Shown here: in pieces, positions 1 through 64,000 of the stretch
Layout of the letters: every line of letters begins with the position of its first letter
How positions within the stretch are numbered: the stretch's first letter is position 1
Assembly: GCF_000463015.1 (NCBI RefSeq)
Contig: NC_022234.1
Location: 1 to 64,000 of the forward strand
DNA from: Variovorax paradoxus B4
GTDB lineage: Bacteria > Pseudomonadota > Gammaproteobacteria > Burkholderiales > Burkholderiaceae_C
DNA: 64,000 nt
Direction: 5' to 3'
Made by a program: the position numbers and the translations under genes
The notes under the pieces: generated by a model
Database searches by the model: none
The model's input: the letters and a program-made list of their open reading frames with translations, nothing else
What the model was told of the DNA's origin: nothing

Positions 1-29
1 GTCCCGCGCCGAGGCCTGAGGAGCAAGTC

Positions 30-818
30 ATGGGCAACGTGGTCATCTTCGGCAACCAGAAGGGCGGCGTCGGCAAGTCCACGCTGGCGGTGCTGTACGC
101 ATGCTGGCTGGCCGATGTGCGACGCCGGTCGGTCTGCGTGATCGATCTGGACGCGCAGGCGAACAGCTCGAAATCGCTGAACCGGTCCTCGGTGATCACC
201 GAAGCGGTGGAACTGTTCGGTCCGGATCTGGGCCTGATCGCCCCGCCGCGCGAGCAGACCATTGCGCTGGCGGCGGGCAGCAGAAAGCTGGCCGACGTCG
301 AACTCGCGAGGGCGGACCTCGTGATTCCCTTGTTCCGCGGGAATGTGAGGCGCCTGGCGCAGGATTTCGACGCGGTCGTGATCGACACGCCCCCGGCGCT
401 GGGCTTGCGTATGAGCGCGGCGCTGATTGCCGGCCATGCGGTGGCCTGTCCGATCGAGCTGGAGGAGTACAGCATCGACGGCGTCGCCGACATGCTCCGG
501 ACCGTCTTCGGGGTCAGGCGGCGCTACAACCCGCAACTGCGGATGGCGGCCATCGTGCTGAACCGGTTCAATCCGCATTCGCTGCGGCAGAAGGCCGCGA
601 TGCAGGAGCTGGCCTTGAACTTTCGGGAGTTCGTGATACCGGCGCGGATATCGACCCGTTCGGCCATTCCCGAGGCGCTGGCCGCGGGGGTGCCCGTGTG
701 GCGGCTGCCCAAGAGCGCGGCACGCGAGGCGAGCCTCGAGGTGATGCGGGTGTTCGAGTTGCTGCAGCAACGCATCGACGGCTCGAAGGCGTCGATGCCG
801 GCGGATACGCAGGCATGA
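30..818 (+). CDS. incC: IncC/ParA-family partition ATPase
   Basis: A 262-residue ParA-type P-loop ATPase. In partition systems this enzyme binds DNA non-specifically in its ATP form and is stimulated by a ParB/KorB partner to move plasmid or chromosome copies apart. The deviant Walker A motif KGGVGKST is at residues 11-18, the A' aspartates in VIDLDAQ at 39 and 41, and Walker B VVIDTPP at about 116-122. The segment PIELEEYSIDG and the C-terminal GVPVWRLPKSAAREAS (from residue 220) resemble IncC of IncP plasmids more than chromosomal ParA or MinD. GAGGAG lies just before the ATG. The stop overlaps the start of the korB-like gene in ATGA, so the two are translationally coupled. The family assignment is firm; the symbol rests on remembered similarity. 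Confidence 0.88.
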   Translation: MGNVVIFGNQKGGVGKSTLAVLYACWLADVRRRSVCVIDLDAQANSSKSLNRSSVITEAVELFGPDLGLIAPPREQTIALAAGSRKLADVELARADLVIPLFRGNVRRLAQDFDAVVIDTPPALGLRMSAALIAGHAVACPIELEEYSIDGVADMLRTVFGVRRRYNPQLRMAAIVLNRFNPHSLRQKAAMQELALNFREFVIPARISTRSAIPEALAAGVPVWRLPKSAAREASLEVMRVFELLQQRIDGSKASMPADTQA

Positions 819-1714
819 GGGCGCCCGACGGCCTGGACCTGAGTGCGCTGTCGCAGTTCAGGGCGGCCGATCTGCTCACGGTCGAAGCCGCCCCTGCGGG
901 CCCAGGCGCACCGGCGCAGGTGGCGCTCGAACGCATCGACTTCGACCCCGGCCAGCCGCGCCGTCGCATGCGGGGCGAACGCATCGAGGAACTCGCCGAA
1001 TCGATCCGCGAGCATGGCGTGCTGGAGCCGGTGTCCCTGCGCTGCCATCCAGAGCACGCGCACCGGTACATCGTCAACCGCGGCGAGCGCAGGGTGCGCG
1101 CGGCGCGCCGGGCCGGCCTGTCCTGCGTTCCGGCGTTCGTGGACCCGCGGGTCGATCCCTTCGCGCAGGCGGCGGAGAACCTGCACCGTGACGACATGTC
1201 GCCGTTCGATCTGGCGGCCTTCATCGCCGAGCGGGAAGGGGAAGGCCATTCGCGCGCCGAGATCGCGCGCAGGTTGGGCAAACCGCGCTCCTTCATCACC
1301 GAGGCCGCGCGGCTCAGCGACGCACCGCGGCAGTTGCGGCAAGCGGTGGAGGAAGGGCGGCTCGGCGCGGATGTGCGGGTGCTCTACCAGTTGGTGGCCG
1401 TCGCGCGAGATCGCCCGCAGGAACTCCAGGAACTGATCGCGCGGGGCGGCCCGATCGGACGTGTCCAGACCAGGAGCCGCCCGCAATCGCCCGAGCCCGT
1501 CGGCGGCTCGGCGGCGCCGCCGCCCGGAAACGGGATCCCGAGGATCATCAGCGGCGGCCGTACGGTGCTGGTGGTCGAGCATGGAGGACGGCGCGGGTCC
1601 TTGCGCATCAAGGCGAAGGACGGCAACGTCGGCGAAGTCCGCTTCGGCGATGGCACGCGCGCCATGCTGCCGTTGGCGGACTTGCGGCTGGTGTGCTGGG
1701 CCACGGAGGAATAG
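815..1714 (+). CDS. korB: KorB/ParB-family partition and repressor protein
   Basis: A 299-residue ParB/Spo0J-family protein, partner of the ATPase just upstream. The N-terminal ParB/sulfiredoxin-like domain includes NRGERRVRAARRAG and the conserved box ENLHRDDMSPFDLA (residues 121-134). A helix-turn-helix follows at about 144-168 (AEIARRLGKPRSFI). After a proline-rich linker, residues 248-295 (starting VLVVEHGGRRGSLRI and ending LPLADLRLV) look like the SH3-like KorB C-terminal dimer domain, which chromosomal ParB lacks. KorB of IncP plasmids is both a partition protein and a global repressor. The start at 815 was chosen because ATG overlaps the upstream TGA; the frame stays open further upstream but lies inside incC. 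Confidence 0.85.
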   Translation: MRAPDGLDLSALSQFRAADLLTVEAAPAGPGAPAQVALERIDFDPGQPRRRMRGERIEELAESIREHGVLEPVSLRCHPEHAHRYIVNRGERRVRAARRAGLSCVPAFVDPRVDPFAQAAENLHRDDMSPFDLAAFIAEREGEGHSRAEIARRLGKPRSFITEAARLSDAPRQLRQAVEEGRLGADVRVLYQLVAVARDRPQELQELIARGGPIGRVQTRSRPQSPEPVGGSAAPPPGNGIPRIISGGRTVLVVEHGGRRGSLRIKAKDGNVGEVRFGDGTRAMLPLADLRLVCWATEE

Positions 1715-1718
1715 CAAT

Positions 1719-1734
1719 GCCGGCGTTGGCCGGC
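1719..1734. terminator. Hairpin between convergent korB-like and AraC-type genes
   Basis: GCCGGC, loop GTTG, GCCGGC: a perfect 6-bp stem four bases after the korB-like stop, in the 54-bp gap between convergent genes. There is no T run on either side, so it is at best a weak or rho-assisted end point. Confidence 0.3.
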
Positions 1735-1768
1735 GCGACTCGACACCCGGTGGCGGGACAGGGTCCTG

Positions 1769-2740
1769 CTAGGCCGCGCCGGCAGCTTTCATCGCCGTGT
1801 GGCGGCGCCGGTATTCGCGCGGCGTCATCTGCAGGTCGCGAACGAAGGCTCTTCGCATCACCTCCTGTGATCCGTAGCCGCACTGCGCGGCGATGGCCTT
1901 GAGGGGGCGCGTGCTCGTCTCGAGCAGGCGACGGGCGGCGTCGAGGCGGATCTGCTGAACGCCACGCCCGGGCGAGAGACCCGTCGCGCGTTCGTAGAAG
2001 CGCGCGAAGGAGCGCGTGGACATGTGGACCTCCTGTGCCAATCGGGCGACGCTCAGCTTCTCTTGCAGATGTGCCGCGATCCACTGGTGCAGCACGCCGA
2101 TCCGCGCGTCGGACGCGGGCGGCAAGCGGCGACGGCGCAGCATGCCGCAGCGACGGCTGCGCGGTCCGGGCAGGCGGGAAGCAAGTGTCTCGACAAACGC
2201 GGCGCCCCGGTCCTCCTCGATCCAGGACAGCGCCAGATCGGCGCCCTGGCCCGGTTCGATGACGCGCCAGCTGCGCGTTCTCATGCCGGCCGCGAACAGG
2301 TCCGGTCCCTGCCCGCCAGAGCGCAGCGCCGGCGGCGCGGCACGCCCCTGTCGTCGCACGACGCGGGTCTCCGGCGCAGGCGGCAGCAATGCCTGCGCGC
2401 CCAGCACGGCGCAGCGGTTCAGACGCCGTCGGTTCCTGGAGAGCCATTCGCGCAGGCGCTGCACGCCTGCCGCCTCGGCCGCGCCCGGAACGGGTTCGCC
2501 GCTGATGAAGAGCGTGCTCGCCCGCCCGACGAGCCGGTGCGGCAATGCACCCGTCGACAGTGCCACACCGCTTGAACTCAGGGTTTGGCCGCCCGCGGCG
2601 GAGGCCAGCCGCACATCGTAGCCGGCGAGCTTGTTGCGCGTCCGGCGAAAGGAGGCATTGGCGGCCTTGAAGACCGCGAGCATGCGGATGACGTCGAGAA
2701 GAAGGAAGCCGGGAAGCAGCAGGAGCCAAACCTTGTGCAT
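1769..2740 (-). CDS. GATase1-like/AraC transcription regulator (FtrA/GlxA type)
   Basis: A 323-residue regulator with an N-terminal DJ-1/PfpI (class I glutamine amidotransferase-like) domain (about 1-195) and a C-terminal AraC double helix-turn-helix (about 215-315, with LSVARLAQEVHMSTRSFARFYE, here shortened to the core SVARLAQEVHMSTRSF, and the second helix region CGYGSQEVMRRAFV). In relatives the first domain senses a metabolite and the second binds DNA. The usual motif around the cysteine elbow (SVCSGAFVLAEAG type) is degenerate here, reading NRCAVLGAQALLPPA, and the domain is unusually arginine-rich, so ligand sensing may be altered. It converges on the partition genes and diverges from luxR. 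Its target is unknown. Confidence 0.82.
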   Translation of the reverse strand: MHKVWLLLLPGFLLLDVIRMLAVFKAANASFRRTRNKLAGYDVRLASAAGGQTLSSSGVALSTGALPHRLVGRASTLFISGEPVPGAAEAAGVQRLREWLSRNRRRLNRCAVLGAQALLPPAPETRVVRRQGRAAPPALRSGGQGPDLFAAGMRTRSWRVIEPGQGADLALSWIEEDRGAAFVETLASRLPGPRSRRCGMLRRRRLPPASDARIGVLHQWIAAHLQEKLSVARLAQEVHMSTRSFARFYERATGLSPGRGVQQIRLDAARRLLETSTRPLKAIAAQCGYGSQEVMRRAFVRDLQMTPREYRRRHTAMKAAGAA

Positions 2741-3049
2741 CGTGAGAAGCCAACGTAGGGGGATCGATCCGCAATCTCTCGACCCTGGGCCGCACCGCGC
2801 CAGTGCGCGAAGGCAGGCTCGCGAAATTGGCAGAAATGGTGGTGAATTTTGCCTCCGGACTCCGCAAGGCGCTCCTAAACTGTCGCACCCTTGCCTCCAT
2901 CACGCGCTGAACGACCGCTACGCGCACGCCGCAGGCCGGCGCAGCGCGGGTCGGTTCAGGCGGCTGGGCCGCCTGCCGGGCTGCGCCGCGGGAGCGTGGA
3001 CCGCGCCCGCGAAAAAGGTGGGGGTGCCGACGACGCAGGAAGTGCACCT
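2741..3049. promoter_or_regulatory. Divergent regulatory gap between AraC-type gene and luxR
   Basis: A 309-bp gap with no supported gene. It should carry both divergent promoters. A perfect 7-bp stem, AGGCGGC-TGG-GCCGCCT, sits at 2958-2974 about 75 bases before the luxR start and could shape its leader. TTGGCA at 2827-2832 is a possible -35, but no good -10 follows. No clear CTG-N10-CAG lux box was found. Confidence 0.4.
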
Positions 3050-3757
3050 ATGAACGAGTGGACCCAAGATGTTCTCGGTCGGTTGAACGAGGCCAGCGAA
3101 CCATCCCAGGTGCTCGCGCAGGTCAGCGTGGCCGCCAGGCGCCTCGGCTTCGAGCACTGCGCCTACGGGCTGCGCACCCTCGTGCCCTTCACCCGGCCGA
3201 AAACTTTGATTTTCAGCACCTACGATGAGCGATGGAGCCGCCGGTACATCAGTGCGGGATATCTCCAGGTGGATCCCACCGTCGCCCACGGCGTGCACAG
3301 CGGGGCGCCCGTGGTCTGGAGCAACGAAGTCTTCCGGGACGCGCCGCAGATGTGGGACGAGGCGCGCTCTTTCGGCCTGCGCGTCGGCTGGGCGCAATCG
3401 GTCTTCGAGCCCGACGCGCGGGTCGGCATGCTGTCGCTTGCCCGCTCGGGCGAACCGCTGACGGCTGCGGAGATGCGCGCCAAGGACCGCTCGCTCCAGT
3501 GGCTGGTGAATAACGCCCACCGCGCGTTCTGCCGCCTCCTGGGCGGCCCGCTCGCGGGGATTGAACCGCTGACGAAGCGGCAGGTGGAGGTGCTGCGCTG
3601 GACGGGCGACGGCAAGACGAGCGACGAAATCGCGGCCATCCTCTGCATCTCGAAGCCCACGGTCGATTTCCATCTGAGGAATGCAATGGCGAGATTCGGT
3701 GCCGCCACCAAGAGCTCGGCCGCAGCGTTCGCTTCACGCCTCGGGCTCCTGAACTGA
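3050..3757 (+). CDS. luxR: LuxR-family acyl-homoserine-lactone receptor
   Basis: A 235-residue quorum-sensing regulator. The autoinducer-binding domain (about 20-155) keeps the diagnostic pocket residues W62, Y66, D75, P76, W90 and G126, so it should bind an N-acyl-homoserine lactone and is not a ligand-free LuxR type. The C-terminal LuxR/FixJ helix-turn-helix spans about 173-218 (LTKRQVEVLRW and TSDEIAAILCISKPTVDFH). ATG at 3050 was chosen because AGGAAG lies 7 bases before it and the family start fits; the frame is open further upstream but that sequence is not protein-like. The gene is convergent with luxI and their 3' ends overlap by 24 bp. Confidence 0.93.
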   Translation: MNEWTQDVLGRLNEASEPSQVLAQVSVAARRLGFEHCAYGLRTLVPFTRPKTLIFSTYDERWSRRYISAGYLQVDPTVAHGVHSGAPVVWSNEVFRDAPQMWDEARSFGLRVGWAQSVFEPDARVGMLSLARSGEPLTAAEMRAKDRSLQWLVNNAHRAFCRLLGGPLAGIEPLTKRQVEVLRWTGDGKTSDEIAAILCISKPTVDFHLRNAMARFGAATKSSAAAFASRLGLLN

Positions 3758-4390
3758 ACGGATGGCAGCGGCCCCTTCGCCCGCAGGCCGGCGGGCGACT
3801 CGGCCGATCCCGTCGGCGTGGCGGTCCCGGTGCGGACACCAGTTCTTGTCCACGTCGATGAGGCAGGCGAACAGAAGCTGGCCGTCGACCCGCACTGGCG
3901 GTGCTGCACGGTGCGCGGACAGGCCCGTGCGACGCAGGATGCGCTCGATGCCCAGAGGCGAGGCGCTGATGAGCCGTCGTCCGCCCTCCTTGGCGACGGT
4001 CCGCATCGCGGCGCTCAGCATGTCCAGCGCGAGCGACCATCCATGCGGATCCCCGCCCAGCCGCGTGCCGTCGCCGGCGGCGAATCGCGACAGTTCCCAG
4101 ATGTCGGGCGAGCACGGCGCCGGCGTGTCGCCGAGCAGCTGCGGGAAGACGCTGGCCAGAAGATAGGGCCGGTGCGTGGGCAACAGGCGGCTCGTGCCGA
4201 CGATCTCGCCGTCCGGATTGCGTGCGATCAGATAGATGGTGTCCTTCCGGTCGAATTCGTCGAGTTCCAGCCGGCCGCGCGTATGGAGTTTCCAGCCCAG
4301 CTTCTCGACGAAAACCTCGTGCCGGTAGCGTGCCATGTCGAACAGCACGTCCGCCGAGAAAGAATCGATCGTTCCCGCAATGATCTCCAT
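3734..4390 (-). CDS. luxI: Acyl-homoserine-lactone synthase
   Basis: A 218-residue LuxI-family autoinducer synthase, which makes N-acyl-homoserine lactone from S-adenosylmethionine and acyl-ACP in the cytoplasm. All family hallmarks are present: R23, F27, W33, D44, D47, R68, F82, E99 and R102. The body ends near residue 195; the last 25 or so residues are a charged extension. It is encoded opposite luxR with a 24-bp tail-to-tail overlap, the usual cognate-pair arrangement in Burkholderiales. The acyl chain cannot be read from the sequence. Next upstream on the same strand are the EamA exporter and pabAB, which the signal may control. Confidence 0.94.
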   Translation of the reverse strand: MEIIAGTIDSFSADVLFDMARYRHEVFVEKLGWKLHTRGRLELDEFDRKDTIYLIARNPDGEIVGTSRLLPTHRPYLLASVFPQLLGDTPAPCSPDIWELSRFAAGDGTRLGGDPHGWSLALDMLSAAMRTVAKEGGRRLISASPLGIERILRRTGLSAHRAAPPVRVDGQLLFACLIDVDKNWCPHRDRHADGIGRVARRPAGEGAAAIRSVQEPEA

Positions 4391-4423
4391 GAGGTCACCT
4401 CGCTGAATGAGGCCGCATTACAG

Positions 4424-4442
4424 CCTGATGACGCACACCAGG
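4424..4442. promoter_or_regulatory. Possible lux-box-like dyad upstream of luxI
   Basis: CCTG-N11-CAGG, about 35-50 bp upstream of the luxI start codon. Classical lux boxes are CTG-N10-CAG, so the spacing is one base too long and the inner arms do not pair. It is recorded only because position and outer tetranucleotides fit positive autoregulation. Confidence 0.22.
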
Positions 4443-4575
4443 GACACTGTCAGAGTTGATAGGGCTGGCGGTTCGAGGCCTTCGTTTTTGGGGCGGTCGC
4501 CCTCGCAGACTGCTGTCGTGGGGCAGATCGGTTGTCGGGGCCGTCCCGCCGCAGGCGGGGGACCCGGCGGTTCGC

Positions 4576-5431
4576 TCACGGACGGCGCGCCGCCCAGATG
4601 GTGAAGGCACCGGCCGCGACAATCAGGACCACGCCGGCGGCGGCTTCGGGGCGCGGCATGTCGCCCCAGATCGCGTATCCCAACAGCAGCGCCCAGACGA
4701 TCAGGCTGTAGCGAAAGGGCGTGACGACCGAGAGATCGACACCGCGGCAGGCCACGATGAGCGCGTAGTTGCCCAGTGCCGCGCAACCCGCCGCCGCAGC
4801 GAGCATGCCGAGCTCGTGGCGCGTGGGCGGCGCCCAGCGTTCCACGAGATCCAGCAGCAGGCCTGCCAGGCATACGGCGAGCGTGGTCGCCACGGCGATG
4901 ATCGACGACGGGACCGTGGCGGGAATGCGCCGCGTCACCAGGTCGCGCGCGGCGAGCGAGGCGGCACACAACAACGCGCAGGCGAGGCCGGCTGCAGGGA
5001 CCTCGGACCGCGCGGACGGCTGGATCACCAGCAGGACGCCGGCGAATCCCGCCGCGGTGGCGAGCAGTCGGCCCCCATGCCAAGGCTCCCATCGCAGCGC
5101 CATCGCAGTGGCGGCAATCATCAGCGGCGCGGTCATCATGAGCGTGCTGACCGTGGCGAGCGGCGCGAGCGACAGGGCGACGACGGAACTGAGGGCGGTC
5201 GTGATCTCGAGCCCGCATCGCACGCCGACGATCGGCCGCAGTGCCGTGCGCCAGCCGGCGCGTGTCCCGCGGGCGAGGGCCAGGACAAAGAGGGTGGCGA
5301 AGGCGCCGCGCACGGCCAGGACCTGCCCGGGCGGGAGGCTCTGCGCTGCCAGCTTCACGAAAACATCGTTGAGCACGTAGCAGCCCATGGCCACCAGCAT
5401 GAGCAGGATTCCGCGGCGGTTGGCCTGTGCG

Positions 5432-5439
<8 letters not shown>
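4576..5439 (-). CDS. EamA/DMT-family transporter, coupled to pabAB
   Basis: A 287-residue drug/metabolite transporter with about ten hydrophobic segments in two EamA repeats (GILLMLVAMGCYVLNDVFVK at the start; second repeat from about residue 150). The family exports amino acids, nucleobases, aromatic metabolites or drugs across the inner membrane. The start was set at ATG 5439: its ATGGCTAG overlaps the pabAB stop codon, whereas the open frame upstream is an arginine/proline-rich shadow of pabAB. That overlap implies translational coupling, so the cargo may be a product of the PabAB reaction (p-aminobenzoate or a derivative). Export direction and cargo are inferred. Confidence 0.82.
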
Positions 5440-7630
<2,191 letters not shown>

Positions 7631-8174
7631 GGGAGGCTCCTCGGCGGAAAGCGGGGCTGTGCATCGTTGAAGAATCAGGCGGATGTCGCCACTGCGCAAT
7701 GTGCTAGTTGCGCAGGCCGGCAGCGCCTGTGCATGCAGCGCGCTCACCGCCCGCATGTCCGGTCGCTCGCATTTCCGCGGTGTTCCGGTCCGTGCCCCGG
7801 GCTCTTGGAAGGGAAGGCGAGCGGCGAGGGCCTGCCGCTGGGGCGGCGCCGTCGGAAGGCGCGACTCGGCGTGAGGACCCGCGATCCCGTGCAAGCGCGA
7901 GTTCCGATGGTCCGCCGCCAAAGCCCACGGGGGGCGATGCGCAGCGGACTCTGCGCTCGCCGGCCGCACGGCGCCGGTCTAGCGCGCGGGAGAACCCGGG
8001 GTCATCCAGAGGACCACGGCATCCTTGCGCAAGACCAGCCGCCGCGGGACGGGCGTCGACGCGGCCGCCGGGGCCTTCTCCAGCACCACGTGGGCGCCGA
8101 CGCGCGACAGGATGCTTGCGTCGACCGCCGGTGGTGCATGGCGGCCCCGGCGGGCTGTCGGGCGCACACGCCGT
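7631..8174. other. 544-bp gap between pabAB and the lrp-type gene
   Basis: No supported gene. It must contain the pabAB promoter and the 3' end of the lrp-type transcript; both genes read leftward. On the minus strand a short open stretch near 7979-8130 (reading LSRVGAHVVLEKAPA, then VPRRLVLRKDAVVLWMTPG) is protein-like but has no start or partner domain and could be the tail of a deleted gene. No terminator or repeat was recognised. Confidence 0.4.
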
Positions 8175-8693
8175 CTAGCGCCGCGAAGCCGCCGCGCCCG
8201 TCTTCGCGCCGAGCAGGTGGCCCAGCGGCAGCGCCACCTCCGACTTGATCTCGCGCAGCACGATGCTCGAGCGCACATGCGTCACGCCGGGCAGGCTGAA
8301 CAGCACCTCGTGCAGGAAGCGCTCGTAGTGCTTCATGTCCGGCACGGTCACGTGGAGGATGTAGTCCGCGGGCCCGGTGGCCGACACGCAGCGGATGATC
8401 TGCGGGCTCGCGGCCACCACCTCCTCGAAGCGCTGCACCATCGCCTCGCTGTGGCGGTCGAGGTTCACCTCGGCCACGGCCGAGACGTGCAGGCCCACCA
8501 GTTCGGGGTCGACCCGCGTGGTGTAGCCGCGGATCACGCCGGCGGCCTCCATCTCCTTGATGCGCTTCCAGCAGGGCGTGGGCGAGAGCCCGACGGCCTC
8601 GGAAATCTGCTGCACGGTTTGCCGTCCGTCGTGCTGGAGCGCAGAAAGGATCTTGAGGCAATGCTCGTCAAGAGAAATAGGATCAACGTTCAT
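8175..8693 (-). CDS. Lrp/AsnC-family regulator
   Basis: A 172-residue feast/famine regulator: N-terminal helix-turn-helix (about 8-60, TVQQISEAVGLSPTPCWKRI) and C-terminal RAM/AsnC ligand-binding domain (about 70-150, ending in LFSLPGVTHVRSSIVLREIK). Such proteins bind an amino acid and bend DNA as octamers. It is divergent from the indolepyruvate oxidoreductase gene with a 92-bp gap that holds an 8-bp inverted repeat, so it very likely regulates that gene in response to an aromatic or branched-chain amino acid. This arrangement is recurrent in beta-proteobacteria. Confidence 0.92.
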   Translation of the reverse strand: MNVDPISLDEHCLKILSALQHDGRQTVQQISEAVGLSPTPCWKRIKEMEAAGVIRGYTTRVDPELVGLHVSAVAEVNLDRHSEAMVQRFEEVVAASPQIIRCVSATGPADYILHVTVPDMKHYERFLHEVLFSLPGVTHVRSSIVLREIKSEVALPLGHLLGAKTGAAASRR

Positions 8694-8713
8694 CGCGGTT
8701 CCCGAGAGGATTC

Positions 8714-8750
8714 TTCTTCAAACAAGGGTCTGCGCGAGTGTATTGAAGAA
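8714..8750. promoter_or_regulatory. Inverted repeat between lrp-type gene and iorAB
   Basis: TTCTTCAA at 8714-8721 and its exact complement TTGAAGAA at 8743-8750, separated by 21 bases, in the divergent promoter region. The half-site centres are about 29 bp apart, plausible for an Lrp-type multimer binding face. The role as operator is inferred. Confidence 0.45.
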
Positions 8751-8785
8751 ACACTTACTCGGGGTGCGGCAGAACAATTCCGGGC

Positions 8786-11700
8786 ATGAACGCCCCCCAC
8801 AAGACGACCGCACTCCAGCGGCCCGGCTACCAGCTTTCCGACAACCTCTGGGCCGATGCCGGCGCCGTCTTCATCACCGGCACGCAGGCGCTGATCCGCA
8901 TCCTGGCGATGCAGAAGCAGCGCGACGCGGCCCGCGGCCTGCACACGCAGGGCTTCGTCAGCGGCTACCGCGGCTCGCCGCTGGGCATGGTCGACCAGGC
9001 CATCTGGAAGGCCGGCGAACGTTTCAAGGAAACGGGCATCCGCTTCGTGCCCGCGGTGAACGAGGAGCTCGCGGCCACGCAGGTGCTCGGCACGCAGCGT
9101 GTGGAGTCCGACCCCGAGCGCACCGTCGACGGCGTGTATGCCATGTGGTACGGCAAGGGGCCGGGCGTGGACCGCGCGGGTGACGCGCTCAAGCACGGCA
9201 ATGCGTACGGCTCGTCGCCCCACGGCGGCGTGCTGGTGGTGGCGGGCGACGACCACGGCTGCGTGTCGTCGTCGATGCCGCACCAGAGCGACCACGCCTT
9301 CATGGCCTGGCGCATGCCCGTGATGCAGCCCGCCAGCGTGGCCGAGTACCTGGAGTTCGGCCTGTACGGCTACGAGCTGTCGCGCTATTCGGGCGCATGG
9401 GTCGGCATGGCGGCGCTGTCCGAAATCGTCGAGAGTGCCGGCACGGTGGATCTCGACGCGGTGAACGTGCGCGTGGCCGCCTGGGAAGACGCCGATGCCG
9501 TGCGCGCCGCCACCGGCCACCGCCCGCCGGCGGACGGCCTGCACTACCGCTGGCCCGACCTGCCGTCGCTGCGCATCGAGTCGCGGCTGGAGGACAAGCT
9601 CGCGGCCGTGGCCGCGTTCACGCGGCGCAACAGCATCGACCGCCACGTCATTGTGAGCCCGCACGCCAAGGTGGGCATCGTCACCTGCGGCAAGGCGCAC
9701 CACGACCTGATGGAGGTGCTGCGGCGCCTCGAGCTCACGCCCGCGCAGCTCGCGCGCGCCGGTGTGCGGCTCTACAAGGTGGGGCTGAGCTTTCCGGTCG
9801 AGCAGACGCGCCTGAAGGCCTTCGCGCAGGGGCTCGACGAGATCCTCGTCGTGGAAGAGAAGGGCGCGGTGGTCGAGACGCAACTGCGCGACATCTTCTA
9901 CAACGCACCCGCCGACGCGCGCCCCGTGCTCGTGGGCAAGCACGACCGCGAAGGCCAGCCGCTGGTGTCCGCGCTCGGCGAGCTGCGCCCCTCGCGCCTC
10001 ATCGAGCTGGTCGCGCACTGGCTGGCCGTGCACTTTCCCGACAACCATGACCTGGGCGACCACCTGCAGCATGTGCGCGACTTCACCCCGCCCGAGCTGC
10101 TGGGCAACGCGAGCGACGCCGTCAAGCGCCTGCCGTACTTCTGCGCCGGCTGCCCGCACAACACCAGCACCAAGGTGCCCGAAGGCTCGACGGCGCGCGC
10201 GGGCATTGGCTGCCATTTCATGGCCAACTGGATGGACCGCAGCACCGCGGGCCTCATCCAGATGGGCGGCGAGGGCGTCGACTGGATCTCGCACGCGATG
10301 TTCACCAAGACGCCGCACGTGTTCCAGAACCTGGGCGACGGCACCTACTACCACTCGGGCTACCTCGCGATCCGCCAGGCCGTCGCGGCCAAGGCCACGC
10401 TCACCTACAAGATCCTGTTCAACGACGCGGTCGCGATGACCGGCGGCCAGCCGGTCGATGGCGTCATCAGCGTGGATGCCATCGCGCGGCAGGTCGAATC
10501 GGAAGGGGTGCGCCAGGTTGTCGTCGTCAGCGACGAAATCAGCAAGTACGACGACATAAAGGACCGCTTTCCGAAAGGCACCGAATTCCACGACCGCGCC
10601 GCGCTCGACGACGTTCAGCGGCGCCTGCGCGAACTGCCCGGCGTGACCGTGCTCATCTACGAGCAGACCTGCGCTGCCGAGAAGCGCCGCCGACGCAAGA
10701 AGGGCGAACTGGCCGATCCGCCCCGGCGCCTCTACATCAACGAGGCCGTGTGCGAAGGCTGCGGCGACTGCACCGTGCAGAGCAACTGCGTGGCCGTGCT
10801 CCCGCACGAGACGCCGATGGGCCGCAAGCGCAAGATCGACCAGACCAGCTGCAACAAGGACTATTCCTGCGCCAAGGGCTTCTGCCCCAGCTTCGTGGGC
10901 GTGACGGGCGGCAAGCTGCGCCGCAAGAGCGGGGCGCTGGCCGCGGGGCGCGACGCCTTCCTGCACCGCGTGGCCGCGCTGGCGCATCCCGCGCCGCACG
11001 CGTGGACCGGTCCCTACGACCTGCTGGTGACCGGCGTGGGCGGCACCGGCGTGGTGACGGTCGGCGCGGTCATCGCGATGGCCGCGCACCTCGAAGGCAA
11101 GTCGGCCAGCGTGCTCGATTTCATGGGCTTCGCGCAGAAGGGCGGCTCGGTGCTGAGCTTCGTGCGGCTGGCCGATGCACCCGAGCGGCTGAACCAGGTG
11201 CGCATCGACACGCAGCAGGCCGACGCCATCCTGGCGTGCGACGTGGTGGTGGGCGCCTCGGCCGACGCGCTGCAGACCGTGCGGCACGGGCGCACGCGGG
11301 TGCTCGCGAACATCCACGAGATTCCGGTGGCCGAGTCGCTGCGCAACCCTGATGCCGAGCTGCACGTGGACCTGCTGCTCGAGAAGATGCGCTTCGTCGC
11401 GGGGGAGGCACAGGTCGAGACCTTCGACGCGCAGAGCCTGGCCGAGGAGTTCCTCGGCGACACGCTGGCCGCGAACATCGTCGCGACCGGCTATGCGTGG
11501 CAGCGCGGCCTGGTGCCGCTGAGCCTGGAGGCGCTGATGCATGCGATCGAGCTCAACGGCGTGGCCGTGGCGGCCAACCAGTCGGCGTTCTCGCTGGGCC
11601 GGCTTGCGGCGGGCGATCCCGCGGCACTGGAGCAACTGCGTGCTGCGCCGATGCAAGTGCAGGCGCAGCAAGCCGAAGAGCGCCCGCTGGATGCGCTGCT

Positions 11701-12388
11701 CGCCGATGCGCGCCGGCATCTCACCGGCTATCAGAACGCCGCGTGGGCGCAGCGCTTCGAAAAGCGGGTGCGCATGCTGCAGGCGGCCGAGTCCGCGCTG
11801 CCGGGCGGCGACACGCGCCTGCCCTTCACGCGCAACGCGGCGCGCAGCCTCCTGAAGCTCATGAGCTACAAGGACGAGTACGAGGTCGCGCGCCTCTACA
11901 CCGACGGCGCATTCCTGCAGAAGCTCAAGGACCAGTTCGAAGGCGACCTCCAGCTCGAGTTCCACATGGCCCCGCCGCTGCTCTCGCGCGCCGGGCACGG
12001 TCGCACGCCCGCCAAGATCCGCCTGGGCGCATGGATGTTGCCAGTGATGAAGTGGCTGGCCCACGGCAAGCGGCTGCGCGGCACGAAGTTCGACCTGTTC
12101 GGCTACACGCAGGAGCGCCGGACGGAGCGCGCGATGATCATCCAGTTCGACCATCGGCTCGGTGAGCTGGTCGCCGAGCTTTCACCGGCGAACCAGCAAC
12201 TCGCCGCGCAGATCGCGGCGCTGCCGCTCTCGGTTCGCGGCTTCGGTCATGTGAAGCTGGCCAACCTTGCGCTCGCCACCGAGCGCGAGGCGGAGCTGCT
12301 GCACCGCTTCGCGCCGCAGCGTTATCCCCGACCGGAGAAGAATGCGCAGGCGGGCCAGTTCAAGGGGATTGCGGTCGTGTCGCAGTGA
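8786..12388 (+). CDS. Indolepyruvate ferredoxin oxidoreductase, fused alpha-beta type
   Basis: A 1200-residue thiamine-diphosphate and iron-sulfur enzyme that oxidatively decarboxylates indolepyruvate and other aryl-pyruvates from aromatic amino acid transamination to aryl-acyl-CoA, reducing ferredoxin. It is the aerobic-bacterium form in which IorA and IorB are one chain. In order: pyrimidine-binding region (about 20-370), TPP-binding region (about 440-620, FCAGCPHNTSTKVP and MGGEGVDW), a cysteine-rich ferredoxin-like segment beginning CEGCGDC at 656 and running to SCAKGFCPSF, then the gamma/IorB domain (about 740-930, GVGGTGVVTVGAVI) and a C-terminal DUF6537-type region. It is transcribed away from the lrp-type regulator. 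Confidence 0.94.
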   Translation: MNAPHKTTALQRPGYQLSDNLWADAGAVFITGTQALIRILAMQKQRDAARGLHTQGFVSGYRGSPLGMVDQAIWKAGERFKETGIRFVPAVNEELAATQVLGTQRVESDPERTVDGVYAMWYGKGPGVDRAGDALKHGNAYGSSPHGGVLVVAGDDHGCVSSSMPHQSDHAFMAWRMPVMQPASVAEYLEFGLYGYELSRYSGAWVGMAALSEIVESAGTVDLDAVNVRVAAWEDADAVRAATGHRPPADGLHYRWPDLPSLRIESRLEDKLAAVAAFTRRNSIDRHVIVSPHAKVGIVTCGKAHHDLMEVLRRLELTPAQLARAGVRLYKVGLSFPVEQTRLKAFAQGLDEILVVEEKGAVVETQLRDIFYNAPADARPVLVGKHDREGQPLVSALGELRPSRLIELVAHWLAVHFPDNHDLGDHLQHVRDFTPPELLGNASDAVKRLPYFCAGCPHNTSTKVPEGSTARAGIGCHFMANWMDRSTAGLIQMGGEGVDWISHAMFTKTPHVFQNLGDGTYYHSGYLAIRQAVAAKATLTYKILFNDAVAMTGGQPVDGVISVDAIARQVESEGVRQVVVVSDEISKYDDIKDRFPKGTEFHDRAALDDVQRRLRELPGVTVLIYEQTCAAEKRRRRKKGELADPPRRLYINEAVCEGCGDCTVQSNCVAVLPHETPMGRKRKIDQTSCNKDYSCAKGFCPSFVGVTGGKLRRKSGALAAGRDAFLHRVAALAHPAPHAWTGPYDLLVTGVGGTGVVTVGAVIAMAAHLEGKSASVLDFMGFAQKGGSVLSFVRLADAPERLNQVRIDTQQADAILACDVVVGASADALQTVRHGRTRVLANIHEIPVAESLRNPDAELHVDLLLEKMRFVAGEAQVETFDAQSLAEEFLGDTLAANIVATGYAWQRGLVPLSLEALMHAIELNGVAVAANQSAFSLGRLAAGDPAALEQLRAAPMQVQAQQAEERPLDALLADARRHLTGYQNAAWAQRFEKRVRMLQAAESALPGGDTRLPFTRNAARSLLKLMSYKDEYEVARLYTDGAFLQKLKDQFEGDLQLEFHMAPPLLSRAGHGRTPAKIRLGAWMLPVMKWLAHGKRLRGTKFDLFGYTQERRTERAMIIQFDHRLGELVAELSPANQQLAAQIAALPLSVRGFGHVKLANLALATEREAELLHRFAPQRYPRPEKNAQAGQFKGIAVVSQ

Positions 12389-12545
12389 TCGCGGGTCGAG
12401 CGCAGGGCGCGCCGCGGCTGGTTTGGTTGTGCTGGACAGCAAGGGCGGTTTGTCGGCAGCGGCGAGACCCTGCCGGCACGCGGCTGTGCCAACGTTCGGC
12501 GCATCTTGCTGCGGATGGTAAAAGGCGACATGTGCGAGCGTAGGC

Positions 12546-12926
12546 TCAAGGCCCGACCGGGCGGTGGGCCACTGCAAATCGCTGTGCCAAGTCGCCCAGG
12601 CACCTGTCCAAGGTCCACAACTCGGCCCCTGGTGTCATGAGCGTGGATGCCAGCAGAGTCAGGTCGACGAGCCCGCACCCCACTCCAAACAGGCGTTCCG
12701 TCTCAATCAGGACGAGCACCTCCCGCAAGTTCGCCTGCTGCATCTGCCGCAGGTGCTGGAGATAGCCAAGCGTCTGCGTGCGCGAAGGCGGAGTGCCGCA
12801 CGCAAGTTCCCCCAGAACCATCGGATGCATCAATACCTTATCCAGTTCGAGCAATTGCTCCAAGGCGGCATTGCGGGCGCGAAAGTGGTCAACCCAGACC
12901 GAGGTGTCGACCAGGACAGGGTTCAC
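12546..12926 (-). CDS. vapC: VapC-family PIN-domain toxin
   Basis: A 126-residue PIN-domain ribonuclease, the toxin of a type II toxin-antitoxin pair. It keeps the acidic metal-binding residues D7 (VDTSVWVDHF), E40 (VLGELACG) and later aspartates in LVDLTLLAS and WTLDRCL. VapC enzymes cut specific RNAs, often initiator tRNA or rRNA, when the antitoxin is lost. Its ATG overlaps the vapB stop by 4 bp, so synthesis is coupled and follows the antitoxin. The pair sits between catabolic genes with no other mobile-element signs beside it. Confidence 0.9.
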   Translation of the reverse strand: MNPVLVDTSVWVDHFRARNAALEQLLELDKVLMHPMVLGELACGTPPSRTQTLGYLQHLRQMQQANLREVLVLIETERLFGVGCGLVDLTLLASTLMTPGAELWTLDRCLGDLAQRFAVAHRPVGP

Positions 12927-13126
12927 GAACTCGTGCCTCCGCGGCGGCGGGGCACATCGGGCATCTTGGGCGCACGCCCCCCGAGGGCTGCAAGTCGCTT
13001 GGCCGCTTGCACCCTCACGAAGGTTTTGATCGCTTCCCTGAAGAGGTCCGCTTTGTCCATGCTGGGGTCCGCAACTGCGAGCGCTTCCTCGTAGAGAGCG
13101 TCTTCAATGGTGACAGTAGTTCTCAT
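12923..13126 (-). CDS. vapB: VapB-family antitoxin
   Basis: A 67-residue antitoxin, first gene of the vapBC operon. MRTTVTIEDALYEEALAVAD is the ribbon-helix-helix DNA-binding start typical of VapB (type II Arc-like). The charged C-terminal tail (PKMPDVPRRRGGTSS) is the expected unstructured toxin-binding part. VapB neutralises VapC and, with it, represses their shared promoter, which should lie in 13127-13200. Confidence 0.88.
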   Translation of the reverse strand: MRTTVTIEDALYEEALAVADPSMDKADLFREAIKTFVRVQAAKRLAALGGRAPKMPDVPRRRGGTSS

Positions 13127-13349
13127 GGCAAATTCCCGTCATCAGAAGCGATGCATTCTAGCATCAAAATGGATGTCTCCCAAGGCGCATGCCGCGGCTC
13201 GCGCTTGGGACAAGGCCAACCTTGTGACGAGCATGCAATCGCCACGGTCGAACCTCGAGTGTGAGCGGCGACTGGCGGCAGAGTACGCAATGCGGCTTGC
13301 AGAAGAGGAGAAGGAGCGACGGACATCATGCCCATGCATACTCCGCGCG

Positions 13350-14204
13350 ATGAAGAACCCGCACCACGACTGCCGCGTCTTCGGCTCTCCCTGGGAGGGC
13401 GTGCATGGCACCCGCATCTCGAGCCAACGCCGCTACGGCAGGCATTGGCATGCCACCTTCGGCATCGGCGTCATCGACGAAGGCGCCCAGCGCTCGGCCA
13501 GCGGGTGCGGCGAGGTCGACGCCCATGCCGGCCACCTCATCGCGACGAATCCGGGCGAGGTGCATGACGGGCGGCCGCTCGGCGGGCCGTATCGGCGCTG
13601 GCGCATGCTGTATCTCGAACCCGCTGTGCTTCGATGGGCCGTGGATGCGGCTGCAACGGGCGCGGCGAACGACATGGCCCTGATCCGCCCCGTCATCAAG
13701 GACGACCGGCTGCGGCGCCTGCTCGGCGAACTCTTGCGGCTGCTGGAGGCGCGTTCTGCCGTACCGCAGCGGGCACTGGCGGATGCACTGCGATGCGAGG
13801 AACTGCTCGTGCAGACCTGCACCGTGCTCGCATCGCACCACGGTGCACAAGGACTGCCCATGCATGCGGCATCGGCCGACGTCTCGCGGGCGCGCGACAT
13901 GCTCGCGGATTGCCTTGCGCAGCCGCCCAGCCTGGCCCAGCTCGCGGCGTCTTCGGGGCTGAGCAAATACCAGCTGCTGCGGCGCTTCAAGGCGGTCCAT
14001 GGCGTCACGCCGTTCGCGTGGCTGCTCCAGCAGCGCGCGGAAGTGGCGCGCGGCCTCATCCGGCGCGGCGCAGCACTGGCGGACGCGGCCATGGCGGTCG
14101 GCTTTGCGGACCAGAGCCACATGACGCGGGCGTTCGCACTGCACTTCGGCTTCACGCCCGGCGCATGGCAGCGCGCCTGGGCGCAGCCCGCACGGCTGCA
14201 ATAG
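13350..14204 (+). CDS. AraC-family transcription regulator
   Basis: A 284-residue AraC/XylS regulator with an N-terminal cupin-type AraC-binding domain (about 15-150, RRYGRHWHATFGIGVIDEGAQ core and HAGHLIATNPGEVHDG) and a C-terminal double helix-turn-helix (about 185-280, LAQLAASSGLSKYQLLRRFK and AMAVGFADQSHMTRAFALHFG core). This architecture is typical of the AraC group found beside small transporters or, as here, B3/4-domain proteins. The start ATG 13350 was chosen for the family length; in-frame alternatives exist at about 13290 and further upstream. It probably regulates the next gene, 39 bp downstream. Confidence 0.85.
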   Translation: MKNPHHDCRVFGSPWEGVHGTRISSQRRYGRHWHATFGIGVIDEGAQRSASGCGEVDAHAGHLIATNPGEVHDGRPLGGPYRRWRMLYLEPAVLRWAVDAAATGAANDMALIRPVIKDDRLRRLLGELLRLLEARSAVPQRALADALRCEELLVQTCTVLASHHGAQGLPMHAASADVSRARDMLADCLAQPPSLAQLAASSGLSKYQLLRRFKAVHGVTPFAWLLQQRAEVARGLIRRGAALADAAMAVGFADQSHMTRAFALHFGFTPGAWQRAWAQPARLQ

Positions 14205-14243
14205 CGTTCAAGACACGCCGCCGCGCCCGCGACACACTGGGCC

Positions 14244-14948
14244 ATGCACTCTTTTTTCTTCTCTCATTCACCGGAAATCTGGCAGCGCCATCCCGAGCTG
14301 GTGCCCGGCGTCCTTCTGGCCCAGGGCATCCACGGGAACGCCTCCGTGCAGGCGCAGGTGGCGCACTACCACGGCGTGGCGCGCGCACGACTCGAAACCG
14401 TCGGCTCGGAAGCCGATCTTCCGGAGATCCAGGCCTGGCGCCGCACTTTCGCGCGCATGGGCCTCAAGCCCACGCAGTACCGGTGCGCCTCCGAATCGCT
14501 GCTGCGCCGGTTCAGGAAAGAAGGCGCGCTGCCGCCGATCCATCCGCTGGTCGATCTTTGCAACGCGCTGTCGCTGGCCTTTGCGATTCCGATCGCGGTG
14601 TTCGACCTGTCGCAGGTTGCCGAGGGGCTGCAAGTGCGGTGCGCGGAGGGCACCGAAAGCTACCTCGCGTTCTCGGGCGAAACGGAAACGCCCGACCGCG
14701 GCGAAGTCGTCTTTGCGGATGCAGCAGGCTGCGCGCACGCCCGGCGCTGGACCCATCGCCAGAGCGCGCGTTCCGCCGTGCGCGATGAAACCTCCCGTGT
14801 CCTCATCGTGGTGGAGGCCTTGCATGCGGACGCCGCCAACGATGTCCAGCAGCTGCTGGATGCGATGTCCCGGGCACTGGCCGAGACCTGGGCGCCGCCG
14901 GCCGCGTGCGCGCTGTTGCGGAAAGACGCGCCTCGCCTGGCGTTCTGA
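14244..14948 (+). CDS. B3/4 domain-containing protein
   Basis: A 234-residue protein made almost entirely of the B3/B4 fold found in the beta subunit of phenylalanyl-tRNA synthetase (IQAWRRTFARMGLKPTQYRC core at about 62-80, then PPIHPLVDLCNALSLAFAIPI at about 94-114, quoted in part). Stand-alone members resemble the editing domain and are thought to bind or clear mis-charged tRNA or a related amino acid ligand, but few have been tested. It follows an AraC regulator in the same direction, a pairing common in proteobacteria. Substrate unknown. Confidence 0.8.
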   Translation: MHSFFFSHSPEIWQRHPELVPGVLLAQGIHGNASVQAQVAHYHGVARARLETVGSEADLPEIQAWRRTFARMGLKPTQYRCASESLLRRFRKEGALPPIHPLVDLCNALSLAFAIPIAVFDLSQVAEGLQVRCAEGTESYLAFSGETETPDRGEVVFADAAGCAHARRWTHRQSARSAVRDETSRVLIVVEALHADAANDVQQLLDAMSRALAETWAPPAACALLRKDAPRLAF

Positions 14949-15565
14949 AGCGGCCGCGCCTCGGTGTCGAACGCCCGGATTCAGGGATCGCCGACTGCCC
15001 CTTCCGCCCGTGATCCGACGCTCGAATCGCCCATCCGCTGCGGCACCGGATGTCTGGCGCACCGGCAGCGTCGAAGCAGGTCTGCCCTCCATACGGCCGT
15101 TCGAGCGCTGCCAGCGGCAGCTGATGTGCGAGTTGGTGAATCCGCGGGATGCAGCGGATGGCGAAGGTGGGTGCAGCGTTCGACGCGCGAAGCCAGGCGG
15201 GGGCCTCGCTGCAGTTGGCGCGTGCCGTGCTCGATGTGCTCAAGCGCCGCGCGCGCTTGCGACGTGCTCTCGTTGGCGGGCGGCGAGGCGAATATCGTCA
15301 AGAGCGACCCCATGCCGCCACCGCTGGTCTACAGCGCGGTCTATCGGAGCGACAATTCCGGTCCCGCGCTGGCACGCAACGTCGAGCTGGCCGTGAAGAC
15401 CTGCGATTTCAAGTTGCGGTCGAGCCAGCACGACGTGGGCCCGGCCCGGCCGTTGCGGGGCTCGAGCTCGAACTTGCGGCAACGGCCGGTACGCAAGGGC
15501 GTGAAGAAGAGGCCGGCGAGAAGCTAGCGCCGAATGGCCGCCAAGGCATCCACGCGGCCCACAAG
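14949..15565. pseudogene. 617-bp region with a probable decayed coding remnant
   Basis: No intact gene. On the plus strand one frame reads protein-like at about 15150-15245 (AGASLQLARAVLDVLKRR) and another continues plausibly to about 15420 (DVLSLAGGEANIVKSDPMP, then YSAVYRSDNSGPALARNVEL, then KTCDFKL), as if one frameshift near 15245-15255 broke a reading frame. No start codon with a ribosome site and no recognisable domain. The family is unknown, and noise cannot be excluded. Confidence 0.3.
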
Positions 15566-16378
15566 TCAGCGACCTGAGAACTGCGCTGGCCGTCTTTCGA
15601 CGAAGTGCGCCACGCCCTCGGCGAAGTCCTCGCTGCGCAGGCTTTCGACCATCTCGGCGTTGGCCAGCGTGATCGCCTCGCCGAGCGACTGGTAAGGCGC
15701 TTCCCAGAGTTGGCGCTTCATCACGCCGACCGAGCGCGGCGACACCTCGGTCGACAGGCTGTGCGCCAATGCCTGCACTGTTGCCATGAGTTCGTCGGCC
15801 GGTACCACGCGGTTGACCAGTCCCATTCCCAGTGCTTCCTGCGCATCGATCTTGCGAGAAGTCAGCAGGAGGTCGGTGGCATGCGTATGGCCGACGATGC
15901 GCGGCAGCATCCAGGCGATGCCGTGCTCGGCGATCAGGCCGCGCTTGGCGAAGGCGGTGGCGACAACGGCCTTCTCCGATGCGATGCGGAAGTCGCTGTA
16001 GAGCGCCATCACGAGGCCGAGTCCTGCTGCTGCACCGTTGATGGCGCTGATGATGGGCTTGGATGCAGCGGGGAAGTAGGAGTAGCGCGTCTGGTAGTCG
16101 GCGCGCCGGTTCATGTCGTACGGGCGCATCCATTGTTCGGCCTGGATGTCTTCCGGAGGCAGGACTTCGAGTTCTTCCATGTCCATGCCGGCGCAGAATG
16201 CGCGGCCCGCACCGGTCAGCACGATGGCGCGCACCTCGACATCGCGGCCGGCCTGTTCGATGGCAGTGCGCAGTTCGGCCTCGAGCACCTTGGTGAGGGC
16301 GTTCATGCGCTCGGGCCGGTTCAGGGTGATCGTCGCCAGGGGGCCGTCGACGGTATAGAGCAGTTGTTCGTAGGTCAT
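15566..16378 (-). CDS. Enoyl-CoA hydratase/isomerase (crotonase) family protein
   Basis: A 270-residue crotonase, last gene of a five-gene catabolic operon reading leftward from 21726. It has the N-terminal acyl-CoA fold (LATITLNRPERMNAL), the first oxyanion-hole region GRAFCAGMDMEEL and the second AINGAAAGLGLVMALYSDFR. The catalytic glutamate region is AKRGLIAEHGIAWMLPRIVG. Members hydrate, isomerise or cleave acyl-CoA thioesters; the exact reaction cannot be assigned. It begins 10 bp after the aldehyde dehydrogenase stop. Confidence 0.88.
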   Translation of the reverse strand: MTYEQLLYTVDGPLATITLNRPERMNALTKVLEAELRTAIEQAGRDVEVRAIVLTGAGRAFCAGMDMEELEVLPPEDIQAEQWMRPYDMNRRADYQTRYSYFPAASKPIISAINGAAAGLGLVMALYSDFRIASEKAVVATAFAKRGLIAEHGIAWMLPRIVGHTHATDLLLTSRKIDAQEALGMGLVNRVVPADELMATVQALAHSLSTEVSPRSVGVMKRQLWEAPYQSLGEAITLANAEMVESLRSEDFAEGVAHFVERRPAQFSGR

Positions 16379-16388
16379 GGGGTGCGAA

Positions 16389-17828
16389 TCAGTGAGCGGT
16401 GGTTTCGAGGAAGGCGGCGGGCAGCTGGATCGACACCGGTTCGAGGAACTCCTCGATGCCGAAGCGTCCGTTCTCGCGGCCGATGCCCGATTTCTTGAAG
16501 CCGCCGAAGGGCGCGGCCGGGTTGAAGGGCGCGCCGTTGATATCGACCTGGCCGGCACGCAGGCGGCGTGCGGCGGCCAGGGTATGCGGTGTGGGCGGGC
16601 CCCATACGGCGCCGGCCAGGCCGTAGTCGGTGCCGTTGGCCAGCGCAATGCCGTCTTCGAGGCCGTCGTAGGCCAACAGCACCAGCACGGGGCCGAAGAC
16701 TTCCTCTTGCGCCACCGCCATGTCGGGCGTCACGCCAGCGAGGACGGTGGGCGGCACGAAAAAGCCATGCGCGGGCAGGTCGGCCGCGACGCCGACGCGC
16801 CGTGCGCCGGCTGCAATCGCGCCGTCGATCAGGCCCTGCACCTTCTGCTGCTGCGCCTTCGAGATCAGCGGGCCAAGCCGCGTCGCGCCATCGGAGGGGT
16901 CGCCCATGCGGTAGCCGGCGAGCAGTGCCTGTGCGATGCCCTCGGCGGCTTCGAGCGAGGCGCGAGGCACCAGCAGGCGTGTCGTCGCCGAACAGGTCTG
17001 GCCCGAGTTCAGCATGCAGCCGGCCAACGTGGCCTTGACGGCCGCGGCGAGGTCCGCCCCGGGCAGCACGAGCGACGCCGATTTGCCCCCGAGCTCGAGC
17101 GCCATGCGCTTGATGTCGCCGCCGGCGACGGCCGCGATGTGGCGCCCCGCGCGCGTCGAGCCCGTGAAGGACACCATGTCCACGTCGGGGTGCCGCACCA
17201 GCGCCTCGCCGACCTCGGCCCCGTTGCCGTGAACGAGGTTGAATACGCCTGACGGAAGCCCGGCCTGCCGGACGGCATCGGCCAGCAGGAAGGCGCTGGT
17301 CGGTGCCAGCTCGGAGGGCTTGAGCACCACCGTGCAGCCGGCCAGCAGCGCGGGCGCGACCTTGCCGGTGATCTGGTGCAGCGGGTAGTTCCATGGCGTG
17401 ATGCAGGCAACGATGCCGCTGGGCACCTGTTGCACCAGCGAATGGCCAATGCGCGACTCCCATCCGAAGTCGGTGGCCAGGTCCGCGTACATGTCCCAGG
17501 CGGCAATGGGCGCGCCCACCTGGATGCGGGCGGCCAGCTTGCGCGGCATGCCCACCTCGCGCGAGATGGCGTCGGCCAGCGCCTCGGCCTGGTCGCGCAG
17601 GGCTGCGGCGATGCGGCGCACGGCCGCGATGCGCACCGGGGGTGGAGTGGCTGCCCAGCCCTGGAAGGCGCGGCGGGCGGCCGCCACGGCGGTGTCGACG
17701 TCGAGTGCCGACGCGGTGCGGTAGGTGGCGAAGGTTTCTTCGGTGAAGCTGTCGGTCACGGGCAGGTCGTGGGCGCCGCCGGCAGGCACCATCGCGCCGT
17801 CGATGAAAAGCTGGGTGTGTTTGGCCAT
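16389..17828 (-). CDS. NAD(P)-dependent aldehyde dehydrogenase
   Basis: A 479-residue ALDH-superfamily enzyme oxidising an aldehyde to a carboxylate. Visible motifs are the Rossmann segment ITPWNYPLHQ, VSFTGSTRAGRHIA, the general-base glutamate in MALELGGKSA, the catalytic cysteine in NSGQTCSATTRLLV, and EEVFGPVL. Length is standard. The start ATG 17828 gives the usual MAKHTQLFIDG opening. In the operon it lies between two crotonases, suggesting that acyl-CoA cleavage releases an aldehyde which this enzyme oxidises, as in side-chain shortening of aromatic acids, but the substrate is not identifiable. Confidence 0.9.
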   Translation of the reverse strand: MAKHTQLFIDGAMVPAGGAHDLPVTDSFTEETFATYRTASALDVDTAVAAARRAFQGWAATPPPVRIAAVRRIAAALRDQAEALADAISREVGMPRKLAARIQVGAPIAAWDMYADLATDFGWESRIGHSLVQQVPSGIVACITPWNYPLHQITGKVAPALLAGCTVVLKPSELAPTSAFLLADAVRQAGLPSGVFNLVHGNGAEVGEALVRHPDVDMVSFTGSTRAGRHIAAVAGGDIKRMALELGGKSASLVLPGADLAAAVKATLAGCMLNSGQTCSATTRLLVPRASLEAAEGIAQALLAGYRMGDPSDGATRLGPLISKAQQQKVQGLIDGAIAAGARRVGVAADLPAHGFFVPPTVLAGVTPDMAVAQEEVFGPVLVLLAYDGLEDGIALANGTDYGLAGAVWGPPTPHTLAAARRLRAGQVDINGAPFNPAAPFGGFKKSGIGRENGRFGIEEFLEPVSIQLPAAFLETTAH

Positions 17829-17833
17829 GCGGA

Positions 17834-18628
17834 TCAGTCCTTGGATGTGTTCGACGTGTCGGGTGTGCTGCGCCGGGCGAGGAATTCGCGCATCGCGCGT
17901 TGCGGCTCGCCGGTGGCATAGCACTCGAGCTGGTAGCGGATGCCTGCACTGCAGGCTTCCTCGAAACCTGCCTGCGTGCGTTCGCGGAAGCGCTGCTTGG
18001 TGGTGCGCAGCGCGGCGCCGGGCAGGGCGGCCAGGGCACGCGCGCGCTCCAGCGCGCGCGGCAAGACCTGGTCGGCCGCGACCAGGTCATTGACCAGCCC
18101 GAGCGCGTGCGCACGCTCGCCGGTGATGAGCTCGCCGGTCAGCGACAGCTGCTGGTTCAGCGAATGGCCGATCTGCAGCGACATCAGGTAGGAGCCGACG
18201 ATGCTTGCGAGCCCGGCCTTGACTTCCGGCTGGCCCATGCGCAGCGTGGGATGCGCGACCCGCAGGTCGCACATCAGCGCCATCTGGAAGCCGGCGCCGA
18301 CGGCCGTGCCGTTGAGCGCTGCAACGAGCGGCTTGGTCACGTCGCGCACCGCCTGGTACATCGCATGCTGCCGATGGAGCCAGCCGGCCAGTGTGCTGGT
18401 GTCGATGGTGGCCGATTCGTCCAGATCCTGGCCGCCGCAGAAGGCGCGTTCGCCGCTGCCGGTGAGCACGATGGCGTGCACCGCCGGATCGGCGTCGAGT
18501 GCGCCGAGCTGCGCCGTGAGGGCCGCGCGCAGCGCAGCGTCCACCGCGTTCATCGCGGCGGGCCGGTCGAGCCGGACCACGGCGATGTCATCCAGCCGAT
18601 CGATCAGCACCGGGTCATGGGTTGGCAT
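17834..18628 (-). CDS. Enoyl-CoA hydratase/isomerase (crotonase) family protein
   Basis: A 264-residue crotonase, second of two in this operon. Motifs: VVRLDRPAAMNAVDA, oxyanion region ERAFCGGQDLDES, and ALNGTAVGAGFQMALMCDLR. It overlaps the upstream acyl-CoA synthetase gene by 14 bp and is 5 bp before the aldehyde dehydrogenase, so the three are co-translated. It lacks the aromatic-rich segment I would expect in feruloyl-CoA hydratase/lyase, so a ferulate role is not claimed. Confidence 0.88.
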   Translation of the reverse strand: MPTHDPVLIDRLDDIAVVRLDRPAAMNAVDAALRAALTAQLGALDADPAVHAIVLTGSGERAFCGGQDLDESATIDTSTLAGWLHRQHAMYQAVRDVTKPLVAALNGTAVGAGFQMALMCDLRVAHPTLRMGQPEVKAGLASIVGSYLMSLQIGHSLNQQLSLTGELITGERAHALGLVNDLVAADQVLPRALERARALAALPGAALRTTKQRFRERTQAGFEEACSAGIRYQLECYATGEPQRAMREFLARRSTPDTSNTSKD

Positions 18629-20741
18629 GGGTGCTTTCCTGGCGCTCGATCACCGCGTCGACGGCCCAGCCACCCTGGCCGGCGTCGCCGACGATCAACG
18701 GGTTGAGGTCGATCGATGCAATGGCCTGCGGATGCGCGGCCGCCAGGGCGCCCAGCGCCACGGCGGTGCGCGCCACCACGTCGAGGTCGACCGGCGCCTC
18801 GCCGCGCACGCCGGCGAGGATCGGTGCGATGCGCAGTGTCCGCAGCTTGGCGATCACGTCGGCTTCCGAGAACGGATGGAGCAGCACGACGAAGTCGCGC
18901 AGCGCCTCGACGTACTTGCCTCCGTCGCTCACCATCACGACAGTGCCGAAGAGCGGGTCTTGCCGCACACCGAGTGCGAACTCGCGGCGGCCGCGCACCC
19001 GCTGCGCCACGATCACGCCGTCGAGCGGAACGCCCATCGCGGCAACGCGCTCTGCGCATGCGGTCCAGGCTTCGGCGGCCTGTTGCGCGGTCTGCACGTC
19101 GAGGAACACCAAGCCATGTTCCGACTTGTGCGGAATCTGCGCCGAACAGGCCTTGACCACCACGTGCGGTCCGAGCGCCTGCCACGCGGCCACGGCCTCG
19201 TCGAGGTTGCGGCACAGGCGGTACGGCGCGGTCGGAATGCCAGCGCCGGCCAGCAGCGCAAGGCTGTCGGCTTCGCTCAGCAGCGGCGCATCGCCGGCCG
19301 GTAGCGCTGGCATGCGCGATACGGCCGATGCTGCGGCCGTGCGCGCCGCGGCCTGCTGCTGCAACGTGCCGTGCCGGCTCCACTGGTGCAGCGCATCGAC
19401 CGCGTCCGTCTCGTGGACGAACACCGGCACGCCGGCGTCGCGAAAGGACTGCCGCACCGAGGCCTGCGGTGCAGACACCGCCGTCGGTTTGCCGCGCGTG
19501 GCAGCAAAGCGCGCCGTGTCGCGCGCCATGCCGGGCAGGTCGTAGCCTTCGCCGGCCACCGGCACGCCGACGAGGAACATGTCGGCCTGCGGGTCGGCCG
19601 CGAGTGCGCCCAGCGTGTCGGCGTACATCCCTCCCCGCGTCATGAGCGATGCGGTGAGATCGACGGGGTTCTGCGCCGTCGCGAAGCTCGGCATGATGCC
19701 GGCCAACGCCTTCACGACCGGTTCGCCCAGTTCCGCCAGCGGCAGGCCGAGCGATTCGGCTGCATCTGCGCACAGCACGCCGACGGCGCCGCTGTGGCTC
19801 ATCACGACCAGGCGCTCGGCCGGCCGAGGCGGGGACGCGAGGTAGAGTTCGACGGCATTGATCAGGCCGTGCACATCCTGTGCACGCCAGATGCCATGGC
19901 GCTCGAAGAAGGCATCCACCACCACGTCGTCGTTCACGATGGCGCCGGTGTGCGACGCGGCGGCCTTCGCGCCGTGCGCGCTGCGGCCCGACTTGAGCGC
20001 CACCACCGCCGCGCCGCGCGCCGCGGCGAGGCGCGCCACCTCGGCCAGCATGGCGGGGTCGTTCAGCGATTCGATGTACATCAGGACAACGCGGATCGCC
20101 GGGTCGGCTGCCGCGGCCAGGGCCAGTTCGCACACCGTAGCGTCGGCGTCGTTGCCCGAGGCCACGAGATAGCGCACGCCCACGCCGCGTTCGCGCAACA
20201 TGGCGTAGGGCATGACGCTGGCGGCGCCGCTCTGGCTGACGATGGCGACCGGCCCGTCCTGGGGTGCGACTTCCATGAACATGGTGCTGAAGTTCATCAC
20301 CGCACCGGTGCTGAAGTTGGCGACGCCCTGCGCGTTCGGCCCGATCAATCGGATGCCCAGGCGCCGTGCCTGCGCCACCAGCGCTTGCTGCCGTGCGACG
20401 CCGTCACTGCCGGTTTCGCCGAAGCCCGAGCTCATGACGATGGCGCTGCCGACACCGCGCGCGGCGCACTGGTCGATGACACCGGCCACCGCGTCCTGTC
20501 CGACCGCGACGATCGCAACGTCGGGCGTTTCGGGCACCGCGTCCAATGAAGGGTAGGCCGCCAGGCCCTGGACAGTCGCGCGCTTGGGATTGATCGGGTA
20601 CACCGCGCCCTGGAAGCCGAAGCGCTGCAGGTAGTGCAGCGGCCGGCCGCCGACCTTGTTGCGGTCTTCGGTGGCGCCGACGACGGCGATGCGTTGCGGC
20701 GCAAAAGCGCGCTGCAGGCGGGGATCGAGAAGAGAGGCCAT
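18615..20741 (-). CDS. NDP-forming acyl-CoA synthetase (acetate-CoA ligase family)
   Basis: A 708-residue fused acyl-CoA synthetase of the ADP-forming type, activating a carboxylic acid with CoA and ATP. Order: CoA-binding Rossmann domain (about 10-130, IAVVGATEDRNKVGGRPL), two succinyl-CoA-ligase-like domains (about 145-450, VAIVSQSGAASVMP and VVMSHSGAVGVLCAD, the latter with the expected phospho-histidine region), then an ATP-grasp domain (about 480-700, HVVVKACSAQIPHKSE). It is the activating enzyme of the operon and follows the Bug receptor gene by 7 bp. FerA of lignin-degrading bacteria has the same architecture, but the family also serves many fatty and aromatic acids. Confidence 0.9.
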   Translation of the reverse strand: MASLLDPRLQRAFAPQRIAVVGATEDRNKVGGRPLHYLQRFGFQGAVYPINPKRATVQGLAAYPSLDAVPETPDVAIVAVGQDAVAGVIDQCAARGVGSAIVMSSGFGETGSDGVARQQALVAQARRLGIRLIGPNAQGVANFSTGAVMNFSTMFMEVAPQDGPVAIVSQSGAASVMPYAMLRERGVGVRYLVASGNDADATVCELALAAAADPAIRVVLMYIESLNDPAMLAEVARLAAARGAAVVALKSGRSAHGAKAAASHTGAIVNDDVVVDAFFERHGIWRAQDVHGLINAVELYLASPPRPAERLVVMSHSGAVGVLCADAAESLGLPLAELGEPVVKALAGIMPSFATAQNPVDLTASLMTRGGMYADTLGALAADPQADMFLVGVPVAGEGYDLPGMARDTARFAATRGKPTAVSAPQASVRQSFRDAGVPVFVHETDAVDALHQWSRHGTLQQQAAARTAAASAVSRMPALPAGDAPLLSEADSLALLAGAGIPTAPYRLCRNLDEAVAAWQALGPHVVVKACSAQIPHKSEHGLVFLDVQTAQQAAEAWTACAERVAAMGVPLDGVIVAQRVRGRREFALGVRQDPLFGTVVMVSDGGKYVEALRDFVVLLHPFSEADVIAKLRTLRIAPILAGVRGEAPVDLDVVARTAVALGALAAAHPQAIASIDLNPLIVGDAGQGGWAVDAVIERQESTHANP

Positions 20742-20748
20742 GGGTTTT

Positions 20749-21726
20749 TCAGTCGAGGCTGGCGCCGGAGTTCTTCACCACCGGTGCCCACTTGGCGGTG
20801 TCGCTCTTGATGAGCGCGGCGAATTCGGCGGGGGTGGTAGTGCGGGCTTCGGCGCCGTCGGCTTCCATGCGTTTCTTCATCTCGTCGGTGGCCATCACGG
20901 CGGCCATCTCGCGCTGCAGCCGCTCGACCACCGGCGCGGGCGTACCCCTTGGCGCCAGCACCCCGTACCAGATCGTCACGTCAAAGCCCTTGAGGCCGGC
21001 TTCCTGCGCGGTCGGTACGTTGGGCAGCAGCGGCGAGCGCTTCGGACCGGTCACAGCCAGCGCCTGCACTTTGTTTGCAGCGATGTTCTGGGTCTGCTGG
21101 GCGATGGTGTCGAACATCATCGACAGGCGACCGCCCAGCAGATCGACCAACGCGGGCGCGGAGCCCTTGTAGGGAATGTGATTGATCTGGATGGCCGCCG
21201 AGGTGCGGAACAGCTCGCCCGAGAGATGGTTCGAGCTGCCGTTGCCGGCGGAGCCATAGGTCAGTTCGCCGGGCTTGGCCTTGGCGAGCGCCACCAGATC
21301 GGCCAGGTTCTTCGCTGGAATCTGTGGGCTGACGACCAGCACGTTCATCGTGGTGGCCATCAGGCTGACCGGTGCGAAGTCCTTCACCGGGTCATAGCGC
21401 AGCTTGGTGTAGAGGCTAGGGTTGATCGCCATCGTGCCGGTGGTGCCGAAGAAGAGCGTGTGCCCGTCGGCGGGGGCGCGTGCCACCAGTTCCGCGGCGA
21501 TGCCGCCGCCGGCGCCACCGCGGTTGTCGATGATCACCTGCTGGCCGAGCCGGTCGCCCAGCTTCTGTGCCAGCACGCGCGCCATCGCGTCGGTCGGTCC
21601 GCCGGCGGGGAAGGGGACGACGAGCGTGACGGGCTGCCTGGGGTAGGCGGGTGCCTGCGCGTGAACCAGGGGGGCGACCAGCAGGCAGGAAGCGAGCGCG
21701 GCGGCGAGCGAATGCATGAACTTCAA
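20749..21726 (-). CDS. Bug-family (TctC-type) periplasmic solute receptor
   Basis: A 325-residue periplasmic binding protein of the tripartite tricarboxylate transporter class: signal peptide to about residue 24 (ending PLVHAQA), then YPRQPVTLVVPFPAGGPTD and the usual Venus-flytrap signatures (IIDNRGGAGGGIAAE, SYGSAGNGSSNHL-type, IPYKGSAPALVDLLGG). The start is TTG at 21726, because AAGGAG lies six bases before it; the in-frame ATG nine bases later (21717) is too far from that site. It heads the acid-catabolism operon and is divergent from a LysR gene. Orphan Bug receptors like this, without TctAB, may sense or deliver a carboxylate. Confidence 0.88.
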   Translation of the reverse strand: MKFMHSLAAALASCLLVAPLVHAQAPAYPRQPVTLVVPFPAGGPTDAMARVLAQKLGDRLGQQVIIDNRGGAGGGIAAELVARAPADGHTLFFGTTGTMAINPSLYTKLRYDPVKDFAPVSLMATTMNVLVVSPQIPAKNLADLVALAKAKPGELTYGSAGNGSSNHLSGELFRTSAAIQINHIPYKGSAPALVDLLGGRLSMMFDTIAQQTQNIAANKVQALAVTGPKRSPLLPNVPTAQEAGLKGFDVTIWYGVLAPRGTPAPVVERLQREMAAVMATDEMKKRMEADGAEARTTTPAEFAALIKSDTAKWAPVVKNSGASLD

Positions 21727-21792
21727 GGTTGTCTCCTTTTCTTGTGAGGTGCCATGCGAGGTTAGGCTTCTGTGTGATTTCAAGAAAGAGGA

Positions 21793-21806
21793 ATATGTCG
21801 ATATCA
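21793..21806. promoter_or_regulatory. Candidate LysR box between Bug operon and lysR gene
   Basis: ATATGTCGATAT dyad with a T-N11-A span (T at 21794, A at 21806) in the 101-bp divergent gap, 22 bp before the LysR start. Position and shape fit an autoregulatory LysR site; binding is inferred. Confidence 0.4.
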
Positions 21807-21827
21807 GGTTTCCATTAAAGTGAATCC

Positions 21828-22754
21828 ATGAAGTTAAAGCAGCTCTCCACCTTCCTGCTGGTGGCCGACATGCAGTCGCTCTCGCGGGCGGCCATTGCGT
21901 CGGACACGGCCCAGTCGCTCGTGAGCCGGCAGATCGCCATGCTCGAAGCGCAGTGGGGGCGACGGCTGTTCGACCGTACGGGGCGCGGCATGACGCTGTC
22001 GGACTTCGGGCGCCGGATGTACCCCGAGGTCAAGCAGATCGTCGAACAGATGCGCCAGCTCGACGCTGCGGCGAGCGAGGCGGCCGGCGTGCTAACCGGC
22101 ACGGTGCATGTCGGCGTGCTGCCGTCGCTGTCGCGCCAGCTGCTGCCGATGCTGCTGGCCGAAGTGCGCGAGAAGGCGCCGGCGCTGCGTCTGCACGCGA
22201 CGGAAGGTTTCAGCGGCAGCCTCGACGAGCAGCTTGCCTCCGGCCGCCTGGACATGATCGTGGTCAACCGCTATGGCTCGCTGGCGCTGCGTGGGGAGGA
22301 CGTGCTCGGCAAGGTCGAGACCTTTCTTGTCGGCAGGCCCGGCAGTCTCCGGCTTCAAGGCGAGACGGTCGCCTTCGGCGACCTGGCAGGCATTCCCTTC
22401 GTTCTGCCTTCCACGCCCAACGGCCTGCGCACGACCGTGGACATGCTCGCACGCAAGCGCGGCATTGCCATCGATGTGCTGATGGAGGTGGATACATTGA
22501 CGGCCATGAAGGACGTGGCCATGAGCGGCCATGCATTCACCCTCTTGCCCGTCACTGCCATCCGAGAGGAGCTTCTCGCAGGCACGCTGGCGGCGGTGCG
22601 GGTCGTGAAGCCCGGCATGAGGCGCACCATTGCATTGAGTCTTGTCAGGCACCGTCCCCTGTCCCAGGGTGCCCGGCTCGTGGCGACAATGGTTCGGCAT
22701 CTGGCGGTGCAATTGCTCAAAAGCTCCGAGGATTTGCAACTGCCGGTGGCCTGA
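21828..22754 (+). CDS. LysR-family transcription regulator
   Basis: A 308-residue LysR regulator: winged helix-turn-helix at residues 1-60 (MKLKQLSTFLLVADMQSLSR, then SLVSRQIAMLEAQWGRRLF) and a substrate-binding domain from about 90 (GTVHVGVLPSLSRQLLPMLL). It is of the Nac/CynR-like subgroup. It diverges from the Bug receptor and acyl-CoA catabolism operon and is its likely activator, with the operon's carboxylate or its CoA ester as coinducer. Confidence 0.91.
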   Translation: MKLKQLSTFLLVADMQSLSRAAIASDTAQSLVSRQIAMLEAQWGRRLFDRTGRGMTLSDFGRRMYPEVKQIVEQMRQLDAAASEAAGVLTGTVHVGVLPSLSRQLLPMLLAEVREKAPALRLHATEGFSGSLDEQLASGRLDMIVVNRYGSLALRGEDVLGKVETFLVGRPGSLRLQGETVAFGDLAGIPFVLPSTPNGLRTTVDMLARKRGIAIDVLMEVDTLTAMKDVAMSGHAFTLLPVTAIREELLAGTLAAVRVVKPGMRRTIALSLVRHRPLSQGARLVATMVRHLAVQLLKSSEDLQLPVA

Positions 22755-22828
22755 GTTCCCCGGCGCGGCACCGGTCCGGATCCGATGCGGCATACTCCCA
22801 CCCCCCAACTCGCCAGAGACCCCGCTGA

Positions 22829-23752
22829 ATGGACAAGGAAGTCGACCCCAAAGTGCTCGCCGTCATCGATGAGATGCGGCTTTCAGGACCACGGCTCACG
22901 CCGGTCGAGATCGTCGCGAAGATGGGTGTCTTCGATGCGCGGGAAAAGCCGTTCGATCACGCCTGGCTCGCGACGGGCGACAACGTCATTGCCACCATCT
23001 GGGCCGAATTCGTGAACATCGGCGCCGACGGGCGCTGGTTCTGCCTCGAGTCGCTGGACACGCAGCACCGTGTCGGCGGCGGCGTGCGGAGCCCCCAGCA
23101 GATCCAGCGCGCCAAGGACCGCCGTGCGCTGCTCAAGCGCACCGTCGATGCAGGCCAGGGCTTTCGTGCCGTGCTGCAGACCAACCGGGTGGCCATTGCC
23201 GAGCTGGAGAGCAACAAGAGCGCGAAGGTCTCCACCCGGGTGCGTGACGATGCCGAATGGCATGTCGCAACCTGGGATTCCGATCAGCAACTCGCGGTCC
23301 TGGTCCGCGGTCCGCGCGGCTGGGTGCCGGGCGAAGCGGAAATACAGGCGGCCAAGGCGCGAGGCAGCGTGCCGGACGCTGCCGGCGATCCGGGCGTGGC
23401 GGCTGCCGAGCGGTCGGCCTCGCGGGAAGAGGTCCAGGCCGCGGCCATGGACTACGTGATGCGCCACTTCAAGGGCTACGGCTACAACGCCGAGGACGTC
23501 AGCAGCCAGAAACTCGGCTACGACCTCGAAGTGTCGAACGCGAAGGGGGCCAAGCTTCTCAGGGTGGTGGTGAAGGGCACATCCACGGGGGTGCCCAGTT
23601 TCCGGCTCACGGGCGAAGAACGCGCATGCTCGGCACGCGAGCCGCTCTGGCGGCTGCTGGTGGTCGCCGATGCAATCGGCACCGCGGCGCAGCACAAGAT
23701 CTACAAGCCTTCCGAAATGGAACAGGCGCCGGGGTTCGAGCCGCTGGATTAG
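22829..23752 (+). CDS. DUF3883 domain-containing protein
   Basis: A 307-residue cytosolic protein of unknown function. Residues 1-190 are not recognised. The C-terminal third (about 195-290) matches the DUF3883 pattern: an alpha-helical lead (AAMDYVMRHFKGYGYNAEDVS), K-LGYDLEVSN, then LLRVVVKGTSTG and RLTGEERACS. This fold is related to restriction-endonuclease-like PD-(D/E)XK cores and is usually part of large DNA-modification or defence proteins; here D in GYDLEV and K in VVVKGT fit the core positions. It stands alone between lysR and a channel gene, so no partner suggests its role. The start ATG 22829 has GACCCC upstream, a poor ribosome site. Confidence 0.7.
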   Translation: MDKEVDPKVLAVIDEMRLSGPRLTPVEIVAKMGVFDAREKPFDHAWLATGDNVIATIWAEFVNIGADGRWFCLESLDTQHRVGGGVRSPQQIQRAKDRRALLKRTVDAGQGFRAVLQTNRVAIAELESNKSAKVSTRVRDDAEWHVATWDSDQQLAVLVRGPRGWVPGEAEIQAAKARGSVPDAAGDPGVAAAERSASREEVQAAAMDYVMRHFKGYGYNAEDVSSQKLGYDLEVSNAKGAKLLRVVVKGTSTGVPSFRLTGEERACSAREPLWRLLVVADAIGTAAQHKIYKPSEMEQAPGFEPLD

Positions 23753-23800
23753 CGGGCGGCCGCTGCCTTCGTCGCGGCTGTGCGCCAGGAAAGCCCCGGC

Positions 23801-24799
23801 TCATGTGAACAGCTTTCCGTTGAACGCGATGCGCAGGGTACGCACGGTGAGCACCCCCAGCGCCACGGTCAGCATCCCGAGCAGCAGGACTGCGACGACC
23901 CAGAGCGGCGCGCTCCCGCGCAGTTGCGCGTACTTCAGCGCCGCATTGGCCAGTGCGGCCATCGGAAAGCCGATCGCCCACCACGCCGGGGAGAACTTCA
24001 CGCCGGGCCGGAACACCTTCGGCGCAAGCACCGCGAACATGAAGAGCGCGAAGTAGAAGAGCAGCGCGGCAAAGCGGTCGATGCTGCCCGTGATGTTCGT
24101 GTAGGCGAGGAACCCGACCGCGAAGGGCCCCACGAGGATCATCAGCGAGGGCGTCATCGCCGGCGCGAGCGGCGCCTGGTGCACCAGCCGGCCGACGATG
24201 AGCACGAACAGCACCAGTGCGAGCACCGCGCCCACGGCCATCGCCAGCAAGTTGAGCTCCGCGGCCCAGGCCATGGACGGGTCGTGCCCGGCGGTCACTG
24301 CGATGTCCAGCGTGGCGACGCCAGGAATCAGCCAGGCCGGCACTGCATGCGACGCATCCACCTGCCCTCTGAGCAGGCGCGAGACCACCACGAAGCCGAG
24401 CACGAAGGTCGCGATCGCGCCCAGGGTCCACAGCGCGTGCGCGGCGGATGCGCTGTAGGGCGCGATCACGGCCGACAGCAGCAGCATCGAGATGACGATG
24501 GTGCCGAAGAAGTTGCCGGTCACCGGGTGATGGAATTCCGCATGCACAGCTTGCGGATGCCTGGCCAGCTTCGTCGCATAGCCCAGCGCCAGCAGCGCGA
24601 AGACGCCGAGCGCAAAGGCGCCGATGACCTCGCCAATGACGGCCGGCGCGCCCAGGCTGCCATGTGCCAGCCGCCAGGCCAGGGCGAGCCCCGAAAGCCC
24701 CATGACGGAACCAAACAGGTTGACGGGCAGGTTGCGCAGCGAAGCCTCGCTGGAGGGGTGGAACACCGGAAAGGGCGGATTCAATGACTCGTTCTGCAT
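23801..24799 (-). CDS. SLAC1/TehA (TDT) family anion channel or C4-dicarboxylate transporter
   Basis: A 332-residue integral membrane protein with about ten hydrophobic helices. It matches the tellurite-resistance/dicarboxylate transporter (TDT) fold: NLFGSVMGLSGLALAWR at the start, HPVTGNFFGTIVISMLLLS in helix 3, and a central conserved phenylalanine-rich pore segment. Family members conduct small anions or export malate, sulfite or tellurite-linked species. ATG 24799 was selected; the frame is open far upstream but that part is antisense to the next gene. It is divergent from the GATase-AraC regulator at 24908, which may control it. Confidence 0.85.
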   Translation of the reverse strand: MQNESLNPPFPVFHPSSEASLRNLPVNLFGSVMGLSGLALAWRLAHGSLGAPAVIGEVIGAFALGVFALLALGYATKLARHPQAVHAEFHHPVTGNFFGTIVISMLLLSAVIAPYSASAAHALWTLGAIATFVLGFVVVSRLLRGQVDASHAVPAWLIPGVATLDIAVTAGHDPSMAWAAELNLLAMAVGAVLALVLFVLIVGRLVHQAPLAPAMTPSLMILVGPFAVGFLAYTNITGSIDRFAALLFYFALFMFAVLAPKVFRPGVKFSPAWWAIGFPMAALANAALKYAQLRGSAPLWVVAVLLLGMLTVALGVLTVRTLRIAFNGKLFT

Positions 24800-24907
24800 G
24801 ATGGCCTTGTCGGCTGAATTTGCTGGTATGGATAGTTTCTGCCAAACTGCCTGCGCCGTGGGCGCCGCGGCACGACGTTTTCCGCCAATCATCGAGCCTT
24901 CACCGCC

Positions 24908-25861
24908 ATGCGTGTCGCGATCCTTGCGTTTCCCCGTGTCCAGCTGCTCGACGTCGCCGGCCCTGCCGACGTGTTCGCCGAGGCGGCCCGCCAGCTCGGG
25001 CAGCCGCGCGCCTACCAGGTGCAGGTGATCGGTACCGAGACAGGGTTGCTCAAGAGCAGCAGCGGGGTGCGGTTGGCGGTCGATGCCACGGTGGGCACGC
25101 ATCGCGGGCCGATCGACACCTTGCTCGTGGCCGGCAGCCCCGGCATGGATGACATGGTCGGCGATGCGGTGCTGCACAACTGGCTCAGGCGCCAATCGCG
25201 CACGGTGCGCCGCTACGGCTCGGTGTGCAGCGGCGCCTTCGTGCTCGCGTCCGCCGGGCTGCTGGACGGCAAGCGCGTGGCGACCCACTGGAACTCCACT
25301 GCGCGCCTGGCCACGGCCTACCCGCTGGCATGTGTCGAACCGGACGCGATCTACGTGAAGGACGGCAAGCTCTTCACCTCGGCCGGGGTGACCGCGGGCA
25401 TGGACCTGGCGCTCGCCATGGTGGAGGAGGACCACGGTCGCGAACTCGCGCTGCGCGTCGCGCGCGAGCTGGTGATGTTCCTCAAGCGCCCGGGCGGCCA
25501 GAGCCAGTTCAGCGCCCACCTGGCGGCCCAGACTTCCGAGCGCTCGGGCATGCGGCAGGTGCAGGACCATGTGCTTTCGCACCTGAAGGACGACCTGTCC
25601 GTGCCGGCGCTGGCCGCGCGCGCGGGCATGAGCGAGCGCAGCTTCGCGCGGCTCTTTCGAAGCGAGACCGGCACCACGCCGGCCGAGTTCGTCGAGAACG
25701 CCCGCATCGATGCTGCCCGCCGCCTGGCCGAGGAGTCGCAGCTGCCGGCCAAGCGCCTGGCGGGCGAGGTGGGCTATGCCAACGTGGACGGCTTCAGGCG
25801 CGCATTCGGCCGGCGTCTCGGCGTGAGCCTCGTGGAGTATCGGAGGCGGTTCGCGAAATGA
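24908..25861 (+). CDS. GATase1-like/AraC transcription regulator (FtrA type)
   Basis: A 317-residue regulator with an intact DJ-1/PfpI domain (about 1-190, VAILAFPRVQLLDVAGPADV; cysteine elbow YGSVCSGAFVLASAGLLDGK) and an AraC DNA-binding domain (about 215-315, LSVPALAARAGMSERSFARLF, then GYANVDGFRRAFGRRLGVS). Unlike the copy at 1769-2740 the cysteine motif is complete. It probably senses a nitrogenous metabolite. It is divergent from the SLAC1-type channel gene, its likely target, and its stop precedes the amide-operon leader. Confidence 0.9.
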   Translation: MRVAILAFPRVQLLDVAGPADVFAEAARQLGQPRAYQVQVIGTETGLLKSSSGVRLAVDATVGTHRGPIDTLLVAGSPGMDDMVGDAVLHNWLRRQSRTVRRYGSVCSGAFVLASAGLLDGKRVATHWNSTARLATAYPLACVEPDAIYVKDGKLFTSAGVTAGMDLALAMVEEDHGRELALRVARELVMFLKRPGGQSQFSAHLAAQTSERSGMRQVQDHVLSHLKDDLSVPALAARAGMSERSFARLFRSETGTTPAEFVENARIDAARRLAEESQLPAKRLAGEVGYANVDGFRRAFGRRLGVSLVEYRRRFAK

Positions 25862-25962
25862 AGGCTGAGTGCGGTGCCGCCGTGCTTGCCGCGGATGCGA
25901 TCAGGCCGAGGCAACGCGAGACGGGCCGCGGTCGTTCTTCGCGCAGTACTGGTAAAGTGCGT

Positions 25963-25977
25963 CGCATCGGCGATGCG
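25963..25977 (+). promoter_or_regulatory. Upstream hairpin of the amiC leader
   Basis: CGCATC-GGC-GATGCG, immediately followed by a second complementary copy (GATGC-GGC-GCATC at 25972-25984), giving two mutually exclusive hairpins. It occupies the place of hairpin 1 of an ANTAR target but has a three-base rather than six-base loop, so assignment is weak. Confidence 0.3.
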
Positions 25978-25998
25978 GCGCATCGTCCAATGAAACTC

Positions 25999-26014
25999 GG
26001 AGCAGTGAAGCTCC
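25999..26014 (+). promoter_or_regulatory. ANTAR-type antiterminator hairpin in the amiC leader
   Basis: GGAGC-AGTGAA-GCTCC: a 5-bp stem closed by a hexaloop with A at position 1 and G at position 4, the residues read by ANTAR-domain proteins. Its 3' arm (26010-26014) is also the beginning of the 5' arm of the terminator at 26009-26049, so the two structures exclude each other. The antiterminator AmiR is encoded two genes downstream. Confidence 0.72.
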
Positions 26015-26049
26015 CAACGGTCCACGCGTGACCGTTGGGAGCTTTTTTT
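26009..26049 (+). terminator. Intrinsic terminator (attenuator) before amiC
   Basis: A perfect 14-bp stem, AGCTCCCAACGGTC with GACCGTTGGGAGCT, loop CACGCGT, followed by seven T at 26043-26049. It lies only 17 bases before the amiC start codon, after the upstream regulator has ended, so it can act as a leader attenuator as well as ending the upstream transcript. Confidence 0.9.
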
Positions 26050-26066
26050 CTTTTGAAAGACCCATC

Positions 26067-27212
26067 GTGAGCACATTCACAGCGCGAACCTGGCGAGTCG
26101 GCGTCCTGTTCTCCACCACGGGGGTCACCGCGGCGGTGGAGCGGACGCAGCAGGCGGCCACCCTGCTGGCGATCGAGGAGATCAACGAGAGCGGTGGCGT
26201 GCTCGGACGGCCGATCGAACCGGTGATCTACGACCCGGCGTCCCGTCCCAAGCGGTACCGCGAACTGGCAAAGCAGTTGTGTGACAAGGACGGCGTGGCG
26301 GTCATCTTCGGGGGCTACATGTCCAGCACGCGCAAGGCGGTGCTCCCGGTGGTCGAGGCCCATCGCGCGCTGCTGTTCTACCCGACGCTCTATGAAGGCT
26401 TCGAGTATTCGCCGAACTGCGTCTACACCGGCGCGGCGCCCAATCAGAACTCGGTGCAACTGGTGCGCTATCTGACGCAGCATTTCGGCAAGCGGCTCTT
26501 CCTGGTCGGATCGGACTACGTCTACCCCTACGAGTCGAACCGGATCATCGCGGACCTGTTCCGCCAGGCGGGCGGCGAGGTGCTCGACGAGATGTACGTG
26601 CCGCTGCGCGTGGCGGACATCGACATGGCAAAGGTGATCCGGCGGATCAAGGCGGCCAAGCCCGATGTGGTCTATTCAACCGTCGTGGGCGATGGCATCG
26701 CCCACTTCTACGGTGCGTACCGCGAAGCCGGTTTCGACCAGCGCACCCATCCCATTGCGAGCCAGTCCACACAGGAAGCGGAGATCGCCCAGATGGCCGA
26801 AGGCGTGGCGGAGGGCAGCATCACGGCGGCACCGTACTTCTCGACGCTGCAGAGTCCCGCGAACCTGAGGTTCGTGGCGGCCTACCGCAAGCGGTTCGGC
26901 CCCGACCTGCCGATCACGGCCTGCGCCGAGGCCGCCTACTTCCAGGTGAAGCTCTATGCGCAGACGCTGGAACGCGCAGGCGACGACCGGCTGGACATGA
27001 TGCTGCCTCACCTGCACGAACACGAGTTCGATGCGCCGCAGGGCAGGGTGAGGATCGATCAGGAGAACCATCACACCTATCTCTGGCCGCGCGTCGCCAG
27101 GGTCGATGCCAGCGGCACGTTCCAGGTGGTGGACGATCCAGGCATCCGGGTCAAGCCCGACCCCTACATGTATGAGAGCCGGTTCGATCCGCTTGCGGGC
27201 CGCTCGGCCTGA
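26067..27212 (+). CDS. amiC: AmiC-like amide sensor, negative regulator of AmiR
   Basis: A 381-residue cytosolic periplasmic-binding-protein fold with no signal peptide. It closely follows AmiC of the Pseudomonas amidase operon: RVGVLFSTTGVTAAVERTQ opening, STRKAVLPVVEAHRALLFYP, YEGFEYSPNCVYTGAAPNQNS (quoted as neighbouring pieces) and a shared C-terminus ending RPDPY-like VKPDPYMYE. AmiC holds AmiR inactive until a short-chain amide binds. Start is GTG at 26067, past the terminator; an earlier in-frame GTG falls inside the terminator loop. It is 11 bp before the ANTAR gene, with which it forms a sensor-antiterminator pair. Confidence 0.9.
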   Translation: MSTFTARTWRVGVLFSTTGVTAAVERTQQAATLLAIEEINESGGVLGRPIEPVIYDPASRPKRYRELAKQLCDKDGVAVIFGGYMSSTRKAVLPVVEAHRALLFYPTLYEGFEYSPNCVYTGAAPNQNSVQLVRYLTQHFGKRLFLVGSDYVYPYESNRIIADLFRQAGGEVLDEMYVPLRVADIDMAKVIRRIKAAKPDVVYSTVVGDGIAHFYGAYREAGFDQRTHPIASQSTQEAEIAQMAEGVAEGSITAAPYFSTLQSPANLRFVAAYRKRFGPDLPITACAEAAYFQVKLYAQTLERAGDDRLDMMLPHLHEHEFDAPQGRVRIDQENHHTYLWPRVARVDASGTFQVVDDPGIRVKPDPYMYESRFDPLAGRSA

Positions 27213-27223
27213 CCGGAGGCCCC

Positions 27224-27823
27224 ATGGCGATATCCCTGCTGCGCGAACTGCCTGAACTGAAGGTCGTCGTTGTGCATCCGCCCGATGAAGAGGGGGATGC
27301 CCTGGTCAGCCATCTGCGCCGGGTCGGGTGCATGGTCAGTGTCGTCTGGCCGGTGCCGGTGAGTCTGGTGTCGAATGCCGATGTCCTGTTTCTGCTCATC
27401 GAGGGCGAGGCCCGGCATGCGATCGAGGCACTGCTCAGGTCCTTGCCCAAGCCCGAGCCGACGGTCATTGCGATCTTGAACTACGAGGACCCGACGACGC
27501 TTCAACTCGTTCTCGAAAGCGGTGCCTTTGCCGTCGTGCAGAAACCCATCAAGCCGTTCGGCTTGCTCGCCAACCTGGTCGCGGCGCGAAGCAACTGGAT
27601 GGAGCGCCAGGCGCTGTTGAAGGAGAACCGCAAGCTGCGCAGAAAGATCACGAGCGACCAGGCGATGAGCCGCGCCAAGACGATCCTCATGGCGTCGAAG
27701 GGCATCAGCGAGGTCGAGGCCTACCAGGCCATCCGTGCGCAAGCGATGTCGAAGCGGCTCTCGATGGAGCAGATCGCGAGTTCGATCATCAACATGGAAA
27801 CACTGTTGCAAGCCGCAAATTAA
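27224..27823 (+). CDS. amiR: AmiR-like ANTAR-domain antiterminator
   Basis: A 199-residue protein with an N-terminal pseudo-receiver domain (about 1-125, lacking an obvious phospho-acceptor aspartate pocket), a coiled-coil linker (WMERQALLKENRKLRRKITS, about 125-145) and a C-terminal ANTAR RNA-binding domain (about 140-197, MSRAKTILMASKGISEVEAY, then AMSKRLSMEQIASSIIN). AmiR binds hexaloop hairpins in nascent RNA and prevents terminator formation. Two such leaders flank this operon, at 25999-26049 and 27942-27991. It is controlled by direct contact with AmiC rather than phosphorylation. Confidence 0.92.
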   Translation: MAISLLRELPELKVVVVHPPDEEGDALVSHLRRVGCMVSVVWPVPVSLVSNADVLFLLIEGEARHAIEALLRSLPKPEPTVIAILNYEDPTTLQLVLESGAFAVVQKPIKPFGLLANLVAARSNWMERQALLKENRKLRRKITSDQAMSRAKTILMASKGISEVEAYQAIRAQAMSKRLSMEQIASSIINMETLLQAAN

Positions 27824-27941
27824 CCGGATACGATGAATGCACTGTGTCGGCGGAATCCGTTGGCGCAGTGGCTGCACCACCCTTGATCATCAGGCGCTGG
27901 TGCGGTTCTTCCAGGGAACCATGTGTGTTCTTCTGGATGCT

Positions 27942-27953
27942 GGCAATGAAGCC
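27942..27953 (+). promoter_or_regulatory. ANTAR-type hairpin in the amide-transporter leader
   Basis: GGC-AATGAA-GCC: a hexaloop with A1 and G4 on a short 3-bp stem, whose 3' arm overlaps the terminator 5' arm beginning at 27952. A larger stem (CCAG at 27911-27914 with CTGG at 27933-27936, enclosing GAAC/GTTC) precedes it and may be hairpin 1. The loop nearly matches the amiC leader loop AGTGAA. Confidence 0.6.
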
Positions 27954-27991
27954 CACACCGCAGTCCATCGCTGCGGAGTGGGTTTTTTTTT
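27952..27991 (+). terminator. Intrinsic terminator (attenuator) before the transporter operon
   Basis: CCCACACCGCAG pairs with CTGCGGAGTGGG (one A-A mismatch), loop TCCATCG, followed by nine T at 27983-27991. It separates amiR from the transporter operon about 100 bases before the first start codon, so transport genes need antitermination or a downstream promoter. Confidence 0.9.
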
Positions 27992-28089
27992 GCCCGCACC
28001 CGACAGTGCCGTCGGCTGGTATCGCTTTGACACGGTTCATCAACCATTCGGCAGCCATGCAGTGCTGCCCCACGTCTTAAGGTTCCGCC

Positions 28090-29337
28090 ATGCTGACTAC
28101 TTCACGTCGCCGCCTCCTGGTTTCCTCGGCCGCATCGGCCGCCGCGCTCGCATCTCCCGCGTGGATGCGATCCGCTTTCGCTGCCGACACCATCAAGGTC
28201 GGTGCCCTGTACTCCCAGACCGGTGGGCTCTCCATCGTGGAGAAGATGCTCGCCAACGCGGTGCGCATGGCGGTGGCGGAGATCAATGCCGCGGGCGGCG
28301 TGATGGGCCGCACGGTGGAAGTCGTGCTGGAGGACGGGGCCTCCGACCCCAAGACCTTCAACGAGAAGGCGTCGAAGCTGGTGACGCGCGACCGCATCGA
28401 GACGGTGTTCGGCTGCCATACCTCGGCCAGCCGCAAGGCCGTGCTGCCGGTCTTCGAGCGGCGCAATGCGATGCTTTTCTACCAGACGCACTACGAGGGC
28501 TACGAATGCTCGAAGAACGTCGTCTACAGCGGCGCCGTCGCCAACCAGCAGCTTGGAAACTACATTCCCTGGATCGCTCAGAAGCTCGGCAAGAAGAAGT
28601 TCTTCATCGTCGGTTCCAACTACGTCTACCCGCGCGAAATGGCCAAGGTCAGCAAGAAGCTGATCGAGGAGTCGGGCGCGAAGTGGGTGGCCGACGAATA
28701 CCTCGAACTCGGGCATTCCGAATGGGCGACGATGGTGCGCAAGATCAAGGAGTCCGGTGCCGACGTGGTCCTGTCGAACGTCGTCGGTGATTCGCTGGTG
28801 GCCTTCTACCGCGAGTACAAGAACCAGGGCATGTCGCAGGCCGCGGTGCCGATCTGCGCCACCGTGACCAGCGAGATCGAGATCGCCGCCATGGGCGCCG
28901 AATATGCGGCGGGCAGCTACACCTCGGTGCCGTACTTCATGTCGATCGACACGCCCGCCAACAAGTCCTTCATCGAGCGCTACCGCAAGTTCGTGAACGA
29001 TCCCAAGGCCGTCACGTACCACTCGCTCGAGGCCGCCTACTTCCAGGTGTTCCTGTGGAAGCAAGCCGTCGAGGCCGGCAAGGCCACGACGGCCGATGCG
29101 ATTCGCGCCAACATCGGCGGGCAGACCTTCGATGCGCCCGGCGGCAGGGTGCGCATCGATCCCGACAGCCTGCACGCATGGGTCACCCCGCGCATCGGGC
29201 AGTGGCAGGCCGACGGCCAGAGCAAGGTGGTCGACGCGAACCCGCAGCCGCTGCGACCGCTGCCCTACTCGGCGTACGGCGAGACCGACAGCAACCTGAT
29301 CTGCACGCGCAAGGGCGCAGTCACCGCCAAGATCTGA
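28090..29337 (+). CDS. urtA: Urea/short-chain amide ABC transporter substrate-binding protein
   Basis: A 415-residue periplasmic receptor of the UrtA/FmdD type. The N-terminus TSRRRLLVSSAASAAALAS with AFA before residue 33 is a twin-arginine-like signal, suggesting export in a folded state. The mature part begins DTIKVGALYSQTGGLSIVEK and shares with AmiC the signatures SRKAVLPVFERRNAMLFYQ and EGYECSKNVVY, fitting a common amide ligand. It is the first gene after the second attenuator. Whether the ligand is urea, formamide or a larger amide cannot be read from sequence. Confidence 0.88.
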   Translation: MLTTSRRRLLVSSAASAAALASPAWMRSAFAADTIKVGALYSQTGGLSIVEKMLANAVRMAVAEINAAGGVMGRTVEVVLEDGASDPKTFNEKASKLVTRDRIETVFGCHTSASRKAVLPVFERRNAMLFYQTHYEGYECSKNVVYSGAVANQQLGNYIPWIAQKLGKKKFFIVGSNYVYPREMAKVSKKLIEESGAKWVADEYLELGHSEWATMVRKIKESGADVVLSNVVGDSLVAFYREYKNQGMSQAAVPICATVTSEIEIAAMGAEYAAGSYTSVPYFMSIDTPANKSFIERYRKFVNDPKAVTYHSLEAAYFQVFLWKQAVEAGKATTADAIRANIGGQTFDAPGGRVRIDPDSLHAWVTPRIGQWQADGQSKVVDANPQPLRPLPYSAYGETDSNLICTRKGAVTAKI

Positions 29338-29408
29338 AGCCCCTGCGGCCCATCTCGTCGCGCGCACCGGCGTGCGCCGGGGGCCGCGCCGTGCAAGGAA
29401 TTTCCGAC

Positions 29409-30302
29409 ATGCTGGATGTACTTCTGATCGGCCTGAGCGTGGGCTCGATCCTTCTGCTGGCCGCGCTCGGCCTCGTCATCATCTACGGCGCCATGGGGGT
29501 CGTGAACATGGCCCATGGCGAGATGATCATGGTGGGCGCCTACGCCGCGGTCATGACGCAGATCTGGCTCGGATGGGGCCTGTACGCGGCCATTCCCATC
29601 GCCTTCGTGCTCACGGCGCTGCTGGGGTTCCTGATCGAGCGCTGCGTGGTGCGCCGCCTCTACGGACGGCTGGGCGACACCCTGCTCGCGACGTGGGGCG
29701 TGGCCATCCTGGTGCAGCAGTTCGTGCGGCTCGAAGGCGGACTGGCGTTCTTCGGCATCCACATCGAAGGCCTCGGGCCGGGACTCCAGAACATGCCCGT
29801 TCCCACGGAACTGCAGGGTGCATTCCAGATCGCCGGCACATCGATCAATGCCTACCGCGCATTCATCGTCGCGAGCACGATCGTGCTGACGCTGGCCACC
29901 TGGCTGTTGCTCTACCGCACCCGCATCGGCATGCAGGTTCGCGCGATCATCCGCAATCCGCGCATGGCCGCGGCGTGCGGCATCGACGTCGAACGCGTGA
30001 ACGCCCTGACCTTCGCCTTCGGCGCCGGGCTGGCGGGCATCACGGGCGTGCTGGTCGCGGGCTTCAAGACCGTGTCGCCCGACATGGGGACGGCGTTGGT
30101 CGTCGACAGCTTTCTCGTGGTGGTGGCGGGCGGCGTGGGCAGCCTGCTCGGCGCCGTCGTGACCGCCATCGGCCTGGGCGAGGTCAACGGCGTCGTCGCC
30201 GCCGTCACCAACGACATCGTGGCGCGCGCGGCGGTGTTCGGTCTCGTGATCCTTCTGATCGTCGTCCGCCCGCAGGGCCTGTTCTCGTTCAAGGGACGGT
30301 AA
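29409..30302 (+). CDS. urtB: Amide/urea ABC transporter permease, LivH type
   Basis: A 297-residue branched-chain/amide-type permease with about eight membrane helices; MLDVLLIGLSVGSILLLAAL is the first. The family loop signatures GVVNMAHGEMIMVGAY and GVLVAGFKTVSPDMG are present. Start ATG 29409 fits family length; the longer open frame upstream is antisense/shadow sequence within urtA. It forms the heteromeric channel with the LivM-type permease 3 bp downstream. Confidence 0.88.
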   Translation: MLDVLLIGLSVGSILLLAALGLVIIYGAMGVVNMAHGEMIMVGAYAAVMTQIWLGWGLYAAIPIAFVLTALLGFLIERCVVRRLYGRLGDTLLATWGVAILVQQFVRLEGGLAFFGIHIEGLGPGLQNMPVPTELQGAFQIAGTSINAYRAFIVASTIVLTLATWLLLYRTRIGMQVRAIIRNPRMAAACGIDVERVNALTFAFGAGLAGITGVLVAGFKTVSPDMGTALVVDSFLVVVAGGVGSLLGAVVTAIGLGEVNGVVAAVTNDIVARAAVFGLVILLIVVRPQGLFSFKGR

Positions 30303-30305
30303 GAC

Positions 30306-31430
30306 ATGGTTTCCCAACTGGACCGGCGTGCGACCTTCGCCGCCTATGCGATCTTTCTCGTCCTGGTGGCCGCCGCGCCGCTGGTGCTCGACGGGTTCTG
30401 GCTCAACCGGCTCGCGAAGTACCTGGTGTACGGCATGCTCGGCATCGCCGTTGCGATGTGCTGGGGCTACGCCGGCATTCTCAACCTGGGGCAGGGCCTG
30501 TTCTTCGGCCTGGGGGCCTACATGCTGGCCATGTCGCTGAAGATGGCGAGTCCGTCGAGTCTTCAGCATGGCGGCCAGGGACCTGTGCCCGACTTCATGC
30601 TGTCGAATGCCGAACCGGGAGCGGTCGTCGACCTGTGCTGCATCAACCAGGGCTCGTTTCTCTGGCTGCCGTTCCGCTACCAGTGGTTCGGCATCCTGAT
30701 GGGCGTGGTGCTGCCGGTGTTGGTCGCGTTCGTGCTGGGCGCGGTGGTTTTCCGCAAGCGCATCGCGGGTGTGTTCGTGTCGATCATCACGCTCGCGCTG
30801 GTGTTGCTGGTGCGGCTGCTGCTGGTGGATGCCCAGCCGCTGACCAACGGCTTCAACGGATTGTCCGACCTGGCCTGGCTGCGCGCCGGCGCGCTGGAGT
30901 TCGATCCCTACGGCACGTCGACCTACTACTTGATCGCCGGCGTGCTGGCGGTGGTGCTGGTCGGTGCGCGGCTGCTGCTGGCCACGCGCGCGGGGTTGAT
31001 CCTGAGGGCGACGTCGGGCGATCCGCAGCGCGCGCGCTACCTCGGTTTCGACGTGGCGCACTACCAGACTTTCTTCTTCGCGCTGTCGGCGGGCATCGCG
31101 GCACTGGCCGGCATGCTCTACGTGGTGGTGGCCGAGTTTGCGTCGCCGACCTTCATGGACCTGGCGTTCTCGATCACCATGGTGGTGTGGGCCGCGGTCG
31201 GCGGGCGCGCGTCGCTGCTCGGCGCGTGCGTGGGCGCCATCCTGATCAACATGCTCGAGGCAACGGCCAGCGAAACGCAGTCGCTGGTGGAAGCCTGGCG
31301 CGTGATCGTGGGGCTGACCTTCGTGCTGGTGGTGCTCTATCTGCCGAAGGGAATCGGTGGCTGGGTGCACGACATGCTCGCGCGCTGGAGCAGCCGGCCC
31401 GCGCCACGCGAACTCGGGAATGCCCGATGA
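30306..31430 (+). CDS. urtC: Amide/urea ABC transporter permease, LivM type
   Basis: A 374-residue permease with about ten hydrophobic segments. Conserved parts include MCWGYAGILNLGQGLFFGLG and SGDPQRARYLGFDVAHYQTF. A periplasmic loop of some 50 residues after helix 4 (containing DLCCINQGSF) is longer than in amino-acid LivM and typical of UrtC/FmdF. Its stop overlaps the ATPase start as ATGA. Confidence 0.88.
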   Translation: MVSQLDRRATFAAYAIFLVLVAAAPLVLDGFWLNRLAKYLVYGMLGIAVAMCWGYAGILNLGQGLFFGLGAYMLAMSLKMASPSSLQHGGQGPVPDFMLSNAEPGAVVDLCCINQGSFLWLPFRYQWFGILMGVVLPVLVAFVLGAVVFRKRIAGVFVSIITLALVLLVRLLLVDAQPLTNGFNGLSDLAWLRAGALEFDPYGTSTYYLIAGVLAVVLVGARLLLATRAGLILRATSGDPQRARYLGFDVAHYQTFFFALSAGIAALAGMLYVVVAEFASPTFMDLAFSITMVVWAAVGGRASLLGACVGAILINMLEATASETQSLVEAWRVIVGLTFVLVVLYLPKGIGGWVHDMLARWSSRPAPRELGNAR

Positions 31431-32185
31431 GCGCGATGGCACTTGAACTGAGATCGCTGGGCGTCAACTTCGGCGGCTTCAAGGCGGTGGACGGCGTGTC
31501 GCTGCAGGTCGCCGAAGGCGAGCTGCGTGTGCTGCTCGGTGCCAACGGCGCGGGCAAGACCACCCTGATGGACCTCGTTTCGGGAAAGACGCGAAGCTCC
31601 GAAGGGCGCGTCGAGCTGTACGGCGCCGACGTGACCAACTGGCCTGAATACCGCGTGGCGCGCGCCGGGATCGGGCGCAAGTTCCAGATACCCAGCGTTT
31701 TCAGGGAACTGAGCGTGCGGCAGAACTTGTGCGTCGCGGCAACCAGGGAGCCATCGATCGTTCGCAACCTGCGCTGGGGCTTCGACAGGCAGGACGAGAC
31801 CCGGGTCGACGAGATCCTCGCGCTGACCGGTCTCGAGAGCGTGCAGCAGCGGCAGGCGGCGGACCTGAGCCATGGCCACACGCAGTGGCTGGAACTGGGA
31901 TTGCTGATCGCGCAGCGCCCCAAGGTGATCCTGCTCGACGAGCCGACGGCCGGCATGACGCAGGCGGAAACGCGCAAGACGGCACAGATCCTGAAGGCGC
32001 TGCGCGGCCGCCACACCATCCTGGTGGTCGAGCACGACATGGCATTCGTGCGGGACATCGCAGAGCGCATCACGGTGCTTCATCTCGGCCGCGTGCTGGC
32101 CGAAGGCAGTGTCGCGGAGATCGAGCGCGACCCCCGTGTGCGGCAGGCCTACCTCGGCTCTCACGGAATTGCTTCGCCATGCTGA
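31427..32185 (+). CDS. urtD: Amide/urea ABC transporter ATPase, LivG type
   Basis: A 252-residue ABC ATPase. Walker A is GANGAGKTT (about residues 43-51), the signature is the degenerate DLSHGHTQWLELG rather than LSGGQ, as is usual for UrtD, and Walker B is VILLDEPTAGMT, followed by the switch histidine in VVEHDM. It supplies energy together with the next ATPase. Start overlaps the urtC stop by 4 bp. Confidence 0.88.
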   Translation: MSAMALELRSLGVNFGGFKAVDGVSLQVAEGELRVLLGANGAGKTTLMDLVSGKTRSSEGRVELYGADVTNWPEYRVARAGIGRKFQIPSVFRELSVRQNLCVAATREPSIVRNLRWGFDRQDETRVDEILALTGLESVQQRQAADLSHGHTQWLELGLLIAQRPKVILLDEPTAGMTQAETRKTAQILKALRGRHTILVVEHDMAFVRDIAERITVLHLGRVLAEGSVAEIERDPRVRQAYLGSHGIASPC

Positions 32186-32871
32186 AACTATCGAACGTCA
32201 ACGGCTTCTACGGGCGCAGCCACGCCCTGCAGGATGTGGATCTGACCATACCGGCAGGCAAGGTCACGGCGATCCTCGGGCGCAACGGAATGGGCAAGAC
32301 CACCTTGCTTCGCACCCTGATGGGCAGCATGGTCCGCTCCACAGGTGCGATCGAACTCGAGGGCGTGCGCATCGACGGCCTGCCGACCCACCTGCGCGCC
32401 CGCAGCGGCATTGCCTATGTGCCGCAGGGACGCGAGATCATTGCGGATTTCAGCGTGCGGCAGAACATCCTGATGGGCGCGTTCGCAGGCCGCGGGCCAC
32501 GCGCGATCCCGCCGCTGGCGCTGAAGCTGTTCCCGTACCTCGCGGCCAACCTGCATCGGCCCGGCGGCGTGTTGTCGGGCGGCCAGCAGCAGCAGCTCGC
32601 GCTGGCGCGGGCGCTCGCAGCCCATCCCAAGGTCATGCTGCTCGACGAACCGAACGAGGGCATCCAGCCTTCCGTGGTCGAAGAGATCGAATCCGCCATC
32701 ATCCGCCTGAACCGCGAATTCGGCATGACCATGGTGCTGGTGGAGCAGAACATCGATTTCGCCCGCCGCGTGGCGAGCCATTTCGCCATGTTCGAGAAGG
32801 GATCGATCGTCGAGAGCGGTCCGATCGACCGGCTGACGAACGAAGTCGTGGACAGGCACATGACCTTCTGA
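32179..32871 (+). CDS. urtE: Amide/urea ABC transporter ATPase, LivF type
   Basis: A 230-residue ABC ATPase: Walker A GRNGMGKTT, signature LSGGQQQQLALARAL, Walker B VMLLDEPNEGIQP, switch histidine replaced by glutamine in VLVEQNIDF, as normal in LivF/UrtE proteins. Its start overlaps urtD by 7 bp. It completes the five-component transporter and is followed after 55 bp by the amidase. Confidence 0.88.
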   Translation: MLKLSNVNGFYGRSHALQDVDLTIPAGKVTAILGRNGMGKTTLLRTLMGSMVRSTGAIELEGVRIDGLPTHLRARSGIAYVPQGREIIADFSVRQNILMGAFAGRGPRAIPPLALKLFPYLAANLHRPGGVLSGGQQQQLALARALAAHPKVMLLDEPNEGIQPSVVEEIESAIIRLNREFGMTMVLVEQNIDFARRVASHFAMFEKGSIVESGPIDRLTNEVVDRHMTF

Positions 32872-32926
32872 ACTGCTCCCTCGCAGGGGCAGCGCTTCAA
32901 CACTTCATTTCACCAGGAGTTCAAGA

Positions 32927-34501
32927 ATGAGCAATCTCGAATCGGGTATCAAGACCACGGCCGCGGAAGTTGCGGCGGCGCTGGACCTCGGCGCCTTGAC
33001 CGTGGCGCAGGTCCAGGACGGTTTTCGAACCGGCGCGTTCACCGCGGAAAGCCTCGCCGCAGACTGCATGAAGCAGATCGAGGCGTTCAACACGCGCTAC
33101 AACGCGATCATCTTCATCAACGAAGAGGCCATCGAGGATGCGCGCGCCATCGACCGGCGGCGCCTGGCTGGCGAACTGCTGGGACCTCTTGCGGGTGTGC
33201 CGGTCGTCGTCAAGGATCCCATGGACATGGTGGGGTTCCCGACCACGGCGGGGTGGTCGCTGCTCTACAGCAAGACGGGGGGCGTCGATCTCATGCCGGC
33301 GACCGATTCGCCCGTGGTCGCACGCATGCGAGCCGCGGGTGCGGTCATCCTGGGCAAGACAAATGTGCCCGTGCTGAGTCATACGGGGACGCATGCCGAC
33401 GACAGCTGGGCGGGCCCCACGTTGAACGTCGTGGTGCCGGACCGGGTGCCCGGCGGCAGCAGCGCCGGAACCGCCGCCGCAGTCAGCGCAGGCATGGCGG
33501 TGTTGGGCCTGGCCGAGGAAACGGGCGGTTCGATCCAGAATCCGGCCTCGGCGCAGGACCTGGTCGGCATCAAGCCGACGATCGGGCTGGTGCCGAATGC
33601 AGGGGTGATGCCTTTGTCCGGCAATCGCGATGTCGTGGGCCCGATCGCGCGATGCGTTCGCGATGCCGCGCTGTGTCTCGACGTATTGGCGGGCTACACG
33701 GCCGAGGATCCGAAGACGCTCGCCGGGGTGGGAAAGAAGCCCCGGCTCGGCTACACGTCGAAGCTGAGCGCCCACGCGCTCAAGGGGGCGCGCCTCGGCC
33801 TCTTCGGCAAGGGCTGGCGCGACCAGCCGCTCGCGCCGGAAACCGAAAGACTCTACGAACGCGCGCAGAGGGAATTGACGGAGCTGGGTGCGGTCCTGGT
33901 GAACGATCCATTCCACGGTTCCGGCTTTGCAGCGCTGCGCAAGCCGACCGCGCCGCTGCCGAATTTCGATGCGCGCGGCATGGAGTCGGTTCCGTACGAC
34001 CTGCACAAGTACCTCCAGCGCCTGGGGCCCGATGCGGCGCTGAAGAGTTTCAGTGAATTTGCCGCTGCCACGGCGAAACAGTCGGCCTTCGACCGGGGCG
34101 GTGTGCTCGACTTCATGCATACGCTGCCGCAGTTCGTCGCCTCGCTGCAATCACCCACGGTCCCGCCGGATCTCTCCGAGTTCATTGCGCTGAAGGAAGC
34201 GTACCTTCGGATCATCGAAGAAGTTTTCGAGCGGCACCAGCTCGACGCGCTGGTCTTCCCGCAGATGCGCGAGGAGTTGCCGCTGGCCGGGCGGGGGCAC
34301 ACCATCCAGGAAACGACGGTCGGCGAAATCAACATCGCCGGCGTGCCGGGTGTCACCGTACCTGCGGGCTACTACGGCTCCGGTTCACCGTTCGGCCTGA
34401 TCTTCGTGGGAAAGCTCTGGAGCGAAGCCGAACTCCTCGCCCTTGCGCACAGCTACGAAACCGGCACGCAGCATCGCCGCTCACCGAGCCTGCGGGCGTA
34501 G
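32927..34501 (+). CDS. Amidase-signature family amidohydrolase
   Basis: A 524-residue amidase-signature enzyme hydrolysing a carboxamide to carboxylate and ammonia. The Ser-cis-Ser-Lys triad is visible: K96 in VVVKDPMDM, S179 in GGSSAGTAAAV and the nucleophile S202 in ETGGSIQNPASAQD. This is unrelated to the nitrilase-type AmiE that AmiC/AmiR control in Pseudomonas, so the operon pairs an AmiR circuit with a different amidase fold. AGGAG precedes the ATG. It ends the amide operon, 8 bp from the convergent 566-residue gene. Confidence 0.9.
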   Translation: MSNLESGIKTTAAEVAAALDLGALTVAQVQDGFRTGAFTAESLAADCMKQIEAFNTRYNAIIFINEEAIEDARAIDRRRLAGELLGPLAGVPVVVKDPMDMVGFPTTAGWSLLYSKTGGVDLMPATDSPVVARMRAAGAVILGKTNVPVLSHTGTHADDSWAGPTLNVVVPDRVPGGSSAGTAAAVSAGMAVLGLAEETGGSIQNPASAQDLVGIKPTIGLVPNAGVMPLSGNRDVVGPIARCVRDAALCLDVLAGYTAEDPKTLAGVGKKPRLGYTSKLSAHALKGARLGLFGKGWRDQPLAPETERLYERAQRELTELGAVLVNDPFHGSGFAALRKPTAPLPNFDARGMESVPYDLHKYLQRLGPDAALKSFSEFAAATAKQSAFDRGGVLDFMHTLPQFVASLQSPTVPPDLSEFIALKEAYLRIIEEVFERHQLDALVFPQMREELPLAGRGHTIQETTVGEINIAGVPGVTVPAGYYGSGSPFGLIFVGKLWSEAELLALAHSYETGTQHRRSPSLRA

Positions 34502-34509
34502 GCTCCGCA

Positions 34510-36210
34510 TCACTTTGCCGGCACAGCGTCTTCCCGCATGGCCTGCAGCTCGGCCGGCCGGCCGCCGCCTTCCAGGTACTTCCAGTACGCCACATAGCCC
34601 GACAGGTAATGCTCCACGTCGTCGATGCGCACGCGGAAGCTGTGGTGGCGGATGAACGAACTGCCCACGATGCGTGAGGGGTTCCTGAAGAACATCGCGA
34701 GCTCCGGCCAGAAGTGCCCCGTCAGCAGGTAGCGCGCACGCTGCTCCAGTGCACGGTAGAACTTCTCGATGTCGAAGCCTTCCAGCAGGTGCGCATGTGC
34801 GGCATCGGCCTGCAGGCGAACGATCATCTTCTGCGCCGCCATCATCAGCTCGAGCAGCGTCGGAAAGGTGGTGATGCGGTCGAGCACGAAGTCGAGGTGG
34901 CCGCGCACGTTGTCCAGGCCGAAGCGCAGGTAGCGCTCCTCGGGCCGGTAGAGCGTGAGCTCGTTGACGCAGTAGCTCAGCCAGTGGTCATGGGCTTCCC
35001 AATGCCGGGCCGCGATGAAATACTCGAACGCCTTCTCGACCGCTCGCAGCCAGCGCGGGTCGCGGGTCAGTCCGTACAGGCGCATCAGGCCGAAGGCGGC
35101 TTCGCCATCGTAGTAGATGATGCGGTTCTCTTCCTTGACGCCGAGGCCGGGATGGTTGAGCACGTGGACGAAGCGGCCCGTTGCCGGGTCCTGCATGTGA
35201 ACGATGCCCAGCGCCAGCTGCTCCAGCAGCGGCAGGTACTGCGTGTCGCCGGTGAGCTCGGTGTACTTGACCATGGCCAGCAGGCACACGGCATTGCCGC
35301 CCAGCTTGATCTCGTCGTCGATGTCGACGAGGAAGGCCGCTTGCTCGCCGCCCGGCAGGGTGATGCGCTGGATCAGCTTGCCGGTCAGGTGCGCCAGGGC
35401 CCGCTCGATGGCGGCCTTGTGTTCGGGCTGGCGCGTGAGCTCCCAGCCTTCGAGCAGCGCATAGGTCGAGCTCGCGTGGCGCAGCGCGTTGTAGGTGGGA
35501 ATGGCGCGGTCGAAGCAGGGAAACCAGCCGTAGTGATACGCGCCTGACGTCTTCACCTGGCGCGCCAGGTAGGCGGTGCTGGTTGCGGCGATGTCGCGTA
35601 CCCGGGCGGCATCCCACGCCGGCAGGTGCCGGTAGCCGCGGTTGCGCCCCTGGTGTTCGATGGCGTGAAGGCCCTTGCCGTCGATGAACACGGCCCGCGT
35701 GTCGAAGATCCAGACCGGCTGCTGCGCCTCGGTGGGCCAATGGAGTTCGCGCCCGTGGCGGTGCTTGCCATACAGCGCGAGGTTGACGGCGTTGGGCGTC
35801 GCTTCGGAAAAATTGCCGTCGTAGAGCACGGCATGCGCGCCGATCTCTTCCTCGAGCATGGCCACCGACAGCTCGGCGTCGAATGCGATGCCATGGCGAA
35901 AGTAATTGCGCTTGGTCGTCGCGAACGCCTGCTTCAGCGCCTGCCAGGTCATGGCGTGCACGGTATGCACCACGTCCACGCGCAGCCAGATGGGGGCGCT
36001 GTCCTGCTTGCGCAGCCACGCCTGCAGCAGCTGCGCGCCGCGGCGCCACACCTCGTCGAAGTTCTTGCCGCGGACCGTCACGACGTGGGCGCGCTCTTTT
36101 CCGTGGCACACCGACATGAAAAGAACGCCCGCAGCGGAAGCCTCCATGCACTCGGCCCATGTGGCGGCAAGCGCCGGCTTGGCCGAGGCCAGCAGTTCAC
36201 CCAGGGTCAT
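34510..36210 (-). CDS. Unrecognised 566-residue protein, toroid-like C-terminal half
   Basis: No confident family. Residues 1-200 form an alpha/beta region with [20 protein letters not shown] and [20 protein letters not shown]. Residues about 205-550 are helical repeats with aromatic-rich turns ([58 protein letters not shown]), the look of an alpha/alpha toroid as in glycan lyases, epimerases and six-hairpin glycosidases. No signal peptide is seen, so it acts in the cytoplasm. It is the last gene of a seven-gene operon with two nucleotidyltransferases, so it may process or transfer a sugar-derived group. That role is inferred. Confidence 0.6.
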
Positions 36211-36243
36211 GGCGCGTTCCTTTCGCCGTTTCGAACGGCGGCT

Positions 36244-36960
36244 TCATGGCCATTTCTTGGCGGCAGCTTCTTCATATTCCTGCGGGGTTCCGCAAAAGAC
36301 GATCTCGCTTCGGTCGATCAGTTCGTAGGCAACGCGTCCGCCGTTCTGGATCAGCAGGTTGTAGCAGGGTGCGACGTAATATTCGCCGCGATTCACGAGC
36401 TTGTTGGCCAGCTGGTGCTCATAGGCTTCGTTGAAGATGCGAGCATCGGCAAAGTGATAGAGGCCGTCGCTGCACAGGTTGGAGATGCGCTCCTTCTCGG
36501 TCGTCCGGAGCACCGCATGGCCGGGGCCGGGCTCCACGAACGACCAGTGATCGCCGTCGCCTTCGAATACCTCCAGGTAACCGAGCGCATCGGCGGCCAG
36601 CTCGGATTTTCTGAACCCCGGCCTGATGGTGTCGATGTTGAAGATGTACACGGGCTCGTCGGACCGAAGCTGCTGCAGCCCGCGGTAGACGGAGTCGGCC
36701 TGGCCGAGGGTGTCTCCTTCCAATTCGACGATGCGAAATTCCTTGACGCCCAGGTTCTTCAGCTCCTGCCTCAGGTACTCCGCAATCTCGTGATCGCGCC
36801 GCACCACGAAAAGAAAAAGGTCGTCCTGGAAGTAGTGCTCGAACGACTTCACGACGTGAAAGAAAACCGTATGGCCGTGCAGCGGCAGGCGGTATTTGGG
36901 CAACGCATAGCCGGCCTCCGTGAAGCGGCGGCTCTTGCCCATCATGGGAATGACAAACAT
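36244..36960 (-). CDS. Nucleotidyltransferase-like protein (capsule type)
   Basis: A 238-residue NTP-transferase fold. MFVIPMMGKSRRFTEAGYAL followed by PKYRLPLHG is the nucleotide-binding loop plus the conserved PK of sugar- or phospho-alcohol nucleotidyltransferases; YIFNIDTIRPGF supplies the metal-binding acid (D in NID). Such proteins make NDP-activated sugars or CDP-alcohols. Members of this subgroup occur in capsule loci beside small HAD phosphatases and kinase-like genes, exactly the context here. The start lies 3 bp after the upstream fusion gene stop. Nucleotide and acceptor unknown. Confidence 0.78.
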   Translation of the reverse strand: MFVIPMMGKSRRFTEAGYALPKYRLPLHGHTVFFHVVKSFEHYFQDDLFLFVVRRDHEIAEYLRQELKNLGVKEFRIVELEGDTLGQADSVYRGLQQLRSDEPVYIFNIDTIRPGFRKSELAADALGYLEVFEGDGDHWSFVEPGPGHAVLRTTEKERISNLCSDGLYHFADARIFNEAYEHQLANKLVNRGEYYVAPCYNLLIQNGGRVAYELIDRSEIVFCGTPQEYEEAAAKKWP

Positions 36961-36963
36961 CTT

Positions 36964-38523
36964 TCAGTGCTCCATTTGCTCGAACAGGCGCAATGCATTG
37001 GCAAGCATGGCGCGCTGGCGGCGCGGGTTGTCCTGGTGCAGCGGCAGCATGGACAGGAACAGCATCACGGTGACCGGCGCCACATGGCGCGCCGTCATGC
37101 CGTTCAGCAGGGGCAGGCCGGCAAACAGCTTCTGGATCGCGGCGGCGTCTTCGTCGGCGTGGATGCGCAGGTTGAAATCCAGCCCCGTGCCGTCGTCCAC
37201 ATCGAAGGCATCCGCGACGATGTAGTCGTACAGGCCGATCACCGAATGCGCGATCTTCGCGAGGTCGTAGCGCAGGTCGCCCAGCAGCCTGGGTTCGCCT
37301 CGGAAGTTGAGGCCGCGCGGGTCGATCACCTTGATGCAGTCCGAGCGCGTGTCGAACAGGATGTTGCTGAAGCACAGGTCGCCGTGCATCACGCCTGGCA
37401 CCAGCGGCACGCGCGCCGCGGCCTCGACGCAGCGCTGCAGCATGTCCGACAACGACGGCAGCGGCCGCCCGTTCAGGCGCGTGGGGGCCGAAAGGCTCAA
37501 GCCGCTGCTCGCGGCATAGGCATGCATGCGCTCGCGGGTCTTTTCCCCCAGCATTCCCCGGCTGTCCTCCTCCACCAATTGCCGCTCGCTCCCGGTCAGG
37601 GGCACGGCGGCCTGGCAGGCGCTGAGCCAGTCGGCCAGGTGCTTGAACACCCGGGACCAGAACGCCGTGGAGTTGCGGCCATGCACATACAGCTCGTTGA
37701 GCGGCGCCATGCACATGTATTCGAGCTCGTAGCCATACCCGTCCGAATCCACCTGGCCGTGGCTCAGCAATTGCGGCACATACACGCGCAGGCGGGAAGG
37801 CAATGCGTCGAACCACTGCGCCTCGGCCTTGATCTTTTCGGCGGGGCGGCCCGTCTTGCGGACGCGGCGGTCTCCGATCATCAAGTCGTTGAACGAGCGC
37901 TGCGTGGTGATCTGGGCCCGCGAGCGGTAGAAGGTGTTGACGTGGCCGAAGTCCGACCACTTCTCGGAGTGGATACGCTGCAGGTAGCAGGCCTCGTCAT
38001 AGGCGGACACGGCCTTCTCGAACGATCCGCGCGCGGCGACCAGGCACTTTGCCAGCCGGCTGACCGATTGAAACGCAAAGTAGCCGCACCAGACCCGCGC
38101 ACCGGCGCCCGAACCCTGGTCGACGTGCCAGTCGTAGTCGTCGGCCGACTCGGCCACGCAAAGGCAGTCCCAGGCGGCCGGAAGGTCGAGGATCAGCGTG
38201 TCGCCAAGGAGGATGCGAAGCCCCTCGTCGTAGGTGCCGACGGTGTTGATCGAGAAAAGCAGCGAATCGGCCAGGGTGAGGCCGTCGGGCACCCGCAGCA
38301 CCTGGATCGCCTGGGCCTCCAGCGCGCGCGCATCGCGGTGCGCGATGGTGTAGCTCTCGGGCAATGAGAGATAGATGCTCTCGGCCGGAAAGTGCGTGTG
38401 CAATACCGAGAGCTGCCGCAGGAACAGGCGGCGGTTGCCAACGGGCAGAAAGGCCGGCGGCAGGCGGCCGAATTCCGATTGCAGTTCGGAATCGACGTAG
38501 GCGGCGGAAGTGATGATGATCAC
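36964..38523 (-). CDS. Nucleotidyltransferase-kinase fusion protein
   Basis: A 519-residue two-domain protein. Residues 1-230 are a diverged NTP-transferase fold (LPPAFLPVGNRRLFLRQLSV, LLGDTLILDLP; the glycine-rich nucleotide loop is weak). Residues about 235-510 are a choline/aminoglycoside-kinase-like domain with the catalytic loop HGDLCFSNIL (H380, D382) and the metal-binding DPRG (D401). The order suggests phosphorylation of a small alcohol or sugar followed by nucleotidyl transfer, like a LicC-LicA combination in one chain. Its start overlaps the HAD gene stop in ATGA (38520-38523). Substrate unknown; the weak first domain may be non-catalytic. Confidence 0.75.
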   Translation of the reverse strand: MIIITSAAYVDSELQSEFGRLPPAFLPVGNRRLFLRQLSVLHTHFPAESIYLSLPESYTIAHRDARALEAQAIQVLRVPDGLTLADSLLFSINTVGTYDEGLRILLGDTLILDLPAAWDCLCVAESADDYDWHVDQGSGAGARVWCGYFAFQSVSRLAKCLVAARGSFEKAVSAYDEACYLQRIHSEKWSDFGHVNTFYRSRAQITTQRSFNDLMIGDRRVRKTGRPAEKIKAEAQWFDALPSRLRVYVPQLLSHGQVDSDGYGYELEYMCMAPLNELYVHGRNSTAFWSRVFKHLADWLSACQAAVPLTGSERQLVEEDSRGMLGEKTRERMHAYAASSGLSLSAPTRLNGRPLPSLSDMLQRCVEAAARVPLVPGVMHGDLCFSNILFDTRSDCIKVIDPRGLNFRGEPRLLGDLRYDLAKIAHSVIGLYDYIVADAFDVDDGTGLDFNLRIHADEDAAAIQKLFAGLPLLNGMTARHVAPVTVMLFLSMLPLHQDNPRRQRAMLANALRLFEQMEH

Positions 38524-38891
38524 TTCTCATGCTCCAGCAATCGGGCGATTTCTTCCTGGCTGTATTTCAGGAACTCCGAAGGACGGATGGCGCGGTCATC
38601 CACATAGAACCCTTCTTCGCCGCACCAGGGTTTGCCCACATGGATCTCGTCGTAGGGCACGTCATGGCGGCCCAGCCACTCGATGATGATCGGCAAGGTG
38701 TGGGCATTGATCTTTCCGATGTTGCCGGCAAAGCTGTTGACGTTGCGGCTGGTGTATATCGCGATGGAAAACCCCATCGCCTGATAGTTGCGGAGCCGAT
38801 CGATCATCTCCAGCCGCGGGCGGGCGTTTGCGTAGTCCTTTGCCTCCGCGATGCACAAGGTATGGTCCAGATCGAAGATCAATCGCTTCAA
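38520..38891 (-). CDS. Small HAD-superfamily phosphatase of capsule-locus type
   Basis: A 123-residue single-domain HAD protein with no cap: motif I FDLDHTL (D7, D9), motif II in IAIYTSRN, motif III K in HVGKPWC and motif IV in FYVDDRAIRP. Very short HAD enzymes like this recur in surface-polysaccharide loci next to nucleotidyltransferases and remove phosphate from a sugar-phosphate or polyol-phosphate intermediate. Its stop codon overlaps the fusion gene start, implying a tight functional link. Confidence 0.82.
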   Translation of the reverse strand: MKRLIFDLDHTLCIAEAKDYANARPRLEMIDRLRNYQAMGFSIAIYTSRNVNSFAGNIGKINAHTLPIIIEWLGRHDVPYDEIHVGKPWCGEEGFYVDDRAIRPSEFLKYSQEEIARLLEHEK

Positions 38892-38939
38892 TTCATTTGC
38901 CTCTGTTCTCGGAATATGGCTTTGCGGTCAACGGCATCT

Positions 38940-40028
38940 TCAGCCCGGAGATGCAGGATCGAGGGCCAGAAACCGAACGACCTCTGGCGTGGAGATCCGG
39001 AAGGAGCCCACGGCGCGCTGAACGGCCCGCATCAGGATCGGGTTGTTCGCGACGGAGCGCTGGTCTTCATTGGTCCATTGATTCGGCTGCCGGTTCTTTT
39101 CCCGCGTGACCTTGTCGTCGTCTTCATCGAGTTCCTGAAGAATCTTCAGCATCAGGGAATGTCCGCGCCAGACCTCGTCCCGGATCACCGGTGTTCCATC
39201 GGCAAACCTTCTGCTGCGCAATTCTGCGGGGATGATCATCGGCGCGTCCTGGCTCTTGGCGAGTTCGGCCAATCGGTTCCAGAAATGCCTCACGTCATAG
39301 GGATTCGGGTTGAGGAAAACCCGTTCGCTGAGCTCCTTCTGCGAGGAAGGAAGCGGGGTGCTCCACATTTCGCGATTGCGCTCGTTCTCCGCCAGAGTGA
39401 CCCATTCCGCCCATTTCGCCATGCCTTCGAGGAACCAGCTCGCGCGGAACATGGTGTAGCCGTACTGGTACAGGTGGAACAGCTCATGCGGGATGAGGTA
39501 GTCCTTCACCCGCTCATGATTTCCGCGCATTGTGGAATTGATGCCGATGGAGATCGAGCATCTGCCATCGCGGTTGCGGCTGCCGGGATAGCGGACCACG
39601 CCGGAGAAAGACAGCCCTCTTTTCTTCGCGTTCTCCTCGCTGTAGGTGCCGAAGTCCAGGAAGTCGATGTCGATGGATTCGGCGCGCCGAAACCTGGTGC
39701 TGCGCAGCGGGTCGCGAAAGCCGTTCCGGTTGAATATCTGGCGGACCGTGTCCAGGTGCAATGCCGCGTCCTCGACGATGTCGGGCACGCCGTTGCGATT
39801 CAGATCCACGTCGGTGTACAGCGCGTGCGGCCCTGACTGCGTGTAGAAAACCCGGATGCCGTTGAACTCGAACTTCTGCTCCAGTTTCAGCCTGTGCGGA
39901 TTCTTCGAGGCTCTGCATGCGGGTGCCTCTTGCAGGTCCTGCGCCAAAACTGCGGAAGTGGAGCTCAGTACACACGCGATCGCTCCGCCTGCGATCAGTT
40001 GCTTCCATGGCGATTTCTTGGCCGGCAT
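38940..40028 (-). CDS. Secreted HExxH metalloprotease-like protein
   Basis: A 362-residue exported protein: signal peptide at about 1-30 (KQLIAGGAIACVLSSTSAVL then AQ), then a domain with a calcium-loop-like DVDLNRNGVPDIVED and a zinc motif HELFH at 181-185 followed by E201 in FLEGMAKWAEW, the arrangement of gluzincin metallopeptidases. It resembles secreted putative metalloproteases known from myxobacteria and other soil bacteria. CAGGAG six bases before ATG 40028 fixes the start; the open frame upstream is shadow sequence. Presence of a secreted protease in a cytoplasmic glycan-like operon is unusual. Confidence 0.76.
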   Translation of the reverse strand: MPAKKSPWKQLIAGGAIACVLSSTSAVLAQDLQEAPACRASKNPHRLKLEQKFEFNGIRVFYTQSGPHALYTDVDLNRNGVPDIVEDAALHLDTVRQIFNRNGFRDPLRSTRFRRAESIDIDFLDFGTYSEENAKKRGLSFSGVVRYPGSRNRDGRCSISIGINSTMRGNHERVKDYLIPHELFHLYQYGYTMFRASWFLEGMAKWAEWVTLAENERNREMWSTPLPSSQKELSERVFLNPNPYDVRHFWNRLAELAKSQDAPMIIPAELRSRRFADGTPVIRDEVWRGHSLMLKILQELDEDDDKVTREKNRQPNQWTNEDQRSVANNPILMRAVQRAVGSFRISTPEVVRFLALDPASPG

Positions 40029-40090
40029 TGCTGCTCCTGTTGCATATCCTGCATGGCTCGCCAGGCGAGGCTCGATCAACGGACAACTCT

Positions 40091-41839
40091 TCAGTTCAGG
40101 GAATTCCAGAGCAACTTGTCCATCTCGCTCAGGGGCCCTGAAGGCAAGTCGGCACTCAACATTCTTTTGAGTTCCGCCCGGCCGTACGATGCCGCCGGCA
40201 TGGCTTCGGTCGGGTGGATGTCTTGCAGCGGCTCGCGCCGGACGCCCTGGAAGAGCAGGGCATGCGCCAGGGAGCAATGAGACCGCAGGCGCCTTGGAAA
40301 TCCGAACCATCCTTCCTCGGCGGCCTGTGTCTGAAGCGCAAGGGTATTGGCGTAGCAGCGCATGGAGTCGGCGGATCCGATGGCAAATTGATCCCCTGCA
40401 TAGAGGGTCTTCGTGATCATCAGGTTGTTGAAGTAGATCAGGCGCTGCTTGCGGCATTCCTCGGCCATCTTCATCCAGTCGGGCTTGCGCTCTCCACCCC
40501 GGAAGGCGCGGTCCGGCCGGATCCTGAGCACCAGGTCATAGGCCTCCCCATCCTCTTCCATCAGGCGGTGCGCCTCCCGGATCTTGTAGAACATCTTGCG
40601 CTGGTTGTTGGCGTCGTTCTCGAATTCAGGCCGTTGATGGCTTTCGATCACGACCTTCGCGTCGGTCCCGTAGACCGCCCGGATGTCCGATTCGCTCACG
40701 GTCGAGGAAACGGCCAGCAGCGAGAAGAAGTTTGGATAGGATTTCTTCAGGGCTTCCATGCCGTACAGGAATCCCGCCTGCTTGTAGGCCGCGGCAAATG
40801 GCGTGTACTTGAATATCCTGTCGACACCGTTGCCCGAGATCGGATCGGGAAGCCGCCAGCCGGTGTCCTCCCAGGTGTGCACAAAATATTTGACGCGATG
40901 CTCGTGTAGGTGGAGGTTTTTCCAGGTCTCGAAAGCCTTGGCGTATCCCCTCAACTGGCCCGAAACGCAAACGGCAATATTCAGGTGCTTTCTTGAAACC
41001 GTGACCGGGCGCCTGGCGTCGACGCAAAAGGCGCGCGCGATTCTTGCGCTGGACTGCGCCGGCCCGGCATGGCCGAGGGCGGGCGCCGGGTAAAGATCGT
41101 GTACCTGGTTGAGCACGCGGTCATAGACGGCGTGGTCCAGCAATGCATAGCCCAGGATCAGGAGGCGGCATATGGCCGCCTCGTTCAGGCAACGCACTCC
41201 TTTTTCATCCTGCAGCATCTCCAGGACGAAGCTTCTGAAGATCTCTACATTTTTCGGAAGGACGGTCTGGAAGAATTTGCACAGGACTTCATGGTTGTAC
41301 CGTTCGAGGAAATCGACCAGCGTTTCCTTGCCGATGTCTTCCCCGTAAGCTCGAAACCCCTCGATCGCCAGCATCAGGGCGGTCTTGTCCCGCGTGTTCT
41401 TGAAGGCCTTGTTTTCAATCAGCGGTCTGGCAACGTCCGCGGCACTCGTGTAGGTTGCGCCATGGTGCCGTTTGAGGCCTGCCAGGTAGGTGGCGAAGCC
41501 GAGGGGAGATGCATCGATCGTTTCCTCCAGCTTTCGCGCAAAGTGACCGATCTGCCCCACGATCAGTTGCGTGGATGCGATGTCGATCGCTTCGGAGTCC
41601 CTCTTCTCGAATGCGTCCTTCCATCGCCCGCTGGATCTCAATTCCAGCGCAGCGCTGGCGTTGCCCGAGAGGATCAGGCCGTCGTGGTATCTCGAAAGAA
41701 TGTCTTTCGCGAAGTCATGCCCAGCGTCCAGGGCACGGCGCAAGCGATACAGGCTCAGTTCCAGCTGGTCCGACTTGCTGAAGGCTTGCAGTTCCGCGTC
41801 CATGTCCGCGACGCAGCGCCATTCGTTGAAGCTGTCCAT
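40091..41839 (-). CDS. Glycosyltransferase-like protein of capsule-locus type
   Basis: A 582-residue cytosolic protein. The N-terminal half (1-280) is helical and unrecognised, with repeat-like pairs of helices. The C-terminal half starts NIAVCVSGQLRGYAKAFETW (GT-like, residues 287-306) with YFVHTWEDTGWRL at 318-330 and a later acid pair in LVLRIRPDRAFRGG (about 445-458). This signature set is found in uncharacterised sugar-transferase-like genes of capsule and lipopolysaccharide loci; the RPDRAF motif may be the metal-binding DxD equivalent. Donor and acceptor unknown. It is the second gene of the operon. Confidence 0.62.
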   Translation of the reverse strand: MDSFNEWRCVADMDAELQAFSKSDQLELSLYRLRRALDAGHDFAKDILSRYHDGLILSGNASAALELRSSGRWKDAFEKRDSEAIDIASTQLIVGQIGHFARKLEETIDASPLGFATYLAGLKRHHGATYTSAADVARPLIENKAFKNTRDKTALMLAIEGFRAYGEDIGKETLVDFLERYNHEVLCKFFQTVLPKNVEIFRSFVLEMLQDEKGVRCLNEAAICRLLILGYALLDHAVYDRVLNQVHDLYPAPALGHAGPAQSSARIARAFCVDARRPVTVSRKHLNIAVCVSGQLRGYAKAFETWKNLHLHEHRVKYFVHTWEDTGWRLPDPISGNGVDRIFKYTPFAAAYKQAGFLYGMEALKKSYPNFFSLLAVSSTVSESDIRAVYGTDAKVVIESHQRPEFENDANNQRKMFYKIREAHRLMEEDGEAYDLVLRIRPDRAFRGGERKPDWMKMAEECRKQRLIYFNNLMITKTLYAGDQFAIGSADSMRCYANTLALQTQAAEEGWFGFPRRLRSHCSLAHALLFQGVRREPLQDIHPTEAMPAASYGRAELKRMLSADLPSGPLSEMDKLLWNSLN

Positions 41840-41881
41840 TTCACGCTTCGGCGGATCGGCGCGTTCCGGCGGAGGCGCCGG

Positions 41882-42532
41882 TCATGCGGTCCGCTCTGCA
41901 GCGGCAGGCGCTTCCTGCAGCACGGGCAGCCGGGGCTCGGCGAGCATCGAGAAGTCGGGGCCCGGGCTCAGGCCCATCAACAGATGGACGCGATTGGAAG
42001 GCTCGTTGCTGCGATTGACCGCGCGATGGTTCAGGTCCACCCGCACCAGCCATGCAGAACCGTCGGCGGGCAGGTGCACGCTCTCGATACTGCCATCGGC
42101 ACGCTGCCACTCGAAGAAGCAATTGGAATTCGTGATGATGGGGATGTGCAGCCGCCATGTTTCCCTGAGCGCATCGGTGTGCAGCGGCATCTCTTCGCCT
42201 TCGCTCTCGAGCTGCATGATGCGGGCCCGGAAGTGCTCGATGCCGCGATGGTGCAGGCTCTCCATGACCTCGGCGAGGTAGCCCGTGCACACCTCGGTGG
42301 GCGTGACTCCCCGGCTGGGAGCGGCGGCCTGCGCCGTGGCGATGCGCCGGATGCCGTCCGCCAAGGTGCCGTCGCGGCTGGTGACGGCCCAGCCGATGTA
42401 GTCGACCCGGTTGTCCCGGTAGGGCACGGCCGGCTGCTGCTTGACATGGTCCAGGAAGTGGGCGCGGAGCTTATCCGGATCGACCTTGAAATCAGCCAAT
42501 CTCGCGAACATGACGTCTTTCGAGCGCTTCAT
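41882..42532 (-). CDS. Aspartyl/asparaginyl beta-hydroxylase-like 2-oxoglutarate oxygenase
   Basis: A 216-residue AspH-type Fe(II)/2-oxoglutarate oxygenase domain. MPLHTDALRETWRLHIPI gives the iron ligands H118 and D120, NHRAVNRS gives H169, and R181 in SNRVHLLMG is the 2-oxoglutarate anchor. Cytosolic bacterial members hydroxylate peptides or small amino acid derivatives, including in natural-product pathways. Start ATG 42532 is preceded by GAGAAG at six bases; a longer in-frame start at 42553 is possible. It is the first gene of the seven-gene operon, so it may act on the group that the kinase and nucleotidyltransferases later activate. Confidence 0.74.
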   Translation of the reverse strand: MKRSKDVMFARLADFKVDPDKLRAHFLDHVKQQPAVPYRDNRVDYIGWAVTSRDGTLADGIRRIATAQAAAPSRGVTPTEVCTGYLAEVMESLHHRGIEHFRARIMQLESEGEEMPLHTDALRETWRLHIPIITNSNCFFEWQRADGSIESVHLPADGSAWLVRVDLNHRAVNRSNEPSNRVHLLMGLSPGPDFSMLAEPRLPVLQEAPAAAERTA

Positions 42533-42746
42533 GGTGTCTTCTCGTCCTTCCATGCCCGAGCAAAAAAGCCATCTTCTTTGCTGATTTATACAATTGATAC
42601 ACATACTAGCACCGGCCTCGAAGGGCTCGCGTGCTGGAAATCACGAAACCGCGTTGCAAAAGTGAACCGGGTTCAGGCCGTTTGCTTCCCCTCGCCGCTC
42701 GGTTCGGCAGGTTCAAAATAAGCGGGGTTCCACCCTCACGACACAC

Positions 42747-43655
42747 ATGAGAGCCATCGCGCCCCTTGCGGCCCTTGTCCTGTCCACTTGCCTTGCCATG
42801 GTGCCCCAGGCCCGTGGCCAAGCCGCCCAGAGCCCGCCGCCTTATGCCGGCCCGCTATTCGACACGCACCTGCACTACAACCAGGAAGCCTGGGACGGCA
42901 GCACCGGACCCTATCCGCCCGCTGAGGCGCTCGCGCGCATGCAGCGCAACAACGTGACGGCCATCATTGCCAACTCGCGGCCCAACGCCGGCACGCAAAC
43001 GCTGGCCGCGGCGCGCGAGACCCGCGCTGCGGGCGTGACGGTGGTGCCCTTCGTGCGTCTGTACCGCAACCGCGACGACTACAGCAACTGGTTCCGCGAC
43101 GAGAGCATCCACGAGATGGTGCAGGCCGAGCTGGCGCGCGGTACCGCGAGCGGGCCCTACCGCGGGCTCGGCGAGTTCCACCTGTACGACAGCGCCAATG
43201 CCAACGGCCCGGTGGCGAAGAAGCTGATCGCGCTGGCGGAGCGCCAGAAGCTCGCGGTGCTCGCGCATGTCGACGACGTGGCGATCGATTTGTTGATGGC
43301 CAACGCGCCGTCGAAGGGCCGGGACCTTCGCCTGATCTGGGCCCACACCGGCATCGGCGGCGCGCCCATCGAGCGGGTGCAGGCGCTGCTGGAACGCTAT
43401 CCGCTGCTGATGGGCGAACTCTCGTACCGCCCGGGCCTGACCTGCGAGGGCGGCAGGCTCTGTCCCGAGTGGCGTGCGTTGATCCTCAAGTACCCGGAGC
43501 GTTTCATGATCGGCTCCGACACCTGGGTGAACCAGCGCTGGAGCGCCTATGACGAGATCATGCGCGGCTACCGCACCTGGCTTGGCGACCTGCCCCCCGA
43601 CGTAGCGCGGCGCATTGCCTGGGGCAACGCGGCCGCGCTGTTCGACCTGCGCTGA
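42747..43655 (+). CDS. Secreted amidohydrolase-family (TIM-barrel) protein
   Basis: A 302-residue metal-dependent hydrolase of the COG3618/amidohydrolase-2 group with an N-terminal signal peptide to about residue 24 ([17 protein letters not shown]). HxH is H41/H43 in [10 protein letters not shown], later metal ligands are in LAHVDD and WAHTGIGG, and the terminal acid in [10 protein letters not shown]. Members are lactonases or decarboxylases; export to the periplasm is unusual for the family. It converges with the binding-protein gene at 43665, and its substrate is unknown. Confidence 0.84.
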
Positions 43656-43664
43656 GCGGTTCGC

Positions 43665-44504
43665 TCAGCCGCCGGAGCCGCGGGGCGCCACGGCTGCGCC
43701 CTCGACGCCGTGGCGCCTCAGCGCATCGGCCACGAACCCCGAGGCCTTCATTTCCTCGATGAAACCGCTGAGCCAGGCCTGCGCCGCAGTGCGTCCCTTG
43801 GGCACGCCCACGGCCTGCTCGATCACCATGAAGCGCCCCGGCAGCAGGCGCACGCCGCCCACGCGCGTGGCATCGGCTTCGAGCTGCTGCCTCACCCCGG
43901 CGGCCACCTCGAGGTTCTGGGCGAGGAACTGGTTCGTGACCTCGGGCGAGGTCGGTGCGCGCACCAGCGTGGCGGCCTTCAGCTCGCGCGTCAGGTACAG
44001 GTCGTAGGCGCTGCCGCGGCCCACCACCACGCGGTTGCCGGCGCGGTCGACGTCGGCGTTGCGCTGCAGCGGCGAGGCGCTGCGCACCAGGTAGGCGCCT
44101 TCGATGATCACGTAGGGCGCGGTGTATTCCATGTCCGCGGCGCGCACCGGGTCGATCGCGACGAAGGCCATGTCGACCTGCCGGGCCTTGACGGCTTCCA
44201 CCACGTTGCCGGCGGAGTTGAACTGCACCAGTTCGATGGGCAGGCCGAGGCGGCGTGCCGCCTCGCGCGCGAGGTCCACCGAGACGCCCTGCGGCGCGTC
44301 GCCCGCACCGCGTTTGGCAAGAATCGGATTGCCGAAGTTGATGGCCGCGCGCAGCTTGCCGGTGGCGCCGAGCTGCGCCGCGGCGGCAGCCTGCGAGCTG
44401 GCCGTGGTGCCGGCGCAGCCCGCCAGCAAGAGCCCGCCCGCAGCGCAGACGGCGCGGCGGTTGATGGTGTGGTGCATTGCGCGCAGAAAGCCGGGCTGCG
44501 TCAT
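43665..44504 (-). CDS. Lipoprotein amino-acid-type ABC substrate-binding protein
   Basis: A 279-residue family-3 extracellular solute-binding protein. The N-terminus has an arginine-rich start and a lipobox LLLAGC-A, so it should be lipid-anchored. Mature motifs: LRAAINFGNPILAKR, GVSVDLAREAARRLGLPIE, VDMAFVAIDPVRAADMEYTA. Start ATG 44504 has AGGAG seven bases upstream. It probably once followed the MmgE/PrpD gene by 36 bp; a group II intron now separates them. No permease or ATPase is next to it. Confidence 0.86.
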   Translation of the reverse strand: MTQPGFLRAMHHTINRRAVCAAGGLLLAGCAGTTASSQAAAAAQLGATGKLRAAINFGNPILAKRGAGDAPQGVSVDLAREAARRLGLPIELVQFNSAGNVVEAVKARQVDMAFVAIDPVRAADMEYTAPYVIIEGAYLVRSASPLQRNADVDRAGNRVVVGRGSAYDLYLTRELKAATLVRAPTSPEVTNQFLAQNLEVAAGVRQQLEADATRVGGVRLLPGRFMVIEQAVGVPKGRTAAQAWLSGFIEEMKASGFVADALRRHGVEGAAVAPRGSGG

Positions 44505-44518
44505 GGGCGTCTCCTGTG

Positions 44519-44536
44519 CGCCGGTCAAAGCCGGCG
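44519..44536. repeat. Stem-loop at the 5' exon junction of the intron
   Basis: CGCCGG-TCAAAG-CCGGCG, a perfect 6-bp stem ending two bases before the presumed intron start. Group IIC introns recognise such terminator-like stem-loops as insertion sites. Confidence 0.5.
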
Positions 44537-44906
44537 AGGTGTTGTGAATGAAAGAGTCATACGTTGAAGGCTTAGCCAGCTACGGCGGCCCCGAGTCATG
44601 CGTGCACATTCGTGAGGGTGTGGGCGAAGCGTTGACAGGGGTACGCGCGGGCCGGGTATCGAGCCGCGTAATACATGCCCCGCGGCGAGAGCTGCGGGTG
44701 GTCCGGGGTGCCGAGGCAGTAGGAGATTGCCGAAGGCCACACCGATGCTGCCGCTTTGGCGAGGTGGCATGGGACCCCGCGCGGTCAGAGACCCCGCGCA
44801 CGCGCGGAAACACCTTGCACGGAAACCGGGAGATCCCGCGTCCTTCTGCAACGCGCTGGGAAGCGTCGAGTGCAGAGCGCATCGTGAAGCCCAAGGGCGT
44901 ACGACG

Positions 44907-46415
44907 ATGAGCGATAGGAGCGGGAAGTCGGACTGCTGCGTAGTACCGAAGAAGCTGCCGAACAAGGCTGCGGGGGAAGCTCCTGCGGCGGCGGAGGCGG
45001 TGGAGGGAAGGCGGCAGGCCAAGGGAAATGCCATCGCGGCGCGCATGTCCCGCAGATCGGTGCGGGTCTATGACATGGGAACCGCGCTCGATGGCATACG
45101 ACAGACGGCAAAGGGCCGTCGTGGTGCGAGGTTCACTGGACTGCTGCACCACATCTACGCGGTCGAACGCCTTGAGGCGGCCTACCTTGCGCTCAAGCGC
45201 GACGCGGCCGCTGGGGTGGACGGCCAGACCTGGCAGGCGTACGGGCAGGACCTGGAGGGCAACCTCCTGGATCTGTCCGAACGGTTGGCCCGAGGGGGCT
45301 ACCGGCCCCAGCCTGTGAAGCGGGTGTACATCGACAAGGCCGACGGCAGCAAGCGCCCGCTGGGCGTGCCGGCGCTGGAGGACAAGCTCGTCCAGCGCGC
45401 CACGGTCGAAGTGTTGAACGCCATCTATGAGCAGGACTTCCTCGGGTTCAGCTACGGCTTCAGGCCCGGCAAGAGTGCGCACAACGCGCTGGATGCCGTG
45501 GCGGTAGGTGTGCACAGCAGACGAGTGAGCTGGATTCTCGATGCGGACATTGCCAAGTTCTTCGACACAATCGAAAGGGACTGGCTGGTGAAGTTCATCG
45601 AACACCGCGTGGCGGACACGCGCGTGGTGCGGCTGATCAAGAAATGGCTGCACGCGGGCGTGCTGGAAGAAGGCAGGCTGAGGCAAAGTGAGGTGGGTAC
45701 GGTTCAGGGTGGGAGCATCAGTCCGCTGCTGGCCAACATCTACCTGCACTATGCGTTCGACCTGTGGGTGAAGCAGTGGAGGGGGCGCCATGCCCGAGGC
45801 GACGTGATCGTCGTGCGTTACGCCGACGATTGGGTAGCCGGGTTCCAGTTCCGCGACGATGCCGAGCGCTTCCAGCGCGCGGTGGCCGAGCGGCTGGGCC
45901 AATTCGGGCTGAAGCTGCACCCCGAGAAGACGCGGCTGATCGAGTTCGGGCGCGTCGCCCGGGAGAATCGACGCCGCCGAGGACAAGGCAAGCCGCAGAC
46001 CTTCGACTTCCTGGGGTTCACGCATTGCTGCGGGACGACGAGGAAGGGCCACTTCATGGTCCTGCGGCTCACCAGTGCCAAACGCCTGCGAGCCAAACTG
46101 CAGGTGGTCAAGCTCGAACTCAGAAGGCGCATGCACCAACCCATCCCGGAGCAGGGCCAGTACCTGCGGGCGGTGGTGGCCGGGCATGCGCGCTACTTCG
46201 GCGTGCCGTGCAACGGCGCGCGGCTGAGGACATTCCGCTTCCAGGTCGCCGGGCTGTGGCATCGCACGCTGTGCCGCCGCAGTCAGAGCCATGGCCTGAC
46301 GTGGCGTCGAATGTATCGATTGATGGCGCATTGGCTGCCTGTTGCGAACATCTGCCACCCGTACCCGAACCAGCGTCTGATCGTCATGACCCAAGGCAGG
46401 AGCCGTATGCGGTAG
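44907..46415 (+). CDS. ltrA: Group II intron reverse transcriptase/maturase
   Basis: A 502-residue intron-encoded protein that aids splicing and retrohoming. RT blocks are complete: KRPLGVPALEDKLVQRAT, QDFLGFSYGFRPGKSAHNAL, DIAKFFDTIERDWL, TVQGGSISPLLANIYLH, and the catalytic YADD at 305-308. The maturase X region follows (about 390-500, GIIM domain-like WLPVANICHPYPNQR). No HNH endonuclease domain is seen at the C-terminus, so target-primed insertion probably uses nascent DNA strands. ATG 44907 has AAGGG upstream; the frame is open further up but that part belongs to the structured RNA. Confidence 0.93.
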   Translation: MSDRSGKSDCCVVPKKLPNKAAGEAPAAAEAVEGRRQAKGNAIAARMSRRSVRVYDMGTALDGIRQTAKGRRGARFTGLLHHIYAVERLEAAYLALKRDAAAGVDGQTWQAYGQDLEGNLLDLSERLARGGYRPQPVKRVYIDKADGSKRPLGVPALEDKLVQRATVEVLNAIYEQDFLGFSYGFRPGKSAHNALDAVAVGVHSRRVSWILDADIAKFFDTIERDWLVKFIEHRVADTRVVRLIKKWLHAGVLEEGRLRQSEVGTVQGGSISPLLANIYLHYAFDLWVKQWRGRHARGDVIVVRYADDWVAGFQFRDDAERFQRAVAERLGQFGLKLHPEKTRLIEFGRVARENRRRRGQGKPQTFDFLGFTHCCGTTRKGHFMVLRLTSAKRLRAKLQVVKLELRRRMHQPIPEQGQYLRAVVAGHARYFGVPCNGARLRTFRFQVAGLWHRTLCRRSQSHGLTWRRMYRLMAHWLPVANICHPYPNQRLIVMTQGRSRMR

Positions 46416-46472
46416 CTCCGCACGTACGGATCTGTGGAGGGGGTGCTGGGTGACTGGCATTCCTACTCCTAC
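46400..46472 (+). ncRNA. Group II intron domains V and VI
   Basis: Domain V begins GAGCCGTATGCGG at 46400 and closes with CCGCACGTACGGATC, the near-invariant catalytic hairpin with its AGC triad. Domain VI is the stem GGAG-GGGG-TGC with GCA-TTCC-T-A-CTCC, giving a bulged adenosine for branch formation a few bases before the 3' end. Confidence 0.85.
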
Positions 46473-46474
46473 TG

Positions 46475-47845
46475 TCAGGGGCGTGCCAGCGCCGCAAGGC
46501 CGCGAACATCGGCGGCCGTTCCGAGCGACCAGCAGGCCGCCAGCAGCTCGCTGGTGCGCTGCGCGCCCAGGATGCCGTCGGACAGCCCGTGGAACTTGCG
46601 CTCCAGGTCGGCGTCGCTCATGGGGCGCTGCAGCGAGCCGATGGCATGCTCGATGAACACATGCTCGCGGCGGCCGTCGGTCAGCACGGCAGTCACGTCG
46701 GCGCTGGCCTCGTCGATGCCGTCGTCCACCGTGGCCATCACCTTGCGGCGCAACGCAACCACGTCGGGCCGGTTCACGATCTCGTCGGCGAATTCTTCCT
46801 CGGCCGCGCGGCCGAACAGCAGGCCGGCCGCGCACCCGTGGTAGACGCTGAACTTGCCTTGCAGGCCATCGGCCGGCTCCTTCTTGCCCGTGAGTTCGAG
46901 CACCAGCGAATGCACCTTGAGTTCGATGCGTTCGATCTGCTCCGGCCTGATGCCGCGCTCGCGCAGTTGAACGCAGGCGTCGATGCTCGGGTGAATGACG
47001 ATGCCGCAGGCAAAGGGCTTGTAGCTGTTGAAGGAGATCTCGAAGCGCTCGCCGAGCTCGTCCGTGACTTCGTTCCAGGCGTACTTGGTGGACACCACCT
47101 GCGCCCATCCGCGCGGCGCCTCGATCGCCCTCGGGCTCGCGGTGTAGCCGTGCTGCGCCATCAGCGCGGCCATCAGGCCGGCACGCGCCGCACCGCCCGG
47201 ATGGAAGGGCTTGGTCATGGTGCCGAACTGCTCGCGCAGGCCGACCGGCTGCGACGCGGCAATGCCGAGCGCCATCGCCGTGCGGTCCGCATCGAGGCCG
47301 AGCAGCCGGGCGCAACCCGCCGCCGCGCCGAACATGCCCGTGGTGCCGGTGATGTGCCAGCCGCGGTCGTAGTGCTCGGGGTAGACGGTGTTGCCCAGGC
47401 GGCAGGCCACGTCGATGCCCAGCACCAGCGCATCGAGCACGGCGCGGCCGCTCGCGCCGGTGTGCTCGGCCAGCGCGAGCACGGCCGGGGCCACCGGGCC
47501 GGCGGGATGGATGATGGTCTTGAGGTGGGTGTCGTCGAAGTCGAAGGTGTGCGAGGTGATGCCGTTGAGCAGCGCCGCGCTCGCGATGTCGACCTTCTCG
47601 GCGCGGCCGAGGAGCGTGGCCTGCGGTGCGGGCTGCAGCACCTGCACTGCGGCCAGTGCAGCCTCCATGGCTTCGTGCCGCGCGGCGCCGACAGCGCAGC
47701 CCAGCCAGTTGAGGAAGGTGCGATGCGCCTCGTGGTCCACCGCGTCGCTCCAGCCGCGCGAGGCGTGGCCTGCGACGTATTCGGCAAGGATGCGGGTGAT
47801 GGGAGGGGCGTTGTGGTCGGCGGCGACCTGGGTGTTGCGGGCCAT
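46475..47845 (-). CDS. MmgE/PrpD-family protein
   Basis: A 456-residue member of the MmgE/PrpD (2-methylcitrate dehydratase-like) family, also including aconitate-like dehydratases and isomerases. Signatures include HTFDFDDTHLKTIIHPAGPV, the helical domain GIDVACRLGNTVYPEHYDRG and GTTGMFGAAAGCARLLGLD. Location beside a Bug receptor and a FCD-type GntR regulator suggests catabolism of a tricarboxylate-like or branched dicarboxylate. The gene ends two bases from the group II intron; its own sequence is intact. Confidence 0.88.
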   Translation of the reverse strand: MARNTQVAADHNAPPITRILAEYVAGHASRGWSDAVDHEAHRTFLNWLGCAVGAARHEAMEAALAAVQVLQPAPQATLLGRAEKVDIASAALLNGITSHTFDFDDTHLKTIIHPAGPVAPAVLALAEHTGASGRAVLDALVLGIDVACRLGNTVYPEHYDRGWHITGTTGMFGAAAGCARLLGLDADRTAMALGIAASQPVGLREQFGTMTKPFHPGGAARAGLMAALMAQHGYTASPRAIEAPRGWAQVVSTKYAWNEVTDELGERFEISFNSYKPFACGIVIHPSIDACVQLRERGIRPEQIERIELKVHSLVLELTGKKEPADGLQGKFSVYHGCAAGLLFGRAAEEEFADEIVNRPDVVALRRKVMATVDDGIDEASADVTAVLTDGRREHVFIEHAIGSLQRPMSDADLERKFHGLSDGILGAQRTSELLAACWSLGTAADVRGLAALARP

Positions 47846-47891
47846 GTGTGCGAAGTCTCGGGTGGGTAGCTAAGAAAAAAGGAAACGGGCT

Positions 47892-48863
47892 TCAGGTGTT
47901 GAGTTCGATCTTGCGGTCGCGCGCGAGCCGGGTCCAGCGCGCGAGGTCGGCCTTGATGTAGTCGCCGAACTGCTGCGCGCTCATCGGCATGGGCTCGACG
48001 GCCTCGACCGCGAGCTTCTCGCTCAGGTCGGGCGCCTTGAGCACGGTGTTGAGGGTGTCGTTCAGAAGCTTCACCACGGCCGCCGGCATGCCGGCCGGGC
48101 CGACCACGCCGTACCACTGCATCGCGTCGAAGCCCTTCAGGCCCAGCTCCTCGAGCGTCGGCACGTCCTTGATCTGCGGATGGCGCGCCTTGCCGGTGAC
48201 GGCCAGCGGCCGCGCGCGGCCCGACTTGATGTGCGGCATGGCCGCGGCCAGGCCGGGGAACATGGCCTGGGTCTGGCCGCCCATCAGGTCGGTGAAGGCC
48301 GGTGCCACGCCGCGGTAGGGCACGTGGGTCATCTGCAGGTCGGTCTGCTGCTTGAACAGTTCCATCGTCAGGTGCGTGAGCGAGCCCGCGCCCGCCGAGC
48401 CGTAGCTGAGCTTGCCCGCCTGGCTCTTCGCGTAGTCGACGAACTGCTTGAAGTCCTTGGCCGGCAGGTCGGTGTTGATGACCAGCACATTGGGCGTGCC
48501 GCCGATCATGCCGATGGGCGTGAAGTCCTTCACCGGGTCGTAGGGCAGCTGGCGCGTGGCCGGGCTGGTGCCGTGCGTGGCGACGTAGCCCTGCATCAGC
48601 GTGTAGCCGTCGGCCGGCGCGCGCGCCGTATTTTGCGATGCGATCACGCCGCCGCCGCCGCCCTGGTTGTCGACCACGAAGGTCTGGTTGAGCAGCTTGC
48701 CCCAGCGTTCGGTGACGGTGCGGCCCACCATGTCGCTGCCGCCGCCGGCCGCCACCGGCACGATGTAGCGGATCGGCTTGCTCGGAAAGTCCTGCGCGTG
48801 CGCGAGGCCTTGAAGCCCGAGCAGGGCGGAAGGAATCGCCAGGGTGAAGGTTCGGCGTTGCAT
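47892..48863 (-). CDS. Bug-family (TctC-type) periplasmic solute receptor
   Basis: A 323-residue TTT-class receptor with a signal peptide ending LAHAQ near residue 24. Family motifs: FPSKPIRYIVPVAAGGGSDM, FVVDNQGGGGGVIASQ, LSYGSAGAGSLTHLTMELF, HVPYRGVAPAFTDLMGGQ. Start ATG 48863 has CGGAG at 7-base spacing. It lies between the GntR regulator and the MmgE/PrpD gene, so it likely binds the carboxylate that the latter processes. No TctA/TctB membrane genes are in the window. Confidence 0.88.
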   Translation of the reverse strand: MQRRTFTLAIPSALLGLQGLAHAQDFPSKPIRYIVPVAAGGGSDMVGRTVTERWGKLLNQTFVVDNQGGGGGVIASQNTARAPADGYTLMQGYVATHGTSPATRQLPYDPVKDFTPIGMIGGTPNVLVINTDLPAKDFKQFVDYAKSQAGKLSYGSAGAGSLTHLTMELFKQQTDLQMTHVPYRGVAPAFTDLMGGQTQAMFPGLAAAMPHIKSGRARPLAVTGKARHPQIKDVPTLEELGLKGFDAMQWYGVVGPAGMPAAVVKLLNDTLNTVLKAPDLSEKLAVEAVEPMPMSAQQFGDYIKADLARWTRLARDRKIELNT

Positions 48864-48916
48864 GTCTTGTCTCCGGTTGGTTGGTTTGTCTAAGCGAGGG
48901 GCGTCGCGCCGCGCCT

Positions 48917-49606
48917 TCAGCGGCGGCTCTGCAGGCGGTCGTAGGCGTCGCTCACATGGCGCGCCATGAGGTCTTCGCAGCGCGCGATGTCGCCCTTGCG
49001 CAGCGCACGCGCGATGCGCGTGTGCTCGGCGATCGACGCCCGCATGCCCATGTCCTGCGACAGGTTCTTCAGGCGCGACAGGTGCAGCTTCTGCACCACG
49101 GTGCGGTAGGTCGCGGCCAGCGCGTGGTTGCCCGCCGCCTCGACGATGGCCCAGTGGAAGTTCAGGTTCTCGCGGTAGTAGCGCTGCACGTCGTGCACGG
49201 CAAAGGCGGCGTTCATCGCGTCGATGGAGGCATCGAGCCGGTCGGCGAGCGCAAGGCGCGCCGGCGCCTCGAGCCGCGCCGCGCGGCGCCCGGCAAAGCC
49301 GTCGAGCAGCCCGCGCATCTCGTAGAGCTCGCGCACCTCGTCGCCGGTGGGCTCGCGCACGAAGACGCCAGCGTGCTTGCGCGCGACCACGAGGCCGGTG
49401 CTTTCGAGTTCGCGCAGGGCCTCGCGCACCGGCACCCGCGAAACGCCGAGCCGGGTGGCCACGTCGGGCTCGTTGATGCGCTGGCCGGGCCTGAGTTCGC
49501 CGCGCAGGATCATGGCCAGCATGTCGTCGCGCACCAGCTTCGCGAGCGGCGTGTCGCGCACGGTCGAGAGGTGGTCGGCAGAGAGTTCGGCGAGCCAGGG
49601 CAGCAT
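48917..49606 (-). CDS. GntR-family regulator, FCD (FadR) subgroup
   Basis: A 229-residue regulator: GntR winged helix (about 18-85, LRPGQRINEPDVATRLGVSR, VPVREALRELESTGLV) and an all-helical FCD effector domain (about 100-220) with metal ligands in ELYEMRGLLDGFA and NLNFHWAIVEAAGN. It is the first gene of the Bug-MmgE/PrpD operon and divergent from the CoA-transferase operon; the palindrome at 49633-49642 between them is a typical operator for this class. It likely represses both sets until a carboxylate binds. Confidence 0.92.
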   Translation of the reverse strand: MLPWLAELSADHLSTVRDTPLAKLVRDDMLAMILRGELRPGQRINEPDVATRLGVSRVPVREALRELESTGLVVARKHAGVFVREPTGDEVRELYEMRGLLDGFAGRRAARLEAPARLALADRLDASIDAMNAAFAVHDVQRYYRENLNFHWAIVEAAGNHALAATYRTVVQKLHLSRLKNLSQDMGMRASIAEHTRIARALRKGDIARCEDLMARHVSDAYDRLQSRR

Positions 49607-49632
49607 GCAAGGTCCTTTGGGTTGCAGGAATA

Positions 49633-49642
49633 TCGTATACGA
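49633..49642. promoter_or_regulatory. GntR/FCD operator palindrome
   Basis: TCGTATACGA, a perfect 10-bp palindrome within the form TNGTATACNA recognised by FCD-type GntR regulators. It lies 27 bp upstream of the GntR start and in the shared divergent promoter region. Confidence 0.6.
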
Positions 49643-49678
49643 CAGCAGCCGTAAATGTCCACTGTTTATATAAAAGTG

Positions 49679-49707
49679 TTGACACTTATTGGATCAATGA
49701 AAACAAT
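49679..49707 (+). promoter_or_regulatory. Sigma-70-type promoter of the CoA-transferase operon
   Basis: Consensus -35 TTGACA at 49679-49684, 17-bp spacer, -10-like AACAAT at 49702-49707, 33 bp before the CoA-transferase ATG. The surrounding 80 bp are AT-rich against a very GC-rich background. Confidence 0.55.
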
Positions 49708-49739
49708 CAGGCCTCTTCAAGGCCTTTCATCGAGTCCGC

Positions 49740-50930
49740 ATGCCCCATTTGCCCGCCTCTTCCGCCCTGCAAAGATTTCGCGTCGTCGACCTGACCCAGG
49801 TCCGCGCCGGCCCCACCGCCTGCAGGCAGCTCGCCGACTGGGGGGCCGACGTGATCCAGGTGCAGATGCCCGAGCACATGCGCGGCGACGACACGCTGGG
49901 CGGGCAGGACGGTTCCGACTACCAGTACACCCATCGCAACAAGCGCTCGATCACGCTCAACCTGAAGGAGGAGGAGGGCGTTGCCACCCTCAAGCGCCTG
50001 ATCGCGAATGCCGACGTGGTGGTCGAGAACTTCCGGCCCGACGTCAAGTTCCGCCTCGGCATCGACTACGAAACGCTCGCTGAAGACAACCCCGGCCTGG
50101 TCTACGCCAGCATCTCGGGCTTTGGCCAGAGCGGTCCGCTCGCCAGGCGCCCGGGCTTCGACCAGATCGCGCAGGGCATGGGTGGCCTGATGTCGGTCAC
50201 CGGCCTGCCGGGCGACGGGCCCGTGCGCGTGGGCATTCCGATCGCCGACCTGTGCGCCGGCATCTTCGCGGCGCAGGGCATCCTGGTCGCGTTGCTGGAG
50301 CGCGAGGCCTCGGGCCGCGGCCAGTGGCTGCACACCTCGCTGCTCGAGGCGATGGTCTACATGATGGATTTCCAGACCTCGCGCTACCTGATCGATGGCG
50401 AGGTGGGCACGCAGGCCGGCAACTTCCATCCGACCAGCATTCCGACGGGTGTCTACAAGGCGCGCGACGGCTACATCAATATTGCCGTCTTCGGCTCCAA
50501 GATCTGGGAGCGCTTCTGCCACATCCTCGGCGCGCCCGAATGGATCGAGGACGCGCGCTACCACGACAAGGCCTCGCGCTCGGTCAACCGCGACGCGCTC
50601 AACGCCGAGATCGACCGGCGCCTGGCCGCCCACGACCGCAACCACTGGATCGAGCAGTTCAACGCAGGCGGCGTGGCCTGCGGCCTGATCAGCGACATGC
50701 GCGAAGTGTTCGAGGAGCCGCAGATCCAGCACCTGGGCATGGTCAAGCACGTGGTCTCGCCGCGGCTCGGCCCGCAGCGGCTCGTCGGCCAGCCGATGCA
50801 GCTCGAGCGCACGCCCAGCACCATCGCGCGCGCGGCGCCGCGGCGCGGAGAACACACGGAGGAAGTCCTTGGCGAACTGGGCATCGGCCCGGACGACCTC
50901 GCCCGAATGAAAGCGACCGGAGTCTATTGA
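49740..50930 (+). CDS. CaiB/BaiF class III CoA-transferase
   Basis: A 396-residue family III CoA-transferase moving CoA between carboxylates through an enzyme-bound aspartyl thioester. The catalytic aspartate is D170 in VGIPIADLCAGIFAAQG. Other motifs: LRVVDLTQVRAGP-like RFRVVDLTQVRAGPTACRQL, NKRSITLNLKEEEG, VVVENFRPDVKFRLG and YASISGFGQSGPLARRPGFD. It is the first gene of an operon with a crotonase, an MDR oxidoreductase, a Bug receptor and a GntR regulator, and so activates the imported acid. Confidence 0.92.
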   Translation: MPHLPASSALQRFRVVDLTQVRAGPTACRQLADWGADVIQVQMPEHMRGDDTLGGQDGSDYQYTHRNKRSITLNLKEEEGVATLKRLIANADVVVENFRPDVKFRLGIDYETLAEDNPGLVYASISGFGQSGPLARRPGFDQIAQGMGGLMSVTGLPGDGPVRVGIPIADLCAGIFAAQGILVALLEREASGRGQWLHTSLLEAMVYMMDFQTSRYLIDGEVGTQAGNFHPTSIPTGVYKARDGYINIAVFGSKIWERFCHILGAPEWIEDARYHDKASRSVNRDALNAEIDRRLAAHDRNHWIEQFNAGGVACGLISDMREVFEEPQIQHLGMVKHVVSPRLGPQRLVGQPMQLERTPSTIARAAPRRGEHTEEVLGELGIGPDDLARMKATGVY

Positions 50931-51748
50931 TGAACATGGCCAATCCACCCACCTACGAATCCAGCACCGAGCGCGTGCAGGCCTGGCTCGACGCCGGCAC
51001 GCTGCACATCCGCTTCAACAACCCCGCGCGGCACAACGCGCTGTCGGTCGACATGTGGGAGGCGGTGCCGCGGCTGCTTCGCACGGCGCAGGACGACGAC
51101 CGCGTGCGCCTGGCCGTGTTCTCGGGTGCGGGCGAGAAGGCCTTCGTCTCGGGCGCCGACATCTCGCAGTTCGAGGACATGCGCGCCGCGCGCGAGGCCG
51201 TCGCCCGCTACGAGGCGATGGCCGAGGATGCGCTGATGAGCATCCACGACTTCCCCAAGCCCACGCTCGCCTGCATCCGAGGCTACTGCATCGGCGGCGG
51301 CGTGAACGTGGCGATCAGCTGCGACATCCGCATCGCCGCAGAGGATGCGGTGTTCTCCATTCCGGCAGCGCGCCTGGGCCTGGGCTACCGCTACTCCGCG
51401 ATGAAGAACCTGGTCGACCTGATCGGCCCCGGCGCCGCGAAGGACCTGTTCTTCACCGCCCGGCGCATCGATGCCGCAGAGGCCAAGGCGCTCGGCCTGG
51501 TGACGCGCGTGAGCGCGCCCGCCGCGCTGGAACAGCTGCTGGCCGAATACACCGGCGCGATCGCCGATAACGCGCCGCTCACCATCGCGGCGGGCAAGGC
51601 GATCACGCGCGAAATCCTCAAGCCCTCGCCGGAACTCGACCAGGCGCTGTGCGCCTCGCTGATCCGCGGCTGCTTCGAGAGCGCCGACTACACCGAAGGC
51701 CGCACCGCCTTCATGCAGAAACGCAAGCCGGTCTTCACGGGCCGCTGA
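50930..51748 (+). CDS. Enoyl-CoA hydratase/isomerase (crotonase) family protein
   Basis: A 272-residue crotonase. Core motifs LHIRFNNPARHNALSVDMW, oxyanion region EKAFVSGADISQFEDM and CIRGYCIGGGVNVAISCDIR. Its ATG shares one base with the CoA-transferase stop (TGATG), so the two are translationally coupled. It acts on the CoA ester made by that enzyme; hydration, isomerisation or ring cleavage cannot be distinguished. Confidence 0.9.
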   Translation: MNMANPPTYESSTERVQAWLDAGTLHIRFNNPARHNALSVDMWEAVPRLLRTAQDDDRVRLAVFSGAGEKAFVSGADISQFEDMRAAREAVARYEAMAEDALMSIHDFPKPTLACIRGYCIGGGVNVAISCDIRIAAEDAVFSIPAARLGLGYRYSAMKNLVDLIGPGAAKDLFFTARRIDAAEAKALGLVTRVSAPAALEQLLAEYTGAIADNAPLTIAAGKAITREILKPSPELDQALCASLIRGCFESADYTEGRTAFMQKRKPVFTGR

Positions 51749-51767
51749 GAACAACAGGAGACACACC

Positions 51768-52757
51768 ATGCAGTCGTACTGGATGCAGATGAGCGGCGAG
51801 GCAACCCTCCTCGAAATGCGCGAGGCGGAGGTTCCGAAGCCGGGAGCGGACCAGTTGCTCGTGCGCATGCACGCGGCGGCGCTCAACCGCGGCGAGTTCG
51901 TCTCGGGCCACGGCCTGCACGGCCCGGCCGGCAGCTGGAAAGCCATTGGCGGCGAGGGCGCCGGCGAGGTGGTGGCCACCGGCGCCGAGGTCACGCGCTT
52001 TCGCCCGGGCGACCGCGTGATGGGCCGCTGCGCGGGCGCCTTCGCCGAATACGCGCTGATGGAAGAGATCGAGGCAATGGCCATGCCGTCCAACCTGTCG
52101 TGGGAAGAAGCGGCTGGCGTCGCGCTGACTTTCCTGGTCTCGTACGACATGCTGGTGCTGCAGGGGCGGCTGCGCGCCGGCGAGTGGGTGCTGATCAACG
52201 GCGTGTCCTCGGGCGTGGGCGTGGCCTCGCTGCAGCTGGCCAAGGCGCTGGGCGCGAAGGTGATCGGCACCTCGGGCTCGGCCGACAAGCTGGCGCTGCT
52301 GCAGAGCCTGGGGCTCGACGTCGCCATCCGCACGCGCACGCCCGACTTCGCGGCCGCCGTGCTGGAGGCGACCCGGGAGCACGGCGCCGACCTTGTCATC
52401 AACACCGTCGGCGGCACGGTGTTCGCCGAGAACGTCCGCGCCATGGCCTTCGAAGGCCGGCTCGCCACCGTGGGCTATGTCGACGGCGTGGTGAAGGCGG
52501 AGCTCGACCTGGCGGCGCTGCACGCGAAGCGGCTCACCGTGTTCGGCGTGTCCAACAAGCTGCGCAGCAAGGCGCAGCGCGCGGCCGCGGTGCCGGGCTT
52601 CGTGGCCGACGTGCTGCCGCACATTGCCTCGGGCCGCGTCAGGCCGCGCATCGACCGGGTTTTCGACTTCGCGCAGCTGAAGGAAGCGAAGGACCGGATG
52701 GAAAGCGCCGGCCATGTCGGAAAGATCGCGCTGCGCATGCCGGCCGCAACGGCCTGA
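51768..52757 (+). CDS. MDR-family zinc-independent NAD(P)H oxidoreductase (quinone oxidoreductase type)
   Basis: A 329-residue medium-chain dehydrogenase/reductase. GroES-like N-domain (about 1-120, GGEGAGEVVATGAEVTRFRPG core) and Rossmann domain (about 130-270, LINGVSSGVGVASLQLAKAL). The cysteine cluster and catalytic zinc ligands of alcohol dehydrogenases are absent, so it belongs to the quinone oxidoreductase/enoyl reductase branch. In the operon it probably reduces an enoyl or enone intermediate. The start has GGAGA upstream at good spacing. Confidence 0.88.
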   Translation: MQSYWMQMSGEATLLEMREAEVPKPGADQLLVRMHAAALNRGEFVSGHGLHGPAGSWKAIGGEGAGEVVATGAEVTRFRPGDRVMGRCAGAFAEYALMEEIEAMAMPSNLSWEEAAGVALTFLVSYDMLVLQGRLRAGEWVLINGVSSGVGVASLQLAKALGAKVIGTSGSADKLALLQSLGLDVAIRTRTPDFAAAVLEATREHGADLVINTVGGTVFAENVRAMAFEGRLATVGYVDGVVKAELDLAALHAKRLTVFGVSNKLRSKAQRAAAVPGFVADVLPHIASGRVRPRIDRVFDFAQLKEAKDRMESAGHVGKIALRMPAATA

Positions 52758-52797
52758 CTGCAAGGCGCACCACAACTACAAAGAAGGAGACAAGCGC

Positions 52798-53769
52798 ATG
52801 CAAACGAAGAACCTCGTCCTCGCATTGGGGCTCTGCGCGTTCGGCCACGCCGCTTGGGCGCAGCCCGCGGACTATCCGAGCAAGCCGATCCGCCTCGTGA
52901 TCGGCTTCGCCCCGGGCGGCGCGGCCGACTACGTGGCCCGCGCGATGGGCGATGCCTTTTCCAAGGCGCTCGGCCAGCCGGTGGTGATCGACAACAAGCC
53001 CGGCAACGGATCGAGCATTGCCGCGGACATCGTGGCCAAGGCGCCGCCCGACGGCTACACGCTGCTGATCGCGAGCCCGAGCAGCATCTCGGTGAACCCG
53101 GCGCTCAATTCCAGGCTGTCGTACTCCGCGCGCGACCTCGCGCCCGTCACCAGGATCACCACCTCGCCGCTGGTGCTGGCGGTCAACCCCGCGACCGGCA
53201 TCCGCTCGGTGGCCGACCTCATCGCGGCGGCGAAGAAGAACCCCGGCAAGCTCAACTATTCGACCTCGGGCAACGGCTCGGCGCCGCACCTCGGGGCCGC
53301 GCTGTTCAGCCAGGTGACCGGCACGGAGATGACGCACATCCCGTACCGCGGCGGCAGCCTGGCGATCCAGTCGGTGATGGCGGGCGACACGCAGCTGACC
53401 TTCGGTACCTCGCCCTCGGTGCTGCCCATGGCCAGCGGCGGCAAGCTGCTGGCGCTGGCCGTGAGCACGCGCGAGCGCTCGCCGCTGGTGCCTGGCCTCC
53501 CCGGCATGAAGGAAGCAGGCCTGCCCGACTACCACATCGAGTTCTGGTACGGCATGTTCGTGCCGGCCGGCACCCCGGCGCCCATCGTGAAGAAGATCTA
53601 CGATGCAACGATTGCCGCGATGCAGCAGCCCTCGGTCAAGGCCTCGCTGGCGCGCGACGGCACCGAGGTGTCGGTGTCCGCATCGCCCGAGCAGTTCAGC
53701 AGCTTCCTGGCGGAGGACGGCAAGTTCTGGGTCAAGCTGGTCAAGAGCGCGAACGTCAAGGTCGACTAG
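52798..53769 (+). CDS. Bug-family (TctC-type) periplasmic solute receptor
   Basis: A 323-residue TTT-class receptor, third in the window. Signal peptide to about residue 21 (LALGLCAFGHAAWAQ). Motifs YPSKPIRLVIGFAPGGAADY, VVIDNKPGNGSSIAAD, NYSTSGNGSAPHLGAALF and IPYRGGSLAIQSVMAGD. AAGGAGA lies eight bases before ATG 52798. Gene order puts it with the CoA-transferase pathway and the following GntR regulator. Confidence 0.9.
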   Translation: MQTKNLVLALGLCAFGHAAWAQPADYPSKPIRLVIGFAPGGAADYVARAMGDAFSKALGQPVVIDNKPGNGSSIAADIVAKAPPDGYTLLIASPSSISVNPALNSRLSYSARDLAPVTRITTSPLVLAVNPATGIRSVADLIAAAKKNPGKLNYSTSGNGSAPHLGAALFSQVTGTEMTHIPYRGGSLAIQSVMAGDTQLTFGTSPSVLPMASGGKLLALAVSTRERSPLVPGLPGMKEAGLPDYHIEFWYGMFVPAGTPAPIVKKIYDATIAAMQQPSVKASLARDGTEVSVSASPEQFSSFLAEDGKFWVKLVKSANVKVD

Positions 53770-53830
53770 AGACCGGCGGGGCAGCGCGGAGCGCGCGGGA
53801 TCCGAGCCCGTCTGAAGTTAGGATTGCCCC

Positions 53831-54508
53831 ATGCCCCCGCCATCTTCCAGCACCCGAGGTTCCGCCCTGTCGGATGCCATCGTCAACGAGCTCAAGCAAC
53901 TGATCTACACCGGCGAGTTCAAGCCGGGCGAGCGGCTCAACGAGGCCGCCCTGGCGCTGCGCATGGGCACCAGCCGCGGACCGATCCGCGAGGCCATCAA
54001 GGTGCTGGCGGGCCTGGGCATCGTCAATGCCGTGACCAACCGCGGCGTGTACGTGCGGCAGCTCTCGCTGCGCGAGATGCTCGAGATCTACGAGATGCGC
54101 GCGCTGGTGTTCGGCTATGCGGCCGAGCGCGCCTGCGAGCATCTGACCGAAGAGCACAAGAAGCAGTTCGAGGCTTTGCTCGCAGCCATGGACGCGGCCT
54201 GCGACGCCGAAGACGGCACGCTCTACTACGAGCTGAACCTTCAGTTCCATGCGCTGATCCTGACACTCTCGAACAACCGGCGCGCCTACCAGGCCTACGA
54301 CGACTACGTGAAGGAGCTGCACCTGGTGCGGCGCAAGTACTTCAATGCGCCGGGCAACATGCGCCGCTCGAACATCGAGCATCGCGCCATCTTCGATGCA
54401 ATTGCGGCGGCGAACCGCTCGCGTGCGCGCGCGGCGGCCGAGCGCCACGTGCTCGCCGGCCGGGCGCGGCTGCTGTCGAATTTCGAGGAGCCGCAGCCGG
54501 GCGCCTGA
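53831..54508 (+). CDS. GntR-family regulator, FCD subgroup
   Basis: A 225-residue regulator: winged helix at about 12-80 (FKPGERLNEAALALRMGTSR, GPIREAIKVLAGLGIV) and FCD domain at 90-215 (EIYEMRALVFGYAAERACE, LNLQFHALILTLSNNRRAYQ). It ends the CoA-transferase operon, so this operon carries its own regulator besides the divergent one at 48917. It converges with the FUSC gene, 12 bp away. Confidence 0.9.
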   Translation: MPPPSSSTRGSALSDAIVNELKQLIYTGEFKPGERLNEAALALRMGTSRGPIREAIKVLAGLGIVNAVTNRGVYVRQLSLREMLEIYEMRALVFGYAAERACEHLTEEHKKQFEALLAAMDAACDAEDGTLYYELNLQFHALILTLSNNRRAYQAYDDYVKELHLVRRKYFNAPGNMRRSNIEHRAIFDAIAAANRSRARAAAERHVLAGRARLLSNFEEPQPGA

Positions 54509-54520
54509 CACGGCCTTCGG

Positions 54521-56743
54521 CTACGGCGAGTGGGGCGCGCCGTCCGGCTGCGGCTGCAGCCATCGGCCGGCCTGTTCGTGCAGCGCCTCGATCTGCTGAC
54601 GGACCAGCGCAAGCTCGGTGCGGAAAAGCCGCGCGGCGTGATCGCCGGCCTCGCCCCTGTGGGGTGCTGCTTCCGGCGGCTCATGATCAACGCGTTCGGC
54701 GCTCGCTTCGCCAGCCTCCGGCAAGCCGCCCTCCATGTACGACGCCAGTGCCTCCAGCGCTGCCGCGGTGCCCTCGGCTTCCATGCGCAGGGCATCCAGC
54801 TGCTGTGGCGCATGCAGCGCCACGCGGTGTGCGCCGAGTGCCGAGAGGTAGCTCAGCAGCGTGTGCGACTGGATCAGGAAGCGCAGCGCCGTGCCTGCGC
54901 GCGGCCGCACGAAACCGGGTTCGCGGAACATCTCGAACACGGCGCTGGACAGCGTCGCATCGGCGTTGTGGGCGTTGCGCCTGGCGAGCCGGTAGGCCAG
55001 GTCGTCGCGCGCGCCCGAGCGGTACTGGCTCGCGATCTGCCGCAGGTAGTGCGCGTGGTTGCGCAGCGCCGCTGCCGCCAGGTCGCTGAAGCGCCGCGCC
55101 TGCCAGTGGGGCAGCACCAGGACCATCGCCAGCGCGGCGATCAGGCTGCCGATGGCGGTGTCGATCAGCCGGGGCACCATCAGCACGTCGCTGTCGCCCA
55201 CCTGGTTGAAGCACATCAGCACCAGCACCGTGACGGCCGCGGTCGCAAGCAGATAGCGCGTCGCACGCGTGGCGAAGAAGAACACGCCCGCGGCCACCGC
55301 CAAAAGCGATTGGGCCCAGGGCTGGGGAAAAAGCACCAGCAGCGCCCAGCCCGCCACCACGCCGATCGCCGTCCCGGCGATGCGCTGCCCGACGCGCGAC
55401 ACCGTGTCGCCCCAGGCCTGCTGGCAGACGAACAGCGTGGTCAGCAGGATCCAGTAGCCGCGCACCGGATGGATCAGCAACATCACGCCGTAGCCGGCCA
55501 CCAGCGCGACCGCCAGCCGCAGCGCATGGCGGAACAGCGCCGAACGCGGCGTGAACTGGTGCCGCACGCGTTCCACCATCTCGCGCCCGGAGCGCGGCGA
55601 GCGGTCGAACAGCCCCATGTCGGCGCGCCCGGCCCGGGCCGACGGTTCGGTGGCGCCGGCGAGCTGCCGCTCGAGCTGCGCCAGGTTCCACGCCATGGCC
55701 TCGACGGACGCGAGCAGTGCCGCCCGGCGCGGTTCGCGCAGCTGCGCGCGCTCGTGATCGATGGCGCTTTGCAGCTCCGCGAGCGCGTGGCCGCTGGCCG
55801 GATCGGCGGCAAAGGGTTCGCGCCGCTCGATGGATCGGGCAAGGCGCCTGCAGGCCTCGCCCTGCAGGGTCAGCACGCGCTGGCAGCGGTACAGCAGGTC
55901 GCTGTGGAAGAAGGCATCGGCCAGCGCGTTGTAGTCGTCGTGCGACGAGGTGGCGCGCTCGTGCACGTCCTGCGCAATCAGATAGAGGCCGCGGTAGCGC
56001 ACGATGCGGCCCGTGGGAGCGCGCGTGCTGCCGATGCGCCGGAAGATGCCTTCCTTGGCGGCGTTGAGCTCGGCCACCACTTGCGTGTTGAGCTGCGCGA
56101 GCGACAGCCGCTTGCGCTCCATGTCGATGCCGCGCAGCGGCTCGAAGAGCGAGGCCTTGAAACACACATAGTCGCCCAGCACGCGGAACAGCCCCGCCAG
56201 CTGCGCCTGCACCGGCTGGGCGGGGAAGAGCGTGCACCATGCCACCGAGAACACGCCATACCATGCCGCGCCCGCCAGCAGCAGCAGGGCCTCCTGGAGC
56301 CGGCCAGCGCCGCCCGGGGCAGCCGCGCTGCCGTCGATGCCCAGCATGGCGTAGATCGCCAGAATGAGCGTGGCGAAGCCGACGGCCTTGTAGCGGGGCT
56401 CGATCGCGCCCAGCATCGTCAGCGAGAACGCAGCCAGCGCCAGCCCCGGGACGAAGAGCACGGGGTTGTCGATCCAGGACACGACCGCGAAGGCCGCCGC
56501 CGCGAAGCACAGCAGCGTGACGGCCTGCGCGCGCAGCCGGCCCCGGCCGCTGTCGTCGGTTTCGGCCAGGGCGCTTGCAATGGCACCCAGGAAAAGCGGC
56601 GTCATGGCTTCGGCGTGCCCGCTGAGGCTGCCGATGGCCATCAGGCTGCCGAGCGTGAGCAACACCCGCAGCGGCTGGGCGTGGCCGGCCATCCGGCGAA
56701 GCCGCTGGTGGAAAAGATCGAGGGAGAGAGAAGACATTGCCAT
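54521..56743 (-). CDS. FUSC/YccS-family inner-membrane efflux protein
   Basis: A 740-residue fusaric-acid-resistance-like membrane protein. Two membrane blocks of about five to six helices each (about 20-165 and 395-540) flank large cytosolic regions, as in YccS/YhfK and AaeB. Signatures: FVCQQAWGDTVSRVGQRIAGT and MVPRLIDTAIGSLIAALAM. Members pump aromatic acids or protect the envelope. The start ATG 56743 is used; another ATG follows two codons later. It is 56 bp downstream of, and probably controlled by, the MarR gene. Confidence 0.87.
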   Translation of the reverse strand: MAMSSLSLDLFHQRLRRMAGHAQPLRVLLTLGSLMAIGSLSGHAEAMTPLFLGAIASALAETDDSGRGRLRAQAVTLLCFAAAAFAVVSWIDNPVLFVPGLALAAFSLTMLGAIEPRYKAVGFATLILAIYAMLGIDGSAAAPGGAGRLQEALLLLAGAAWYGVFSVAWCTLFPAQPVQAQLAGLFRVLGDYVCFKASLFEPLRGIDMERKRLSLAQLNTQVVAELNAAKEGIFRRIGSTRAPTGRIVRYRGLYLIAQDVHERATSSHDDYNALADAFFHSDLLYRCQRVLTLQGEACRRLARSIERREPFAADPASGHALAELQSAIDHERAQLREPRRAALLASVEAMAWNLAQLERQLAGATEPSARAGRADMGLFDRSPRSGREMVERVRHQFTPRSALFRHALRLAVALVAGYGVMLLIHPVRGYWILLTTLFVCQQAWGDTVSRVGQRIAGTAIGVVAGWALLVLFPQPWAQSLLAVAAGVFFFATRATRYLLATAAVTVLVLMCFNQVGDSDVLMVPRLIDTAIGSLIAALAMVLVLPHWQARRFSDLAAAALRNHAHYLRQIASQYRSGARDDLAYRLARRNAHNADATLSSAVFEMFREPGFVRPRAGTALRFLIQSHTLLSYLSALGAHRVALHAPQQLDALRMEAEGTAAALEALASYMEGGLPEAGEASAERVDHEPPEAAPHRGEAGDHAARLFRTELALVRQQIEALHEQAGRWLQPQPDGAPHSP

Positions 56744-56799
56744 CGTTTCGCACGATGCGTGCCAGCGCGCGGACTGTTCTGCGGCCGCATCCGCAGGAT

Positions 56800-57360
56800 T
56801 CAGCCCGCCTCCGGCCACCGGTGGCGCGTGCCGCCCGCGCGCCGGTCGGCCTTCTCCGCCACCACGCCCTGTGCGCTCAGAGCGCTCGCGCGCTGTTCGA
56901 GATGCTGCAGGCACTGCAGGAAGATGTCGAGCTGCGCGGGCTCGATGCCGGCGAGCAGATCGGTGTTGAGGGCCGCGATGCGCGGAAACACCCGCTCGAA
57001 GAGCTGCCGGCCCGAGGGGCTCAGCCGCACATGCACACCGCGCCGGTCTTCCTCGTCCTGCCGGCGCGACACCAGCTTCTTCTCGACCAGGCTGCGCAGG
57101 CCGCGCGAGGTGCGCACGCGGTCCAGCTGCAGATGCGCGGCCAGCGCCGAGGAGGTCATCTCGCCGTGCTGCGCGAGCGTGCCGATCATTCCCCACTCGC
57201 GGCGCGTGATGCCGAAGCCGCCCTCGACCAGGCGCGTGGCCATGCCGCTGGCGGTGCGCACTGCGCGCGAAAGCCGGTACAGGAGCAGCTCGTCCAGGGA
57301 GCGGGGCGCGCGCAGGGCGCTGGCATCGGGGAAGGCTTGCATGCCTTGCGTGTCGTGCAT
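56800..57360 (-). CDS. MarR-family transcription regulator
   Basis: A 186-residue MarR winged-helix regulator: FGITRREWGMIGTLAQHGEM at about 48-67, recognition helix LAAHLQLDRVRTSRGLRSLV at about 72-91, wing KLVSRRQDEEDRRGVHVRLS at about 94-113. MarR proteins repress efflux or aromatic-catabolism genes until a phenolic ligand binds. It is the first gene of the pair with the FUSC transporter. The start ATG 57360 is preferred over an upstream in-frame codon because the extra N-terminus is not MarR-like. Confidence 0.9.
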   Translation of the reverse strand: MHDTQGMQAFPDASALRAPRSLDELLLYRLSRAVRTASGMATRLVEGGFGITRREWGMIGTLAQHGEMTSSALAAHLQLDRVRTSRGLRSLVEKKLVSRRQDEEDRRGVHVRLSPSGRQLFERVFPRIAALNTDLLAGIEPAQLDIFLQCLQHLEQRASALSAQGVVAEKADRRAGGTRHRWPEAG

Positions 57361-57649
57361 CAGGTCGGGCTCGCGCGGAAGTGATGGATAAATCGGAAAC
57401 CCGAAGAAAAACAACAAACTAGAAGGGCTCGTGTGCTTTCGTGTGCATTCGCGAAGAGCTTCCAGCAGCAATTTCCATCAAGCTGTCGCAAAGCTCGTGC
57501 TGTCGGTGATCTTTTGAAGGCGCAGGGAGCGCAAATCGCGTAAGCAGGAACACCAGAGGCCCAGCATCTGAGGGGAATGGTCCGATTTTAGGAGGAGCGC
57601 CCATGGCGGCCCTGGCCCGGGGCAGGCGGCGCCGATCCCGGATGCTGTT

Positions 57650-58525
57650 TCAGCGGTAGGCGCGAGCCGAGTTCGTCGAAAAGAACTTCGTCTTTGCCAG
57701 CTCGGATTTGTCCCGCATGAACCACAGGGCCGAGCCCAGGATGTCGGGAAACGGGGCCTCGTGCAGGCTGTTGGGCCAGTCGCTGCCAAACAGGCACCGG
57801 TCTTCGCCGAACAGTTCCCACAGGGTGTCCAGGCGGTTGCGGGCCTGTGCCGAATCGCTCGCGTTCACGGGAATCTGGGAGATCTTCGCGAACACCCCGG
57901 GATGCGCCGCCAGCGTCCGCAGGTTATGCAGGAAGGTCTGTTCCTGATAGACCGGGATGACGGCGCCGGGCAGGTGGTCGACCACGATCCTCAGTGCCGG
58001 CACCTGGTGGGCGATCTCCAGCAGGGCCTCGATCAATCGTGCATCGGGGTTGGCGCTGTCGAGGCTGCGGCCGCTCTCGGCCAGCGCGCGCAGGTCGTCA
58101 ATGAACGCGGGGTTTCGGACTCCTTCGCGCAGGTCGCGATCCCAGAGGTTGCCGCATCGGATTCCGAGGAACAGGGGCTCGGCCGCCAGCCGTTCCAGCG
58201 CGGGGCGAAAGTCGTCGGCACCGGGCACCAGGTTGCCGACGAAGCCGAGCATCCGGGCGTCGACGCGCAGCGTTTCCAGCAGCCAGAAATTGTCGTCTTG
58301 CCAGGGACTCGCTTCGACGGCGATGGCACCGGTGACGCAGTGCTTCCCCGACGCGGCGAAGTAGTCCGCAGGGAGCGTGGGCCGATGGATCGCATCGTAT
58401 TTCGGAGGCCACGGAATGCCTTGCGGGCGGCGGGGATCGAACAGGTGAATGTGCGAATCGACGATCGGCCCGGTATAGGTGCCCGACCCCGCGCCGGGCG
58501 TTTCCAGCCAGAGTTCGGGGGTCAT
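57650..58525 (-). CDS. Amidohydrolase-family protein, probable sugar lactonase
   Basis: A 291-residue COG3618 TIM-barrel hydrolase. Metal ligands HxH in IVDSHIHLFDPRRPQG, H in RIVVDHLPGA and D in LFGSDWPNSLHEA. Relatives include L-fucono-1,5-lactonase and L-rhamnono-1,4-lactonase; with rhamnonate dehydratase in the same operon, lactone opening of a deoxysugar is the likely reaction. It is the last gene of the operon and overlaps the SDR gene by 4 bp. Confidence 0.85.
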   Translation of the reverse strand: MTPELWLETPGAGSGTYTGPIVDSHIHLFDPRRPQGIPWPPKYDAIHRPTLPADYFAASGKHCVTGAIAVEASPWQDDNFWLLETLRVDARMLGFVGNLVPGADDFRPALERLAAEPLFLGIRCGNLWDRDLREGVRNPAFIDDLRALAESGRSLDSANPDARLIEALLEIAHQVPALRIVVDHLPGAVIPVYQEQTFLHNLRTLAAHPGVFAKISQIPVNASDSAQARNRLDTLWELFGEDRCLFGSDWPNSLHEAPFPDILGSALWFMRDKSELAKTKFFSTNSARAYR

Positions 58526-59292
58526 TGAAGATTGACGAACATGCCGCCGTCCACCAGCAGCGCGGCGCCCGTGACATAGCGGGCCATGTCCGACGCCAGA
58601 AAGACGACCGGGCCGGCGATGTCCTCGGGCGCGCCCAGCCGGCCCAGCGTGGTGCGCCGGATCATGTAGGCGCGCTTTTCCTCATCGGCCAAGTCTTCCT
58701 GGTTGATGTCGGTGGCGATGGTGCCCGGCAGCACGGTGTTGCAGCGGATGCCGTAGGGTCCGAGCGCGATGGCGCAGGACTGCATCAGCGAGTGCAGCCC
58801 TGCCTTGGTCGGTGTGTAGTGCGTCTGCATGCCGCCCCCGACCAGCGCGCTGATCGAACTGACGGCGATGATGGCGCCGCCGCTGCCTTGTTTCTTCATC
58901 TGGTTGGCGGCGGCCTGGACCGCGAAGTAGGCGCCGTTCAGGTTGGTGTCGACCGTGCGCAAGTAGGTTTCGCGGGGCATGTCGAGAAAGGAATGGAAGG
59001 GGCAGATGCCGGCGTTGTTGACGAACACGTCCACGCCCCCGAAGGCGTCGAGCGCCGCCGTGACCAGCCTGGCGCCGGTGTCCGGATCGGCGGCATCGCT
59101 GCCTACCTCGATGCCATGGCTGCCGAAGCCGGAGATTTCCTCCATCAGCGAGAAAGCGGCCGTCCGGCCCTGGGCACTGCCGCTGTGCCCGATGATGACG
59201 CGCGCTCCCTGGCGCGCGCATTCCAGCGCGACGGCACGGCCGATGCCGCGCGAGGCGCCGGTCACGATCACGGTCTTGTTGGCTAGCAGCAT
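58522..59292 (-). CDS. SDR-family dehydrogenase, probable L-rhamnose (deoxysugar) 1-dehydrogenase
   Basis: A 256-residue classical short-chain dehydrogenase: nucleotide motif VTGASRGIGRAVALE, NNAG in VFVNNAGICPF, catalytic serine in IAVSSISALVGG and YxxxK in THYTPTKAGLHSL. SDRs of this form oxidise L-rhamnose or L-fucose to the lactone, or later the 3-deoxy-2-keto acid. Context (rhamnonate dehydratase, mutarotase, lactonase) favours the first step, but a later step is possible. Confidence 0.85.
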   Translation of the reverse strand: MLLANKTVIVTGASRGIGRAVALECARQGARVIIGHSGSAQGRTAAFSLMEEISGFGSHGIEVGSDAADPDTGARLVTAALDAFGGVDVFVNNAGICPFHSFLDMPRETYLRTVDTNLNGAYFAVQAAANQMKKQGSGGAIIAVSSISALVGGGMQTHYTPTKAGLHSLMQSCAIALGPYGIRCNTVLPGTIATDINQEDLADEEKRAYMIRRTTLGRLGAPEDIAGPVVFLASDMARYVTGAALLVDGGMFVNLQ

Positions 59293-59305
59293 GCGCAGCG
59301 CTCCT

Positions 59306-59635
59306 TCAGGTGGCTGATTCGGGCGGGAAGGCGAAGACCGGCAGCAGCTCGACGCTGACGGGAGAATGATCGGGATGGGTTTGCATGATGTCCGCCATGT
59401 AGGCCCACCAGCGCTGCATCACGGGCGAACGGGGCAACGCTTCGAGCAGGTCGTCGCGCCGGTAGCGCATGACACCGTAGAGCGCGCCGTCCTTCTCGTC
59501 GAGAAAGATGCGGTAGTCCTCGATGCCCGCCTGCTGCAGCAATGCCGCCAGCTCGGGCCAGAGGGCGTCGTGGCGGCGCCGGTATTCCGCCGCCTGGCCC
59601 GGGTTCAGCTGGAGCCTGAAGGATCGCACGGGCAT
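59306..59635 (-). CDS. rhaM: L-rhamnose mutarotase
   Basis: A 109-residue RhaM/YiiL-family dimeric alpha+beta barrel protein that interconverts the alpha and beta anomers of L-rhamnose. The catalytic H22 in YRRRHDALWPEL and the aromatic WWAYMADIM segment near residue 75 are present. Length is standard. It sits 13 bp upstream of the SDR gene and 12 bp after the dehydratase gene. Confidence 0.92.
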   Translation of the reverse strand: MPVRSFRLQLNPGQAAEYRRRHDALWPELAALLQQAGIEDYRIFLDEKDGALYGVMRYRRDDLLEALPRSPVMQRWWAYMADIMQTHPDHSPVSVELLPVFAFPPESAT

Positions 59636-59647
59636 CGCTTGCGCACC

Positions 59648-60832
59648 TCAGTGGCTGTAGGGCCGCTCGAGCATGCATTCGGGGTTCAGGCGCACCCCGA
59701 AACCCGGCTTGTCGAGCTGGTTCACCGACATCCGCCCCTGCTGCGGAATCGGTTCGTCCAGCAGCAGCGGGTTGAACATCGGCACCACTTCATCGGCCTT
59801 GGGCGCCATCATCAGGAACTCGGCAAACGGGCTGTTGTGCCGCGTGATGACGAAGTGATAGCTGTAGACCGACGAGCCGTGCGGCACCACCAGCGCGCCG
59901 TGCGCATCGGCCAGCGCAGAGATCTTGACCAGTTCCGTCAGGCCGCCGCACCAGTTCACGTCGGGCTGGATGATGTCGCAGCATCCCATCTCGAGGAGCA
60001 GGCGGAAGCCCCAGCGCGTGGCCTCGTGCTCGCCGGTCGAGACCATCATGCCGGCGGGCATGTTCTTGCGCAGCGCCGCATAGCCCCAGTAGTCGTCCGG
60101 CGGCAGCGCCTCTTCGATCCACTTGAGCCTGAAATCAGCGGCGGCGTGCGCCAGCCGCGTGGCGTAGTTGAGGTCCAGGCTCATCCAGCAGTCGTACATC
60201 AGCCAGAAGTCGGGGCCGACCAGCTCGCGCATGTGGGCCAGCTTCTCGAGATTGCGCCGCAGGCCTTCCTCGCCTTCGGCCGGGCCGTGCTGCAGCGGCA
60301 GCTTGCCGCCGATGAAACCCATCTGCTTCGCGAGGTCCGGGCGCGCGCCGGTGGCATAGAACTGCAGTTCGTTGCGCACGGCGCCGCCGAGCAGCTGGTG
60401 CACCGGCTCCTCGCGCAGCTTGCCCATCAGGTCCCACAGCGCCAGGTCCACCGCGGAGAGCGTGTTCAGCACGATGCCCTTGCGGCCGTAGTAGAGGGTC
60501 GACTGGTACATCTGGTCCCAGATCTTCTCGACGTCGGTGACCCGGGCCCCTTCGATGAAGCGCGCCAGGTGCTTTTCCACGATGAAGGCCCCCGGCTCGC
60601 CGCCGGTCGTGACTGCGAAGCCCACGGTGCCGTCGCTGGCCTCGACTTCCACCACCAGCGTGCCGAGCACGTTGATGCCGAAGCTGCGGCGGCTCTGGCG
60701 GTATTCGGGGTACTTGCTCATCGGCGTCGAGATGTGGTCGTCGATCCAGTGCCCGTCGGACTGGTCGTGGTAGTCGGCCCCGCCGCCACGCAAGGTGTAG
60801 GCACGAACCTGTTTGATGGTCTGAGAAGCCAT
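59648..60832 (-). CDS. rhmD: L-rhamnonate dehydratase
   Basis: A 394-residue enolase-superfamily enzyme removing water from L-rhamnonate to 2-keto-3-deoxy-L-rhamnonate. It follows Escherichia coli RhmD almost throughout: [60 protein letters not shown] (first metal acid), [33 protein letters not shown] and [16 protein letters not shown] with the catalytic histidine. ATG 60832 has AAAGG eight bases before it; a GTG nine bases further up is less well placed. Confidence 0.94.
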
Positions 60833-60854
60833 GAGCAGCACCTTTCTTCCGGGG

Positions 60855-61790
60855 TCAACGCGCCCAGCGCAGAACCATCGCGTCGAGGTTCCGAGCGATT
60901 TCGATCAACCCGGCCTCGGTCGCGGGATGCAGCGCGGGGATCGGGTGCCGCGCCAGGTCGCAGCGGATGATTCCGCCAGCCTTCATCAACGCCTTGCTGG
61001 CCAGCAGGCCGCACTGCCGGTTCTCGTAGTTGATGAGGGGCAGCCATCGCTCGTAGCCGCGCATCGCCTGTTCGCGGTTCCCTGCGAGGTAGTCGCGGAT
61101 GATCGGCTGCAGGCCGTCGGGATAGCCGGCGCCCAGGATGCTGCCGGTCGCGCCGGCTTCCAGGTCGGCGAACAGCGTGATGGCCTCTTCACCGTCCCAC
61201 GGTCCCTCGATGGCATCGCCGCCCAGGCGGATCAGTTCGCGCAGCTTGCCGGCCGATTGCGCCACCTCGATCTTGAAATAGCACACCGCCGGCACGTCGT
61301 GCGCGAGCTGCGCCAGAAAGGCCGCGGACAGCGGTGTGCCGCTCATCGGGGCGTCCTGCAACATGATCGGTATGTCGAGGCCGTCGGCCACGCGCCGGTA
61401 GAACTCCCCCACCCCGGACTCGCTGGCCCGGATGGTGGCGCCGTGGTAGGGCGGCATGACCATGACCATGGCCGCACCCGCCTGCGCAGCGCGCTTGCTG
61501 CGGTCGGCGCAGATCTGGGAGCTGAAATGGCTGGTGGTCGCGATGACCGGGACGCGCCCGGCCACATGCTCGAAGATCGTGGTGGTGAGGATTTCGCGCT
61601 CGCGGTCCGACAGGGCGAATTGCTCCGAATAATTGGCCAATATGCACAGCCCGTCGGCGCCCGCTTCGATGATGAAATCGATACAGCGCTTCTGGCCGTC
61701 GAGATCGAGTTCGCCGCGCTCGTCGAAAATCGTCGGGGCGACCGAAAAGGCGCCCGCATACCGCGCCTTGCGCTTTCCGGAATTCATCAT
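60855..61790 (-). CDS. DHDPS-family aldolase, probable 2-keto-3-deoxy-rhamnonate aldolase
   Basis: A 311-residue dihydrodipicolinate synthase/N-acetylneuraminate lyase-type TIM barrel. It has the [15 protein letters not shown] loop, the YYR-like tyrosine region in [12 protein letters not shown], and the Schiff-base lysine in [11 protein letters not shown]. In this operon it most likely cleaves the 2-keto-3-deoxy acid to pyruvate and lactaldehyde. ATG 61790 is chosen as it overlaps the upstream TGA in ATGATGA; a GTG at 61799 is also in frame. Confidence 0.85.
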
Positions 61791-62329
61791 TGCAGCCACC
61801 CGAGGGACGCTGCCGCCTTGATCGCTTCGGGAATGATCAGTTTTTCGTGCGGCTCGAAGATCGGCTTCGGCAGGTCGCTCGGCTTGTAAAAGCCGGAGGG
61901 CGTGCTGCTCGTCAATTTGCCGCTGCGGTAGCGCGTGATATAGAGCAGCGACAGGTAATGCCCCCGCTTCGATTCGCTGAATTCAAGGATCTTGATGAAT
62001 TGAGGCCCGTCGGCCACCACGTCCGTTCCCAATTCGTCCTTGCACAGCCGCTCCCAGGCGTTGTCGATGGATTCGTTGAAATTGTGCATGACACCCGGGT
62101 TGTGCCATTGCCCCGCGAAGGGCTCGTCAGGCTGCCTTTCCTTGCTCGGCCGCTGGGTCAGCCAGACATTGCCACCTTCGTCGAAGATCACCAGTTCGGT
62201 GGAGATCTTCTTGTAGGTCTTTACGAATTCTTCATAAAGCCGCTGCGGCAATACCCTCGCTCCTACGTCGGAGCGAATTCTTTGCAAGATGGAAATTTCC
62301 TCATCTATCAGTGCTTCATTCCAAGACAT
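61787..62329 (-). CDS. Nudix-hydrolase-like protein with altered Nudix box
   Basis: A 180-residue protein with the Nudix fold: STELVIFDEGGNVWLTQRPS (first strands), AGQWHNPGVMHNFNES and the box-like helix AWERLCKDELGTDV. The canonical GX5EX7REUXEEXGU is only partly kept: spacing before the first glutamate is six, and the RE and EE pairs read RL and DE. It is probably a diverged pyrophosphohydrolase or a ligand-binding regulator. It is the first gene of the rhamnose operon, an unexpected position. Confidence 0.7.
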   Translation of the reverse strand: MSWNEALIDEEISILQRIRSDVGARVLPQRLYEEFVKTYKKISTELVIFDEGGNVWLTQRPSKERQPDEPFAGQWHNPGVMHNFNESIDNAWERLCKDELGTDVVADGPQFIKILEFSESKRGHYLSLLYITRYRSGKLTSSTPSGFYKPSDLPKPIFEPHEKLIIPEAIKAAASLGWLQ

Positions 62330-62418
62330 TTTTGTTCATCCTGTGACGTAGGGTTAAAGAAAGTCTCCTCTGCGGCACCCCGCCTGCGAATGGTGGCAAT
62401 GGAATTATTTTTCCTAAT

Positions 62419-62448
62419 AAAATAGGTTTAAAAAGCCAGTTGAGTCAA
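62419..62448 (-). promoter_or_regulatory. Probable promoter of the rhamnose operon
   Basis: On the minus strand TTGACT at 62448-62443, 18-bp spacer, TATTTT at 62424-62419, giving a leader of about 80 bases to the Nudix-like start. The spacer and flanks are AT-rich. Confidence 0.5.
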
Positions 62449-62487
62449 AAATAAACCGCAACGTTATTCAGCAAAATATATGCCATG

Positions 62488-62502
62488 TGCTGCACTGCAG
62501 CA
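62488..62502. repeat. Palindrome in the rhamnose-operon upstream region
   Basis: TGCTGC-ACT-GCAGCA, perfect dyad about 40 bp upstream of the candidate -35. A related sequence (GCTTGCACTGCACC) recurs at 62754. Could be an operator for the rhamnose operon or one end of a lost insertion. Confidence 0.4.
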
Positions 62503-62802
62503 GGGAAAATGAATGGAATCTCTGCGGTGCAAATCAATTGCCACATCGGCCTTAAAAGTTATGTCACATCGAGCTTTGTCATTTCATTCTCTGGACCAAA
62601 TAGCGACCAAGTGGCTCTACTTTTCCGTCGGTCGGGACAATGCGGTTTCATCTCCGGACGAGACGGTGTTCGGGCGCGCTGCGTGCTCAGGCCTCGCGAG
62701 CGCCGGGCGCTCTTTTCCTGCACCAAAACACGACTTGAAGCGGTATTGCGGGGCTTGCACTGCACCGGGGAAAAGCAGGCACGCCCGGGCATGCAGCGGT
62801 GC

Positions 62803-63069
62803 TCATTCGCTGCGCGCCGGCTGCATCGGCTCCGACACGGCATTCGCGTCGCGCCGCTTGGGCCGTCCGGGAATGGGCTTGGCCAGCAGGGCCTGCGGCC
62901 CGTCGCGCCGGTAGTCCGCGACCCAGCGAAACACCGTGCGCCGGTTCAGGCCGTAGACCAGCGCGACCTGGGCCACGCTGCACCCCTCGTTCACGGCCGC
63001 GACCGCCCGTTGCCGCAGGGTCTGCAGCAGCCGGTGGTCCAGGCTGCGGGCGTCAAACTTGGCATTCAT
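62803..63069 (-). CDS. Small helix-turn-helix protein (IS630/winged-HTH type)
   Basis: An 88-residue protein with one homeodomain-like helix-turn-helix: VNEGCSVAQVALVYGLNRRT (about 27-46), then VFRWVADYRRDGPQALL, the pattern of the N-terminal DNA-binding domain of IS630/Tc1-type transposases and some stand-alone regulators. GRPKRR near residue 67 is an AT-hook-like basic patch. The catalytic DDE part is absent, so it is either a transposase remnant or a small regulator. Its start overlaps the upstream MFS stop by 17 bp. Confidence 0.62.
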   Translation of the reverse strand: MNAKFDARSLDHRLLQTLRQRAVAAVNEGCSVAQVALVYGLNRRTVFRWVADYRRDGPQALLAKPIPGRPKRRDANAVSEPMQPARSE

Positions 63070-64000
63070 GATCGACGGCCTTGCGCAAGGCGGTGGACCG
63101 GAGCGCGCCCCAGATGCCCAGGCCCTGCAGCACGAGCAGCGCGGCGAACGGGAGCGAGACCGACAGGTTGGTGCCGACCGGAAGATGCCCGACCAGCGCT
63201 GAGCTGATGCCGGCACAGACCATCATTCCGCAGCCCAGCAGGCTCGCGGTGGCGCCGGCGCGATCGGGGTAGAGCGTCATCGTCAGCGCCACCACGTTGG
63301 AGAACAGGAGGCCCTGGCCGAAGTTCGTCAGCATCACGCCGGCCAGCAGGGTCGGCAGCACCAGGGCGGCTGGCGTGCACAGCATCGCGAAGATGCCCAG
63401 CACGCAGGCGGCGAGCCCGGCCAGCATGAGGGTGCGGCCGCTCACGGTCCGGATCAGCGTGCGGTTGAGCAGCGTGCCCACGAGGTAGCACACGCCCGCG
63501 AGCAGCGCGGTGGTGCCGAAGTAGGACGGGCTTCGCTGCAGCCGGTCCTGGATGACGAAGGGACCGATGATGTTCCAGATCAGGAACACCGACAGGCTGC
63601 ACCCCAGGGCCAGCGTCGCCGACAGGAAACGCGGGTTGCCCAGGATCAGCACATAGCCGCCGAGCGACTGGCGCAGGCTCTTGCGTCGGCTGGGCGCGAG
63701 CGACTCCTGCAGCCTGAGGCTGAGCGCCAGCAGCACCGCGCTGTAGCCCGCATACAGCGCGAAGTTCCAGCGCCAGCCCGCGTACTGCTCGACCAGGCCG
63801 CCGATGAAAGGTGCCAGCACCGGGCCCAGACCCCAGGCGAGGCTCAGGTAGACCACCGCGACATAGAAGCGCTCGCCCTGGATGTTGTCCACCAGCAGTG
63901 CGCGCGCCACCACCTGGCAGGCGCCGATGGCAAAGCCCTGCATCGCGCGGCCGATGAGCAGCTGCGTGATGTCGCCGGCCATCATCGCCACCAGGCTTCC
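63053..64000 (-). CDS. MFS transporter, Bcr/CflA type (5' end outside the window)
   Basis: The C-terminal 315 residues of a major-facilitator drug/metabolite efflux protein; the gene continues past the window edge, and internal methionines near 63991 are not its start. About nine membrane segments are visible, including GRAMQGFAIGACQVVARALL (motif C-like region) and NFALYAGYSAVLLALSLRLQ. The Bcr/CflA group exports drugs, arabinose or sulfonamide-like compounds by proton antiport. It is followed by the small HTH gene with a 17-bp overlap. Confidence 0.85.
   Translation of the reverse strand, partial: GSLVAMMAGDITQLLIGRAMQGFAIGACQVVARALLVDNIQGERFYVAVVYLSLAWGLGPVLAPFIGGLVEQYAGWRWNFALYAGYSAVLLALSLRLQESLAPSRRKSLRQSLGGYVLILGNPRFLSATLALGCSLSVFLIWNIIGPFVIQDRLQRSPSYFGTTALLAGVCYLVGTLLNRTLIRTVSGRTLMLAGLAACVLGIFAMLCTPAALVLPTLLAGVMLTNFGQGLLFSNVVALTMTLYPDRAGATASLLGCGMMVCAGISSALVGHLPVGTNLSVSLPFAALLVLQGLGIWGALRSTALRKAVDHECQV

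What the first reader, a model, noticed from the sequence alone, without database searches (positions are those of the whole stretch)
34510..42532. Seven-gene operon for an unknown activated-group pathway
A tight minus-strand operon (gaps 3-62 bp, one ATGA overlap) encodes AspH-like oxygenase, capsule-type GT-like protein, secreted HExxH protein, small HAD phosphatase, nucleotidyltransferase-kinase fusion, second nucleotidyltransferase and a toroid-like protein. Kinase plus nucleotidyltransferases plus phosphatase point to making an NDP-linked small group; the oxygenase and toroid protein would modify it. No flippase, polymerase, ABC exporter or sugar-nucleotide dehydratase is present, so this is not an ordinary capsule locus. 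This is the best candidate in the window for an undescribed system.
Basis: inference. Interest (0 to 1): 0.78.

Follow-up and report, generated by a model that had tools for sequence, protein, structure and literature searches.

The report
Operon likely decorating acidic-repeat adhesins
A seven-gene set in a soil bacterium appears to be an accessory kit that chemically decorates a giant surface adhesin made of long aspartate-alanine repeats, using a relative of a staphylococcal adhesin-glycosylation protein together with a swappable set of chemistry genes.

Summary
The seven genes are real and tightly packed. Six other Variovorax genomes have them in the same order: two complete, three without the HAD gene, one without HAD and toroid. 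It is a toroid with a predicted AGE-epimerase-like barrel, homologous to staphylococcal gtfC: two published gtfC primers lie in one S. haemolyticus toroid gene with 0 and 1 mismatches. GtfC, with GtfD, is needed for full glycosylation of Ser-Asp repeats in Pls. Asp-Ala or Ser-Asp tracts lie within 9 kb of the toroid in 22 of 25 toroid loci, in 0 of 37 control loci. In Variovorax, toroid and repeat adhesin coincide in 53 of 55 genomes with either. AspH, HExxH protein and toroid recur as a core; the genes between them vary (none, MurF-like ligase, SdgA/B-like glycosyltransferase, or the window's set). My reading: the operon hydroxylates Asp in the adhesin repeats and attaches an NDP-activated group, in trans. 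Shown: homologies, co-occurrence, cassette swapping. Inferred: substrate, hydroxylation, the group. No adhesin is linked to the operon.

The parts
41882..42532 (-). Gene 1, AspH-like Fe(II)/2OG oxygenase, 216 aa (core gene)
   Evidence: PF05118 24.8 bits, cut-off 22.6; H118, D120, H169, R181, H183 invariant in 9 sequences; nearest solved sequence a beta-hydroxylase 7v4f, weak, E 0.015
40091..41839 (-). Gene 2, helical N-terminal part plus GT-A fold transferase-like domain, 582 aa (cassette gene)
38940..40028 (-). Gene 3, secreted-looking HExxH gluzincin-like protein, 362 aa (core gene, two sequence types)
   Evidence: H179, E180, H183, E199 invariant in 8 sequences; 65-74% identity to three from loci with the gene 2/5/6 cassette, 35-37% to four without
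38520..38891 (-). Gene 4, HAD phosphatase of the EcbF/BcbF type, 123 aa (cassette gene, optional)
   Evidence: TIGR01689 186 bits, cut-off 162; solved relative 1xpj; present in 3 of 7 Variovorax cassettes
36964..38523 (-). Gene 5, nucleotidyltransferase-like N-terminus fused to APH-family kinase, 519 aa (cassette gene)
   Evidence: PF01636 36.2 bits, cut-off 23.2, residues 222-425; 1888 homologues among 7997 candidates scored, a few of them with precomputed PF00483; N-terminal part of the window protein read from sequence, no family match
36244..36960 (-). Gene 6, nucleotidyltransferase, 238 aa (cassette gene)
   Evidence: PF12804 30.6 bits, cut-off 27; solved relative 4evw, E 7e-63
34510..36210 (-). 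Gene 7, GtfC-family toroid, 566 aa (core gene)

Best explanation
The operon is an accessory, in-trans modification cassette for T1SS-exported adhesins with long Asp-Ala dipeptide tracts. Working model: (1) the GtfC-family toroid engages the acidic dipeptide repeats in the cytoplasm [family membership shown; engagement inferred]; (2) the AspH-like oxygenase hydroxylates Asp side chains, giving the Ala-Asp repeats, which have no hydroxyl, an O-linkage handle [inferred]; (3) the kinase/nucleotidyltransferase fusion, the second nucleotidyltransferase and, where present, the HAD phosphatase make an NDP-activated small group [inferred from families]; (4) the GT-A protein (gene 2) transfers it to the repeats [inferred]; (5) the adhesin is exported and the secreted HExxH protein processes or trims the decorated adhesin outside [inferred from co-variation with cassette type]. 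Other strains replace the cassette genes by a MurF-like ligase, an SdgA/B-like glycosyltransferase, or nothing.
For: Gene 7 is 35-39% identical to seven staphylococcal toroid genes. In one of them (S. haemolyticus L130) the published gtfC primers GtfC-F and GtfC-R lie with 0/26 and 1/23 mismatches, shuffled ones with 7 or more. GtfC with GtfD is needed for full Pls glycosylation (PMC5230774, section 10 read). An acidic dipeptide tract lies within 9 kb in 22 of 25 toroid loci from Pseudomonadota and Bacillota, 0 of 37 control loci. Partner matches repeat: pure Ser-Asp loci 4 of 4 with an SdgA/B-like GT; Ala-containing tracts 0 of 18 with such a GT, 11 of 18 with a MurF-like or ATP-grasp ligase. 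Variovorax: toroid and adhesin coincide in 53 of 55 genomes having either, of 101. Window-type toroid in 9 genomes, all with the adhesin-linked toroid class. 50 of 51 adhesin regions examined carry a tract. The host genome has two such adhesins, one on the window's contig. Cassette swapping around AspH/HExxH/toroid. Independent fusions tie the pieces: toroid+CapA, gene-2-like+CapA, toroid+MurF, toroid+GT4.
Against: No dipeptide tract lies near the window operon or its relatives (0 tracts in the window and the other window-type loci), and no adhesin or T1SS gene was recognised there, so the substrate link is by family, nesting and co-occurrence. Nesting of the window-type toroid (9 of 54 vs 0 of 47, p 0.0025) is not corrected for phylogeny. 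The SdgA/B-like GT case in Variovorax is weak: 1 of 3 Ser-Asp genomes, p 0.06. Two A. baumannii loci and A. rudis have a toroid but no tract in the stretch held, though A. rudis and one A. baumannii locus have an adhesin beside it. A third gtfC-named primer, GtfC-mutR, matched no toroid gene (6-8 of 24 mismatches, at or near the shuffled level), and GtfC-F/GtfC-R match other staphylococcal toroids less well (0-9 and 3-7). GtfC's own catalytic role is unknown; AGE catalytic residues were not mapped. One relative (G044) keeps the operon without its toroid. The HAD/NTK/NT trio is otherwise seen in capsule-type loci. The adhesin query contains the low-complexity tract.
Confidence: 0.6

Rival explanations
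1. The operon decorates a surface glycan (capsule or LPS). The HAD/kinase/nucleotidyltransferase trio makes an NDP-group used by gene 2 on a polysaccharide made elsewhere; toroid and AspH tailor that glycan.
For: The trio recurs in loci with capsule-type genes: Phaeobacter L047 and E. coli plasmid L049 with CDP-glycerol glycerophosphotransferase and export genes, Caballeronia L050 with ABC transporter and glycosyltransferase genes. In Phaeobacter a gene-2 homologue lies next to the trio inside such a locus. TIGR01689 is a capsule phosphatase family.
Against: No export, polymerase or sugar-nucleotide dehydratase family among the seven. Toroid, AspH and HExxH persist when the trio is absent (L097, L098, L099, L058). 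Of 25 toroid loci 22 have an acidic repeat tract nearby; trio-only loci have none.
Confidence: 0.2
2. The operon modifies a different secreted or surface protein, for example the HExxH protein itself, with the toroid borrowed from the adhesin system.
For: The HExxH protein is encoded inside the operon and its sequence type tracks the cassette. No adhesin is linked.
Against: The HExxH protein has no acidic dipeptide tract (window: 0 tracts). All 9 genomes with a window-type toroid, and G044 with the toroid-less operon, are adhesin-positive.
Confidence: 0.12
3. A loose assemblage of unrelated genes moved together, without a joint function.
For: Set found at two different genomic sites; HAD and toroid each missing in some relatives.
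Against: Order kept in seven genomes at about 63-99% protein identity to the window genes; AspH-HExxH-toroid core recurs with other cassettes.
Confidence: 0.05

Closest known systems
Pls-GtfC-GtfD of MRSA (and SdrC/D/E-SdgA-SdgB)
   Same: gtfC is a gene of the same family as gene 7; a dedicated system for acidic dipeptide repeats of a large surface adhesin; modification made by cytoplasmic enzymes (last point recalled)
   Different: Repeats are Ser-Asp with HexNAc; GtfC works with a predicted glycosyltransferase, GtfD. The window has AspH, HExxH, a GT-A protein and an NDP-group cassette, Asp-Ala repeats in the host's adhesins, and no linked adhesin
Paracoccus denitrificans BapA (891 Asp-Ala repeats, T1SS)
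   Same: Asp-Ala adhesin exported by T1SS; runs above 300 kDa against 212 kDa predicted, and its authors could not exclude a modification (PMC5588039, abstract and passages seen)
   Different: No modification genes mentioned in the passages seen; whether it has a toroid was not tested here
HAD-kinase/nucleotidyltransferase-nucleotidyltransferase trio of capsule-type loci (EcbF/BcbF type)
   Same: Genes 4-6 match the trio, which is adjacent in most loci fetched
   Different: There it lies beside capsule-type genes; here beside AspH, HExxH and the toroid
Collagen hydroxylysine glycosylation (lysyl hydroxylase plus COLGALT1)
   Same: Fe/2OG hydroxylase plus GT-A transferase on a repetitive protein; COLGALT1 is the top structural match of gene 2, tied with others. 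Analogy only; the pathway is recalled
   Different: Eukaryotic, Lys not Asp; no homology claimed

Membership tests
GtfC family (toroid) | Sequence homology to staphylococcal gtfC | tested here: met
   tblastn 35-39% to seven staphylococcal toroid genes; gtfC primers GtfC-F 0/26 and GtfC-R 1/23 mismatches inside the toroid gene of L130, GtfC-mutR not matched. The S. aureus COL GtfC sequence itself was not fetched
GtfC family (toroid) | Gene near an acidic dipeptide-repeat adhesin | tested here: not met
   Met by 22 of 25 family loci but not by the window copy (0 tracts in 64 kb)
GtfC family (toroid) | Needed for full repeat glycosylation | not testable with these tools
   Experiment seen for Pls only (PMC5230774)
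AGE epimerase superfamily | (alpha/alpha)6 barrel | tested here: met
AGE epimerase superfamily | Catalytic histidine pair of epimerases (recalled) | not tested
   Residues not superposed; family has its own invariant H, D, E, R set; no sequence match in PDB
Aspartyl/asparaginyl beta-hydroxylase PF05118 | Score above curated cut-off and conserved metal/2OG residues | tested here: met
   24.8 vs 22.6 bits; H118, D120, H169, R181 invariant in 9; their role is recalled
EcbF/BcbF capsule phosphatase TIGR01689 | Score above curated cut-off | tested here: met
   186.3 vs 162 bits
MXAN_6640 HExxH family NF045524 | Score above curated cut-off | tested here: not met
   59.9 vs 140 bits
Capsule biosynthesis locus | Export or polymerase genes in the locus | tested here: not met
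   None among the seven by Pfam/NCBIfam; the rest of the window was only gene-called
SdgA/SdgB adhesin glycosyltransferases | SdgA/B match among the operon proteins | tested here: not met
   No match among the seven at E 0.1; found, below the curated cut-off, in L098, L044, L048, L133, L136

The most novel reading that the evidence does not exclude
Bacteria hydroxylate aspartate residues along a secreted Asp-Ala repeat fibre and then hang an NDP-activated, possibly phosphodiester-linked, group on the new hydroxyl: a bacterial counterpart of collagen hydroxylysine glycosylation, part of a wider GtfC-toroid code in which repeat composition (Ser-Asp or Ala-Asp) is matched to partner chemistry (glycosyltransferase, amide ligase, or hydroxylase plus nucleotide cassette).
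Probability: 0.3. Interest if true: 0.88.

Novelty: new variant of a known kind. Interest (0 to 1): 0.72.

Why it matters
It gives a family to a protein (GtfC) whose mechanism the paper read does not explain, links the Ser-Asp adhesins of staphylococci with the Asp-Ala adhesins of soil bacteria, and predicts that the long 'naked' Asp-Ala fibres are in fact chemically decorated. That would bear on why P. denitrificans BapA runs at more than 300 kDa instead of 212 and how so acidic a protein mediates adhesion. The predictions can be tested in non-pathogens.

Tried and rejected
Capsule-pathway reading tested through neighbours of the HAD/NTK/NT trio: real for the trio, does not explain toroid, AspH or HExxH. 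Literature searches for EcbF/BcbF, TIGR01689, VC0232, 1XPJ, 4EVW and a capsule phosphatase listed nothing on the trio's product; a fructose-activation idea (passages of PMC7901785 and PMC11924219) was dropped. Searches for Mur ligase with T1SS adhesins (15 of 92 papers listed), Asp-Ala repeats (7 of 7), SdrF/Mur ligase (10 of 164) and GtfC/GtfD (10 of 10) showed, among the papers listed, none joining the toroid with Mur ligases or Asp-Ala adhesins; unlisted papers were not seen, and PMC7029136, which names GtfC and GtfD, was not read. Passages of PMC4850167, PMC8360574 and PMC8561734 describe GTs beside Sdr-type adhesins, not the toroid. Paracoccus Pxm (PMC13235738, abstract and passages) is unrelated. 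The SdgA/B-GT/Ser-Asp match in G038 first looked decisive; with 50 adhesins it is 1 of 3, p 0.06. Sequence search of toroid and HExxH profiles against PDB: nothing convincing. VIA tables show only what Foldseek ranked; absence there is no evidence.

Rows dropped: one search left out weak partial toroid hits (L034-L036, L061-L065 and the stretch L108), the broken copy L043, the fragment L123, and Variovorax window-type and unlinked-class loci (used as controls together with trio loci; two control loci, L014 and L105, are the same genome). Plasmid loci were picked by eye to spread organisms: 18 of 52 non-Variovorax records. Several toroid loci are near-duplicates (staphylococci, Rhizobiaceae, Variovorax), so p values overstate independence. 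Not examined for a tract: adhesins of G007, G022 and G763.
Full report
What is there. The window is the start of a 1.35 Mb contig of a 7.15 Mb, two-contig Variovorax genome close to V. beijingensis. Seven complete minus-strand frames at 42532-34510 are confirmed with gaps of 42, 62, 48, -4, 3 and 33 bp. Families: AspH-like oxygenase (over the Pfam cut-off), GT-like, secreted-looking HExxH (below its family cut-off), HAD phosphatase of the EcbF/BcbF type (over cut-off), a nucleotidyltransferase-like/APH kinase fusion (NTK), a nucleotidyltransferase (NT) and a toroid without any Pfam or NCBIfam family at E 0.1. The flanks are an amidase and an amidohydrolase.

Co-occurrence. In six of these seven AspH, GT-like, HExxH, NTK, NT and toroid keep the same order; the seventh (G044) lacks the toroid at the locus. 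The HAD gene is present in three of seven (G000, G726, G014). The set sits between amidase and amidohydrolase in two genomes and at another site, beside a different conserved pair of genes, in the other five. In the genomes outside the genus fetched, the HAD-NTK-NT trio or part of it recurs: Acinetobacter, Streptomyces, Roseomonas, Sphingomonas, Phenylobacterium and others. Three plasmid loci with the trio have capsule-type neighbours.

Acidic dipeptide tracts. Nine of eleven adhesin loci first looked at carry long Asp-Ala or mixed Asp-Ala/Ser-Asp tracts in the annotated or open frames (Klebsiella pieces not counted among the eleven; that locus has a Ser-Asp tract outside the annotated pieces). 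A scan for eight or more units found a tract in 22 of 25 toroid loci, 0.2-8.9 kb from the toroid, and in 0 of 37 control loci (758 kb; window-type and unlinked-class Variovorax loci and trio-only loci). The three misses are A. rudis and two A. baumannii loci. Tract type tracks the partner: pure Ser-Asp loci (L044, L048, L133, L136) 4 of 4 with a GT whose best NCBIfam match is SdgA or SdgB, below the curated cut-off; Ala-containing tracts 0 of 18 with such a GT, 10 with a MurF-like ligase, one with ATP-grasp ligases, seven with no partner seen (the loci are not all independent).

Link to an experiment. In MRSA, gtfC lies immediately after pls and encodes a 538-residue protein that CAZy does not call a glycosyltransferase; with gtfD it gives full glycosylation of Pls, while gtfD alone gives weak (strain COL genes) or no (strain 1061 genes) glycosylation; the sugars are N-acetylhexosaminyl residues in the Ser-Asp repeats (PMC5230774, section 10 and passages read). 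Two published gtfC primers lie inside the toroid gene of S. haemolyticus L130 with 0/26 and 1/23 mismatches, and one lies in S. aureus L051 with none; shuffled primers have 7 or more in L130. A third, GtfC-mutR, matched nowhere clearly better than shuffled primers (6-8 mismatches), and a primer named for gtfD, GtfD-mutF, matches the 3' part of the L130 toroid gene exactly, which fits two convergent neighbours. The 538-residue toroid of S. haemolyticus L131 lies immediately after a gene labelled pls. So gtfC is, in my judgement, a toroid-family gene; the COL protein itself was not compared. The name 'glycosyltransferase' does not fit the predicted fold.

Variovorax. Of 101 genomes, 54 have a toroid and 54 the adhesin found beside the MurF-fused toroid (the query holds the tract); 53 have both (Fisher 1.6e-26). 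G737 (adhesin only) has a short adhesin without tract; G028 (toroid only) has it on an 11 kb contig with transposase-like frames. I sorted toroids into three classes by identity to the window copy: a class in 53 genomes, mostly in frames of about 1050 aa, with the repeat adhesin close by in the 12 genomes examined; a class in 50 genomes, all adhesin-positive, mostly in frames of about 1600 aa, two of which were scanned and hold CapA and MurF-like domains; and the window type in 9, all with the first class (p 0.0025, no phylogenetic correction). Of 51 adhesin regions examined 50 carry a tract: 43 Asp-Ala, 3 Ser-Asp, 4 mixed; the exception is G737. The host genome has two such adhesins, one on the same contig as the window (about C1:730-733 kb).

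Core and cassettes. AspH, HExxH and the window-type toroid recur together: alone (G761, G017), with an SdgA/B-like GT (G038), with a MurF-like ligase (V. paradoxus SPNA7 plasmid, at the same amidohydrolase flank as the window), or with GT-like, NTK, NT and sometimes HAD (the window and relatives). AspH stays 69-77% identical to the window copy in eight relatives across cassettes, but HExxH splits into two types, 65-74% within and 35-37% outside the NTK cassette. HExxH therefore follows the chemistry, as expected for a protein that handles the decorated product. In G038 the core-plus-GT operon lies about 17 kb from a Ser-Asp adhesin, but that GT is absent from the two other Ser-Asp genomes, so this is suggestive only (p 0.06).

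Most likely mechanism. Ala-Asp repeats offer only carboxylates. MurF-like partners could amidate them; an Asp hydroxylase could instead create a hydroxyl, on which gene 2 could place an NDP-activated group made by NTK/NT(/HAD). The toroid would recognise the acidic repeat in every case. Shown: homologies, co-occurrence, cassette swapping, gtfC kinship. Inferred: substrate, hydroxylation, transfer, role of HExxH. Against: no tract or recognised adhesin at window-type loci, uncorrected phylogeny, one operon without toroid, three toroid loci without tract, and the trio's capsule associations.

Verdict. Observation confirmed; interpretation partly supported. The closest known system is Pls/GtfC/GtfD. 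The window is a new variant: hydroxylase plus nucleotide cassette, probably acting in trans on Asp-Ala adhesins. P. denitrificans BapA, with 891 Asp-Ala repeats and an anomalous apparent mass for which its authors could not exclude a modification (PMC5588039, abstract and passages seen), shows that the predicted modification addresses an open question.

Noticed in passing
window 44553-46472 (+): Group II intron: catalytic RNA parts (RF02005 166 bits, RF00029 45 bits) and reverse transcriptase frame 45000-46415 (PF00078 130 bits), a little past the operon's right flank.
   Followed up: partly
L103:8696-13549, L101:5432-10162: Toroid, CapA (PGA_cap) and MurF-like ligase in one protein of about 1600 aa; in L103 the CapA part resembles the lasso-peptide epimerase MslH, far below cut-off. 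Toroids of this identity class occur in 50 of 101 Variovorax genomes; only these two were scanned for domains.
   Followed up: partly
L043 (G000 C1 about 1241.0-1242.4 kb): A broken toroid copy near frames that look like transposases, on the window's contig.
   Followed up: no
L122 (G737): Adhesin locus cut short: 639 aa frame, no tract, no toroid, and frames that look like polysaccharide genes beside it.
   Followed up: no
L133, L136 (S. epidermidis plasmids): SdrF or an SdrD-like adhesin, then a toroid, then a convergent SdgB-like GT: the pls-gtfC-gtfD layout beyond SCCmec.
   Followed up: partly
L128:9968-14950 (Agrobacterium pAt): Toroid fused to several ATP-grasp domains resembling YheCD and cyanophycin synthetase, a few kb after a BapA-type adhesin with 250 Asp-Ala units.
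   Followed up: no
L012, L013, L015-L017, upstream of AspH: A conserved small secreted-looking gene (111-119 aa) precedes AspH in five relatives; it is not among the frames called in the window.
   Followed up: no
L054, L135 (A. baumannii): Toroid with a CapA-like stretch downstream and, in L054, a T1SS-target adhesin upstream that lacks a dipeptide tract.
   Followed up: no
window 30-1714 (+): ParA- and ParB-like frames at the contig start, fitting a second replicon's partition locus; read from sequence only.
   Followed up: no
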